Assembly: GCA_017620375.1 (NCBI GenBank)
Contig: JAFZQN010000069.1
Coordinates: 1 to 44,553, forward strand
From: Lachnospiraceae bacterium
GTDB lineage: Bacteria; Bacillota; Clostridia; Lachnospirales; Lachnospiraceae
Reading direction: 5' to 3'
DNA: 44,553 bases
How positions within the stretch are numbered: position 1 is the first letter of the stretch; each line of letters begins with the position of its first letter. Made by a program: the position numbers and the translations under genes. Below are positions 1 through 44,553 of this stretch, piece after piece. Below the pieces are notes generated by a model. The model did not search any database. It worked only from the letters and a program-made list of their open reading frames with translations, and had not been told where the DNA came from.

Positions 1-2
1 AA

Positions 3-620
3 ATGAATATAATTAATTATGCAGATGGAAAGAAATTGAATATCGACCGAAAAGAAACCTTCAGATATCTGGGATATCATTTCGGAGGTTCGGTGCCGGA
101 TGATCCGGAACTGGATAAGATGGTTACGGAACTGGAGAAAAAGCTTAAAGAGGCTGTTACTCCCAGATGTGCTTACGAGATTTATGCGTTAGAGGTTAAA
201 GATGACTCATGTGTGCTAAGTTCGGATAAGCAAGTTCTTATGATCAACAGTGCACGTCTTTCGGCGCATATCAGAGGGTGCAGAAATGCTATCCTGTTTG
301 CTGCGACTTTGGGACCCGGTGCAGATATGCTGATCAGGAGGTATAACGGGCGGTCTACCATAAAGCCTGCTATTCTCCAGGCAGTCGGTGCTGCAGCTAT
401 AGAGGCTTTTGCGGATGAGGTTACGGATATTATACGTTCTAATCCGGATACATCCGATCTCAAGATGAGATTCAGTCCCGGTTACGGGGATTTTAGCTTA
501 GAGTATCAGAACGACTTTTTTAGTCTGCTGAGTCTTGAAAAGAACTTAGGCATGAGCCTTAATTCCGCTCTTCTTATGAGCCCCTCAAAGAGTATTACCG
601 CTGTTATTGGAGTTATTTAA
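3..620 (+). CDS. Methionine synthase reactivation-domain protein (stand-alone)
   Basis: This 205-residue protein resembles the C-terminal activation (AdoMet-binding) domain of cobalamin-dependent methionine synthase. In that family the domain binds S-adenosylmethionine and re-methylates cobalamin that has been oxidised to the inactive cob(II) state. The sequence shows the family hallmark RFSPGYGD near residue 157, preceded by an Ala/Gly-rich helical stretch. It is shorter than the roughly 330-residue domain of full-length MetH, as is usual for the separate Firmicutes version. The metH gene follows about 16 bases downstream and lacks this domain, so the two very probably form one functional enzyme. 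The ATG is only two bases from the window edge, so neither the ribosome site nor an upstream start can be checked. Confidence 0.88.
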   Translation: MNIINYADGKKLNIDRKETFRYLGYHFGGSVPDDPELDKMVTELEKKLKEAVTPRCAYEIYALEVKDDSCVLSSDKQVLMINSARLSAHIRGCRNAILFAATLGPGADMLIRRYNGRSTIKPAILQAVGAAAIEAFADEVTDIIRSNPDTSDLKMRFSPGYGDFSLEYQNDFFSLLSLEKNLGMSLNSALLMSPSKSITAVIGVI

Positions 621-636
621 AGATAGGAATATTATT

Positions 637-3147
637 ATGAACGAAAACGCGAACAGATTAAGATCATTAATAGGCAAAGAACTGCTTTTCTCCGACGGTG
701 CCATGGGTACTCTGCTTCAGGCTTCGGGCATGAAGGGCGGAGAGATCCCCGAGACCTGGAATATGCTGCATCCCGAGGTGTTAACAGATATCCATACCAG
801 ATATCTTAATGCGGGATCCAACATCATTTCAGCCAATACATTCGGGTGTAACAAGTACAAGCTTGAGCACTGTGATTATGATCTTGATACTCTTGTTTTA
901 GAGGGTGTCAGGCTTGTTCGTGATGCTATAAACAGTTTTGAAAAAAGCGACAATGTTTATGCCAAGAAACCGCATTTTGTCGCACTGGACATAGGACCTT
1001 TGGGCAAGCTGTTAAAACCCATAGGTAATGTTTCTTTCGATGAGGCTGAAAGTGCTTATACCGAGATCATCAAAGCCGGTGTCAAGGCCGGTGCAGACCT
1101 GATCTTCTGTGAGACTTTTACCGATCTGTACGATCTTAAGGCTGCCATCATTGCAGCCAAAGAGAACTCCGATCTACCGCTGTTTGTTTCCGTCGCTCCC
1201 GATGAGAACGGAAGACTTCTTACAGGCGGTGACCTGGAGGCTTATGTGGCTCTTGCGGAAGGTCTCGGTGTTGACGTACTCGGTATGAACTGCGGTTTCG
1301 GTCCCAAGCAGTTTTTGAAGTTTTTACCTGTTATTACAAAGGTTTGCTCCACACCTGTGATCGTTCAGCCCAATGCAGGTCTTCCTAAAGTTGTTAACGG
1401 AGTTACCACTTTTGACGTAGGTCCGGAAGAGTTCTCCGCTGACGAGCTTGAACTGGTTAAGGGCGGTGCCGCTATAGTTGGCGGATGCTGCGGCTCCACA
1501 CCGGAGCACATCAATGCTTCGGTTGTACTATGCGAGAAAAGCTTATCAAAGCAGTTGCCTCCCATAACACCCAAAAACCTGACCGTTATTTCATCCTATA
1601 CCCATGCTGTTTATTTCGGTGAAAAACCTCTCCTTATCGGTGAAAGGATCAACCCGACCGGTAAGAAGGCTTTAAAACAGGCACTAAGGGATAAGGATAT
1701 CAACTATATCATCAACGAGGCTATAGCCGAGGAAGAAGCAGGCTCCGACATATTGGACGTAAATGTAGGTCTGCCCGAGATTGACGAGTGTGAGATGATG
1801 GAGACCGCCATCGAGGAGATCACCGCCATCAGCACTCTCCCGCTACAGATAGATACATCAGATATCAAGACCATGGAAAGGGCTCTGCGTATCTACAATG
1901 GAAAGCCCCTGCTTAACAGCGTAAACGGTAAACAGGAAAGTATGGAAGCCGTATTCCCTTTAGCAAAGAAATACGGTGCCTGCGTAGTAGCACTTACTCT
2001 TGATGAAACAGGTATCCCCGAGACAGCCGATGCCCGTGTGGCAATAGCTGAAAAGATAATTAATAAAGCCAAAGAATATGGTATAGACAAAAAAGATCTT
2101 ATATTTGACTCTCTGACCATGACTGTCAGCACGGATATAAGAAACGCTTCCGTGACTCTAGAGGCATTAAAGAAAATCAAGGAAACATTCGGCGTGAACA
2201 CTGTACTCGGCGTATCGAATGTCAGCTTCGGTCTGCCCCTAAGAAGTATCATGACCAGTACGTTCTTTACACTCGCCATGGAAAACGGTCTTTCCGCAGG
2301 TATCATTAACCCTCTTGATGAAAGACTGATGGCTGCATATGACAGTTTCCTTACCCTGCACGGACTCGATGCACAGTGTTTGAGATATATAGAAAAATAT
2401 AGTGAAAAGGCTGATCCGTATACTACTCCAGTGGGAACGGGTAATGGGGCAGCAGGTGCTGCCTTCGGTAATAACGGTGCAGGAAACGGCACTAAAGGCG
2501 GTTCGGATGTAAGTTCCGGTCAGTCACCTCTTTTCACCGCCGTAGTAAAAGGTATGATAGACAAGGCGGGTACTGAGTGCAAAGCTATGCTGGCTAACGG
2601 TGCTACACCTATCGAGATCATAGACGAGAATCTTATCCCCGGACTTGATACAGTCGGGAAAAGCTTTGAAGAAAAGAAAACCTTCCTGCCCCAGCTCCTT
2701 ATGAGCGCTGATGCAGCGAAGGCCGCTTTTGATGTGATAAAACAGTATTATGCAGAAAACGGTACAAAGGGTGAATCCAAAGGTACCGTGGTCATGGCTA
2801 CTGTAAAGGGAGATATCCATGATATCGGTAAAAACATAGTTAAGGTTCTCTTGGAAAACTACGACTATACCGTTATTGATCTAGGGAAAGACGTAGCTCC
2901 CGAGACCATAGTGGATACGGTGCTTGAACACAACATCAAGCTGGTAGGCTTAAGTGCCCTTATGACCACCACCGTAGTCAGCATGGAAGAAACCATAAAA
3001 CAGCTCCGCGAAAAAGCTCCGTTCTGCAAAGTCGTGGTAGGCGGTGCGGTTCTTACACAGGAATACGCTGACAAGATCGGTGCCGACAGATATTCACCTC
3101 AGGCCATGGATACCGTTAAATATGCTAAAGAAGTGTTTGGAAAATAA
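637..3147 (+). CDS. metH: Cobalamin-dependent methionine synthase, lacking activation domain
   Basis: MetH transfers a methyl group from methyltetrahydrofolate via cobalamin to homocysteine in the cytoplasm. The order seen is a homocysteine S-methyltransferase domain (about 1-300, Zn-ligand motif GGCCG near 282), a pterin-binding domain (about 325-590), a Gly/Asn-rich linker (about 599-630), then the cobalamin cap and Rossmann domains. The lower-ligand motif DIHDIGKN sits near residue 726. The protein is 836 residues, against roughly 1200 for one-piece MetH; the missing activation domain is encoded just upstream. I chose ATG 637, preceded by a purine-rich AGATAGGA, over an in-frame TTG at 607 that overlaps the upstream gene. 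A strong hairpin terminator follows the stop. Confidence 0.95.
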   Translation: MNENANRLRSLIGKELLFSDGAMGTLLQASGMKGGEIPETWNMLHPEVLTDIHTRYLNAGSNIISANTFGCNKYKLEHCDYDLDTLVLEGVRLVRDAINSFEKSDNVYAKKPHFVALDIGPLGKLLKPIGNVSFDEAESAYTEIIKAGVKAGADLIFCETFTDLYDLKAAIIAAKENSDLPLFVSVAPDENGRLLTGGDLEAYVALAEGLGVDVLGMNCGFGPKQFLKFLPVITKVCSTPVIVQPNAGLPKVVNGVTTFDVGPEEFSADELELVKGGAAIVGGCCGSTPEHINASVVLCEKSLSKQLPPITPKNLTVISSYTHAVYFGEKPLLIGERINPTGKKALKQALRDKDINYIINEAIAEEEAGSDILDVNVGLPEIDECEMMETAIEEITAISTLPLQIDTSDIKTMERALRIYNGKPLLNSVNGKQESMEAVFPLAKKYGACVVALTLDETGIPETADARVAIAEKIINKAKEYGIDKKDLIFDSLTMTVSTDIRNASVTLEALKKIKETFGVNTVLGVSNVSFGLPLRSIMTSTFFTLAMENGLSAGIINPLDERLMAAYDSFLTLHGLDAQCLRYIEKYSEKADPYTTPVGTGNGAAGAAFGNNGAGNGTKGGSDVSSGQSPLFTAVVKGMIDKAGTECKAMLANGATPIEIIDENLIPGLDTVGKSFEEKKTFLPQLLMSADAAKAAFDVIKQYYAENGTKGESKGTVVMATVKGDIHDIGKNIVKVLLENYDYTVIDLGKDVAPETIVDTVLEHNIKLVGLSALMTTTVVSMEETIKQLREKAPFCKVVVGGAVLTQEYADKIGADRYSPQAMDTVKYAKEVFGK

Positions 3148-3151
3148 ATGT

Positions 3152-3187
3152 AAAGTGCCAACGAGTATGTTTCGTTGGCACTTTTAT
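3152..3187 (+). terminator. Rho-independent terminator of metH
   Basis: A perfect 13-bp stem (3152-3164 with 3172-3184) closes a 7-base loop and ends in TTTT, four bases after the metH stop codon. Confidence 0.92.
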
Positions 3188-3211
3188 CATTCTGCAAATC
3201 CAATAAATCTG

Positions 3212-3382
3212 TCAGTTTTCTCCTAATAGTTTTTGTCGATAATACTCTTTCTCATTAGGAGCATCTATTCCTTGTTTTTCAATCATTTTAATTTCTAAGT
3301 TACTGTCAATATAAACGTTGGCATTTCTAATTTCTAATTTAGGGTTGCAATACGTTTTTTTATAAAGATTGTCTTTAAACCT
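3212..3382 (-). pseudogene. Possible gene remnant, 56 open codons with no start
   Basis: A minus-strand frame is open from just after a TAG at 3383-3385 to a TGA at 3212. It reads like a soluble, Lys/Glu-rich protein end, including NPKLEIRNANVYIDS and a terminal RQKLLGEN. No ATG, GTG or TTG with a ribosome site opens it; the first ATG would leave only 24 residues. It lies directly downstream of the 171-residue secreted protein. It could be the decayed 3' end of a lost gene, or chance in A+T-rich DNA. Confidence 0.3.
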
Positions 3383-3389
3383 CTAAAAA

Positions 3390-3905
3390 TTAAGACACTG
3401 AACCTTCCTGGCTAACCCTTATACTTACACTAAAATCTTGAGAAATACCTATCATGTTCGTTGCTGTAAATGAAAACTCAACATCAACATATTTATTAAA
3501 TATAAAGAAATACTGTCCATATTCAATATCAAGAACTCTATTTGATATTGATACTGTAGAAGGAACATTATATACATTTCCTCGAGCATTTGATACACTT
3601 ATATAATCAGCATCGTCATCCCAAGTAAAATCACCCTCTACATAGTATGTCATTACTGTTCCTGCTGACCAAGTATAAGTATCCGTTTTTCTTAAATGTG
3701 CACTACCGGAAATATTTCTAAGATCAATCGGTGTTCCAGTTATCTTTTCATATACCATCGCATCAAGTTCTTCATCATAGTATGTTCTTTCAGAGTATAC
3801 AACCTCATTTAATAACTCACCTTGATTTTCATCAGCGGAAACTCCAACAGAATTAATCGCAAAAGCCATTATTAATACAAACGCTAATAAGATCCTCTTT
3901 TTCAT
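3390..3905 (-). CDS. Small secreted protein, unknown, SERTYYDEELDA block
   Basis: I do not recognise this 171-residue protein. It has a clear signal peptide (residues 1-24: KKR, hydrophobic core, cleavage near VSA). Mature residues 38-49 are SERTYYDEELDA, identical to a block in the neighbouring 81-residue protein. The rest is rich in Thr, Ser, aromatic and beta-forming residues, with one Lys-rich point and no cysteine, suggesting a small secreted beta-sandwich. It lies 47 bases downstream of the 81-residue gene, with a GGAGG ribosome site, and probably shares its transcript. The locus is A+T-rich compared with metH. Its function is unknown; a secreted effector or surface accessory protein of the PadR locus is an inference. 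Confidence 0.7.
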   Translation of the reverse strand: MKKRILLAFVLIMAFAINSVGVSADENQGELLNEVVYSERTYYDEELDAMVYEKITGTPIDLRNISGSAHLRKTDTYTWSAGTVMTYYVEGDFTWDDDADYISVSNARGNVYNVPSTVSISNRVLDIEYGQYFFIFNKYVDVEFSFTATNMIGISQDFSVSIRVSQEGSVS

Positions 3906-3952
3906 AAAAGACCTCCATTCTATAACATTTAACAGTCCTTTTGTTCCTACGG

Positions 3953-4198
3953 TTACGGTTCTACAGTATACGTTACTCCATTCACAGTAAATGTTGATGT
4001 TTCGTATGCCTTAAATTCAATAGTTTCATTAATCTCGGCATCAAGTTCCTCATCGTAATAAGTTCTTTCTGAAATTGTGATAAATCCGTCATCAGAAGGT
4101 TTCTCTCCTGTATCTGCTGCTGCATCAACTATTCTCGGTCCTATTACAAGCATCAAAATTGCTATAATTGCTAACACCTTGTTCTTCATGGTCTTCAC
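3953..4198 (-). CDS. Small exported protein, unknown, SERTYYDEELDA block
   Basis: This 81-residue protein has a signal peptide (residues 1-27, basic start, hydrophobic core, cleavage near VDA/AA). Its short acidic mature part carries SERTYYDEELDA at residues 43-54, the same block as the next gene, and ends in VNGVTYTVEP. It is probably a truncated or diverged paralogue of the 171-residue neighbour. The ribosome site AGGAGG lies 7-8 bases before the ATG. An inverted repeat at 4225-4247, nearly identical to one before the membrane-protein gene of this locus, lies just upstream and is a plausible PadR operator. Function unknown. Confidence 0.7.
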   Translation of the reverse strand: MKTMKNKVLAIIAILMLVIGPRIVDAAADTGEKPSDDGFITISERTYYDEELDAEINETIEFKAYETSTFTVNGVTYTVEP

Positions 4199-4224
4199 CT
4201 CCTTTCTTTACATATGTTTGCTTC

Positions 4225-4247
4225 GCTATTGTGCATTGTTCAATAGC
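4225..4247. promoter_or_regulatory. Candidate PadR operator, site 2
   Basis: Perfect 7-bp arms GCTATTG and CAATAGC surround 9 bases, about 38 bases upstream of the 81-residue gene. On the minus strand the inner 21 bases match the site at 5423-5443 at 17 positions. Assignment to the PadR protein encoded next to it is an inference. Confidence 0.6.
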
Positions 4248-4263
4248 TATGTATAAAAATCAC

Positions 4264-4584
4264 TTATTCACCAGCTTTAAGTCCAAATTCTTCAACTATT
4301 CTGTTGATCATGGCCCATTCTTCCATTTTCATTTTTAGATAATCAGTCCCTTTGGGGGTAATTCTGTAATATTTTCTGACTGGTCCACCGGATTCACTTC
4401 CTTCATACACTTCGGCATATCCTTCCGCTTTAAGCCTTCTTAAAATTACATATATAGAACTGTTATCATTGTCAGGAAAGTATTCTGCCATTTTCTGCAT
4501 AATGGGATATCCATATCGGTCTTTATCTGATATGTATTTTAAAATACACATCTCAATTATCCCCTTTTTTATCTGCGCATCCAT
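4264..4584 (-). CDS. PadR-family transcriptional repressor
   Basis: This 106-residue protein is a minimal PadR regulator: an N-terminal winged helix-turn-helix (about residues 5-80) with KGIIEMCILKYI, GYPIMQKM, SSIYVILRRLKAEGY and the wing RKYYRITPKG, then a short helical dimerisation tail. The family represses neighbouring, often membrane-protein, genes and its own operon. The gene starts six bases after the stop of the membrane-protein gene upstream, with a poor ribosome site, so translational coupling is likely. Two copies of one palindrome lie in front of the operon and in front of the downstream small secreted genes, fitting autoregulation and local control. The inducing ligand cannot be inferred. 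Confidence 0.9.
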   Translation of the reverse strand: MDAQIKKGIIEMCILKYISDKDRYGYPIMQKMAEYFPDNDNSSIYVILRRLKAEGYAEVYEGSESGGPVRKYYRITPKGTDYLKMKMEEWAMINRIVEEFGLKAGE

Positions 4585-4590
4585 TATAAA

Positions 4591-5385
4591 TCAAACATCA
4601 GCCTGCTTAAACAAGCGTCCTTCCCTCACTGTTTTCTCGAGCTTGATCCTCCAATAATAATATCCTATCGCTATAATAGACGCAATAAGAACTGCAGTTA
4701 CGCAATTACCTACATAAACTGAATCTTCCGATTCTATATTGCCCACTCTAGACAAAAAACTTTTTGTCATACTGATATATATAGCAGACTGTATTGCCAT
4801 GCCTCCATAATAAAGCCTACAACCGATAAAATACATATATAGTGAATACATGAGTACCGCAATAGCAATTCCTATCACAGCATATGAAAGAATACTAATA
4901 CTTTTCCCTATGTGCAGCGTATCCTTGTATGAATCATAAAATTTTTGAAGCAGGAGCATAAAAATAACAAATGCCGTGCCTATAACTATCATCATTCCTT
5001 CAATAGTGAAGAATAATTTTCTCTCCCATATTAAAATACTGCTTCGCCTTGGAACCAGATAATCTTTTGTGATTTCTATAAAAAGGAACGCTATCTCCAA
5101 TGATGTTATTGTTGTAAAAAGCCAAAGAGGCAAACGATAAAAAAATATATATGTCATTATCATTATACTAAGTACTAAGACAATTTCAACTATATAATCG
5201 AAGTTCTTTCTCTTTCCCTTTTTTATCTCGCCTGTAAGAGTCTTCGGGTTACCAAATACAGCATTTACATCTTCCTGTTGCACGGAACCATCTTCTATAT
5301 CATTCAATATATCCGCGATTTCTTTTGCAGCAACAAATGGCAAAAGACGGTTTTTTACAGAGACTTCATATTTAAGTATATCCAT
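4591..5385 (-). CDS. Polytopic membrane protein with HAAS-like N-terminus, PadR partner
   Basis: The 264-residue product begins with a soluble helical stretch of about 55 residues that resembles the HAAS/DUF1700-type module (acidic residues followed by VFGNPKTLTGEI). Five or six hydrophobic membrane segments follow between residues 65 and 250. Such proteins are commonly encoded beside PadR regulators; their biochemical role is not established. The start has a strong GGAGG ribosome site. A TTGACA-17-TATTTT promoter precedes it, and its -35 region is covered by a palindromic candidate operator. It is the first gene of a run that continues with PadR and probably the two small secreted proteins. 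Confidence 0.75.
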   Translation of the reverse strand: MDILKYEVSVKNRLLPFVAAKEIADILNDIEDGSVQQEDVNAVFGNPKTLTGEIKKGKRKNFDYIVEIVLVLSIMIMTYIFFYRLPLWLFTTITSLEIAFLFIEITKDYLVPRRSSILIWERKLFFTIEGMMIVIGTAFVIFMLLLQKFYDSYKDTLHIGKSISILSYAVIGIAIAVLMYSLYMYFIGCRLYYGGMAIQSAIYISMTKSFLSRVGNIESEDSVYVGNCVTAVLIASIIAIGYYYWRIKLEKTVREGRLFKQADV

Positions 5386-5411
5386 CTAAACGCCTCCATT
5401 TCTTCAACTAT

Positions 5412-5440
5412 AAAATATCATACTATTGTATATTTGTCAA
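5412..5440 (-). promoter_or_regulatory. Promoter of the PadR-locus membrane gene
   Basis: On the minus strand a -35 TTGACA (5435-5440) and a -10 TATTTT (5412-5417) are 17 bases apart, about 30 bases before the start codon. The candidate operator at 5422-5444 overlaps the -35 box and the spacer, so a bound repressor would exclude RNA polymerase. Confidence 0.75.
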
Positions 5441-5444
5441 TAGT
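5422..5444. promoter_or_regulatory. Candidate PadR operator, site 1
   Basis: Perfect 7-bp arms ACTATTG and CAATAGT flank 9 bases and overlap the promoter -35 element. The site shares arm sequence, spacing and most central bases with 4225-4247. No other CTATTG-N9-CAATAG was noticed in the window by eye. Confidence 0.65.
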
Positions 5445-5546
5445 TTGTCAAGTGCTTTACTTTTTGTCAAGAAAAAATGCCACCAAACTGTGAATAACCC
5501 TTATTCCTGAAAGTGTTCTTTTTGTTTTACACACTTCTAATTGCTT

Positions 5547-6905
5547 TCAGTTCATACTTTCTCCAATATCACTTACAATACCAATGAAAAACGGAGTATT
5601 ACTCTTGCAATCAATGAGCATATAAACAAAAGGTCTGTCCAGGTATACTTCATGATAATCCGGCGCCGCACCGTTATCGGTACTGGTAGCTGTGACCGCG
5701 CCGGCTTTTGTACCTTTTTCGTCTACTGAAATGAAGGTTTTGTGCAGCACTTTGCTTATATAAATATTGCCTTCATCCCCTGAAGCAATTCCTGAAAGAT
5801 CAGCTTTCGAAAAATCAAAAGCATCAGACATCCCCATTGTTTTCAACGCCTTGTTCAATTCAATAGTGTAATCATAGGAAAACTTGGGTAATTTTGCAAA
5901 AACCATCCCATTGGAACTGGTATCCATCAGGTTTCCAATCTTTTTTTCTGACAGAGTATCCACATAATCCGCCATCCGTATATTTTCCTTAGGAAGAAGT
6001 GCTACAAAAGCATAGTCCCTGCCTTTATAATATTTGATAAAACCTGTAGTATCTTCATCTTCCAGGTAAAGCCCTTCTGTCGAATGCATAAAAGTTACTT
6101 GTTTCTCTGTCCCGGTTTCTGTAGTAAATATCCCTTCACGTACACTGTGACTTTGATAGATCTTTTCCCATTCGGCATCAAATGAAAGCGCGTTTATCAG
6201 GTACATAACCGTTTCTTCAGGAATATCCTCTTCCTGTATTTTTTTTATCATACCGTCCGTCTTATCATCTACCCATTTATTTATCTCGTTTTTGGCATCT
6301 TCGTCAAATTTTCTTTGGTATATCTCTGCTCCATAATAATTTGCATTGGTCTGCAGGAAACCGTTATTTACACCCTTTAATCCATCTTTAAACCATATGG
6401 AATTTGCCATGGACAGTTTACTTTTCTCACTTTGTGCCAGGTTTGACATATATCCCAAAATACACTTATTTAATGTATCACGGTCTACGCCCAATACCTG
6501 CTCCATCTGCCTTAGCGTTTCACCTTCGGCACCATTAGTGCACATACCAAGTGATGCCATAACGGATACAGGAGATATAAGCAAATTCTCACCATCTACG
6601 TAGCACTCTTTAAAAAGTTGTACAGAAAAGTCGGTGATGGTTTTAGCATAAATATCACCGGAAGCCCCATAAATATCTTTTTCAGCCTCGATCCCTTCCA
6701 TCAGGTTTGAAGCCTTTATCTTACGAGATCCACTAATGATAAGAACCGCTCCTATTATTATCACTACTGCTATAGATGCAGCAATCGTAAGATACTTTCG
6801 TTTTATTTTCCTGATATTAGGAGTGGGCAGCATGTTTTGTTCACTACGATTAAGTATTTCATCGCTTATGCCGTTCATGCTTTTATAGAGATCTTCTTTA
6901 TTCAT
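5547..6905 (-). CDS. Membrane-anchored serpin, candidate partner of the ECF sigma factor
   Basis: This 452-residue protein is a serpin (suicide serine/cysteine-protease inhibitor fold) with an unusual start: about 35 cytoplasmic residues, a membrane helix at about 40-58, then an extracellular serpin domain from about 85. Family features include the FSVQLFKE helix, LLISPVSV, the NALSFDAEW strand, and a reactive-loop hinge GTKAGAVTATST near 397 ending in DRPF and PFFIGIV. The predicted scissile bond lies near small residues (NGAA), but its exact position is uncertain. The start overlaps the upstream sigma-factor stop by 8 bases and has an AGGAGGG ribosome site, so translation is coupled. The N-terminus resembles the short cytoplasmic segment of clostridial anti-sigma-type proteins. 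A regulatory role is an inference. Confidence 0.88.
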   Translation of the reverse strand: MNKEDLYKSMNGISDEILNRSEQNMLPTPNIRKIKRKYLTIAASIAVVIIIGAVLIISGSRKIKASNLMEGIEAEKDIYGASGDIYAKTITDFSVQLFKECYVDGENLLISPVSVMASLGMCTNGAEGETLRQMEQVLGVDRDTLNKCILGYMSNLAQSEKSKLSMANSIWFKDGLKGVNNGFLQTNANYYGAEIYQRKFDEDAKNEINKWVDDKTDGMIKKIQEEDIPEETVMYLINALSFDAEWEKIYQSHSVREGIFTTETGTEKQVTFMHSTEGLYLEDEDTTGFIKYYKGRDYAFVALLPKENIRMADYVDTLSEKKIGNLMDTSSNGMVFAKLPKFSYDYTIELNKALKTMGMSDAFDFSKADLSGIASGDEGNIYISKVLHKTFISVDEKGTKAGAVTATSTDNGAAPDYHEVYLDRPFVYMLIDCKSNTPFFIGIVSDIGESMN

Positions 6906-7461
6906 CTATGTAGCCCTCCTTCTTCAAATATTCCTTTAAACTTGCTCTAACTCTTTGCAATATCACCGATACATTATGCGGAGTTATCCCATAACGTGTT
7001 GCTATGGTTTTAATGCTGTCTGTAAAAAAATACCTGCGTGTAAATATATCACCCTCTCGTACGGGAAGCTGACTTACATATACTCCGATAGTTTTTTCAA
7101 GTTCTTTGGCTTCCAGCTCATTACTTATATCCTTACCGTCCCCGACGCATTCGGACAGTTCTTCTAAAGCCACGGCTGCTTCTTTACCTGATCGTTTCTT
7201 GGCAGTCATGGCTTTTAATCTGTTTATAGCTGAATTTCTTGTGATCCTGGCAAGGAACAGTTTGAGTACATTCGGCCTCTTTGGAGGCATTTCGTTCCAT
7301 GCAGTAAGCCATGTATCATTGACGCATTCTTCCGAATCTTCCCTGTTGGTAAGGATATTTTTCGCTATCGCGAAGCAATAATTCTCGTATTTTTGTGTAG
7401 TATAATATATGGCTTTCTGATCCCTTTCCCAATACATGTCGATTATCTCTTTATCGTCCAT
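6898..7461 (-). CDS. ECF-type RNA polymerase sigma factor
   Basis: The 187-residue protein has the two-domain layout of extracytoplasmic-function sigma factors. The sigma-2 region (about 15-85) contains NREDSEECVNDTWLTAWN, and sigma-4 (about 125-183) contains the helix-turn-helix IKTIATRYGITPHNVSVILQRVR. Such factors are normally held inactive by a membrane anti-sigma factor encoded next to them. Here the coupled downstream gene encodes a membrane-anchored serpin, which makes that protein the natural candidate. An AGG-type ribosome site precedes ATG 7461, and a TTGTCT-17-TATAAT promoter lies upstream. No second, ECF-type autoregulated promoter could be fixed with confidence. Confidence 0.93.
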   Translation of the reverse strand: MDDKEIIDMYWERDQKAIYYTTQKYENYCFAIAKNILTNREDSEECVNDTWLTAWNEMPPKRPNVLKLFLARITRNSAINRLKAMTAKKRSGKEAAVALEELSECVGDGKDISNELEAKELEKTIGVYVSQLPVREGDIFTRRYFFTDSIKTIATRYGITPHNVSVILQRVRASLKEYLKKEGYIDE

Positions 7462-7478
7462 AGCAACCTCCGGATATT

Positions 7479-7507
7479 ATTATAGGACGTTCTATAGGAT
7501 AAGACAA
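7479..7507 (-). promoter_or_regulatory. Promoter of the ECF sigma-serpin operon
   Basis: On the minus strand -35 TTGTCT (7502-7507) and -10 TATAAT (7479-7484) are separated by 17 bases. This is a housekeeping-type promoter, about 18 bases before the sigma-factor start. Confidence 0.7.
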
Positions 7508-7586
7508 CTTTTTTTATGGAATGTCACAAAGAGTACAAAGATCGTTGGCATTTTCAAAGCATGTTTTTGCAATCCTCCGATTTAAA

Positions 7587-7626
7587 GTAAAAACGTGACA
7601 GTGTGGACTGTCCCCACTGTCACGTT
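7587..7626 (-). terminator. Terminator of the HIT-murI-AAA+ operon; REP-like palindrome
   Basis: A perfect 12-bp stem (7592-7603 with 7615-7626) contains an inner GGAC/GTCC pairing and is followed on the minus strand by a T-rich run. It lies 17 bases after the AAA+ gene stop. The GTGACAGTG/CACTGTCAC core looks like repetitive extragenic palindromes of Firmicutes, but only one copy was noticed here. Confidence 0.75.
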
Positions 7627-7642
7627 GGCACTTTTGTTATTT

Positions 7643-9622
7643 TTATATATCAGCTTCAGTTATGGTCATAAGCTCTTCGTCGCTTATGTTTTCGTCGGTC
7701 ATGACACGAGATGCCTGGTTGGAGATTATGGTCTCAAACATGTTTCGTATGTCACGGCCGTTGGAGAACTGCTCGTTCTTGTTCTTTACGTGATTTTCGA
7801 TCTTTTCACGTACTATCTTTGCTGCCTCTTCGCTTAAGCGATATTCATATTTGTCACAGAGTGACATGAATATCTGTACCAGTTCTTCGGAGGAGTAATC
7901 CGGGAAGTGGATGTACTTGTTAAATCTGGACTTAAGACCGGGATTGGAGTTGATGAACTCCTTCATGAGGTCGGGATAACCTGCTACTATGACTATGAAG
8001 TTATCACGACGCTTTTCCATGAGGTTGATGAGCGTGTCAATGGCTTCCTGTCCGTAATCGTTACCCTTCTTTGCCAGCGTGTATGCCTCATCTATGAAGA
8101 GGATGCCGCCGTTTGCTTCATCTATCTTTTCCTGAGTCTTGATGGCTGTCTGGCCTACATAGCCCGCTACCAGACCGGCACGGTCTACTTCTACCAGCTG
8201 TCCCTTTGAAAGTACGCCGATCTCTCTGTAGATATCCGCCATGATCCTGGCCACAGTCGTCTTACCGGTACCGGGGTTACCGGTAAATACCATGTGAAGG
8301 GATACAGGCAGTGACTTCATGCCTTTTTCACGTCTTAACTTCTGCATTTTTACCAGGTTGATAAGCTCTCGTACATCCTTCTTTATGGTCTCCATACCGA
8401 TAAGCTCATCCAGATCCGCCATAGCGGAATGGCTGCCGTCAGTGGTCTGGATATCACTCTTTTCATCTATGGCATTTACTTTCTTTAATCTCTCAAGCTC
8501 TTCTATGGCGCCCTGGTTTCCGCCTGCTGCGGAGCGTCTCAGCCAGTCAAGAGCCTCAGCTATATCCATATGGACATTGTATCCGTGGGATAAGATATAT
8601 TCTGCTTTTTCGGAGGCTGCCTGCTCTCCTGCAAGTGCAGCTCTTATGTACCATGAAAATGCCGCTTCGATATTGGGCTTGATATTTTCCTCAAGGAATC
8701 CATCCTCATACATCTCGCCCAGGTAAAGCTGAGCCTTGGGGTTACCACCCATGGCTGCCTTTATATACCAGCCTCTGGCCTTACGTCTGTCGGTATCGGT
8801 ACCGCGTCCGTTCTCATAGAATACAGCTACTCTGTACTGGGCATCGACTATGCCCTTCTGTGCGGCTTCCAGGTAATATACAAAGGACTTCGAATCATCA
8901 TGGATGATACCCTGGCCTTCCTCATATATCAGGCCCAGACGGTATGCCGCAAGCGCATGCTCTTCCGATACATCGGAAAACTTGTGGGCATTTCTGTAAT
9001 ACTTTACTGCCTCGGAGCATTCGCCTCTCTTCTCACGCAGTATACCCATGTAATAATATGATGAAAGATCGTTTAAGATATTTGCTTCGGTCATAAGCTC
9101 CAAGGCTTTATCCTGGTTCTCCTCCACGCCCTTTCCTTCCATGTACAAAAGGGCAAGGCTTACCAGAGCCTTAGGGTTGCTTGTATCATATTTTACCGTA
9201 TCCGTAAGGTATGCCGCAGCCTTCTGATAATTGACAGGGGTACCCATACCCAGGCGGTACATCTCACCTAAGTAGTAGAGTGAGTCGATACTTCCCTTCT
9301 GGTTGGCATTTTCATAACATGAAAGAGCCTTTACATAATCCTGCTGTACACCATAACCACACTCATAACAGAATCCTAAGAAAAGGCTTGCTATGGGAAG
9401 GTTGGCATAGGGCATCTTATGGCACCATGCGATTAGCTTTTCCGAAGGTATGGACTTAAAATTCTGCTTGGTCACCTGTAGAGAGAGATGGAAACGTGCA
9501 TCGTTGTTACCCTTTTTGATCTCATCTGTCAGGTAGTCAAACTTGGACTCTACCGACATTTCAGCCCAATGTGCGGGATCGGCTTCATAGAGCGGCTTGT
9601 AATTGTCAATCGTCAGTTTCAT
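7643..9622 (-). CDS. Sel1-repeat AAA+ ATPase, CbxX/CfxQ (SpoVK-like) family
   Basis: The 659-residue protein joins about ten Sel1-type helical repeats (roughly residues 50-390, with signatures such as LGFCYECGYGVQQDY and LGEMYEDGF) to a C-terminal AAA+ domain. Walker A GNPGTGKTT lies near 447 and Walker B ILFIDEAY near 506, followed by AGYPDLM and an SRF arginine-finger region. CbxX/CfxQ ATPases remodel partner proteins; the Sel1 repeats probably bind the partner. No signal peptide or membrane segment is seen. It lies 41 bases after murI and ends at a strong terminator, so it is probably the last gene of the HIT-murI operon. The client is unknown. A second AAA+ protein of this class is encoded near 42.4 kb. 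Confidence 0.9.
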   Translation of the reverse strand: MKLTIDNYKPLYEADPAHWAEMSVESKFDYLTDEIKKGNNDARFHLSLQVTKQNFKSIPSEKLIAWCHKMPYANLPIASLFLGFCYECGYGVQQDYVKALSCYENANQKGSIDSLYYLGEMYRLGMGTPVNYQKAAAYLTDTVKYDTSNPKALVSLALLYMEGKGVEENQDKALELMTEANILNDLSSYYYMGILREKRGECSEAVKYYRNAHKFSDVSEEHALAAYRLGLIYEEGQGIIHDDSKSFVYYLEAAQKGIVDAQYRVAVFYENGRGTDTDRRKARGWYIKAAMGGNPKAQLYLGEMYEDGFLEENIKPNIEAAFSWYIRAALAGEQAASEKAEYILSHGYNVHMDIAEALDWLRRSAAGGNQGAIEELERLKKVNAIDEKSDIQTTDGSHSAMADLDELIGMETIKKDVRELINLVKMQKLRREKGMKSLPVSLHMVFTGNPGTGKTTVARIMADIYREIGVLSKGQLVEVDRAGLVAGYVGQTAIKTQEKIDEANGGILFIDEAYTLAKKGNDYGQEAIDTLINLMEKRRDNFIVIVAGYPDLMKEFINSNPGLKSRFNKYIHFPDYSSEELVQIFMSLCDKYEYRLSEEAAKIVREKIENHVKNKNEQFSNGRDIRNMFETIISNQASRVMTDENISDEELMTITEADI

Positions 9623-9663
9623 ACGGTTATATTTCCCTTTTATTATTTATAGTTCTGCCTTCA

Positions 9664-10476
9664 TCAGTCAAAATTCTTTATAAAAACATTTCCTGTTTTT
9701 ACACTGCCCTCTCCCAAAATGGAGTTAGCGAATCCCGCAAAGGATATCGGGTCATCGCTTACATAGAATTCATTTTCATGTGGATTTTCCTCTTCGCAGA
9801 GGAGATCGTTTTCCTCAAGTACATATCTAAACTCCCTGGCACATTCAAATGCGGGATTGACCAGTTTTACCTTTTCTCCGGTGATCTTACCTATCTCATC
9901 GGCTAACAGCGGATAGTGCGTACATCCGAGTATCAGAGCGTCGATGTTCTTTTTTAGCAGTCCGTCCAGATACCTGTGGATAATACTGCGTGTCACATCA
10001 TCATCTATCCAGCCTTCCTCAACAAGCGGTACAAAAAGCGGACATGCCTGCTTATACACATGTATCTTGGGATCCGTCTTATGCAGGAACTCTTCATATA
10101 TCCCACTGTTGACCGTAGCTCTGGTAGCTATAACACCGATCTTGTTATTCTTTGTCGCTTCGGCTGCAGCCTTTGCTCCGGGCTTTACCACACCTATGAT
10201 CGGAACAGGGAGTTCATGTCGTAAAGTCTCCAATGCCACAGCACTCGCAGTATTGCAGGCTATAACTATGGCCTTTACCTTTTTTTCCATGAGGAAGTTA
10301 GCTATCTGCCTCGAATATGTTATGATGGTCTCTTTTGATTTGTTACCGTACGGAACCCTTGCGGTGTCTCCGTAGTATATTATCTTCTCGTTCGGAAGGC
10401 TCGCTATCAGTTCTTTTACTACTGTAGTACCGCCTATACCCGAATCAAATACCCCTATGGGAGCGTTTGAAGCCAT
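9664..10476 (-). CDS. murI: Glutamate racemase
   Basis: MurI converts L-glutamate to D-glutamate for peptidoglycan. The 270-residue product has GVFDSGIGG at the N-terminus, the catalytic-cysteine regions ACNTAS (near 73) and LGCTHYPLL (near 180), and the usual length for the family. I chose ATG 10476, with AGGAG eight bases upstream. The longer in-frame version reaches back into the HIT gene and adds 39 residues with no family counterpart. The gene sits between a HIT protein and the Sel1/AAA+ protein in an apparent operon. Confidence 0.95.
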   Translation of the reverse strand: MASNAPIGVFDSGIGGTTVVKELIASLPNEKIIYYGDTARVPYGNKSKETIITYSRQIANFLMEKKVKAIVIACNTASAVALETLRHELPVPIIGVVKPGAKAAAEATKNNKIGVIATRATVNSGIYEEFLHKTDPKIHVYKQACPLFVPLVEEGWIDDDVTRSIIHRYLDGLLKKNIDALILGCTHYPLLADEIGKITGEKVKLVNPAFECAREFRYVLEENDLLCEEENPHENEFYVSDDPISFAGFANSILGEGSVKTGNVFIKNFD

Positions 10477-10523
10477 GATGTCATCTCCTATCGCCGCAAG
10501 ATCCTTATAAAGTCTTTTATCCG

Positions 10524-10934
10524 TTATAAACATGCGCGGATCTTCTCTGCGTACTCTGCTGCCTCTCCGTCCGCATATGTCACATGTGTCCAAGGCATCT
10601 GAACATTATCATCCTTGTATCTCGGGATAAGATGTATATGAAGATGGAATACCGACTGCCATGCTGCTTCTCCGGAGTTCTGGAGCAGGTTGATACCATC
10701 GCAGTTTAATGCCTTTTTCTGAGCATTTGCAATCTTTGATGCTACAAGAAGTGCTTTTGAAGCCACATCAGGATCGATGGAAAGCAGATCTGCGCAGTGC
10801 TTCTTGGGGAGTACCAGCACATGTCCCTTTGCTGCGGGTGATATATCCATGATAGCCTTAAAATCATCATCCTCATATACTGTCGTGGACGGTATCTTGC
10901 CGTCTATTATCATGCAAAAAATACAGTTATCCAT
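10524..10934 (-). CDS. HIT-family nucleotide-binding hydrolase
   Basis: The 136-residue protein has the histidine-triad motif HLHIHLIPR near residue 96, the N-terminal CIFCMIIDGKIPS Zn-ribbon-like start and the strand GHVLVLPKKH, all typical of HinT/Hit proteins. These hydrolyse nucleoside phosphoramidates or adenylated compounds in the cytoplasm. A GGAG ribosome site and a TTGAAG-17-TAAGAT promoter precede it, making it the first gene of the HIT-murI-AAA+ run. The physiological substrate cannot be inferred. Confidence 0.92.
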   Translation of the reverse strand: MDNCIFCMIIDGKIPSTTVYEDDDFKAIMDISPAAKGHVLVLPKKHCADLLSIDPDVASKALLVASKIANAQKKALNCDGINLLQNSGEAAWQSVFHLHIHLIPRYKDDNVQMPWTHVTYADGEAAEYAEKIRACL

Positions 10935-10976
10935 AATATCTTCTCCTCTTTTTCCGAGACATATTTTTACATATAT

Positions 10977-11005
10977 ATCTTACACTGAAAACCAAAAAAC
11001 TTCAA
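10977..11005 (-). promoter_or_regulatory. Promoter of the HIT-murI-AAA+ operon
   Basis: Minus-strand -35 TTGAAG (11000-11005) and -10 TAAGAT (10977-10982) are 17 bases apart and about 43 bases before the HIT start codon. Confidence 0.75.
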
Positions 11006-11066
11006 GGGGTCCTTAACATTTTTACGAGCGAAAATTTCTTCAGATCACATCAGTCAGGAAATGATA

Positions 11067-11097
11067 CAAAAAACACCGGAAGGATGTCCTTCCGGTG
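11067..11097 (-). terminator. Terminator of the plsC-like gene
   Basis: An 11-bp stem, 11074-11084 with 11087-11097, with a tight turn is followed on the minus strand by TTTTTT, just after the acyltransferase stop. Confidence 0.9.
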
Positions 11098-11106
11098 CAC
11101 TGTACA

Positions 11107-11838
11107 TTATGATATCAACTTTTTGTCTTCGTCCAGCATCTCTTTTATAAGTCCCTGAACATGGCCGGCCAGTGCCTTCTTGGTATCCCTGTCCATACCC
11201 TCTGTAGGAACAGGTGCACCGTAGTGGATCACTACCTTTGCTTTCTTTACCCACGGTCTGTGAAGCTCGTAAAGAGCATCCGTATTGGATATGGCTACAG
11301 GCACTATGGGACATCCTGATTTCTCTGCCACCTTAAAGCTGCCTTCCTTAAAAGGAAGCATCTCCTCTTCGTGGTTACGTGTGCCCTCGGGCATGATGAA
11401 TATCGAATAGCCGTCCTTTACATTGTCAACTGCGGTAAGTATGGTTTTAAGTCCCTGACGCAGGTCATCTCTGTCTAAGAAAAGGCATGTCATGTTCTGC
11501 ATCCAGAGTGAAAGTATAGGGAACTTCTTAACTTCCTTTTTTGCTATGAATCCGGTAAGTCCGCCTACTGTCATATATCCCAGCGGTATATCAGCGTAGC
11601 TTCTGTGGTTGGATACGTATAGCACCGCCTGGTCCGTCGGGATGTTTTCCCGCCCGAGTACGGTGATCTTGGCTCCGGCTATCCACATCAAAAACTTGAA
11701 AGCCGCATTAACAAAACTCTGAGAAAATCTTGCGCAGGCTCTTTTACTGAACAGCCTTACGATCAGAGTTATCAGATATATAGGAAAGGTACCTACCAGG
11801 AAAATAAACATTACCAGTGCAACCAAAAAACTTCTCAT
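11107..11838 (-). CDS. plsC: 1-acyl-sn-glycerol-3-phosphate acyltransferase, PlsC family
   Basis: This membrane enzyme transfers an acyl chain to lysophosphatidic acid in phospholipid synthesis. The 243-residue product opens with a hydrophobic segment of about 30 residues. It carries the catalytic NHRSYAD (the H-x4-D motif) near 76 and PEGTRN near 148, with FKEGSFKVA downstream, matching the PlsC fold and length. I chose ATG 11838, with GGAGG immediately upstream although the spacing is short; a longer version to 11910 adds 24 residues without a ribosome site. It stands alone with its own terminator. Confidence 0.88.
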   Translation of the reverse strand: MRSFLVALVMFIFLVGTFPIYLITLIVRLFSKRACARFSQSFVNAAFKFLMWIAGAKITVLGRENIPTDQAVLYVSNHRSYADIPLGYMTVGGLTGFIAKKEVKKFPILSLWMQNMTCLFLDRDDLRQGLKTILTAVDNVKDGYSIFIMPEGTRNHEEEMLPFKEGSFKVAEKSGCPIVPVAISNTDALYELHRPWVKKAKVVIHYGAPVPTEGMDRDTKKALAGHVQGLIKEMLDEDKKLIS

Positions 11839-12006
11839 AATCCTCCAAACCGTTTCGATCCATATATTACATAGTCGAAACCAATATGATGATATAGGTA
11901 TAAAAACCACATAGGATAGTATTTGTTTCCGTATACAGGTTTAGTATATCACAGATTTTTAAAAAGGGAAACAATAAAATTATCGATTCCCATTCTTCTT
12001 TTTTTC

Positions 12007-12035
12007 TTGCTTTTTGAATAAAAAGATGATATTAT
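12007..12035 (+). promoter_or_regulatory. Promoter of the 192-residue membrane protein gene
   Basis: -35 TTGCTT (12007-12012) and -10 TATTAT (12030-12035) are 17 bases apart. The predicted leader is about 60 bases and holds two small hairpins. Confidence 0.7.
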
Positions 12036-12072
12036 AGTCTACGCGTGGTTTTTCACCACCTTAAAGTTACAG

Positions 12073-12091
12073 AAAGGAAGCCCTTCGGGGC
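12073..12091 (+). promoter_or_regulatory. Ribosome site followed by a UUCG hairpin
   Basis: The only good Shine-Dalgarno, AAAGGAAG (12073-12080), lies about 23 bases before ATG 12104. The hairpin GCCC-TTCG-GGGC (12080-12091), a c(UUCG)g tetraloop, sits between them. Folding would bring the site to a normal distance from the start codon. Confidence 0.5.
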
Positions 12092-12103
12092 CGGTTTTAC
12101 AAT

Positions 12104-12682
12104 ATGTCTATTTTTACAATTATAATAGCTGTATTACTGGCACTCATAGTAGCCGGTTTTATATTTTTAGGTGCGTCAGCAATGGTGGTTCCGTTGTTGA
12201 TCTTACTCGGAGTCATAGTAGTAGCTTTTATAGTACTTATGATAGTCGGGAAAAAGCTCCAGAAAAAACAGGACGCAGCCCAAGAACAGATGCAGGCAGG
12301 TGCTCAGACCACTTCACTGTTCATCATAAAGAAAGAGCGTTTAAAGCTGAAGGAAGCAGGTTTCCCTCAGATAGTTATCGATCAGACACCCAAGTACTTA
12401 AGAGGTTCTAAGGTTCCTACAGTTAAGGCTAAGGTCGGACCCAGGATCATGACCTTCATGTGTGATGAGAAGGCTTTCTCGGTACTTCCCGAGAAGCGTG
12501 AAGTTAAGTGCGTTATCAACGGTATCTACATCATGGAAGCCAAGTGGGCAAGAGGCGGTCTCCTTGTTCCCGAAGGAAAGAAGACATTCCGTCAGAAGCT
12601 TTCCGAAAAATATGCTACCATGAGGAAAAAAGAAAAAGAGTCCGATAAGGACTCCAAGAAGTCAAAAGAGAAAACAAAATAA
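12104..12682 (+). CDS. Unknown two-TM protein with cytoplasmic basic tail
   Basis: I do not recognise this 192-residue protein. It starts with two hydrophobic membrane segments (about 4-25 and 28-48) separated by GASAM, then a soluble domain of about 110 residues rich in beta-forming stretches (FIIKKERLKLKEAGFPQ, VINGIYIMEAKW). It ends in a very Lys/Glu/Ser-rich tail (about 165-192). The soluble domain is probably cytoplasmic because of the basic tail, but this is inference. It is a single-gene unit with its own promoter and an oddly placed ribosome site. It converges on the DUF1934 gene with only two bases between the stop codons and no terminator visible there. Confidence 0.75.
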   Translation: MSIFTIIIAVLLALIVAGFIFLGASAMVVPLLILLGVIVVAFIVLMIVGKKLQKKQDAAQEQMQAGAQTTSLFIIKKERLKLKEAGFPQIVIDQTPKYLRGSKVPTVKAKVGPRIMTFMCDEKAFSVLPEKREVKCVINGIYIMEAKWARGGLLVPEGKKTFRQKLSEKYATMRKKEKESDKDSKKSKEKTK

Positions 12683-12684
12683 GA

Positions 12685-13122
12685 TCATTTAACGGCAGCT
12701 TCGATCTCAAGGGTAAACTTTGAAACGGGACTGCCGTTCATATTTATATTACCGCAGAGCCTGCAATAAAATGCAGACTCTGTTTCTTTTATTTCAAAGC
12801 TCTCGGTAAAGGTCTCCATCTCGATATTCCCATAAGGAGTACTGTAGTAGCCCGTTACCGTCTCTTTGTGAGAGTACGCAAGATATGAAGAAGGCGCAGC
12901 CTCCTTTAGAGCAGCAGGAGTCCTTTTGATCTCCAGTTTACCTTCGATCACCTTGATACGGTTATTCAGCTTGTTCTCCGTATCCTCGTAGACGATATAG
13001 GTACTGCTGCCGCGTTTACTTAAAAAACCGGTATATACATCCTCCACTTTGTCTGTGATACCATCCTGTTCATGCCTGCCGGTGACGGTTACCGTAACCG
13101 GGATCTTCCTGTCTTTCTCCAA
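12685..13122 (-). CDS. DUF1934 (YwiB-like) protein
   Basis: The 145-residue protein matches the DUF1934/YwiB pattern: an all-beta calycin-like barrel starting with PVTVTVTGRHEQDG, then YTGFLSKRG, YIVYEDTE and YSTPYGNIEMETFT. No enzymatic residues are evident and its function is not known. The start is TTG at 13122, one base after the murG stop. It has GGAGGG six bases upstream and no suitable ATG nearby, implying coupling to murG. It is the last gene of the deoB-dtd-TSCPD-murG run. Confidence 0.85.
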   Translation of the reverse strand: MEKDRKIPVTVTVTGRHEQDGITDKVEDVYTGFLSKRGSSTYIVYEDTENKLNNRIKVIEGKLEIKRTPAALKEAAPSSYLAYSHKETVTGYYSTPYGNIEMETFTESFEIKETESAFYCRLCGNINMNGSPVSKFTLEIEAAVK

Positions 13123-13123
13123 T

Positions 13124-14191
13124 TTAGCCCTCCACAGCCAGCTCGTTCAGCATATCCGCTATCATCTCCGTAGCATCACGCTCCAATGCGGTAGACATGG
13201 CGCTGATATATTTTTCACGGTCATTGTTCACGGTGTCCACTGCTTTTAAGAGGTTTTCCTCATTAAGGTTTTCTTCACGGAGCAGATAGCTGTAGCCGTT
13301 TTTCTCAAATGCCTCGGCATTGAGCACCTGGTCACCGCGGCTGCCTATCGATAAAGGTATGAGGATGTTAGGTTTTCTTAAGGCCAGAAGCTCTGCCACA
13401 GAATTCGCCCCGGCTCTCGATATCACTATATCCGCAGCTGCGAACATATCCTTTAAGTCATCACTTACATACTCGTACTGACGTAATCCCTTTATATGGT
13501 CATACTCGGGATCGGTCTTACCCTTGCCGCAGATATGGATCACCTGGAAGCTCTCCAAGAGCTTAGGCATAACCTTACGTACAGCCTCATTTACACGCTG
13601 TGCACCCGTAGAACCGCCCACTACCAAAAGTACGGGCATGCCGTTTGTAAAGCCGTTTATCTCAAGGCCCTTTTCCCTGTCTCCCATGAACAGTTCTTTT
13701 CTGAGAGGAGTACCGGTATGTACTGCTTTTCCGGCCGGAAGGTAAGCGAGTGTTTCCTCAAAGTTACAGCATACCTTGACTGCCTTCTTGACACACAGCT
13801 TATTGGCGAGTCCCGGAGTCATATCGGACTCGTGGATCACTGTAGGTATGCCTCTCTTTTTGGCGGCATATACTACGGGCACAGCTACAAATCCTCCCTT
13901 GGAAAATACCACGTCGGGTTCAAGCTCCTTTAAGAGCTTCTTGGCCTGGAAATAACCCTTTATGACACGGAACGGATCCGTAAAATTCTTCCAGCTGAAA
14001 TAACGTCTGAGTTTACCTGAAGATATACCGTAATAAGGCACCTTCATGCCCTCTATGAGCCCCTTCTCTATACCGTCGAGCGAACCTATATAGGTTATGT
14101 CATAATTCATTTCACGAAGTTTTTCAATAAGTGCCATATTGGGAGTTACGTGTCCTGCCGTTCCTCCGCCTGTAAGGACTATCTTTTTCAT
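13124..14191 (-). CDS. murG: UDP-GlcNAc:undecaprenyl-PP-MurNAc-pentapeptide GlcNAc transferase
   Basis: MurG adds GlcNAc to lipid I to make lipid II on the inner face of the membrane. The 355-residue protein has the Gly-rich TGGGTAGHVTPN at residues 7-18, HESDMTPGLANK, the linker GGSTGAQRVN near 190 and the donor-binding SRAGANSVAELL near 265. All are diagnostic, and the length is normal. It does not lie in a dcw cluster but between a TSCPD protein and DUF1934, as in some Clostridia. Confidence 0.96.
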   Translation of the reverse strand: MKKIVLTGGGTAGHVTPNMALIEKLREMNYDITYIGSLDGIEKGLIEGMKVPYYGISSGKLRRYFSWKNFTDPFRVIKGYFQAKKLLKELEPDVVFSKGGFVAVPVVYAAKKRGIPTVIHESDMTPGLANKLCVKKAVKVCCNFEETLAYLPAGKAVHTGTPLRKELFMGDREKGLEINGFTNGMPVLLVVGGSTGAQRVNEAVRKVMPKLLESFQVIHICGKGKTDPEYDHIKGLRQYEYVSDDLKDMFAAADIVISRAGANSVAELLALRKPNILIPLSIGSRGDQVLNAEAFEKNGYSYLLREENLNEENLLKAVDTVNNDREKYISAMSTALERDATEMIADMLNELAVEG

Positions 14192-14231
14192 GGGATTCTC
14201 CTGTTGATCATTTTATTTTGGAAACTTTTTA

Positions 14232-14483
14232 TCACAGCTGTGACTCGATAGCACGTGCCAGCTGGTCGGGGCATGAAGTGGGCTTAAATCCGCACTTGAT
14301 ACCTTTAAGTCTGTCGATGACCTCATCTGCTCTCATTCCGTCCACAAGTTTTGCTACGCCCTGTGTATTGCCATGGCATCCGCCTACGAACTGGACGTCC
14401 TTTACACGCTTTACGCCGTTCTCTTCGTAGATATCAAATATGATCTTGCTTGAACATGTTCCTGTTGTTTTGTACTCGTACAT
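14232..14483 (-). CDS. TSCPD-domain protein (TIGR03905-type)
   Basis: The 83-residue protein is a small TSCPD-domain protein: TTGTCSKIIFDI, QFVGGCHGNTQGVAKLV and KCGFKPTSCPDQLARAI. The TSCPD module is also found at the C-terminus of B12-dependent ribonucleotide reductases, where it is thought to bind metal or nucleic acid. The four cysteines at conserved positions suggest a metal site. The function of the stand-alone form is unknown. It is placed in the deoB-dtd-murG run with a ribosome site AAAGGA. Confidence 0.88.
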   Translation of the reverse strand: MYEYKTTGTCSSKIIFDIYEENGVKRVKDVQFVGGCHGNTQGVAKLVDGMRADEVIDRLKGIKCGFKPTSCPDQLARAIESQL

Positions 14484-14544
14484 AATATATCCTTTCTTTA
14501 CCGGTGGTATCTGTTTTAATCCGGTCCGGCTTTTTTGCTATTGA

Positions 14545-14973
14545 TTACAGGCAGATCGTGAACGGTCCGTCATTTATGAGCGACACCTTCATATCGGCAC
14601 CGAATTCACCTGTCTGTACATTTTTAACCTTGTCACTGCAATAATCCACAAAATAATTATACAGCTTTTCTGCCATATCCGGCGGTGCCGCGGGTGTGAA
14701 GCCCGGACGGTTGGAGCTTGTATCCGCATATAATGTAAACTGCGATACCAGTAAAAGCTCCCCGTTTACCTGACCAAGTGACAGGTTGGTCTTTCCGTTT
14801 TCATCTTCAAATATACGCAGCTTAAGCATTTTGTCGGCGTACTTGCGGACAGTTTCTTCGTTGTCCTCACGTCCTATACCGATGAGTACCATATAGCCTT
14901 TACCGATGCTGCCGGTTACACGGCCGTCTATGGTGACGGATGCACTTGTCACACGTTGTATTATGAGTTTCAT
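14545..14973 (-). CDS. dtd: D-aminoacyl-tRNA deacylase
   Basis: Dtd removes D-amino acids (and glycine mischarged on tRNA-Ala) from tRNA. The 142-residue product shows the active-site SQFTLYAD near 75 and [11 protein letters not shown] near 88. The second is a variant of the usual R-P-x-F-x-x-A-x-x-P, so the family is clear. It begins with ATGA overlapping the deoB stop by four bases, indicating translational coupling. Confidence 0.95.
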
Positions 14974-16139
14974 ATTATCTCTCCCAGGAAGGAAGTTCCG
15001 TCGATCTCTACCGGAAGTCCGAAGTAATCAAGAATAGTGGCTCCGATGTCGGAAAATGAATTTCTGGTACCTAAGTTTACACCCTTCTTAAGGTTCTTTC
15101 CGTAGATCACAAGCGGGATGTATTCTCTCGAGTGGTCGGTGGAAGGAGTAACAGGATCGCAGCCATGGTCGGCAGTGATCATGAGTATATCATCATCGCG
15201 GAGCTTGTCAAGCATCTCAGGTAAACGCGAATCAAAGTATGACAGTGCTGTCGCGTATCCGGGTGCATCATTTCTGTGTCCGTATACCATATCAAAATCC
15301 ACAAGATTGGTAAATGAAAGTCCGTTGAAGTCCTTATCGAGATTCTCCAATGTTCTTTCTATACCTTCTTCGTTGTTGGCGGTACGTACGTATTCCGTGA
15401 TACCTTTTTCTGCAAATATATCGATGATCTTTCCTACCGAAAGTACGTCAAATCCGTTACCGGACAAAACGTCAAGCATAGTGTCCTTAGGGGGTACCAA
15501 CGAGAAGTCATGACGTCTGGAGGTTCTCTTATAAGGCCATTCTCCCTCAAAAGGACGTGCTATTACTCTGCCTACTCCGAGGTCTCCCTGAAGCATCTCA
15601 CGTGCTATCCTGCAGTACTCATAGAGCTGCTCGACAGGTACGATTGATTCATGTGCAGCTATCTGGAATACGGAATCCGCCGAGGTATATACGATCAGTG
15701 CGCCGGTCTCTTCATGTTCCTTACCGTAGTCCCTTATTACATCGGTACCGGAGTAAGGCTTGTTGCACAGTATCTTTCTGCCTGTCCTTTCAGAATACGC
15801 ATCTATAAATTCCTTAGGGAATCCGTTGGGGAATGTGGGCATGGGCTTTTCGGATACGAGTCCGGCTATCTCCCAATGTCCTGTGGTGGTATCCTTTCCC
15901 TTGGACCTTTCGGCAAGCCTTGATACCGCATATAAAGGTGCTTCGGGTATATCCTCATACATATCGTCTATGCCGAGTATATTGAAGAAGCCGAGCTTTT
16001 TCATATTGGGCATGTTAAGCAATCCGCTTGATGCAGCAGCCTTCACGGTATTGCTGCCCTCATCACCGAATTCCGCAGCATCGGGAAGCTCTCCTACTCC
16101 CACGCTGTCAAGTACTATCAAAAATACTCTTTTACTCAT
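14970..16139 (-). CDS. deoB: Phosphopentomutase
   Basis: DeoB interconverts ribose (or deoxyribose) 1- and 5-phosphate in nucleoside salvage. The 389-residue protein belongs to the alkaline-phosphatase-like metalloenzyme superfamily: [13 protein letters not shown] at 9-20, [11 protein letters not shown] with the phosphorylated Thr near 85, and the metal-binding [18 protein letters not shown] near 320-337. Length is normal. It is followed by dtd with a four-base overlap. No purine or pentose-related operator was recognised upstream. Confidence 0.96.
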
Positions 16140-16166
16140 AATCTCTGTAACCCCCTTTTTATAACC

Positions 16167-18722
16167 CTATCCTACATAACTTATAAATATATTTCCGTTC
16201 TTCTTAAACTCTTTTACCGCCTCGATCATACCCAGCTTCACCCTGTTTCCCTTTACCGGGTCGTACACGGTGATACTTGTCTGGTCATAAGCCACTATCA
16301 CGCAGGCAGTACCGTTACCCCTTATAGCTATAACAGGATGCTTGCGGTATACCGAATACAATACCTGATCAAGCGTTGAGCCTGTCATATCCACTATAGA
16401 AGGCTTCATGTTTTTGCTTAAGTATTCATATATGCTTCCCTTTTCCGGATCAAAACCGAGCGTATCAAGCTCAAGTTCCCTGAATCCGGCCAGCGTCTGC
16501 ATGGAAGCGACCGCCGATGTGATATCCCCGGCTGCTTTTACTCCCTTTACACTTGTAAGATCAGTCCTTGAGGTCTTGATACCTCTCTCCCAGACAAGCT
16601 TTCCTTCACGGTTGATGACCGTACCGACTCCCTTATCGGCAGCCTGTATCACTTCGGTCGCATTCACACCTGCCGCTACGACTCTTCCGAAGGAATAAGC
16701 ATAGTAGCAGCTGTTTTCCACCTTCGGATCCGGTAGTCTGGCCGTGGTATCATGATTTAATACCCTTACCTTGGCAGTTTTTATGGAAGGTATAGCCTCA
16801 GGTTTATTATCTGCAGGCAGTCCCACGTAATATTCCGTAAGCATCTTTTCGGATGTACGTTTTACGATCGGAACGGGGCTTCTCTTTACCTCGGGATTAT
16901 TGAGTATGGTATCACTGTCCGCCTCATCGTATGCCTTTTTCTCTTCATTGAAGCGCACACGCTGAATGGTAATGATGTTTTCTCCTATCTCGATCCCCGA
17001 TACAAAGAGAGCTTCCTCGTCATAACTCTTTAATATCTTGGTGGTACCGTCAGCTATGACCAGCTTGTAATACGGCTGGAACAGGCTTCCGTCCTTGCCG
17101 CGTACCGCGTCGGCGGGATTACCCAGGCCGTAGATTATATTATTGTTTATCTTACCGAAAAGCTTTATCGTACCGTAAGGAGATGTGATCTTATACTCCT
17201 CCCCGGTATCAAGGTGAAGTATGTGTATCGCCTCAGAACCGTCCGTACTGTCAGCCCATGCGATATATTTTTCCTCTTCAAAATACAGAGGCTCGCCGCC
17301 GTCTATATCCGTTGCTACCGTCGTAAGCGAGGATGATGCCAAGTTGTAAGCATATATATTCCCGTATATCGAGAAATAGAATATCTGCCTGTCACCAAGG
17401 AACGTAAAGTCTGAAAGGTCTGCCTCAAGGATCTGTCCGGCACTGTTTATCGGCATGAACATCCTCTCTTCACGGACATTTTCAACAAAGTCATAATCGT
17501 AGAGCACTACACCGACTCTGCCTTCATACTCTCCGGAACTCATATAGCCGCTCACAAAGAAGTCCACTCCGCCTTCATCCCTGACTCTTAATATTTTAAT
17601 GTCATGATTCCTGTGGAGTTCCGACACATAATCTGTCTCCCCGTTTGAAAGAGAAAACGCCAGTGCTGCGGAACATTCTTCGGTATCGTATACTATCAAT
17701 TCCCCACCGTATACGAATGCTATGTATTTTCCGTTGGGACTGATCGCGGTAGAGGCTGCATCCGGTTCACAGATACCGAGCTTAAACTCGTTGTTCTCCA
17801 GTGAAAACTGTCTTATATCAAACAGTTCTTCCATGCTTCTCTCATAGTTATACAGATAGGTTCTGTCACCGTTAAGTCCTATACGGTAATGCTCTTCCGT
17901 TCTGTAATACTCCGTACCGGTCTCGCCGTCAACGCTAAGTATATAGTCTATCCTAACCGATGCGTAGTTCTCATAAAACTCCGTAACGGTCGGTACCTGC
18001 TCATATACCACCACGGGATTAAGGCTTCCGTACGATACCATATTAAGCCTCGACTTTATCCCGACATGTGCAAATGTCGAAAAGTCGGTGGCTCTGGACG
18101 GCTCCAGCCAGTCCATGACAGCCTCGGCACGTTTCCCGTTGGGATCCAACAGTATCTTATGGAAGTTAAGGATAAAGTCGAGCTTTTCCTTTAATCTTCC
18201 TTTATCGTACATCTTAAGTCTCGAATAATAATATATTCTCTTACTTGTATTGGTGATAAGTGTCAGCTTAAGGATATATTCGGCACCTGTCTCGTAGGTC
18301 TCCTTTAACGAGATCTTCTGGCTTTTCTTTCCTTCTCCGTCCTCTAACACGGTGTAACTGTCCTCTTCCTTAAGACGCCCGTCTATATTATAGATCTGGT
18401 ATTTAAGCTTCTTTACATTGCTGCTTCTCTCATCTATTTTTACGGTAAAACTGCGCTCGCCCGTAACCGGAACAATGCAGTCCCTGATAACTTCGCTGTC
18501 AAGGTTGGCCGCGTATCCGTGCATGAGGTTCATCTCAAGGCCTTCCACCTCCATGGAGATAAGAGGGAAGGAGGACTCCTTCATGGTAACGGTCTGCTTT
18601 TCGTTATTAAAGATGCTTTCCTTTATCCCGCTGCTGAAAAACACCAGTGAGGCAAAGAAAACCGACAGCACCAGCAGAAACTTATATATAAATCTGACTC
18701 TGTGTTTTGGTTTGTTTTTCAT
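16167..18722 (-). CDS. Large membrane-anchored protein: beta-propeller-like middle and inactive C39-like end
   Basis: I do not recognise a named family for this 851-residue protein. It has one membrane helix (about 12-30) and an extracellular N-terminal beta-rich region. A middle part with repeated short beta units such as AISPNGKYIAFVYGGELIVYDTE (about 325-600) resembles a WD40/TolB-like propeller. The C-terminal 190 residues resemble a papain-like C39 peptidase fold: HPVIAIRGNGTACVIVAYD near 795, then ITVYDPVKGNRVKL. The catalytic positions look lost: SAVASMQTL stands where the Cys helix would be, and TAC where the HAV/HWV histidine is expected. It probably binds wall or surface peptides rather than cutting them (inference). 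It follows the methyltransferase gene by 11 bases. Confidence 0.7.
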   Translation of the reverse strand: MKNKPKHRVRFIYKFLLVLSVFFASLVFFSSGIKESIFNNEKQTVTMKESSFPLISMEVEGLEMNLMHGYAANLDSEVIRDCIVPVTGERSFTVKIDERSSNVKKLKYQIYNIDGRLKEEDSYTVLEDGEGKKSQKISLKETYETGAEYILKLTLITNTSKRIYYYSRLKMYDKGRLKEKLDFILNFHKILLDPNGKRAEAVMDWLEPSRATDFSTFAHVGIKSRLNMVSYGSLNPVVVYEQVPTVTEFYENYASVRIDYILSVDGETGTEYYRTEEHYRIGLNGDRTYLYNYERSMEELFDIRQFSLENNEFKLGICEPDAASTAISPNGKYIAFVYGGELIVYDTEECSAALAFSLSNGETDYVSELHRNHDIKILRVRDEGGVDFFVSGYMSSGEYEGRVGVVLYDYDFVENVREERMFMPINSAGQILEADLSDFTFLGDRQIFYFSIYGNIYAYNLASSSLTTVATDIDGGEPLYFEEEKYIAWADSTDGSEAIHILHLDTGEEYKITSPYGTIKLFGKINNNIIYGLGNPADAVRGKDGSLFQPYYKLVIADGTTKILKSYDEEALFVSGIEIGENIITIQRVRFNEEKKAYDEADSDTILNNPEVKRSPVPIVKRTSEKMLTEYYVGLPADNKPEAIPSIKTAKVRVLNHDTTARLPDPKVENSCYYAYSFGRVVAAGVNATEVIQAADKGVGTVINREGKLVWERGIKTSRTDLTSVKGVKAAGDITSAVASMQTLAGFRELELDTLGFDPEKGSIYEYLSKNMKPSIVDMTGSTLDQVLYSVYRKHPVIAIRGNGTACVIVAYDQTSITVYDPVKGNRVKLGMIEAVKEFKKNGNIFISYVG

Positions 18723-18733
18723 TTTATTCCTTG

Positions 18734-20005
18734 TTATTTCTTTTCACTATTAAACAGGAGCTTCTGTAATGTGGGCGAAGCATGCATGAAATCTGCCGTC
18801 TTAACAAAATCAGGCTCTCCCTTGCTCTCATTTTGCTGTGCACCGCTCTTTCCCTGTTTTTTCTTTACGGCTCTTATAAGTATATTTTTAGGAGTATGCT
18901 CCATATCTATAAACTCGAGTATCTGTGTTTTGTATCCCGACTCCTCAAGCATCTCGGCTCTTAAGCCGTCCGTGAGAAGTGCAGCAAATCTCTCCTTAAG
19001 CAGCCCGTATTTCATGACGGGTGAAAGTATGTCGCACTCTATCTGCTTATTCAGTTCATGCTGGCAGCACGGTACACACATAATGACGGATGCGCCCCAC
19101 TTTACAGCCTTTTCCAAAGCATAGTCGGTAGCGGTATCGCATGCATGGAGAGTCACCACCATATCGGGATGTTTCCCGTCCTCGGACTCGTAACGCGCTA
19201 TATCTCCGTGCAGGAAATTAAGTCTGTCATAGCCGCACTTTTTTGCCAGAGCATTACAGTTTGCTATAACATCCTTCTTTAAGTCAAGTCCCGTGATCTG
19301 CACATCAAGCCCTTTTACGCATACGAGCAGATAGTACATGGCAAATGTAAGATATGACTTTCCGCAGCCGAAATCCACTATATTGACAGTCCTGCCCTTA
19401 GGAAGAGCCGGAACTATATCATCTATAAACTCAAGATATCTGTTGATCTGCTTAAACTTATCATACTTTGAGGCTATGACTTTTCCTAACGGTGTCATGA
19501 CACCCAATTCTATCAGGAAAGGTAACGGAGTCCCTTCCGGCATGAGATATTTCTTCTGCCTGTTATGTGCCATATCGGGTGTGAGCCATGAGATACCGGC
19601 CGTGCTGTCAGATCCGGAATTTCCCTTTTTCTCAAGCTCTGTACCGTTTTTCTTCTGTGCACCCTTATGCTCTTTTACGGTAACCTCGCCTTTTTTATTG
19701 GCAAGCAGTGAAAGCTTATCCGCACCGTTTACCACTTCAATGTTTTTAAAGGGATTGCCTGCTATGGCTGAGAGTAGCTTTGCTACAGCCTCCGCATCCA
19801 TATTTTCATGGAGTTCCTTCGGCCCTACGGTCCTGGTCACCTGGAACATTCTTTTATCTTTCAGCATTACAGGCTTTACCTTTACCTTCGAGCAGTCCGT
19901 TAACCCATACCCGGCTAACGTTTCCTCATCCGTTTTCTTTAAAGGAGAAGCAGCTACAGCATATATGAAACCTTCTAAAAGGTATTTTTTTATCAGATCG
20001 AGCAT
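18734..20005 (-). CDS. SAM-dependent methyltransferase, Methyltransf_32 type
   Basis: The 423-residue protein has a class I Rossmann methyltransferase domain: VDFGCGKSYLTFAMYYL near 207, DLKKDVI, then VTLHACDTATD and the conserved PCCQHEL near 311, as in the Methyltransf_32 family. Its N-terminal 170 residues are a separate domain of unknown role. Substrates of this family are poorly known; RNA is plausible. I chose ATG 20005, with AAAGGTG upstream. The in-frame ATG at 20041 would lie about 12 bases from the predicted transcription start and has no ribosome site. The 851-residue gene follows in the same operon. Confidence 0.85.
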   Translation of the reverse strand: MLDLIKKYLLEGFIYAVAASPLKKTDEETLAGYGLTDCSKVKVKPVMLKDKRMFQVTRTVGPKELHENMDAEAVAKLLSAIAGNPFKNIEVVNGADKLSLLANKKGEVTVKEHKGAQKKNGTELEKKGNSGSDSTAGISWLTPDMAHNRQKKYLMPEGTPLPFLIELGVMTPLGKVIASKYDKFKQINRYLEFIDDIVPALPKGRTVNIVDFGCGKSYLTFAMYYLLVCVKGLDVQITGLDLKKDVIANCNALAKKCGYDRLNFLHGDIARYESEDGKHPDMVVTLHACDTATDYALEKAVKWGASVIMCVPCCQHELNKQIECDILSPVMKYGLLKERFAALLTDGLRAEMLEESGYKTQILEFIDMEHTPKNILIRAVKKKQGKSGAQQNESKGEPDFVKTADFMHASPTLQKLLFNSEKK

Positions 20006-20060
20006 AAGCCACACTTCACCTTTCTGTACCGGACTCATCAAAAAACACTCATACAGAGCA

Positions 20061-20089
20061 ATTATAACATATTTTCTATATAATCACAA
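20061..20089 (-). promoter_or_regulatory. Promoter of the methyltransferase operon
   Basis: Minus-strand -35 TTGTGA (20084-20089) and -10 TATAAT (20061-20066) are 17 bases apart. The position supports translation from 20005, not 20041. Confidence 0.75.
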
Positions 20090-20090
20090 T

Positions 20091-20124
20091 AAAAAAAACG
20101 GGTAGCGTGATCATCCGCTACCCG
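20091..20124 (-). terminator. Terminator of rpsF-ssb-rpsR
   Basis: A 9-bp stem (20099-20107 with 20116-20124) and 8-base loop are followed on the minus strand by eight Ts, shortly after the rpsR stop. Confidence 0.92.
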
Positions 20125-20139
20125 GTAAATGTTTTAATA

Positions 20140-20421
20140 TTATTCGCAAACGTAAGGAAGAATTGCAAGCTGACGAGCACGCTTAACAGCTACTGTCACT
20201 GCTCTCTGATGCTCAGCGCATGTGCCTGTAATTCTGCGGGGAAGGATCTTGCCGCGCTCAGAGATAAATCTCTTAAGCTTGTTGCCATCCTTGTAATCGA
20301 TACCGCCGTTTGTCTTATCTGCACAGAAAGCACATACTTTCTTTCTTCTGCGAATTACTTTCTTCTTTAAAGAAGCATCCTTGTCATTCTGCTCCTTGCC
20401 ATTGTTCTTAGTATAGGGCAT
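20140..20421 (-). CDS. rpsR: 30S ribosomal protein S18
   Basis: S18 binds 16S rRNA and pairs with S6 in the small subunit. The 93-residue product contains [19 protein letters not shown] and [18 protein letters not shown], diagnostic of S18. It keeps the CxxC-type metal-site cysteines of the zinc (C+) form: CAFC, plus a later Cys. I chose ATG 20421, with GGAGG eight bases upstream; an upstream TTG at 20442 overlaps that ribosome site. It is the last gene of the conserved rpsF-ssb-rpsR operon, before a strong terminator. Confidence 0.96.
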
Positions 20422-20460
20422 TGCCGCTACCTCCTTATTCAATTCATCTCAACAGTCAGT

Positions 20461-20913
20461 TCAAGTGAAAGGTAACTCTTCTTCGATCTCACTGGGAATA
20501 TCCATGAAACCGTCCTGTGCTCCTGAAGGTGTGGGGGCCGGCTGGCTGTATGATGACTGTCCTCCGGTATAGCCTGAATTCTCTGCTGCAGCAGCTTTGC
20601 TCTCAGCAAACTCTAAGCTGTCCACGATAATACGTGTACGATATACCTTCTGACCATCCTTGTTTGTATAATTATCATTCTGAAGTCTTCCTTCAAGAAC
20701 GATCTTAGTACCCTTTTTAAGATACTTCTCAACAAATTCAGCCTGCTTTCCGAATGATGTACAATCGAAAAAGTCTGCATCGGGCTCGCCTTCACGCTTA
20801 AATCTGCGGTCAACGGCGATACTGAATGCACCGACTACAGTTCCGTTTCCACCCTGTCCGTAACGGATCTCAGGATCACGGGTAAGTCTACCCATCATTA
20901 TAACTTTATTCAT
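20461..20913 (-). CDS. ssb: Single-stranded DNA-binding protein
   Basis: SSB coats single-stranded DNA during replication and repair. The 150-residue product starts MNKVIMMGRLTRDPEIRYGQ and has an OB-fold with FFDCTSFGKQAEFVEKYLKKG and VVVGAFSIAVDRRF-like strands (about 1-108). A Gly/Ser/Gln/Pro linker follows, ending in the acidic tip EEELPFT that recruits partner proteins. The tip carries an extra Thr after the usual PF, which could weaken partner binding. It lies between rpsF and rpsR with AGGAGG before the start. Confidence 0.97.
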   Translation of the reverse strand: MNKVIMMGRLTRDPEIRYGQGGNGTVVGAFSIAVDRRFKREGEPDADFFDCTSFGKQAEFVEKYLKKGTKIVLEGRLQNDNYTNKDGQKVYRTRIIVDSLEFAESKAAAAENSGYTGGQSSYSQPAPTPSGAQDGFMDIPSEIEEELPFT

Positions 20914-20925
20914 AGGACCTCCTAA

Positions 20926-21216
20926 TTATTCCTCGTCCCGTCTAACGCATAAGAATCTGAGTACATTGTCCTTGATACGAACTCTCTGTTCAATATCAGC
21001 GGGAGCACCGGGCTCAGCGTCGAATTGAATGAAGTAGTAGTTACCTTCAGACATCTTCTGGATATCGTAAGCCAACTTCTTACGTCCGCCATCGATCACT
21101 TCGATGTTCTGGCCGCCTGCATTCGCAACGATTTCCTTAACGGAAGCTACGACTGCCTCTCTGGCTTCATCCTCGATCTTTGCATTGACAACTAACGCTA
21201 ACTCGTACTTGTTCAT
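20926..21216 (-). CDS. rpsF: 30S ribosomal protein S6
   Basis: The protein begins MNKYELALVVNAK and contains IDGGRKKLAYDIQKMSEGNYYFIQFDA, diagnostic of S6, which binds S18. I chose ATG 21216 because it gives the family's usual N-terminus; an ATG four codons upstream (21228) is closer to the AGGAGG and cannot be excluded. The gene opens the rpsF-ssb-rpsR operon. A short hairpin in the leader could host S6:S18 feedback, but the typical binding motif was not recognised. Confidence 0.95.
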   Translation of the reverse strand: MNKYELALVVNAKIEDEAREAVVASVKEIVANAGGQNIEVIDGGRKKLAYDIQKMSEGNYYFIQFDAEPGAPADIEQRVRIKDNVLRFLCVRRDEE

Positions 21217-21273
21217 AGTTTCATGCACCTCCTTTTGGTCTCTGGCTTCCCATCAAATGGAAGCAAGGAAAAT

Positions 21274-21320
21274 ATTATATCACGAGGAAGTATATTACCA
21301 TAAATTTTTCAAGAATGCAA
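21274..21320 (-). promoter_or_regulatory. Promoter region of rpsF-ssb-rpsR
   Basis: Minus-strand -35 TTGCAT (21315-21320) and -10 TAATAT (21292-21297) are 17 bases apart. A second, extended -10 of the TGnTATAAT type lies at 21274-21279. The leader then carries a hairpin at 21245-21264 with one bulged base. Confidence 0.7.
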
Positions 21321-21328
21321 GTACTTTT

Positions 21329-22603
21329 TTACTCGTCTTCTTTCTTACTGCACCATCTGCATTTTCCGTTCACATACTCATGAGGTACTCTCTTGATAAA
21401 CTGTCTCTCGTACTCTCTGTATCCGCATGTAGAGCAATATCTTCCCGCAGTCATACCGGGCTCCTGACAGGTAGGAGCGATCTGCTTTTCTTCAACCCAT
21501 GTATGAACGTGTCCGTTTAAGTCGGCGGTACATCTTATACATGTAGCTCCGCCGTCGTATTCATGACCTAACGGAGGTATGGTCTCGGAAATCTTCTTTA
21601 CAAATCCGCAGTTCTTACAATAAACCGCCTCAGTATATCCTGATTCAACGCATGTGGGCGCTTTTCCTTTTTCGGTTACCCATTCATGCTCTATGGTAAC
21701 TCCGCATATTGCATTGCATCTTACACATACGTTACCGTGGAAATCATGTCCGAGTGCCTTGATCTCTTTGGACTTCATAAGTACTTCACCGCAGGTAGAA
21801 CAGTATACTGTCTCTGTATAACCTGCCTCTGTACATGTGGCATCCTTTTTATCGCTTACAAGCGTATGCTCATGAGGCTTGTTGGGATCGATCGCACCGC
21901 ATATTTTACACGTATAATTCTCATCATATGTATGTTCCTTAAGAGGCAGGGGCTCTCTGGCAGTGATGACCGCACCGCATACACCACAGTGTGAACCGTT
22001 GGACAGTCCCGGCTCGGTACATGTGGAGGGATATCCGATATCCAGTACCGGAGTATGTACATGCCCTTCCTCGTTAAAGACAACGGTTACTTCACACTTA
22101 TATATATTTCCCCCGGCATCCTTGACTGTGATCACGGTATCTCCCAAATGGTAGCCCTTAACCGTACCTTTTTTCGATACTGTAGCTACAGCTTTATCGG
22201 ATGATGTGTATGAAACAGCCTTGGCATTCTTTAACTTAAGTTTAAAGCTCTGGCCGTCTTTAAGCTCATACTCGGTCGCACTTAGCTTAGCCTTGGGTAC
22301 AGTAATGGTGCAGGCATATTTTTTACCCGAATACTTGGCATATACCTTTACTTTACCGGTTGAAAGCGCTGTCACCAGACCGTTATCTTCAACTTTTGCG
22401 ATCTTACTATCCTTGGATACCCAGGTAACTGTTCCTTTTGCATTGTTAAGGCTCAGCATATATGTGTCGCCGATCTTCACTGTCGCTTTTGTCGCATTAA
22501 GCTTAGGCGTCTTAGCTGCATGAGCATCCGTAGAGAACGGAAGCATACCGACTGCCATCACCAGTGCCAATACAAAACCTAATAAAACCCTGTACTTTTT
22601 CAA
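21329..22603 (-). CDS. Secreted Ig-like (BIG2) protein with His/Cys repeat modules
   Basis: This 424-residue exported protein has a signal peptide (about 1-28, ending AHAA) and two BIG2-like Ig segments (about 30-175; KATVKIGDTYMLSL, KDSKIAKVEDNGLVTAL). Four or five modules of about 45-50 residues follow, of the type TCTEAGYTETVYCSTCGEV...ALGHDF with paired CxxC and His. Such His/Cys modules recur in Clostridia surface proteins and may hold metal; the function is unknown. The start is TTG 22603, with GGAGGAG before it and the signal peptide directly after. The longer ATG at 22657 lies within the predicted leader. A good promoter is present. Confidence 0.82.
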   Translation of the reverse strand: MKKYRVLLGFVLALVMAVGMLPFSTDAHAAKTPKLNATKATVKIGDTYMLSLNNAKGTVTWVSKDSKIAKVEDNGLVTALSTGKVKVYAKYSGKKYACTITVPKAKLSATEYELKDGQSFKLKLKNAKAVSYTSSDKAVATVSKKGTVKGYHLGDTVITVKDAGGNIYKCEVTVVFNEEGHVHTPVLDIGYPSTCTEPGLSNGSHCGVCGAVITAREPLPLKEHTYDENYTCKICGAIDPNKPHEHTLVSDKKDATCTEAGYTETVYCSTCGEVLMKSKEIKALGHDFHGNVCVRCNAICGVTIEHEWVTEKGKAPTCVESGYTEAVYCKNCGFVKKISETIPPLGHEYDGGATCIRCTADLNGHVHTWVEEKQIAPTCQEPGMTAGRYCSTCGYREYERQFIKRVPHEYVNGKCRWCSKKEDE

Positions 22604-22666
22604 GACTTTTCTCCTCCGTAAACATTGTATTTTAACAGACAAAAATCTAAATAACATCTATCCTTT

Positions 22667-22695
22667 AGAATACCACGAATCAGCGTAAAAATCAA
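22667..22695 (-). promoter_or_regulatory. Promoter of the Ig/Cys-repeat gene
   Basis: Minus-strand -35 TTGATT (22690-22695) and -10 TATTCT (22667-22672) are 17 bases apart. The leader is about 55 bases before the TTG start. Confidence 0.72.
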
Positions 22696-22699
22696 TGAT

Positions 22700-23209
22700 T
22701 TATTGGTCCCCGGAAAGTTTACCTCCGAAGTTCTTTATTATCACTCCGGTAACGATACCCGTAAGTAATCCTGCAGCTATACCGGATACGATAAGTACAG
22801 GCAGATAGTACCATACAGCACTGCCCAATACGATCACCGCTACCGTTATCTGACCTATGTTATGTGCAGCGCCTCCCGCTATACTTATCCCGACTATGGA
22901 GAACTTTCCGGTCTTTTTTAATAACGTCATAACACATATGCTTAATATCGAGCCCGCCAGGCTGTATATGCAGGCAAAAAGTCCCGTAAAGGTAAAACCT
23001 GAAAGCAGGATCCTTGCTGCAGACATAGCAAGTGCCATCTTCCAGTCGATCAGATGGATCGCCAGCATGACCGGTATGTTTGCAAATCCGGGCTTGATAC
23101 CCGGTACCGCAAAAAACGCCGGAAGGAGGCTTTCCACATATCCGATTATAAACATGACCGCCGTAAGCATCCCTGCCAGAGCCAGGCGGTATGTACTGTT
23201 TTTCTTCAT
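22700..23209 (-). CDS. Gx transporter family membrane protein
   Basis: The 169-residue protein is almost wholly hydrophobic, with five or six membrane segments. It has the PGIKPGFANIPVML motif typical of the Gx/HepI-like family, whose members resemble ECF-transporter substrate components. The family is commonly encoded next to a NusG-II domain protein, as here. The substrate is unknown. It starts 11 bases after the NusG-II stop with GGGGGAGG ahead, and appears to be the last gene of the ABC/CARDB cluster. Confidence 0.85.
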   Translation of the reverse strand: MKKNSTYRLALAGMLTAVMFIIGYVESLLPAFFAVPGIKPGFANIPVMLAIHLIDWKMALAMSAARILLSGFTFTGLFACIYSLAGSILSICVMTLLKKTGKFSIVGISIAGGAAHNIGQITVAVIVLGSAVWYYLPVLIVSGIAAGLLTGIVTGVIIKNFGGKLSGDQ

Positions 23210-23220
23210 ATGCCTCCCCC

Positions 23221-23676
23221 TTAGTCAACGATCTCTATGACAACTCTGTTCGGCAGACATATGATAGTCTCCCCTTTATGTGATATGCTGCTGTGATGCA
23301 CGCATATCTGATTCGGGCAGTCAGCCGACTCCATATCTGCTTTTCCGTCACATATGATGAGAATGCATTTCCCGACTTTGCCTGGGATCTCAATCCTCTG
23401 TACATTATCTTTTCCGTTATACGGATCACTTTTTACGGTATCAGGTCTGCCTGTTCCCTGACCTCCCGCTACTGCATCAACTTCCGGGAAGTCATCCTCA
23501 TTATCCTTGGCTCCCAGATCATACTCCCCGAACAGTTCTCCGTCAACTGTTACACGTACTTTTCTCCCATCACCGGAATGTGTCATGCGAAACACAAAAA
23601 GTCCTGCTGCCGCAACGGACAGCAAGACTATAAGAATTATTATATCGTTTTTCTTAAAAAAACTGACTCTTTCCAT
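23221..23676 (-). CDS. NusG domain II-containing membrane-anchored protein
   Basis: The 151-residue protein has one N-terminal membrane helix (about 9-29) and an extracellular beta domain. Its C-terminal half, ADCPNQICVHHSSISHKGE then CLPNRVVIEI, is the signature of stand-alone NusG-II-domain proteins. Three conserved Cys and paired His suggest a metal or redox site. Its function is undefined. A low-complexity acidic insertion lies near 55-80. Its ATG shares one base with the permease stop (TAATG), so it is translationally coupled to it. Confidence 0.85.
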   Translation of the reverse strand: MERVSFFKKNDIIILIVLLSVAAAGLFVFRMTHSGDGRKVRVTVDGELFGEYDLGAKDNEDDFPEVDAVAGGQGTGRPDTVKSDPYNGKDNVQRIEIPGKVGKCILIICDGKADMESADCPNQICVHHSSISHKGETIICLPNRVVIEIVD

Positions 23677-25016
23677 TATTCATTCTTCATTGCCTCAATG
23701 GCAGAGATCCTGGTGGCACGAAGTGCGGGGAAGAAACCGGAGATAAGTCCGACCAGGATTCCGAAACCGGCTGCAAAGAAAGGAAGCCAGAACGGAATAA
23801 TGGACATAGCTGAACTGCTGGTGGTCCCTCCGTAATACCCGCCGCCCATAAGACCGGAGAATATGTCGCCTCCGTACTTATTCATGAGCCACGATACAAT
23901 ATAGCTTAAGCCTACACCTATTGTACCACCGATGAAGCCCATAAGTCCAGCCTCAAATAAGAAAAGTTTTTTAACATCTCCTACTTTACAGCCAAGCACC
24001 TTCATGATACCGATCTCACGGGTTCTCTCATATATGGACATGATCATGGTATTTGCTATATTGATAGCCGATACCAGCATGGCTACACCGCCGATGGCAC
24101 CGAGTATCAGCTCGAGCATCTTTGCTGTATCCTGCATTGGCTTAATGTACTGCATTTCACTCTCGGACTTTAAGCCAAGCTTCTCTATCTCATCTTGAAC
24201 ATCGGTAACATTGTTCATATTATCGACATTTATCATGATATTCTGGTAGGTCTTTAGCTCCTCCAAAGCTTTCTTTCTGTCATTAAGCTTAAGAGTATTG
24301 GCATACTTCTCATACAGATCGTAGTATGTATCAATATCCATGAATGCATAGTAGTCAGCCATCGAGTAGCCCGAATCGGACTGTGCTATATGCTGGATAT
24401 TTTTAAGCTGATAGGAAAAAGGTCTCTTTTTGGGATTGGGCTCATAACGCTGAAACTGAAGCTCCACCTTATCCCTGTCAAAATCTATCTCCTTTTCCAC
24501 ATACCTGGATCCGTTAAAATATCCAAAGGACAAATACATCTGAGAGCCGAAATATACCGCATCCTTGGAATTGGCTTTATTGGGATATGTACCGTCTTCC
24601 AACGCAGGATAACCGAACTCTTCATAGCAGTCCATATCCATAACCATCAGGTTAAGCCACGACTGGTAGTTTTTCTTGGCTACCAGCTGGGCATCCCCGT
24701 ATATAATTGGAGTTACGCATTTAACATGCTCTATCTCTTTCAACTGCTTAATAGTTTTATCATTCAGTTCCTGTTTTTTCTCGGTCCAGTTACCGTCATC
24801 GTCCTGGTAATAAGAATACGCACTGACCTGTATTACGGTCATACTACCGTTCTCCATAATGGATTCCTCAAAGCTTCGGTTCATACCGATACCTATTGAG
24901 ATCATGACCACTATGGATATGGTTCCGATGATAACGCCAATAACGGTAAGGAGCGTTCTTGCCTTACGCCTCAGAAGATTCCTGGCCCCCATTTTTATAA
25001 GGTCAATAAATCTCAT
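23676..25016 (-). CDS. ABC transporter permease, MacB/FtsX type
   Basis: The 446-residue protein has the MacB/LolC topology: one membrane helix (about 17-40; LLTVIGVIIGTISIVVMI), a large extracellular domain (about 45-300), then three helices at the C-terminus. The typical YERTREIGIMKVLGC motif comes before the second helix and ATRISAIEAM at the end. Such permeases work as mechanotransmitters or exporters with a cytoplasmic ATPase. The matching ATPase is encoded about 2.9 kb upstream. The ATG is coupled by a one-base overlap (TAATG) to the CARDB-like gene, implying equimolar production and probable physical association. Confidence 0.92.
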   Translation of the reverse strand: MRFIDLIKMGARNLLRRKARTLLTVIGVIIGTISIVVMISIGIGMNRSFEESIMENGSMTVIQVSAYSYYQDDDGNWTEKKQELNDKTIKQLKEIEHVKCVTPIIYGDAQLVAKKNYQSWLNLMVMDMDCYEEFGYPALEDGTYPNKANSKDAVYFGSQMYLSFGYFNGSRYVEKEIDFDRDKVELQFQRYEPNPKKRPFSYQLKNIQHIAQSDSGYSMADYYAFMDIDTYYDLYEKYANTLKLNDRKKALEELKTYQNIMINVDNMNNVTDVQDEIEKLGLKSESEMQYIKPMQDTAKMLELILGAIGGVAMLVSAINIANTMIMSIYERTREIGIMKVLGCKVGDVKKLFLFEAGLMGFIGGTIGVGLSYIVSWLMNKYGGDIFSGLMGGGYYGGTTSSSAMSIIPFWLPFFAAGFGILVGLISGFFPALRATRISAIEAMKNE

Positions 25017-27805
25017 TATTCGTCATCCTCATCTAAAAATGCTTTCTTATGCTTTTTCTTTACTACTACGATAATCACTACAACAACTATAACTACTACT
25101 GCTGCGCAGATCACGATGAATAACCAAACGGGAAGTCCGAGTATCTTAGTACCTTCCTCTTCGCCGTTTTCCATATCATCGGGATTCCACTCTCCGTCAT
25201 CAGGGAAATAAGGATTGTAGTATCCACCGCTCATGTTTCCGAAGTTGGGATCGTAATCACTGTAATCACCGTCTCCGCCCATAACATATGCCGAGAACTC
25301 TGCTGTCTTTATCTGCTCGTCGCCGTTGCTGTCCTCAAAATGCACTACTATGGTACCGTATGCCTCGCCGGGTACAAGTGCAACGATCTGAGGATTAACG
25401 TACTCCTGTGAATAACCGTTTACTGCACCTACATATGACTTGGTGCTGTTGTTTGCAAGCTCGAAATCACCTTCGATGGTGATGTAAACATTACCCAGAG
25501 TGGACTTACCCATGTTGTAGAACTCAAAACTTAAATCTACGGGCACTCCTACGCTTACACCTTCATATGCATCAATATAAATATTCTCAATCTCGGGACG
25601 GTAGTTCTCAACTGCACGAAGCTTGATGTTGTTCTCATCAACTACACCGCCGCGCTCCCTGTCTACCTCGCTCATGTCATCGTACTCGTACTCAACCTTG
25701 ATCGAGATGGTGTAGTCACCTGTGGCTACGTCACTTCTGGTCTTCATGCGGATGACCTGTTCATTGGTCTCGCCCGCAGGTATTGAATCAATATAGAAGA
25801 TATTTGATCCTGCTACGGGGATAAATACGCCGTCTGCCTGCTCTACAGTGATCTTAATATTCTTTGCAGCCTTGGATGTATGTGTATTCTTTAAAGTGTA
25901 CTTAAAATCAAATTCTTTTCCGGCCTTAAGCTCATTTGACTTGATCTCGGGCTCGCTGTAGTCACTGAAGATGTGCATCTCACCGTCGCCGTCGAGGCCA
26001 TCTCCGCCAAATTCACCATCGCCTGCAAAGTCACCGTCGCCTGCGAAATCGCCTTCACCGTCATAACCGTCGTAACCATCGGCGCCGTCATAGTCATTGT
26101 AATCGTCGTAGCCGTCAGAGATATAATCATCCACTATAGGCTCTGCAGAATACTGGCTGATGATAAGCTTAGGACGTGAAGTCTTCTGTGCTCCGTTCTC
26201 ACCGGTATTTTCATTTATAACATTTAATACATAAAGGCCTGCACTCTCGGTACCTGTAACGCCGTCCGCGTCTGTATATTCACAGTTAACGTTTAATACA
26301 TTGAAACCGTTTCCGATATCCTTACCAACCTTGAAAGTCATGGAAACTCTTGCCTTTGAACCGGCCTTGATGGTGCCGACCTTCTTGTAAGGCTCGGAAC
26401 TTACAGGCTCAAAACCTGATGATGAAAGACCTGTTCCTGCCACCTTTACGTTTGAGATATCTGCTGTACCTTCATTTACCACATCAAAACTTACGGTTAC
26501 CTTTTCACCTGCCTTAGGCTTTTCAGGTGACTGAGCTACGTTACCGATACTTACACCGCTCTTGGAAGGATCCTTAACCTTGTTCTCACCCTTGACGTAC
26601 ATAGTAAGATTAACAGGATCTTTTTCAGGTCCTCTTGCATCCCTGTACGATACAGACATCTGTATCTCATGAAGCCCTGCAGCAAAATCAGCTGAAACAT
26701 GTACAGGTACTTCTATTGTTTTCTCCTCGCCCTCAGGGATATCACCGATATCAATACTGTCACTGGTGAAAGCCTTAGTAAGACCTGATGAAGCATCAAA
26801 TCCGGAAACAACCTTAAGACTTGCGTTTATTGCTCTTACTCCACCGATATTCTTTATGGTTACGCTAAGAGTATCTTCTGTATCAGGTTTTAAAACAATA
26901 TAATTGTCAGAAGTAGAAAGAGAAAGCAGTGCAGCATTTTCCTGCTCCAGTAATCCGTTCTGTCGTGTTACTGTAGCAAAAAAGGTCTGTGTAAAAGGTC
27001 CAACTGAATTGCCATCTTTATCTTTACAGCTGATACTTGCTGACAGAGTATAAAATCCCGGTTCTGCATTAGGTACGACTTTAACCGGAACCTCAACTAC
27101 TTTTGATGCACCGGCATCGATAACCCCTACAGCAATATTTTCAACCTGATAATCAGGAAGGATCCCACTGTTACCAAAATTCATATTGATATAGGTATTT
27201 AATGCTTGACGTTCACCCATATTTTTTATCTTTATTTTCATTGTAAAGTTATTTCCAGGGTAAACTTCATTTTCATCAAATACAGCTTTTTCAAGAATTA
27301 TATCTATAGGCTTAAGTTCTTTAGATGTATATGTTGTTAAACTCAAAAGAAAGTCATTATTAAGGTATTCTGTTGTGCTACTAACTGTTCCGGAACCATT
27401 TATTGAAATAGTATTATACCCAATTTTGATTCCGTCAGATGCAGTAACATCAAATTCCAAATTATATACTTCCCAGCTATCCGCTGTAAAACTATACACA
27501 TTGTTGCCAGAATCACTGGTATCATTCGGTTTTTTCAAACAAACATTAGTTACTGTTAGGTCAGGAGTTGAAGCTTCTGCACTTAATGATGTATATGTAA
27601 CTGTAGTTAATGGTTTTACGGGTATTACATAATGTCTTGTCTCGCCCGGATCAATATGAATATCAAATCTTCCATTAGACTGATATACTTTTAAATAACC
27701 CTGTGCCGCCTTTGCATCAACCTTACCTATGGTTGTAAGCAACATGGCTACTAAAACAAATAGTGTTGTGAATTTTGATACGAAATGTGCTCGTTTCATT
27801 TTCAT
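25016..27805 (-). CDS. Surface protein with CARDB-like repeats, single C-terminal TM
   Basis: The 929-residue protein has a signal peptide (about 1-33) and at least four CARDB/COG1361-type Ig-like repeats (conserved pattern such as NIGGVRAINASLKV, NEGTADISNVKV, NMGKSTLGNVYI). A Gly/Asp/Tyr-rich low-complexity segment of about 50 residues (near 560-610) includes GDGDFA repeats. It ends with a membrane helix (about 893-915) and a short KKKHKK tail. The repeats probably form a rod outside the cell; the acidic segment could bind calcium (inference). It lies between the ABC ATPase and permease genes and is coupled to the latter, so it may replace MacA as the extracellular partner. A direct repeat in the 67-base gap upstream is noted separately. 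Confidence 0.85.
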   Translation of the reverse strand: MKMKRAHFVSKFTTLFVLVAMLLTTIGKVDAKAAQGYLKVYQSNGRFDIHIDPGETRHYVIPVKPLTTVTYTSLSAEASTPDLTVTNVCLKKPNDTSDSGNNVYSFTADSWEVYNLEFDVTASDGIKIGYNTISINGSGTVSSTTEYLNNDFLLSLTTYTSKELKPIDIILEKAVFDENEVYPGNNFTMKIKIKNMGERQALNTYINMNFGNSGILPDYQVENIAVGVIDAGASKVVEVPVKVVPNAEPGFYTLSASISCKDKDGNSVGPFTQTFFATVTRQNGLLEQENAALLSLSTSDNYIVLKPDTEDTLSVTIKNIGGVRAINASLKVVSGFDASSGLTKAFTSDSIDIGDIPEGEEKTIEVPVHVSADFAAGLHEIQMSVSYRDARGPEKDPVNLTMYVKGENKVKDPSKSGVSIGNVAQSPEKPKAGEKVTVSFDVVNEGTADISNVKVAGTGLSSSGFEPVSSEPYKKVGTIKAGSKARVSMTFKVGKDIGNGFNVLNVNCEYTDADGVTGTESAGLYVLNVINENTGENGAQKTSRPKLIISQYSAEPIVDDYISDGYDDYNDYDGADGYDGYDGEGDFAGDGDFAGDGEFGGDGLDGDGEMHIFSDYSEPEIKSNELKAGKEFDFKYTLKNTHTSKAAKNIKITVEQADGVFIPVAGSNIFYIDSIPAGETNEQVIRMKTRSDVATGDYTISIKVEYEYDDMSEVDRERGGVVDENNIKLRAVENYRPEIENIYIDAYEGVSVGVPVDLSFEFYNMGKSTLGNVYITIEGDFELANNSTKSYVGAVNGYSQEYVNPQIVALVPGEAYGTIVVHFEDSNGDEQIKTAEFSAYVMGGDGDYSDYDPNFGNMSGGYYNPYFPDDGEWNPDDMENGEEEGTKILGLPVWLFIVICAAVVVIVVVVIIVVVKKKHKKAFLDEDDE

Positions 27806-27842
27806 ATTCCTTCCTTTATCTCTCCGTAAATCTTAATACTTT

Positions 27843-27874
27843 CATTTTCCTTGACTTTTATTTACATTTTCCTT
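27843..27874. repeat. 10-bp direct repeat with 22-bp period before the CARDB gene
   Basis: CATTTTCCTT occurs at 27843-27852 and 27865-27874, separated by 12 bases. Two helical turns between copies is the spacing used by LytTR-type regulators, but ownership is unknown. The second copy overlaps the end of the ATPase gene. Confidence 0.6.
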
Positions 27875-28895
27875 AACTTACATTGTTGGTGTCTTCCGAT
27901 ATCATCTCGGATAATCCGTCCTGTTCTGCCATCTTGGCTGCTTTTTCTTCATCTATCAGCTTCTGTGCTGCTGCCTCAAGTTTTTCCGTTTCATATTGCA
28001 AGTCAAATCCGCCGGTATTTTGAGTAGCCTCTACTTCGCTCTGTATATCTTCCAGATTCGGAAATACCGTATCTTTCTTTACTTTAGAAGCCTTATCCTT
28101 CTTCTTGTCCTTCTTGCCCGGATTTGAAGGTTTTTCGGTCTTTTTCTCTTCGGCCGGGGTTTCCTCATACTCAGGGAACTTACCTTCCTTGGAGTTGGGC
28201 TGTATCTCTATACTTTCTATCTTACCGTCCAGGATATTTATGATCTTGTCCGCATACTCCGTAAGCTTCTTGTCATGTGTAACCATGACCACCGTCTGGT
28301 TGTTTTTCCGGGCCATGGCTTTTAACATGTCCATAACTTCCAATGTAGTCTTGGAATCGAGATTTCCTGTAGGCTCATCGGCAAATACTATGGCCGGCCT
28401 TGCCACAAAGGCGCGGGCTATACCGACTCTCTGTTGCTGACCACCGCTCATTTCCTTGGGCTTATGCTGCATACGCCCTCCGAGGCCTACGTTTTTAAGC
28501 ATCTCGATAGCCATCTTACGTCGTTTTCCTGTACCGATACGCTTAAACACGAGAGGGAACTCCACATTTTCCAGTGCTGTCATGGATCCTATCAGGTTGT
28601 AGCTCTGGAATACGAATCCCAGGTTGTCCTGTCGGAACTTAGCCAGCTTGTTCTCGTTCATCTTGCCTATGGACTTGCCCTTGATGAGTATCTCGCCCTT
28701 GGTAAGTTTTTCGATACCTGCCATGAGGTTTAGGAGTGTGGATTTACCTGAACCCGACGTTCCGAGCAGACAGCAGAACTCTCCTTCCTCGACAGTAAAG
28801 CTTACGCCGTCCACGGCTTTGATCTTTTCCTGTCCCATCCGGTATACCTTTTTGGCATCCCGGACTTCTATTACCGTTTTCTTTTTTTCATCCAT
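27873..28895 (-). CDS. ABC transporter ATP-binding protein, MacB/LolD type
   Basis: The 340-residue protein has Walker A GTSGSGKST near 44, Q-loop FQSYNL, signature MSGGQQQR near 147, Walker B VFADEPTGNLDS and the switch His in MVTHD. It belongs to the MacB/LolD family that pairs with FtsX-like permeases. Unusually, about 105 residues follow the ATPase core (from about 235), beginning with a Lys/Glu/Pro-rich linker and ending in a Glu-rich helix, so it is longer than a usual 230-residue subunit. It is the first gene of the cluster. AAGG lies 8-9 bases before the start. Confidence 0.93.
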   Translation of the reverse strand: MDEKKKTVIEVRDAKKVYRMGQEKIKAVDGVSFTVEEGEFCCLLGTSGSGKSTLLNLMAGIEKLTKGEILIKGKSIGKMNENKLAKFRQDNLGFVFQSYNLIGSMTALENVEFPLVFKRIGTGKRRKMAIEMLKNVGLGGRMQHKPKEMSGGQQQRVGIARAFVARPAIVFADEPTGNLDSKTTLEVMDMLKAMARKNNQTVVMVTHDKKLTEYADKIINILDGKIESIEIQPNSKEGKFPEYEETPAEEKKTEKPSNPGKKDKKKDKASKVKKDTVFPNLEDIQSEVEATQNTGGFDLQYETEKLEAAAQKLIDEEKAAKMAEQDGLSEMISEDTNNVS

Positions 28896-29247
28896 ATTTC
28901 ATACCTTGTATTAGTACAGTGTATATCGGTGCCCACATTTGCAGCACCGACACACCATACCGTATCAAATATTTATATTTTTTGGAGGCAGCCCGAGGAC
29001 TGCCTAAAAGCACTATTTCATTATAAAAATGCTAAGTGACAATTAAGTGACAGATAAAAATAATTTTTTGAACTTTTTTGATCCGTCATTATCCGGGTAT
29101 TAGACGAAGCATATTTTCCACCGGTTCCATGAATAGTGACCAATAGTGACAGCAAATAACCATTTGATTATTCAGCCCATAGGCATTGGACATTGCCGCC
29201 TCTTCAATGTTATGATATTGGGTAGCATTATAGAACAGGAGCCTAAA
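28896..29247. other. Divergent intergenic region (ABC ATPase / MATE)
   Basis: No gene is seen in this 352-base gap. It contains a 7-bp inverted repeat (28926-28932 with 28944-28950) in the presumed leader of the ATPase gene. A 6-bp palindrome, AGGCAG with CTGCCT, lies near 28985-29005. Two pairs of GTGAC-type direct repeats are also present: 29036 and 29047, and 29136 and 29146. No convincing sigma-A promoter was fixed for either divergent gene. Confidence 0.5.
29036..29150. repeat. Paired AGTGAC direct repeats, 10-11 bp period
   Basis: AAGTGACA occurs twice with an 11-base period (GTGAC at 29036 and 29047), and ATAGTGAC twice with a 10-base period (29136 and 29146), the two pairs being 100 bases apart. 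Helical-period direct repeats are typical of response-regulator sites; no binding protein is assigned. Confidence 0.4.
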
Positions 29248-30630
29248 ATGAAGTCACTGATACAATGGATAGAGCCGCGTCCTCTGCTTCCCCCGGAACG
29301 CCAGCGCTTCTCCAATCCGGCACTGAAAGCCATAATCGTACCCCTTCTTATAGAACAGCTGCTGCAACTGGTAGTTGGTCTTGCGGATACGATGATGGTC
29401 AGTTATGCAGGTGAAGAAGTAGTGGCCGGAGTAGGTCTGGACACGATGATCTATACCGTATTCATATATCTGTTTACATCCATCTCCGCAGGAGGAGCCA
29501 TAGTAGTATCGCAATACTTAGGGAATAAGAAAAAAGAAGATGCAGACCTTGCCGCATCTCAGATTTTTCATCTCGGAGGATTTTTGTCACTTACCTGTAT
29601 GGCACTTATGCTCCTGTTCGGATCGGCGTTGCTTAAAGTAATGTACCCCGAGACCGAGCCCGAAACAATGGATGCCTGCATAACCTATATGCAGATAGTA
29701 GCGATATCCTTTCCTGCAAATGCTCTGTACAATGCAGGTGCCGCCGTATACCGTGCCATGGGACACACAAAAGTTACCATGTGGGTATCGCTTACAGCCA
29801 ACCTGATAAATGTAGCCGGGAACGCCATAGGTATCTTCGTATTAAAGGCAGGTGCCGCAGGCGTAGCATGGCCTACCACCATCTCGTGGTATGTGGCTGC
29901 CTTTATAATGACTTACCTGTGTCTTAAGAAAGATAACGAAGTATGTATCATACCGAAGCTGGTATTTAAGTTAAAGTGGACAATGTCGAAAAGAATACTC
30001 GGAGTAGCTATCCCGAACTCTATAGAGACCACACTGTTCCAGGCTGCAAAGGTAGTACTCGGTATGCTGGTAGCTACATTTGGCACATCCCAGATAGCGG
30101 CCAATACCACAGGTCAGACCATATGGTCACTTTCCGCATGTATAAACATAGCCATGGCTACGGTATTCATCACGGTAGTCGGTCAGTGTATAGGTGCCTG
30201 GGATACCGAAGCCGCGGAATGGTATATAAAGAAGCTGACAAGATTGTCCCTGTTGCTCGCGCTTATATGGAATGTCCTGATCACGGCGATCACTCCCCTG
30301 ATACTTCCTCTATATGACTTATCGGATGAGACCAAGGACTTACTGCTCATCATCGTAATAATACATAACATCTTCTCCGGGATAGTCCAACCGTTTTCCG
30401 GACCGTTGTCAGGAGGATTAAGAGCAGCCGGAGATGTTAAGTTCACCATGTGGAACTCCATATTTGCCACAGTCATCTGTCGTACCATACTCTCCTTTGT
30501 GCTTGCAAAATGGATGGGCATGGGCGTGATCGGTATCACACTTGCCATGGTACTTGACTGGTGCATAAAGGCTGCTATAAATATATGGAGATTTAAGAGT
30601 AACAAATGGAAAAATAAGAGAGTTATATAA
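29248..30630 (+). CDS. MATE-family efflux transporter
   Basis: The 460-residue protein has twelve hydrophobic segments with the MATE signatures LLIEQLLQLVVGLADTMMVSYAG near the N-terminus and the GGAIVVSQYLGNK and AGAAVYRAMGHTK regions. These transporters export cationic drugs or metabolites using H+ or Na+. I chose ATG 29248, with AGGAG six bases upstream; the longer in-frame version adds 34 non-hydrophobic residues unlike the family. It is divergently oriented to the ABC cluster and followed by a strong terminator. The substrate cannot be told from sequence. Confidence 0.93.
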   Translation: MKSLIQWIEPRPLLPPERQRFSNPALKAIIVPLLIEQLLQLVVGLADTMMVSYAGEEVVAGVGLDTMIYTVFIYLFTSISAGGAIVVSQYLGNKKKEDADLAASQIFHLGGFLSLTCMALMLLFGSALLKVMYPETEPETMDACITYMQIVAISFPANALYNAGAAVYRAMGHTKVTMWVSLTANLINVAGNAIGIFVLKAGAAGVAWPTTISWYVAAFIMTYLCLKKDNEVCIIPKLVFKLKWTMSKRILGVAIPNSIETTLFQAAKVVLGMLVATFGTSQIAANTTGQTIWSLSACINIAMATVFITVVGQCIGAWDTEAAEWYIKKLTRLSLLLALIWNVLITAITPLILPLYDLSDETKDLLLIIVIIHNIFSGIVQPFSGPLSGGLRAAGDVKFTMWNSIFATVICRTILSFVLAKWMGMGVIGITLAMVLDWCIKAAINIWRFKSNKWKNKRVI

Positions 30631-30642
30631 CAAAATATAAAG

Positions 30643-30690
30643 ATATCCCCCGCCTTAAAGCGTAGCGAAGGCAGGGGATATTTTTGTTTC
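30643..30690 (+). terminator. Terminator of the MATE gene
   Basis: A long stem (about 30643-30656 with 30668-30681, one C-A mismatch) is followed by TTTTTGTTT, just after the MATE stop. Confidence 0.88.
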
Positions 30691-30775
30691 AGGCGGGGTA
30701 CAAGCACCGACTGAAACGAGATGCGAAGCATCATTTTGTTACCGAGGAAACGACGAAGGCGTTTTCGAGGTGACA
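30686..30775. other. Noncoding hairpin cluster between two terminators
   Basis: The stretch between the convergent MATE and kinase terminators holds three further inverted repeats: GTTTCAG with CTGAAAC (30686-30692 and 30711-30717), ATGC-GAA-GCAT (30721-30731), and TGTTACC with GGTGACA (30737-30743 and 30769-30775) enclosing GAAACG/CGTTTtC. No gene is seen. It may be a REP-like element or structured RNA. Confidence 0.4.
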
Positions 30776-30780
30776 TTGAC

Positions 30781-30805
30781 AAAACAAGCTCCTGATACAG
30801 GAGCT
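30781..30805 (-). terminator. Terminator of the cytidylate-kinase-like gene
   Basis: An 8-bp stem AGCTCCTG/CAGGAGCT (30787-30794, 30798-30805) with a 3-base loop is followed on the minus strand by TTGTTTTG. Confidence 0.8.
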
Positions 30806-30814
30806 GTTCTTACA

Positions 30815-31429
30815 TTATTTATATGATTCACAATATGCTTTTATAACTTGTACGGCATTGTCGATGCCTACCTTTCCGGAGTTGATGCAAAGCGAATAGT
30901 TTTCAGCCTTGCCCCACTTCTCACCGGTATGGAAGTTATAGTAGTTATACCTTCTTTTATCCATCTTCAGGATGTTTTCTTCTATCTTGGTCTCAGGCAT
31001 GCCGTCTATACGCATGGCACGTTCTTTTCTGAACTCCATGTCGGCCATGACAAATACGTGTACCACATCCTTACGTTTTCCGAGGATGTAATCGGCACAT
31101 CTGCCGACTATGACACAGGGCCCTTCATCCGCAAGCTTTCTTATTATATCTGCCTGCGCCATATACAGACGGTCATCGAGTGTCAGGTTATTGAAGGTAT
31201 TGTGGATATTTCCGGAAGTTACCATACCTCTCGCTATGGAATAAAGAAGCGAGCTTGTGGCACGGCTTTCCGCACTCTGGAATGCTTCTACGGCGTATCC
31301 GCTCTCCTCTGCAGCCCTGGTAATGAGTTCATTGTCATAAAACGGGATACCCCAGAGCTCTGCAAGCTTCTGTCCTATCTCACGGCCGCCGCTTGAATAC
31401 TGCCTGCTTATAGTCAATATTTTATTCAT
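30815..31429 (-). CDS. Cytidylate kinase-like family protein
   Basis: The 204-residue protein begins MNKILTISRQYSSGGREIGQKLAELWGIPFYD, matching the AAK/cytidylate kinase-like family (Cytidylate_kin2). That family has a P-loop variant SGGREIG and a VIVGRCADYIL Walker-B-like strand. It is probably a nucleotide or other small-molecule kinase; the true substrate is not known, and the canonical GxxGxGK loop is absent. I chose ATG 31429, with GGAGG nine bases upstream; the version starting at 31456 has no ribosome site. It has its own promoter and terminator. Confidence 0.87.
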   Translation of the reverse strand: MNKILTISRQYSSGGREIGQKLAELWGIPFYDNELITRAAEESGYAVEAFQSAESRATSSLLYSIARGMVTSGNIHNTFNNLTLDDRLYMAQADIIRKLADEGPCVIVGRCADYILGKRKDVVHVFVMADMEFRKERAMRIDGMPETKIEENILKMDKRRYNYYNFHTGEKWGKAENYSLCINSGKVGIDNAVQVIKAYCESYK

Positions 31430-31503
31430 GGACCCCAACCTCCATTCATTTTCCAAAAAACACGATGCAACGAACGCTGCAAACCCTTTTCTTCTCCATA
31501 ATC

Positions 31504-31532
31504 ACTATACCATAAAAAATCATTTTCTGCAA
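31504..31532 (-). promoter_or_regulatory. Promoter of the cytidylate-kinase-like gene
   Basis: Minus-strand -35 TTGCAG (31527-31532) and -10 TATAGT (31504-31509) are 17 bases apart, directly after the response-regulator stop. The ~70-base leader holds a small stem (31467-31480) followed by TTTTTT, perhaps ending upstream read-through. Confidence 0.7.
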
Positions 31533-31534
31533 TC

Positions 31535-32275
31535 TTATATATCTTTTGTACTTCCCGCAAATTTCTGCTTTATCTCGTCATACTTGGCCGAAGTCATAAG
31601 CGCTGTATCCCCGGTATCCTTTAGGGTTACCGTATATGTCCATCTGCCGTACACTTCAAGCTTCTTTATCGCACCTATCCTTATGATATAGGACTTGTGA
31701 CATCTGATGAACTGCTCGGGATCAAGTTTTTCCTCCAGAGATGAAAGAGCCTGCGATGTAAGATATACCTCATCTTTGGTTACGATCCTGGACATTCCGT
31801 CCACTCTCTCGATCATGATGATGTCCTTTATATCCACCAGGTTGATCTCTTCTTTTCCTCTGATTATCAGCTTTTCAAATGTGGGATCTGTTTTTTCTTC
31901 AGCCTCTTTTTTTACCGACAGGCTCTTTATCCTGTCCAATGTCCTGCCTATACGTTCAAGGTCAAACGGCTTTACCAGGTAATCAAATGCGTAGATTTCA
32001 AATGCATCGGCCATATATTCGCTGTGTGCGGTAGCAAATACTATCTTTACCTTAGGGTCCACTTCCGAAATGGCTTTAGCGCAATCCAGCCCGCTCTCGC
32101 CGTTTAAGTCCATGTCCATAAATACAACATCGGGGCGAAGCCTGATAAAGTCGCTGATAGCCGATGCAAAATTAAGACACACAGATACCACCTTGCAGTC
32201 CTCGGTACGTTCGATCATCTTTTTGAGTATGATCCCTATCTGTTCTTCATCTTCAACTACCATTACCGTTATCAT
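31535..32275 (-). CDS. LytTR-family response regulator
   Basis: The 246-residue protein has a receiver domain (about 1-120; acidic pocket VVEDEEQ, phospho-acceptor in VVFMDMDLNGESG near Asp 53, Lys in VKPFD). A LytTR DNA-binding domain follows (about 140-240; DIIMIERVDGMSRI, QFIRCHKSYIIRI). LytTR proteins bind pairs of direct repeats. It is the last gene of an operon with a GHKL kinase, NfeD and FloA, so the kinase at the other end is its likely partner. The ribosome site is GGGGTGA. Targets are unknown; this region has candidate direct repeats before the CARDB gene. Confidence 0.94.
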   Translation of the reverse strand: MITVMVVEDEEQIGIILKKMIERTEDCKVVSVCLNFASAISDFIRLRPDVVFMDMDLNGESGLDCAKAISEVDPKVKIVFATAHSEYMADAFEIYAFDYLVKPFDLERIGRTLDRIKSLSVKKEAEEKTDPTFEKLIIRGKEEINLVDIKDIIMIERVDGMSRIVTKDEVYLTSQALSSLEEKLDPEQFIRCHKSYIIRIGAIKKLEVYGRWTYTVTLKDTGDTALMTSAKYDEIKQKFAGSTKDI

Positions 32276-32294
32276 GCTTCACCCCGTATTAATG

Positions 32295-33254
32295 TCAGAT
32301 CTTTTTGGTTTCTACAAACTCCGTAACACCGTTTCCGATATCCTCTTTCATCTTGGTGTCTGCCTTAACGTTCTGGAGCTTATAATAGTCAAGTGCGCCT
32401 AAGTTGCCCGACATCAGTGCCTGTGCCATAGCTCTCGGTACTTCTGCCTCTGCCTTAACAACCTCTGCCCTCATTTCCTGTTCAAGAGCTACCGCCATAG
32501 CTCTTCTTTCCTCAGCCTTAGCCTGTGCTATCTTGGTGTTTGCTTCTGCCTGTAAGCTCTGCAGGTTAGCACCGATGTTTCTGCCGATATCGATATCTGC
32601 TATATCTATGGAAATGATCTCATATGCTGTACCCGAATCAAGACCTTTTTCAAGTACTACCTTGGAAATGTCATCGGGATTCTCAAGTACCGAGCTGTGT
32701 GTCAATGCGGAACCTACGGTTGTTACGATACCCTCACCTACTCTGGCAAGTACCGTTGCTTCTCCGGCACCGCCTATCAGCTGGTTAATGTTGGTCCTTA
32801 CCGTAACTCTTGCCTTAACCAAAAGCTCGATACCGTCCTTAGCCACTGCAGAAATCTGAGGAGTTTCGATAACCTTGGGTGTTACGCTCATCCTTACTGC
32901 TTCAAATACATTACGTCCGGCAAGATCTATAGCTGATGCCTGCTCGAAAGTAAGATCCATACCTGCTCTTTCAGCTGCTATAAGTGCGTTTACTACGTTG
33001 TCAACGTTACCTCCTGCAAGCAGATGTGCTTCAAGCTGATTTGCCTTTAACATAATACCTGCTTTTGTAGCCTTGATCATGGGTCCTAAAACCTGAGCGG
33101 GTTTTACACGACGAAGTTTCATACCTATAAGTGAGAAAACGCTGATCTTAACTCCGCTCGCTATAGCAGAGATCCACATTCCCACAGGGATGATAGAAAA
33201 GAATACTATTAAAAATACTATAACCAATCCGGCAATGATTAAAGGTCCTTCCAT
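32295..33254 (-). CDS. floA: Flotillin-like protein FloA
   Basis: FloA scaffolds membrane microdomains and affects fluidity and signalling-protein assembly in Firmicutes. The 319-residue protein has an N-terminal membrane segment (about 5-40), an SPFH-like domain, and the Ala/Glu-rich flotillin coiled coil (about 225-285; [17 protein letters not shown]). It keeps the family's GFxxG-like MKLRRVKP region. It starts on the base after the NfeD stop. Its tail, after about 290, includes [12 protein letters not shown] as in YqfA. Its position inside a two-component operon is unusual. Confidence 0.95.
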
Positions 33255-33737
33255 TTATTTGTCCTCCTCAACGATGATCTTATTGTTTTTAATCTGTGAT
33301 ATCACAAGTGACGCTCCGTTTTTGATGTAGAGTCCGGAGGATATGATATCCAGTTTAACTCCGTTAAACTCACCTTTTCCCGTAGGTTTAAGGTCGCTTA
33401 TCGCGGTTCCTTTCTTTCCTATAAGATATTCCATATCTTTTTCTTCCAAGAAAAGATTTTTACCCTGCAGGTCAGTCTCCAGTTTGATAGGGGACTTAAC
33501 CTTCTTGGAGTTAAATGCAATGATACTGATCACCAGCATCACTGCGATCACGACGATCGTGATTATACCGATCATCAACCGTTGTGACATGTCCTTGCCG
33601 GTCAGGAATATACCTGCTACCGAACAGATCGTTCCGCATATTCCGGGGAAGCCGAAGCCCGGCATGTAAAACTCCAGGCCGATCAGGACTACTCCGACGA
33701 TCAGAACGATGATTCCCAATACTTGAATTACTTCCAT
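33255..33737 (-). CDS. NfeD-family membrane protein
   Basis: The 160-residue protein has three hydrophobic segments (about 6-24, 28-47, 56-76; EFYMPGFGFPGICG loop between) followed by a C-terminal OB-fold (about 95-158; LIGKKGTAISDLKPTGKGEFNGVKLDI), the NfeD1b layout. NfeD proteins partner with flotillins in membrane domains, and floA follows immediately with no gap. It starts two bases after the kinase stop, so it is coupled to the kinase gene on the other side. Confidence 0.93.
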   Translation of the reverse strand: MEVIQVLGIIVLIVGVVLIGLEFYMPGFGFPGICGTICSVAGIFLTGKDMSQRLMIGIITIVVIAVMLVISIIAFNSKKVKSPIKLETDLQGKNLFLEEKDMEYLIGKKGTAISDLKPTGKGEFNGVKLDIISSGLYIKNGASLVISQIKNNKIIVEEDK

Positions 33738-33739
33738 GG

Positions 33740-34489
33740 CTATGCTCCTTTTGAAAACTCAACCGTAAAAACTGTTTTTCCTTCATCAGATTCCAGCCCG
33801 ATGCTGCCGCTGTTTGCTGCAAGGATCTCCGTTACTATCGCAAGACCCATTCCGTGACCTTCCTCTTTTTTGGTTGAAAAACCTTTTTTAAATATAGTAG
33901 TTCTTAGTTCTTCGGGGATCATGGGACCGTTGTTTTCCACCTCAAATATGTATCTTTCTCGGGTTTCCGTGATATTGACTCTAAGCTTCTTTTCAGCTTT
34001 TTCGGAATCATCCAAAGCTTTCATCCCATTATCGATAAGATTGGATAATACCTTACACAGCTCCCAGTCCTCGATAGCGAGTGCTTTCAGATCCGATTTG
34101 GTCTCGATGACAAACTCGATACCCTTTGTATCCGCTTCGGCGGTCTTGGCTGCCAGAAGAGCGTTTAATGCGGGTTTAGAAGTTTTTATGGCTTTTCCGG
34201 TCTTTAAAAGTTCTTTATAAACTTTCTTGAGGTATGCGTTCATTTCATCATATTCCTCAAGCTCCATCAGGCCATATACCACTTGCAGATGATTCAGATA
34301 ATCATGTCTGTCCATTCTGAGTCTGTCATTAAAGCGGCTTAGGTTTTCAATACTTTCCCGGAGGATCTCGTTCCTTTTCATCAGCCTGTTATATATCCTT
34401 ACCAATGCTATGATACAGGCGATCAGGATCACAACCATTATTCCGCAAATCACAAGGTAGAATGTTTTATTATCCAACAATCCGTCCAT
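33740..34489 (-). CDS. Sensor histidine kinase, Spo0B-like/GHKL type, no sensor domain
   Basis: The 249-residue protein has one membrane helix (about 8-28), a Spo0B-like dimerisation stretch with the phospho-acceptor histidine in DRHDYLNHLQVVYGL, and a GHKL ATPase domain (NLIDNGMKAL near 155, GHGMGLAIV near 218). There is almost no extracellular region, so it cannot sense an outside ligand by itself; a membrane or partner-protein signal is likely (inference). I chose ATG 34489, with GGAGG five bases upstream; the ATG at 34501 overlaps that ribosome site. It opens the kinase-nfeD-floA-regulator operon. Confidence 0.92.
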   Translation of the reverse strand: MDGLLDNKTFYLVICGIMVVILIACIIALVRIYNRLMKRNEILRESIENLSRFNDRLRMDRHDYLNHLQVVYGLMELEEYDEMNAYLKKVYKELLKTGKAIKTSKPALNALLAAKTAEADTKGIEFVIETKSDLKALAIEDWELCKVLSNLIDNGMKALDDSEKAEKKLRVNITETRERYIFEVENNGPMIPEELRTTIFKKGFSTKKEEGHGMGLAIVTEILAANSGSIGLESDEGKTVFTVEFSKGA

Positions 34490-34549
34490 GCTCACCTCCA
34501 TGATAAGAGCATATCATTTTTTTATAATATAACAATCCTTTCTCTCTGA

Positions 34550-34578
34550 ATTATACAAAAAAGGGGATGAAATGTCAT
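34550..34578 (-). promoter_or_regulatory. Promoter of the kinase-nfeD-floA-regulator operon
   Basis: Minus-strand -35 ATGACA (34573-34578) and -10 TATAAT (34550-34555) are 17 bases apart, about 55 bases before the kinase start. A long A/T-rich leader follows. Confidence 0.75.
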
Positions 34579-34589
34579 AAAATCATATT

Positions 34590-35747
34590 TCATTCATACC
34601 TGTTATATATCAGCTCCGGATTCTCCTTGTCATGGATATATATTCTGACGATCCTCTCCTGACTGTCAAATGTCACTCTTGCTTCCGATCCGTCATCCAA
34701 CTTCCAGACATGGTATATGATCCCCGAACCGGCCAGCCCGTAGTTTCCTATTTCTTTAACAATTTCCTCCAGGCTGCTTTCTTTATCCAGATTCTCGAAG
34801 TATTCTCTTGATGGACGTTTTGCATCTTTATTCTGCATGATCTTGGCGAACTTCAGGATATCACAGCAGATAAACGGACCTTCCACTTTCCGTGAATATA
34901 TCACTTCATCCTCAGAATCCTCATGTTCTTTTACTATGCTGGAATAATATACCTTATTATCATCCTCATCCTTATACGAGATACAGTACCAGATATAATT
35001 TTCTCCCTCAAAATTACAGATCTCCAGAGCACTTTCTGCCCAATGATCGGCATACTCTTCTTCTAACTTAAGAGCGGGTACCGAATATCCTACCCTTCCC
35101 GTCATATCGTTATAGCATGTGATCCCTTCACCGGGAAGGTAGTCGGGATTAAACACCGGACTGTCGTATCCATATGTTACAGACAGGCTCATCCCCGACG
35201 ACTCATCCGGGAATATTATACTTACACCGCGATAGTCCAGAAAGAAATCCAGTTTCATGGCTTCGTCATATGGCACCTTTTCCTCTTTTACCGAACTGTA
35301 ATCATAATACTTATGATACATATCTGTATTTTTTACTGCGAGCTCCATGAGCATCATATTTTCTATCGTAGCTTCATAATAAGCACGGTTGATCACAATA
35401 TCCTTTAAGCTTATTTTCGTTCCGTCTGCATTCAGATTGACAAGCCCCTGATCTGTCGCGAAACTGATAACACGTTCATCCAGCCTGTACACATATAATC
35501 TCTCTGAAGTGGCAAAGTAGTCCCCGTTAATGTAGATCTTATTATCCTCATATGTGATCACAGGTACACGTTCTAAGGGAGTTCTTTTATCATTGGCTAA
35601 GATTATGGACTGCCTGCTGTCCGCACCCCCGATGATCATGTCATCTACAGATTCGATGTTTGCATTTTCGCTGTTATCTTTTTTTGTGCATGCACTCAGT
35701 GCCAGAAGCATGCTTACAAGAAGTAAAAATAATAACGTCTTTCTCAT
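34590..35747 (-). CDS. Lipoprotein of unknown function
   Basis: The 385-residue protein has a lipoprotein signal peptide with lipobox LSAC at residues 15-18, preceded by KTLLFLLLV. The mature part begins TKKDNSEN, then a beta-rich region of unknown fold with no domain I recognise. The C-terminal part, EARVTFDSQERIVRIYIHD, resembles short repeat-type beta strands. I chose ATG 35747, with AGGTGG four bases upstream, because it gives the signal peptide at once; a longer reading frame starts inside the pyrophosphatase gene. It lies 40 bases after that gene and may share its promoter. Confidence 0.82.
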   Translation of the reverse strand: MRKTLLFLLLVSMLLALSACTKKDNSENANIESVDDMIIGGADSRQSIILANDKRTPLERVPVITYEDNKIYINGDYFATSERLYVYRLDERVISFATDQGLVNLNADGTKISLKDIVINRAYYEATIENMMLMELAVKNTDMYHKYYDYSSVKEEKVPYDEAMKLDFFLDYRGVSIIFPDESSGMSLSVTYGYDSPVFNPDYLPGEGITCYNDMTGRVGYSVPALKLEEEYADHWAESALEICNFEGENYIWYCISYKDEDDNKVYYSSIVKEHEDSEDEVIYSRKVEGPFICCDILKFAKIMQNKDAKRPSREYFENLDKESSLEEIVKEIGNYGLAGSGIIYHVWKLDDGSEARVTFDSQERIVRIYIHDKENPELIYNRYE

Positions 35748-35787
35748 TTTTCCACCTGATCTCTTTCTGTGCCCGATTCTGTTTTTT

Positions 35788-37086
35788 TCATTCTGCAATG
35801 GCATGCAGTATCTCAGGTAACAGCTGCTTTTTACGGCTCATTACACCCGGCATGTCATATACCCTGTCGGTTATCAGGCTATAAGGCAGATGATTACCCG
35901 CTACAAAATCGGTGGTCAGCAATACACTGTGCTCACGGAGTACATCTGTGATCATAAGCACCGCCCAGTCAAGCTCCTGGCGTTTCCTTATATCATCAAG
36001 AGCTGCAAGATACTCTGTCCTGTAGTCCTCCAGATCCTCCAGAGTGGTACACTCGCACTGGCCTATACCGATCTTAAGGTTATTCTCCTTATAGGTCTTA
36101 AAGTCTGACTCCACAGCCTCCTTGGGTGCACGGTGCTTAAGGCCTTCCATACATGAGAACATATTAAGACCGAACTCCTTTAAGTCTTCACCGATGAGTG
36201 CTGCAAGCTCATGGGCGGAAGCCACATCTATCTGCGTAGTGGTGGGACTTCTGAGTATCAGCGTATCCGACACTATACCTGCGAGCAGCATCTTGGCTGC
36301 ATCCATATCGGGTGTTATACCCTCCTGAATATATTTTCTGTATACGATAGTGCAGGTACTGCCGACAGGTTCTGCATCTATAAATATAGGAAGTTCTGTC
36401 TTTACCGAGTCCAGTCTGTGATGGTCTATGATCTCCACTATGTTGGCAGTCTCTATGCCTTTTACGCTCTGCTTGGCCTCATTATGGTCCACAAGTATGA
36501 CATTGTTCTTCGGGGACTTAAGGAAACACCTTCTGGTGACAAATCCGACGAAATTCCCGTTTTCCATAACTGCAAGACCGCGCTTTTTAGATGCGGAAAG
36601 TCTTCTCTTTGCTTCCTCGAACATATCGGAGGCTTTTACGGGCTCCTCCTCGGGACGCATGATATCGCGTACCTTGGGGATATCGTTTATATTTCCTTTC
36701 TTTAGCAGTTCCTCCATGGCCCAGCTCGTGATATCATCCACGCTCAAAAGCCCGAAGAAGCTGTCCCCTTCAAATACCGGGATAACCGAAGGATTGGTAG
36801 CCTTATATGATGCTGCCACGGTATTGAGCGGAGCATCCGCATCCACTCCGGCTACCGAGGTAAGATACACATCGCTTACCTTGGGATAGATATCACGTAT
36901 GTATTTGGGCGGCTCCACATTTAGTCTGGCAAATACTTTTTTCATGCTCTCCGGTAGGTGGCCGCAGCGTACCGGAATATATTTTTTTAACAGATCGACC
37001 TGGTTTTTAAGCTTTGCATATGCGTATGCGGAGCATACACTGTCGAAATCGGGGTTACGGTGCCCAATGATATATACCTTTTCCAT
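35788..37086 (-). CDS. Manganese-dependent inorganic pyrophosphatase with CBS domains
   Basis: The 432-residue protein is a family II (DHH/DHHA2) pyrophosphatase, hydrolysing PPi to phosphate in the cytoplasm. It shows HRNPDFDSVCSAYAYAKL at 8-25, a pair of CBS domains inserted near 65-190, EIIDHHRL (the DHH motif) near 215, and DHHA2 with RKKQLLPEI near the end. CBS-containing pyrophosphatases are regulated by adenine nucleotides. The DRTGG domain that often lies between the CBS repeats is absent, so the regulatory region is the short form. A strong promoter precedes it. Confidence 0.94.
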   Translation of the reverse strand: MEKVYIIGHRNPDFDSVCSAYAYAKLKNQVDLLKKYIPVRCGHLPESMKKVFARLNVEPPKYIRDIYPKVSDVYLTSVAGVDADAPLNTVAASYKATNPSVIPVFEGDSFFGLLSVDDITSWAMEELLKKGNINDIPKVRDIMRPEEEPVKASDMFEEAKRRLSASKKRGLAVMENGNFVGFVTRRCFLKSPKNNVILVDHNEAKQSVKGIETANIVEIIDHHRLDSVKTELPIFIDAEPVGSTCTIVYRKYIQEGITPDMDAAKMLLAGIVSDTLILRSPTTTQIDVASAHELAALIGEDLKEFGLNMFSCMEGLKHRAPKEAVESDFKTYKENNLKIGIGQCECTTLEDLEDYRTEYLAALDDIRKRQELDWAVLMITDVLREHSVLLTTDFVAGNHLPYSLITDRVYDMPGVMSRKKQLLPEILHAIAE

Positions 37087-37115
37087 AGACTGTACTCTCT
37101 TTTATTTTTTTCTTA

Positions 37116-37144
37116 ATTATATAGTTATTTTATCATTAAATCAA
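37116..37144 (-). promoter_or_regulatory. Promoter of the pyrophosphatase gene
   Basis: Minus-strand -35 TTGATT (37139-37144) and -10 TATAAT (37116-37121) are 17 bases apart, about 30 bases before the start codon. Confidence 0.8.
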
Positions 37145-37160
37145 TAAAACTTTTGGGGAC

Positions 37161-37189
37161 AAAAAAAGACCGTCAATAACTTGACGGTC
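37161..37189 (-). terminator. Terminator of tRNA-Leu(AAG)
   Basis: A 9-bp stem (37168-37176 with 37181-37189) and a 4-base loop are followed on the minus strand by seven Ts, 16 bases after the tRNA 3' end. Confidence 0.93.
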
Positions 37190-37204
37190 AATGATGATTT
37201 TTAA

Positions 37205-37287
37205 TGCGGAGTAAGGGACTTGAACCCTCACATCTGTGCGATACATGATCCTTAGTCATGCCTGTCTGCCAATTCCAGCAACTCCGC
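37205..37287 (-). tRNA. tRNA-Leu (anticodon AAG)
   Basis: The minus strand folds into a class II tRNA. The acceptor GCGGAGT pairs with ACTCCGC, the D loop carries AATTGGCAGA, and the anticodon stem CATGA/TCATG encloses loop CTAAGGA, giving anticodon AAG. A long variable arm (ATC-GCACA-GAT) and a T arm with TTCAAGT complete it. It is leucine by its long arm and D-loop and reads CUU/CUC; A34 would be deaminated to inosine. The 3' CCA is not encoded. A near-perfect promoter (TTGACA-17-TATTAT, 37320-37348) and a terminator make it a single-gene unit. Confidence 0.93.
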
Positions 37288-37319
37288 ATACCATGCCGAT
37301 TACCTCAGCACGCTTGATT

Positions 37320-37348
37320 ATAATATCACCCCAAAAGGGAATTGTCAA
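37320..37348 (-). promoter_or_regulatory. Promoter of tRNA-Leu(AAG)
   Basis: Minus-strand -35 TTGACA (37343-37348) and -10 TATTAT (37320-37325) are 17 bases apart, 32 bases before the mature tRNA. Confidence 0.88.
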
Positions 37349-37499
37349 CTATTTTTTTTATTATTTTGCATCCGGTCTGCAAATACGGATTTTTAATCTG
37401 CCCGTACAGCCCTTTATCCCCTGATATACCCATGATAATATATGCTCGTAACACAAATACAGGACAGCACATAAGATGTGCAGAAAGAGAGTTGGTTTT

Positions 37500-38474
37500 A
37501 TGATTTTTTTTGTAGCAGGATTGATTTTGGGCGCAGCTGTTTTATTTGCCGGAGGAAGCAAAACAGGAACAGGACAGCCTCTGTTAGGTAAGAAGACAAG
37601 GATCGTCCTTTCCGTTATAATTGCAGCCCTCGGTACATTCTTAGGCTGTATCAGACAGGTTCCTACCGGAAACACCGGTGTTGTGGTAACCTTCGGCCGC
37701 GTTGAGAATTACACCTTAGATTCGGGTATCCATTTCGTTGCTCCCTGGAGATCGGTAGTAAACATGGATAACAGAACCCAGATCTATACTTCCGAACTGT
37801 CCTGCTTCTCATCAGACATTCAGGAAGTAACGGTTACATATTCCGTTAACTATCGTATCAGCAAGGATAATGCACAGACCATCTACCGTACGATAGGTGC
37901 AGGATATCTTCAGACAGTTATGGATCCCAAGATCCAGGAGGCTGTAAAAGGTGTGACCGCTAAGTATAATGCAGAAAAGCTGGTTGAGCAGCGTGGTACT
38001 CTTTCAGCTCAGATAGAGGAAGTACTTACAGAAAGTCTTACTCCTTACAATATTGAAGTAGTATCCACTTCACTGGCAAACATCGATTTCACAGATGCAT
38101 TCACAAACGCTGTTGAGGCAAAGCAGGTAGCTGAACAGAATAAACTCCGTGCACAGACAGAACAGGCACAGGCTATCATCGAAGCAAATGCAGCAGCAGA
38201 GCGTCAGGTAATACAGGCTCAGGCAAATGCTGATTCCGCAATACTCGCAGCTAAGGCAGATGCAGAGGTACAGCAGATCGGTGCAGATGCAGCTGAGTAT
38301 GCAGGCAAGAAAGAAGCTGCAATCCTTTCAAACATCGGTGAGCAGATGACCAAATATCCCGGACTTGAGAGATACTATTATTATCAGAACTGGAACGGAA
38401 AACTTCCCGAGACAGTATTAGGTGCAGGTACCGAGATCATAATGGATATGCCCGGTGCATCCGCAACTGAATAA
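37500..38474 (+). CDS. Prohibitin-like SPFH/band 7 protein
   Basis: The 324-residue protein has hydrophobic segments at its start (about 1-20 and 32-52) and a prohibitin-homology domain (about 58-230; VPTGNTGVVVTFGRVENYTLDSGIHFV, IYTSELSCFSSD). An Ala/Glu/Gln-rich coiled coil follows (about 215-270; QAQAIIEANAAAERQVI). Such proteins form ring-like membrane scaffolds that often hold proteases; the bacterial role is uncertain. I chose ATG 37500, with GAGAG upstream; an ATG eight codons earlier has a weaker site. A possible extended -10 lies near 37436-37441. A hairpin terminator follows. This is the second SPFH protein of the window besides FloA. Confidence 0.92.
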   Translation: MIFFVAGLILGAAVLFAGGSKTGTGQPLLGKKTRIVLSVIIAALGTFLGCIRQVPTGNTGVVVTFGRVENYTLDSGIHFVAPWRSVVNMDNRTQIYTSELSCFSSDIQEVTVTYSVNYRISKDNAQTIYRTIGAGYLQTVMDPKIQEAVKGVTAKYNAEKLVEQRGTLSAQIEEVLTESLTPYNIEVVSTSLANIDFTDAFTNAVEAKQVAEQNKLRAQTEQAQAIIEANAAAERQVIQAQANADSAILAAKADAEVQQIGADAAEYAGKKEAAILSNIGEQMTKYPGLERYYYYQNWNGKLPETVLGAGTEIIMDMPGASATE

Positions 38475-38484
38475 GCGTAAGTAA

Positions 38485-38516
38485 AAAGACGGCTCCGTAT
38501 ATCGGAGCCGTTTTTT
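38485..38516. terminator. Bidirectional terminator (prohibitin-like gene / lgt)
   Basis: A 9-bp stem (38489-38497 with 38503-38511) has T6 on the plus side and T5 on the minus side. It lies between two converging genes. Confidence 0.9.
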
Positions 38517-38578
38517 GATGTAAAGCAGTAACATGTCTGACTAATTCCGATACCATGTTACGCTGCAAAGTCTCAGAA

Positions 38579-39388
38579 TCAGTTATCCGGATGTTCTTCC
38601 CTCCCCTTTCGGGATACAAGAAGCCATACCGATGCGGGTATGAGAAGTAAGCTTATGATCTGCGAAGTTGAGAGAATCCCTACCTTACCGCGTATTTCAT
38701 CTCCGCGGAAGAACTCCAGTATAAATCTTACTATTATATAATAAGAAAGATAAATGCCGAGCAGCCGTCCGCAGGCTTTCTTATTCCACTTTAATGCCAG
38801 ATACAGGAGAACTGTAAAGCATATGATATTTAATCCCGCTTCTATCAGCTGTACCGGAAATCGGGGCACTGCACAAAGTTCCCGATCCAGGGTATCTGCC
38901 GGGTAATGAACGGCTAACGGTCCGTGGTATTCCACACCGTAGCAGCAGCCGTTTAAGAAACACCCCACACGCCCGAATGCATGTGCCAAAGGGAAGCCCG
39001 GTGTGGCAATATCGGCGAATTTCATAAAGTTTAGTCCCATGCGCCGTGCGTATATCCACATCCCAAATAAGAATCCCAAAAGTCCTCCGTAGAATACCAT
39101 GCCTCCCAGCAAATAATCCATCGTACCGGAAAAATCCGCATCCAGCTTCGTCCTAAATGCACAAAAGTCACCGAATACCTCAGGCAGCTTTGAAAGAAAA
39201 TAAAAAAACTTTGCACCGAAAAAAAGTCCTATAAGTCCGAACAGGCCGGCACCGAATATATCCTTTTTACCGATACCGAATCTTTCCCTTAATGCGTAAG
39301 AGATAAGCAAAGCTGCAGCGAACCCGATGAAAAACATCGGGTAATACAGCTGCAGCTTTAAATTTCCAAGTTCTATATAGGGGTGCAT
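38579..39388 (-). CDS. lgt: Prolipoprotein diacylglyceryl transferase
   Basis: Lgt attaches diacylglycerol to the lipobox cysteine of prolipoproteins. The 269-residue protein has seven hydrophobic segments and the Lgt signature HAFGRVGCFLNGCCYG near 134-149, with the catalytic arginine. It ends in a short basic tail. Clostridial versions with the GCCYG variant are common. AGGTTAAA precedes ATG 39388. It is the last gene of the AAA+/YbjN/Ig operon; the lipoprotein of this window is a likely substrate. Confidence 0.95.
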   Translation of the reverse strand: MHPYIELGNLKLQLYYPMFFIGFAAALLISYALRERFGIGKKDIFGAGLFGLIGLFFGAKFFYFLSKLPEVFGDFCAFRTKLDADFSGTMDYLLGGMVFYGGLLGFLFGMWIYARRMGLNFMKFADIATPGFPLAHAFGRVGCFLNGCCYGVEYHGPLAVHYPADTLDRELCAVPRFPVQLIEAGLNIICFTVLLYLALKWNKKACGRLLGIYLSYYIIVRFILEFFRGDEIRGKVGILSTSQIISLLLIPASVWLLVSRKGREEHPDN

Positions 39389-39403
39389 TTTAACCTCCGA
39401 AGA

Positions 39404-40894
39404 TCACTCCTCCGTCTCGTCTTCAACCAGACTCTCCGAATATACCAGCATATATGTGCCTACTTTGAAAAGTGTACATTCAAATGTCCTGTCGGTTATG
39501 ACTGTTTTGTTGGTACGTCCGAGTACCGTTTTCCTGTTGGGCGTATAATAAAGGAAGGTGTGATCCATATCATAGCCTTCAGGTATGGTGATACGTACGG
39601 TAAGAGGAAGCTCAAGCTCATCGTCGGTATTGACAAACTGATAATCGAAAGCAATATAATCGCCGCTCTTCAGCTTAAGCTTACGGTATGCCTTTTTAGT
39701 TTTCTTTTTGGAGACATCGGTTATCTCTATACAGTCCTCGTCCAGATATCTGGGGATGGCTGTCTTGATCTTTAATGTAGCCTCTCCGTTTGATGCCTTA
39801 CCGGACGATACATAATCAAAGTTCGGCTTTATAAGCTCCGTACCCTCTATCACTACGGTATCGGAGAACTTATCGCCGTAATATACGGTAACTACGTTAT
39901 TTCCGATATATCTTATCTTACGTGTATGTACGGTATAATCCTTTGTCTCTACAAACTCACCGTCCACGTACTCTAAGTATACGTGCATATCTGCTTCACG
40001 GAAGGGCCTTCCGACTACCACAACGCCGCCGGTGTACTCTGCTTTAAGTCCTACTATGTACCTTTCTATGACCTGGATATTTATGGACTTTGTGATGCCT
40101 CCGTATGTTACGGTAAGAGGCTGTGTTCCGCTGTCATAATATACGTCACGCTCTAAGGTGTATGTCGTGATCCTTTCCACACTAAGGTCATCATATACCG
40201 CCATGACTGTGATATCGTTGCGGTCTATCTTCATATTGGTGACCATGTTGGGCTCGTTATACGATACATTAAGAGCTATGACCTTGCCGTAATTCTTTCC
40301 GTATACGAAACAGGTGGCTTCTTTACCGCCGTAAGATAAGGTCACTTCCTGTTTTCCTACTTCCTCTATCCTCTCGGGAGATATGGAAAATCCCTCGCGG
40401 ATGGTCTCAAGACTTCCGTCACTGTATGATGCAATGACTGTAAAATCCTTGACATCAGGCATATTCCCTACGCCGTAATCGGATTTTGTAGGAGTCGCAG
40501 CCAGACCGGTAAGCTCTCTGCCGTATACATATGCCTTGGCAGTCATATCTTTGTACATGACAATGATGCTGTTCATGCCCTTTTTAAGGACTATGTCGGT
40601 GGATACGGTATAATCCGTAACTGTCTCTGTGCTGCCGTCATTATATGCTACTTTTACTACAAGATTCTTTTTATCGTATTCCTCGCCTACGGTAACGGTC
40701 GGCCCGGTATATGCGGCTGAGAGTACTTCGGGCTTGGGTGTGGGCGTAGCTACAACGGTCTGATTTGTATAGGTGGTACTTGCGGCCGAAGCCTTTACTC
40801 CCGCTCCGGTCCCATGTATCCCGTTAAACAGAAACAGGCCGATTATGATCAAACATATTGTAATTATTATATAATCTGAAGGTTTTCTTTTCAT
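39404..40894 (-). CDS. Surface protein with Ig-like (Big_3-type) repeats
   Basis: The 496-residue protein has one N-terminal membrane helix (about 9-27), which could be an uncleaved signal. A Thr/Pro-rich stretch (ATPTPKPE) and four or five Ig-like repeats of about 75 residues follow (about 60-350; pattern YNDGSTETVTDYTV, YSDGSLETI, YVDGEFVETKDYTV). The C-terminal part, about 370-496, is a separate beta region ending in an acidic tail. Such repeats occur in cell-wall or adhesion proteins. No LPXTG or catalytic motif is seen. It lies between a YbjN-like gene and lgt in one operon. Confidence 0.82.
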   Translation of the reverse strand: MKRKPSDYIIITICLIIIGLFLFNGIHGTGAGVKASAASTTYTNQTVVATPTPKPEVLSAAYTGPTVTVGEEYDKKNLVVKVAYNDGSTETVTDYTVSTDIVLKKGMNSIIVMYKDMTAKAYVYGRELTGLAATPTKSDYGVGNMPDVKDFTVIASYSDGSLETIREGFSISPERIEEVGKQEVTLSYGGKEATCFVYGKNYGKVIALNVSYNEPNMVTNMKIDRNDITVMAVYDDLSVERITTYTLERDVYYDSGTQPLTVTYGGITKSINIQVIERYIVGLKAEYTGGVVVVGRPFREADMHVYLEYVDGEFVETKDYTVHTRKIRYIGNNVVTVYYGDKFSDTVVIEGTELIKPNFDYVSSGKASNGEATLKIKTAIPRYLDEDCIEITDVSKKKTKKAYRKLKLKSGDYIAFDYQFVNTDDELELPLTVRITIPEGYDMDHTFLYYTPNRKTVLGRTNKTVITDRTFECTLFKVGTYMLVYSESLVEDETEE

Positions 40895-40971
40895 ATGAGA
40901 TCCTTTCCAAAGGGTACTGATAGTCTCATATTAGTATATCGGCATAAATATGAATTTAAATAACCCTCACA

Positions 40972-41421
40972 TCATTCCCTGATGGTCTCAAATATCTTGT
41001 TGTTATATTTTGATACCGTGGAGATGGTATACTGCAGGCACTCCTCAATAAGCTCCTTGGAAAGGATGCTGTTCCTGAACGGTATGGAGAGCCTCATCAG
41101 AACCTTGCCCTGTTCCACGCTGTAATCGTAATTGCCCGCATAGAGGTCATTGTAATTGATGGTACATAAAAGCTTAGCCACCTCGCTGGATTTTGCGGGG
41201 GGCACATCAAACGGAAGCAGGGAAAATATTGATATAAGCCCGTTTTCCGGATATATGGTAAGCTTTATATGTACGTTGAAGGGTTCTGCGGTAAAGTCAC
41301 CCTCGAGCAGATTCTTCTCCTCGTTGATCACGCGTGAATCCTTCTGGGACATCTTCTCAAAAAGGTCCCTGCTTATATTAAAAAGTCTTAACGTCGCCGT
41401 ATTTAACTCTTCTTTTGTCAT
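40972..41421 (-). CDS. YbjN-like / type III-secretion-chaperone-fold protein
   Basis: The 149-residue protein has an alpha-beta pattern like the YbjN or T3S-chaperone-like fold: an N-terminal helix, a beta hairpin (INEEKNLLEGDFTAEPFNVHIKLTI), then SIFSLLPFDVP, LCTINYNDLYAGNYDYSVEQGKVLMRLSI and a C-terminal helix. This family assignment is moderate. No catalytic residues are evident; such proteins are thought to bind partner proteins. It is encoded directly after a CbxX-type AAA+ protein, with 23 bases between, and may be its adaptor or client (inference). Confidence 0.65.
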   Translation of the reverse strand: MTKEELNTATLRLFNISRDLFEKMSQKDSRVINEEKNLLEGDFTAEPFNVHIKLTIYPENGLISIFSLLPFDVPPAKSSEVAKLLCTINYNDLYAGNYDYSVEQGKVLMRLSIPFRNSILSKELIEECLQYTISTVSKYNNKIFETIRE

Positions 41422-41444
41422 ACTGTCACCGGTTATCCTTTCTG

Positions 41445-43445
41445 TTAAAATCCGATCTTGGATTTTGTAGCAAGCTTCTCGGAGAATTCTTTCTCTCCGG
41501 ATGCGGCAAGGAAATCTTCCTTCTTAAGCGTTATCTTGGAGCTGCCGGACATCGAAGTCCTCATGGCAGCCTTGGACCAGCAGCGCTCATACAGGTTCCT
41601 TACAAAACGGGCATTTGCAAACTCAGCCGACTCCATATATTCCTTTGACAGGGAATCAAAATACTGCGAAGCCGCATTGGCAAATTCTTCATCGTAGTTG
41701 AAATGCTTTTTTACAAAGGACATGAATATCTCGAAAAGCTGCTTACGGTCATAGCTTTCAAACTCGAGAAGGAACGGCATACGGCTTCTTAGTCCCGCAT
41801 TTCCTTCCATAAGCTTGTTCATGTCATCCTTGTATCCGGCCATTACCACCACCATGTCATCCCTGTGGTTTTCCATCTCGGATACCAGAGTGGTAAGTGC
41901 CTCACGGCCGTAGTCGGAATTCCTGTCATCGCCCTGATACAGAGCATACGCCTCATCTATAAAAAGTACGGAACCGTATGCGTCACGGCAGATGGCACTG
42001 GTCTTGGGTGCCGTCTGTCCTATGTATTCACCGCATAGGTCTCTGGCGGAATACTCAAAGAAGTAACCGTTACGTAAGATACCGTTCTCACGGAATATCT
42101 GTCCGAGTATCCTTGCGACAGTGGTCTTTCCGGTACCGGGTGCACCGGCAAACCTCATATGCAGACACGGTCTTTCCATGGTCTCGTTTTCTATGGCGAT
42201 CTTTACCTGGGCAACTATCTCTTTTATCCTCTCGGATATCTTTTCCATACCGATAAGCTCCGCAAGCTCATCAAAACCGTTACGCATCTTCTTGTTAAAC
42301 GACGACGAAAGCTCAAGTACGTCATTCTGAAGTATGGTCTTGCGGTGAGCCGCGGTCTTGGATCCGGCCGCATCGTTTTCCTCCGCCAGGGTATCGGACT
42401 TGGCCTTAAGCCACAGCATCTCGTATACTACCTTCATGACAGACTGTATACCATAAAAACGGCCGTCGCTCTTCTCCTCGCATATCCTTGAGAAAAAGAC
42501 ATCCCATACCAGATCGTCTGCGGAATATCCGGCCTCTTTTACAGCTCTTACGGCACACTCCTTTAATTCGTCATTATTAAACGGCTGTATGGAAATGGCA
42601 CGGACATAGAGTACATCCGCAAGCACCTTTCTTATATTGTTAAACGCATCGGGCTCAAGGAACGGGATCCTGAAGAAAAAGATGTAGGACTCCTCCCATG
42701 CCACAAGCTTTGCAAGGAAACTCTTCAGCTCGTTATGCTTTGACTTTTCAAGATATTCGCTTATATCGAAGCATATGAGCTTACCGCCGTCATCGTCTCC
42801 GTATATGGCTTCCAATGCCTCAGGTATGGTCATGGAATCGGGCTCCGATTTTGATGAAAGCCTCATCTCTATAACCGGCTGCTTTTTGGCAAATTCAAAA
42901 AGTTCCAGGTCTGATATGAGCTTCATAAAATCATCCAGAGCCGTAGACAGACCGCACCCGTCATTTACCGAGATTAGGAAGTTCTGGAAAAGGAAACTCT
43001 TATATATGGAGTTCCTCTTTATCTCGGGCGATACCAGAAGTATCTCATGACAGAGCTCCTTAAACTCGGCCCAGCCCACCTTTTCCTCTATCTTACGGTA
43101 GGACTCGTATACCGCGGGCGCATTGGCACCTATCTCCGATATGGTGACCGTAAGGGTGTCATTGTATTCTATATAATATGTATTTTCATCGATGTCCTTG
43201 ACGAAACACTCCGGAGGAAGCTTTGTTACCTCTATAAGTATCTTAAGTATGGCTTCTCTGAAGGATTCGCAGTTCCTGTACTCTGTCTGTAAGGAAAGTC
43301 CAGTAATGCTTTCGTTATCTATGACAGTATCCGGCAGCTCCAACTTCCGGATCCGGTCTTTTATCTCTTCTATGGGAAGAACAGCACAGTATTTTTTTGT
43401 AAGGACATATTCCGGATCAAGTGTGATATTCAGTTTGAGCTTCAT
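41445..43445 (-). CDS. CbxX/CfxQ-family AAA+ ATPase with long N-terminal domain
   Basis: The 666-residue protein has a 380-residue N-terminal domain with no Sel1 repeats and no family I recognise (acidic, helical). A CbxX/CfxQ AAA+ domain follows: Walker A GAPGTGKTT, the SARDLCGEYIGQTAPKT pore-loop region, Walker B VLFIDEAYALY and a sensor AGYKDDM. It differs from the Sel1-type protein near 8.6 kb, which shares the AAA+ core only. The operon context (YbjN-like and Ig-repeat proteins, then Lgt) suggests a job in envelope protein handling, but no substrate is known. A near-consensus promoter precedes it. Confidence 0.88.
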   Translation of the reverse strand: MKLKLNITLDPEYVLTKKYCAVLPIEEIKDRIRKLELPDTVIDNESITGLSLQTEYRNCESFREAILKILIEVTKLPPECFVKDIDENTYYIEYNDTLTVTISEIGANAPAVYESYRKIEEKVGWAEFKELCHEILLVSPEIKRNSIYKSFLFQNFLISVNDGCGLSTALDDFMKLISDLELFEFAKKQPVIEMRLSSKSEPDSMTIPEALEAIYGDDDGGKLICFDISEYLEKSKHNELKSFLAKLVAWEESYIFFFRIPFLEPDAFNNIRKVLADVLYVRAISIQPFNNDELKECAVRAVKEAGYSADDLVWDVFFSRICEEKSDGRFYGIQSVMKVVYEMLWLKAKSDTLAEENDAAGSKTAAHRKTILQNDVLELSSSFNKKMRNGFDELAELIGMEKISERIKEIVAQVKIAIENETMERPCLHMRFAGAPGTGKTTVARILGQIFRENGILRNGYFFEYSARDLCGEYIGQTAPKTSAICRDAYGSVLFIDEAYALYQGDDRNSDYGREALTTLVSEMENHRDDMVVVMAGYKDDMNKLMEGNAGLRSRMPFLLEFESYDRKQLFEIFMSFVKKHFNYDEEFANAASQYFDSLSKEYMESAEFANARFVRNLYERCWSKAAMRTSMSGSSKITLKKEDFLAASGEKEFSEKLATKSKIGF

Positions 43446-43483
43446 ATTTTCTGTCTCCTACAAACCTTATTTTAACTGTAAAT

Positions 43484-43512
43484 ATTGTACACTATACCGT
43501 TTAAACTGTCAA
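43484..43512 (-). promoter_or_regulatory. Promoter of the AAA+/YbjN/Ig/lgt operon
   Basis: Minus-strand -35 TTGACA (43507-43512) and -10 TACAAT (43484-43489) are 17 bases apart, about 38 bases before the start codon. Confidence 0.88.
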
Positions 43513-43674
43513 AAAATAATTGACTTTTTTCCGGTGTATTTTTCCGCAAAAGAGGAAAATGAGGTATCTATTCCGCCAACGAAACCATTTAATATGGTCT
43601 TGGGCTGTGATATAACTATATCATCAAGAGCAAACAGACCGGTTTCACCGGGATACATAAACGGAGGAAATATC

Positions 43675-44055
43675 ATGGGAACTAAATTAGTTAGGAGTAA
43701 CAGAGATAAAAAGATCATGGGTGTGTGCGGCGGTATCGCCGAGTACCTTCATATCGATTCGACACTTGTCAGGATCATCTGGGCTATAGCAGTGTGCTGC
43801 TTCGGTTCGGGTATACTTCTTTATATCATCGCCGGACTGATAATGCCTGAGGGCCCGATCGGCAGCTATAACGATTATTACAACAATAATTACAACGACA
43901 ATTATAATAATAACTACAATAACAATTATTATAACACCGATTATTACAGCCCCACCGATAACACCAATAGCCGTGGCAGCTATACATACGATGCAAACTA
44001 CAACAGCAATACAAAACGTTACGAAGTAACAAACAACAATCCAAACAACAGATAA
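43675..44055 (+). CDS. PspC-domain protein with Asn/Tyr-rich tail
   Basis: The 126-residue protein opens with the PspC domain (residues 3-60): LVRSNRDKKIMGVCGGIAEYLHID, then RIIWAIAVCCFGSGILLYIIAGLIMPE with one membrane segment. PspC proteins respond to membrane stress. From residue 61 the tail is low-complexity: Asn, Tyr, Asp and Ser make up nearly all of it (YNDYYNNNYNDNYNNNY). The ATG at 43675 has GGAGG seven bases upstream; a longer reading frame from 43192 overlaps the divergent AAA+ gene and is rejected. A weak extended -10 may lie near 43610, with a small CCGGT/ACCGG hairpin in the leader. A hairpin terminator follows. Confidence 0.88.
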   Translation: MGTKLVRSNRDKKIMGVCGGIAEYLHIDSTLVRIIWAIAVCCFGSGILLYIIAGLIMPEGPIGSYNDYYNNNYNDNYNNNYNNNYYNTDYYSPTDNTNSRGSYTYDANYNSNTKRYEVTNNNPNNR

Positions 44056-44099
44056 TCGAAATATTCGTTTTTTTCGTTACATATTCTCCCTATTTATTT

Positions 44100-44136
44100 G
44101 AGCGGGCAGGGTTTTCCCTCCCGCTCTTATACTTTT
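44100..44136 (+). terminator. Terminator of the pspC-like gene
   Basis: The stem GAGCGGG-AGGG with CCCT-CCCGCTC (44100-44111 with 44116-44126, one bulged C) has a TTTT loop and a T-rich tail. Confidence 0.8.
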
Positions 44137-44157
44137 GTCCATTCTACAAAAAAATGC

Positions 44158-44186
44158 TTGCAATTTAGCGTATGCCGTGTTAAAAT
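44158..44186 (+). promoter_or_regulatory. Promoter of tRNA-Leu(CAG)
   Basis: -35 TTGCAA (44158-44163) and -10 TAAAAT (44181-44186) are 17 bases apart, 21 bases before the tRNA. Confidence 0.82.
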
Positions 44187-44207
44187 GACACTTGCGACTT
44201 AAGTTAT

Positions 44208-44291
44208 GCGGAAATGGCGGAATTGGCAGACGCGCACGGTTCAGGTCCGTGTGAAAGCAATTTCATGAGGGTTCAAGTCCCTTTTTCCGCA
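44208..44291 (+). tRNA. tRNA-Leu (anticodon CAG)
   Basis: This is a class II tRNA. The acceptor GCGGAAA pairs with TTTCCGC, the D loop has AATTGGCAGA, and the anticodon stem CACGG/CCGTG holds loop TTCAGGT, giving CAG (reads CUG). A long variable arm (TGAAA-GCAAT-TTCA) and a T loop TTCAAGT follow. The discriminator is A and CCA is not encoded. It is a single-gene unit with its own promoter and a terminator at 44294-44328. Confidence 0.96.
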
Positions 44292-44293
44292 TT

Positions 44294-44328
44294 AAAAAAT
44301 CCCCTGTCTTGTGACAGGGGATTTTTTT
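44294..44328. terminator. Bidirectional terminator after tRNA-Leu(CAG)
   Basis: The stem CCCCTGTC/GACAGGGG (44301-44308, 44313-44320) is flanked by A6-T7 runs on both sides. It serves the tRNA and the converging ABC gene. Confidence 0.93.
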
Positions 44329-44553
44329 AACCTGCGTTCATTTCCAGCTGCGCGTTTACCAGTCCGGCATAGATGCCGCCCTTGGCCATAAGCTCATCGT
44401 GGGTGCCTACTTCAGCGATGCGGTGATTATCGATAACCACCAGTCTGTCGGCATCTTTAAGAGTCGAAAGCCTGTGTGCTATCGCAAATGTCGTCCTTCC
44501 GTTGGTAAGACGCTCCAGTGCCTTCTGGATCAGGTACTCACTCTCGGTATCAA
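44327..44553 (-). CDS. ABC exporter ATP-binding region, C-terminal end (partial)
   Basis: The last 75 codons of a minus-strand gene run from the window edge to a TAA at 44327-44329. They read EYLIQKALERL, the switch-histidine region AHRLSTLKDADR, VVIDNHRIAEVGTHDELM and a GGIYAGLVNAQ end. This is the C-terminus of an MsbA/MdlB-type exporter nucleotide-binding domain (half-transporter with fused membrane domain). The rest lies outside the window, so the substrate class is unknown. Confidence 0.92.
   Translation of the reverse strand, partial: DTESEYLIQKALERLTNGRTTFAIAHRLSTLKDADRLVVIDNHRIAEVGTHDELMAKGGIYAGLVNAQLEMNAG

Follow-up and report, generated by a model that had tools for sequence, protein, structure and literature searches.

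Can a serpin serve as the outer sensor of an anti-sigma factor? The question is raised by a gene pair in a 44,553-nt contig of a Lachnospiraceae bacterium (JAFZQN010000069.1), the whole of which we refer to as the window; the source genome is a draft of 2.5 Mb in 152 contigs and is 86% complete. Serpins, protease traps of the kind familiar from animals, are irreversible and metastable, and the regulation of many bacterial serpins is, to our knowledge, not known. We therefore looked at the two genes, at their relatives in other genomes and at the DNA upstream of them.

An ECF sigma factor gene overlaps a gene for a membrane-anchored serpin

Both genes lie on the minus strand (Table 1). The initial annotation described an eight-base overlap, and we found both reading frames in place, with bases 6898–6905 common to the two. 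Overlap and gene order are seen again in a 71%-identical relative (L033, the same as L062), and an 8-nt overlap is also present in L172 and in the non-serpin sisters L178 (from an inner start), L179, L181 and L182. The upstream gene encodes a short protein with sigma regions 2 and 4 only, as expected of an ECF sigma factor. It matches Sigma70_r2 above the Pfam cut-off (E = 4.8e-8) and TIGR02937 (sigma70-ECF) at 66.4 bits, also above cut-off, and two region-4 Pfam models score narrowly below theirs (24.4 vs 25.7 and 22.9 vs 24.1); a PDB search with the protein returned no match at E 0.001. Because sigma factors of this type number 0–9 per genome, we roughly estimate that a random gene would stand behind one in well under 1% of cases. 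Elsewhere in the window (3390–4198, minus strand), two small secreted-looking proteins, both containing ERTYYDEELDA, are encoded behind a PadR-type regulator and a membrane protein.

Table 1 Features of the sigma–serpin operon in the window
Feature	Position	Strand	Length	Basis
ECF sigma factor gene	7461..6898	minus	187 aa	ORF and Pfam / TIGR02937
Membrane-anchored serpin, proposed anti-sigma factor	6905..5547	minus	452 aa	ORF, Pfam, N-terminal profile
GGAGGG, ribosome-binding-like site for the serpin, within the sigma gene 3' end	6914..6919	minus		sequence
Residues 1–38, cytoplasmic sigma-partner segment (putative minimal anti-sigma domain)	6792..6905	minus		non-serpin partner profile
Residues 39–57, single TM helix	6735..6791	minus		hydropathy
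Residues 64–75, KASNLMEGIEAE, tail between TM and serpin, aligned with tengpin NLMDRI	6681..6716	minus		
Residues 90–446, serpin domain	5568..6638	minus		Pfam
Residues 396–426, hinge and reactive-centre loop EKGTKAGAVTATSTDNGAAPDYHEVYLDRPF	5628..5720	minus		
Promoter-like site with two boxes, TGTGACAT-N13-TTGTCTTAT, ahead of the sigma gene	7499..7528	minus		

The serpin protein has the predicted layout of a membrane anti-sigma factor

The serpin protein is co-encoded with a sigma factor and, as judged by hydropathy and charge only, has its N-terminus inside the cell, a single transmembrane (TM) helix and an outer domain, which is the layout of membrane anti-sigma factors. The 19-residue TM segment reads LTIAASIAVVIIIGAVLII; KIKRK ahead of it predicts the N-in orientation, and no lipobox was found at this segment. 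The initial annotation had anticipated one TM helix, an outer serpin and an N-in orientation, all of which are retained here; its cytoplasmic part of about 35 residues becomes one of 38.

The outer domain matches Pfam Serpin PF00079 over positions 3–369 of 370 (E = 4e-90, 303 bits). The hinge, G398-T-K-A-G-A-V-T405, is intact, as had been proposed, and has threonine at P14; we take GTKAGAVT to be a hinge of the inhibitory type from its agreement with the hinge consensus. The reactive loop is unlike even that of the 71%-identical relative. The closest solved structure is that of tengpin (2pee, E = 3.6e-106), and the alignment begins at the tengpin tail, NLM.RI, with which the segment KASNLMEGI between TM helix and serpin is aligned. 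L68 and M69 are conserved in at least 90% of a set of 50 window-like sequences, most of which are free serpins and five of which are fused. In tengpin, a group T bacterial serpin, this tail binds near strand s1A and stabilizes the native state (PMC8233489). By analogy, the tengpin-like tail could offer a concrete way to pass the state of the serpin to the membrane.

The N-terminal segment is shared with non-serpin partners of related sigma factors

Relatives of the sigma factor in the genus comprise 54 rows from 15 of 24 genomes, and we read the surroundings of all except one short row. Nearly every related sigma is followed by its own partner: where downstream DNA is available, this is almost always a membrane protein with a similar N-terminus and a varied outer part, L210 having no downstream partner of at least 150 aa. 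The shared N-terminus reads roughly M..-D-L-x-x-A-I-x-x-I-D-D-x-L-I-x-x-A, followed by basic residues and a TM segment. Among 14 full-length genus sigmas with at least 52% identity, the window's included, ten are followed by a serpin partner and four by a partner of 551–586 aa. The latter four (L178, L179, L181 and L182) are sister sigmas, 53–55% identical to the window's, with a membrane partner for which Pfam gave no match in L178 and L179, and the PDB none in L179 at E 0.1. Further non-serpin partners (L184, L187, L190, L201, L212, L213 and others) have one N-terminal segment and differing outer domains.

We built a profile from the first 80 residues of 66 non-serpin partner records and scanned with it 29 sigma-adjacent serpin records (20 loci, some in two records) and 147 non-partner serpins. 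All 29 partner records score between 20 and 61 bits, the weakest being L008 (20.0), and the best of the 147 non-partner serpins reaches 12.6 bits. The window serpin scores 44.4 bits (E = 1.2e-13), part of which comes from the TM segment that the profile takes in; the signal peptides of the controls are likewise hydrophobic. Pfam assigns no family, and thus no anti-sigma match, to the N-terminal segment of the window protein, and found no family at E 0.01 in ten non-serpin partners. A class I anti-sigma domain is a four-helix unit of 101 ± 33 aa (PMC7406223). With 38 residues before the TM helix and no anti-sigma match in Pfam, the segment falls outside this class and is nearer to class II (the CnrY type, a pair of helices that wraps the sigma, under about 50 aa), to which we liken it by length.

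Because the topology and the N-terminal segment are common to the non-serpin partners of related sigmas, the serpin protein very probably is an anti-sigma factor with a serpin outside, as its topology had first suggested. That the sigma factor and this serpin-bearing protein form a functional pair is a conclusion we hold with high confidence.

The fusion recurs in the family and is rare among the loci read outside it

Serpins are present in 105 of 299 genomes of the family. Our family sample holds 132 distinct serpin genes from 97 genomes among the matches listed, with some tandem copies left out, and is made up of 30 loci and 100 of 102 further places; the window serpin is counted with the genus loci, and the second serpin of the window's genome is within the 132. 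That second serpin (G000:C110, L002) has 436 aa and a signal-peptide-like start, and no related sigma lies in the 1.3 kb available upstream of it.

Among the 113 serpins with at least 1200 nt of upstream DNA, 21, in 17 genomes, are fused to the N-terminal segment and adjacent to a sigma gene (20 scored cases and L283, at first scored by its N-terminus only, whose sigma was evident once the start was trimmed); the weakest is L008 (15.6 bits in the family-sample scan). A further 16 have a sigma nearby: 11 in the order sigma, separate anti-sigma and serpin, four with the sigma farther off (one of which, L321, has the N-terminal segment itself) and one with an adjacent sigma and no such segment. 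The remaining 76 have no related sigma nearby, by a profile that may miss sigmas of other groups. Where upstream DNA extends to at least 2400 nt (n = 84), the corresponding counts are 19 fused, five three-gene, four farther off, one adjacent without segment and 55 with none; below 1200 nt (n = 19), they are one three-gene case and 18 without sigma.

The initial annotation had proposed a genome search for the overlap and N-terminal segment, and the arrangement thus turns up repeatedly. It had also counted against itself the case in which homologous serpins occur without any sigma gene while the sigma factor has another partner. The first half of this holds for the 76 serpins just mentioned; as for the second, the one other related sigma of the window's genome (G000:C71) comes with its own non-serpin partner, L201, as nearly every related sigma of the genus comes with a partner of its own. 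The same 76 are what favours a chance neighbourhood, in which the serpin would not be this sigma's partner; given the gene overlap, the N-terminal profile and the recurrence in 17 family-sample genomes, we consider this very improbable. Because so many family serpins lack a related sigma and many sigma-linked serpins are separate genes, the serpin may nevertheless be cargo rather than sensor.

In a class-wide profile search, the local match begins past the N-terminus even for the window (119–489), so we chose 40 serpin loci outside the family by hand, about one per family code. One is a clear fusion (L433), and a sigma lies upstream in two (L411 and L428). No related sigma was found in 37, three of which have less than 1 kb upstream (L405, L424 and L425, the last with an N-in TM segment).

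Several serpins in these collections lie behind a second, more distant sigma type that scores 22–38 bits with the profile (L072, L085, L088, L090, L094, L108, L109, L119, L122, L127, L128 and L135). Its partner starts about MRE(I/L)xEYTAEVxRR, and in L080 such a sigma is accompanied by a serpin fused directly. Two serpins close to clostridial ones are on contigs labelled archaeon and Dehalococcoidia (L126 and L131), where mis-binning is likely.

Fused serpins have two classes of reactive loop

We divided the fusions by their P14 residue. Class I (12 fusions, including the window) has threonine; class II (24 fusions) has valine in 18, cysteine in four and isoleucine and alanine in one each. Valine at P14 is no mark of fusion because 22 unlinked serpins have it too. 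The class II loop ends about GAAxPPxExIDFVLDRPF. In the ten-residue stretch that precedes the final five loop residues, mean pair identity is 0.36 in class II and 0.19 in class I; 3250 unlinked pairs matched to class II in body identity give 0.22. Conservation of the loop would suit a fixed target, and variability would suit a range of foreign proteases. Lacking threonine at P14, class II fusions may not be ordinary inhibitors.

These loops bear on two further explanations. The serpin could act as bait, inhibiting the site-1 protease of its own anti-sigma factor until foreign proteases use the serpin up, whereupon the site-1 protease escapes and the sigma factor is freed. The class II loop end, more conserved than expected, looks as if made for a fixed and perhaps own protease; the window serpin, however, belongs to class I, and not even its 71%-identical relative has the same loop; such a protease is purely hypothetical here. 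We regard this explanation as improbable. Slightly more improbable still is a non-inhibitory sensor, in which the fold would act as a metastable switch that responds to a ligand or to unfolding rather than to proteases: the P14 residues of class II would suit it, but the hinge of the window protein is the usual one, threonine included.

Many class II fusions (for example L288, L309, L315 and L317) carry an A-x-A-x-YPE-like segment between TM helix and serpin, where class I has its DLM tail. We do not claim the class II tail, which reads A-x-A-x-YPE in some of these fusions, as a signal-peptidase site; its distance from the TM segment varies.

Serpins appear to have been fused repeatedly and exchanged

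A FastTree phylogeny of 253 serpins requires 23 changes of the fused label. A quick IQ-TREE analysis covered 59 rows chosen by hand, with 20 of the 24 class II fusions among them. These 20 form one clade (100*), for which the program warns of a long branch, and the 12 class I fusions need eight changes, at least five of them forced by starred branches, in a count that is blind to gain versus loss. This suggests that class I fusions arose several times. The window groups with L033 and L063 on a starred branch, next to three lipobox serpins, two of which are the third gene after a sigma and a class II fused serpin. We infer that a downstream free serpin gene became joined to the anti-sigma part. 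The two operons concerned (L188, G304:C16; L197, G305:C6) thus run sigma, class II fused serpin and lipoprotein serpin, apparently a sensor and an effector serpin.

In L144/L172 (G315), the sigma is 73% identical to the window's, and the N-terminus reads MNNSDLYRGMNGISDEILERSE against MNKEDLYKSMNGISDEILNRSE in the window; the serpin, by contrast, is of class II and 22% identical. To judge by these sequences, this is one serpin exchanged for another on a kept sigma and N-terminus. Across 26 non-redundant fused pairs, the distance between sigmas follows that between N-termini (r = 0.59, a value reached in none of 2000 permutations) more closely than that between serpins (r = 0.25, p = 0.013), both values including relatedness. 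By itself, 0.59 is no proof, because of that relatedness and because negative controls reach 0.5–0.6 in a study in which ECF and class I anti-sigma pairs reach 0.82 (PMC7406223). Taken with the exchange, the apparent pattern is that the N-terminal segment travels with the sigma and the outer domain is exchangeable, yet is again a serpin.

This pattern bears on the possibility that the N-terminus is a true anti-sigma segment with some other release cue and that the serpin is the sigma's product, fused to keep the ratio of inhibitor to regulator. Three-gene operons with a sigma, a separate anti-sigma and a serpin are frequent among close relatives (L067, L071, L075, L079, L083 and others) and in the family sample, and the lipoprotein serpins of L188 and L197 are among the closest non-fused relatives of the window serpin, as such a tethered effector would have it. 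Repeated fusion and serpin-for-serpin exchange, on the other hand, are not required of a mere passenger, and we consider this explanation unlikely, if well above the others weighed so far.

A promoter-like site points to possible autoregulation

Upstream of the sigma gene lies a two-box site for which we wrote the motif TGTRASRT-N13-TTGTCWTAT, picked after viewing these sequences. With zero or one mismatch and a 13-nt spacer, it precedes all seven non-redundant serpin-paired genus sigmas at 54% identity or more (the window, L144, L158, L051, L050, L146 and L157), and with a 14-nt spacer it precedes two sister sigmas with non-serpin partners (L169 and L148). It is absent at this stringency from the other 19 of 26 serpin-paired sigmas scanned, and L309, 53% identical and from another genus, has four mismatches. 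The site is thus confined to the window's closest kin. It can also be read as sigma-A-like (TTGTCT-N17-TATAAT, 10/12).

The exact motif occurs once in the window's genome, at this site, and its reversed control not at all. Nine genus genomes hold five exact sites, four of which precede sigma–serpin pairs; at the fifth (G307:C34, L338), no ORF of at least 100 aa runs in the right direction, and those present face away. Of nine one-mismatch sites, five stand before sigma–serpin pairs, one before a sister sigma and three in G305. Of these three (C28, C39 and C86), we rejected the one at G305:C28 (L354) as a promoter, as it lies inside an ORF of the other strand. Allowing up to two mismatches gives 123 sites in the nine genomes versus 53 for the reversed control, a good part of the 123 coming from a dispersed palindromic repeat. 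The simplest reading seems to be autoregulation with little other output, the main output being the operon itself, as read from an incomplete genome in which looser sites would be missed. A palindrome, GTGACAG...CTGTCAC, lies upstream of the operon (window 7595–7623), and palindromes of similar form, TGTGACA...TTGTCACA, are dispersed across the genus genomes.

A proposed model for the serpin as protease sensor

We propose, with a slight leaning in its favour, that the pair is an ECF sigma factor and a membrane anti-sigma factor whose outer sensor, a serpin, is fired when a protease springs its loop. The short N-terminus would hold the sigma at the membrane, as suggested by the profile, the topology and the gene overlap. 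An extracellular protease would then attack the reactive loop, and the serpin, given its intact hinge, would spring to the loop-inserted form. On the analogy of RsiV, this would free the tengpin-like tail at the membrane face and lay the stalk open to cleavage, first by a site-1 and then by a site-2 protease. The freed sigma would read the promoter of its own gene, for which the conserved site argues, and so renew both sigma and serpin. A site-2-type protease is present in the genome but lends weak support, being found in all 14 control genomes. As for protease attack on the loop as the signal, we put it at roughly even, at best marginally better.

The serpin would in this model be sensor and single-use effector at once, each consumed trap calling for its replacement; the loss of a trap to a protease may itself be what prompts new synthesis. 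The lipoprotein serpin gene downstream in L188 and L197 fits serpin production as output. A fuller version, which we hold tentatively and at somewhat less than even, is that a suicide inhibitor gates transcription: each protease trapped would be one protease disarmed and one sigma released to order a replacement, class II being a dedicated conserved-loop sensor for a separate effector serpin (as in L188 and L197) and the window combining both roles in one protein. Separate anti-sigma operons, repeated fusions, the promoter-like site and the tengpin-like tail were all absent from the initial annotation.

A serpin thus appears to have been tied to transcription more than once in Clostridia, the named relatives of which are mostly from guts and rumens. 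Should cleavage of the loop be the trigger, these bacteria would tally protease hits by means of a single-use device and make good each one spent. This would give a role to many bacterial serpins and provide a ready-made protease-responsive switch.

Comparison with known systems

ECF sigma factors with membrane anti-sigma sensors are known, as are serpins; their combination is without description in the literature we searched. Searches joining serpins with sigma or anti-sigma factors gave no serpin anti-sigma factor in titles and abstract openings, within a coverage that most subscription journals fall outside; three of the papers, which deal with cellulosome bacteria, contain both words. RsgI of Clostridium thermocellum, the partner of SigI, is an anti-sigma factor with an outer domain otherwise seen in secreted proteins; it differs in having carbohydrate-binding or enzyme outer domains and a different sigma type.

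CnrY, a class II anti-sigma factor, has two helices in its sigma-binding segment (PMC7406223), and the window protein resembles it, by length, in its very short cytoplasmic, putatively sigma-binding segment. Siropins and other serpins of gut Firmicutes, also among the systems closest to the window serpin, are group T serpins of gut bacteria and inhibitors in vitro (PMC5127057, PMC8233489); the siropin paper (PMC5127057) uses neither operon nor transmembrane as a word, and in its available text sigma appears only as a supplier's name. The tail of the window protein differs from that of tengpin in its place between TM helix and serpin and in leading to a sigma-partner segment.

RsiV, the anti-sigma factor of SigV in Bacillus subtilis, is a lysozyme receptor (PMC6066255, PMC4183432, PMC5014341), in which ligand binding exposes the stalk to signal peptidase and RasP then cuts (PMC6066255). 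Neither of its family domains (DUF4179 and the lysozyme-binding domain) is in the Pfam result for the window protein, whose outer domain is instead a serpin and whose proteolysis is here only proposed. The likeness lies in the plan: a membrane anti-sigma factor whose outer domain binds a threatening enzyme, after which two-step proteolysis follows (PMC6066255).
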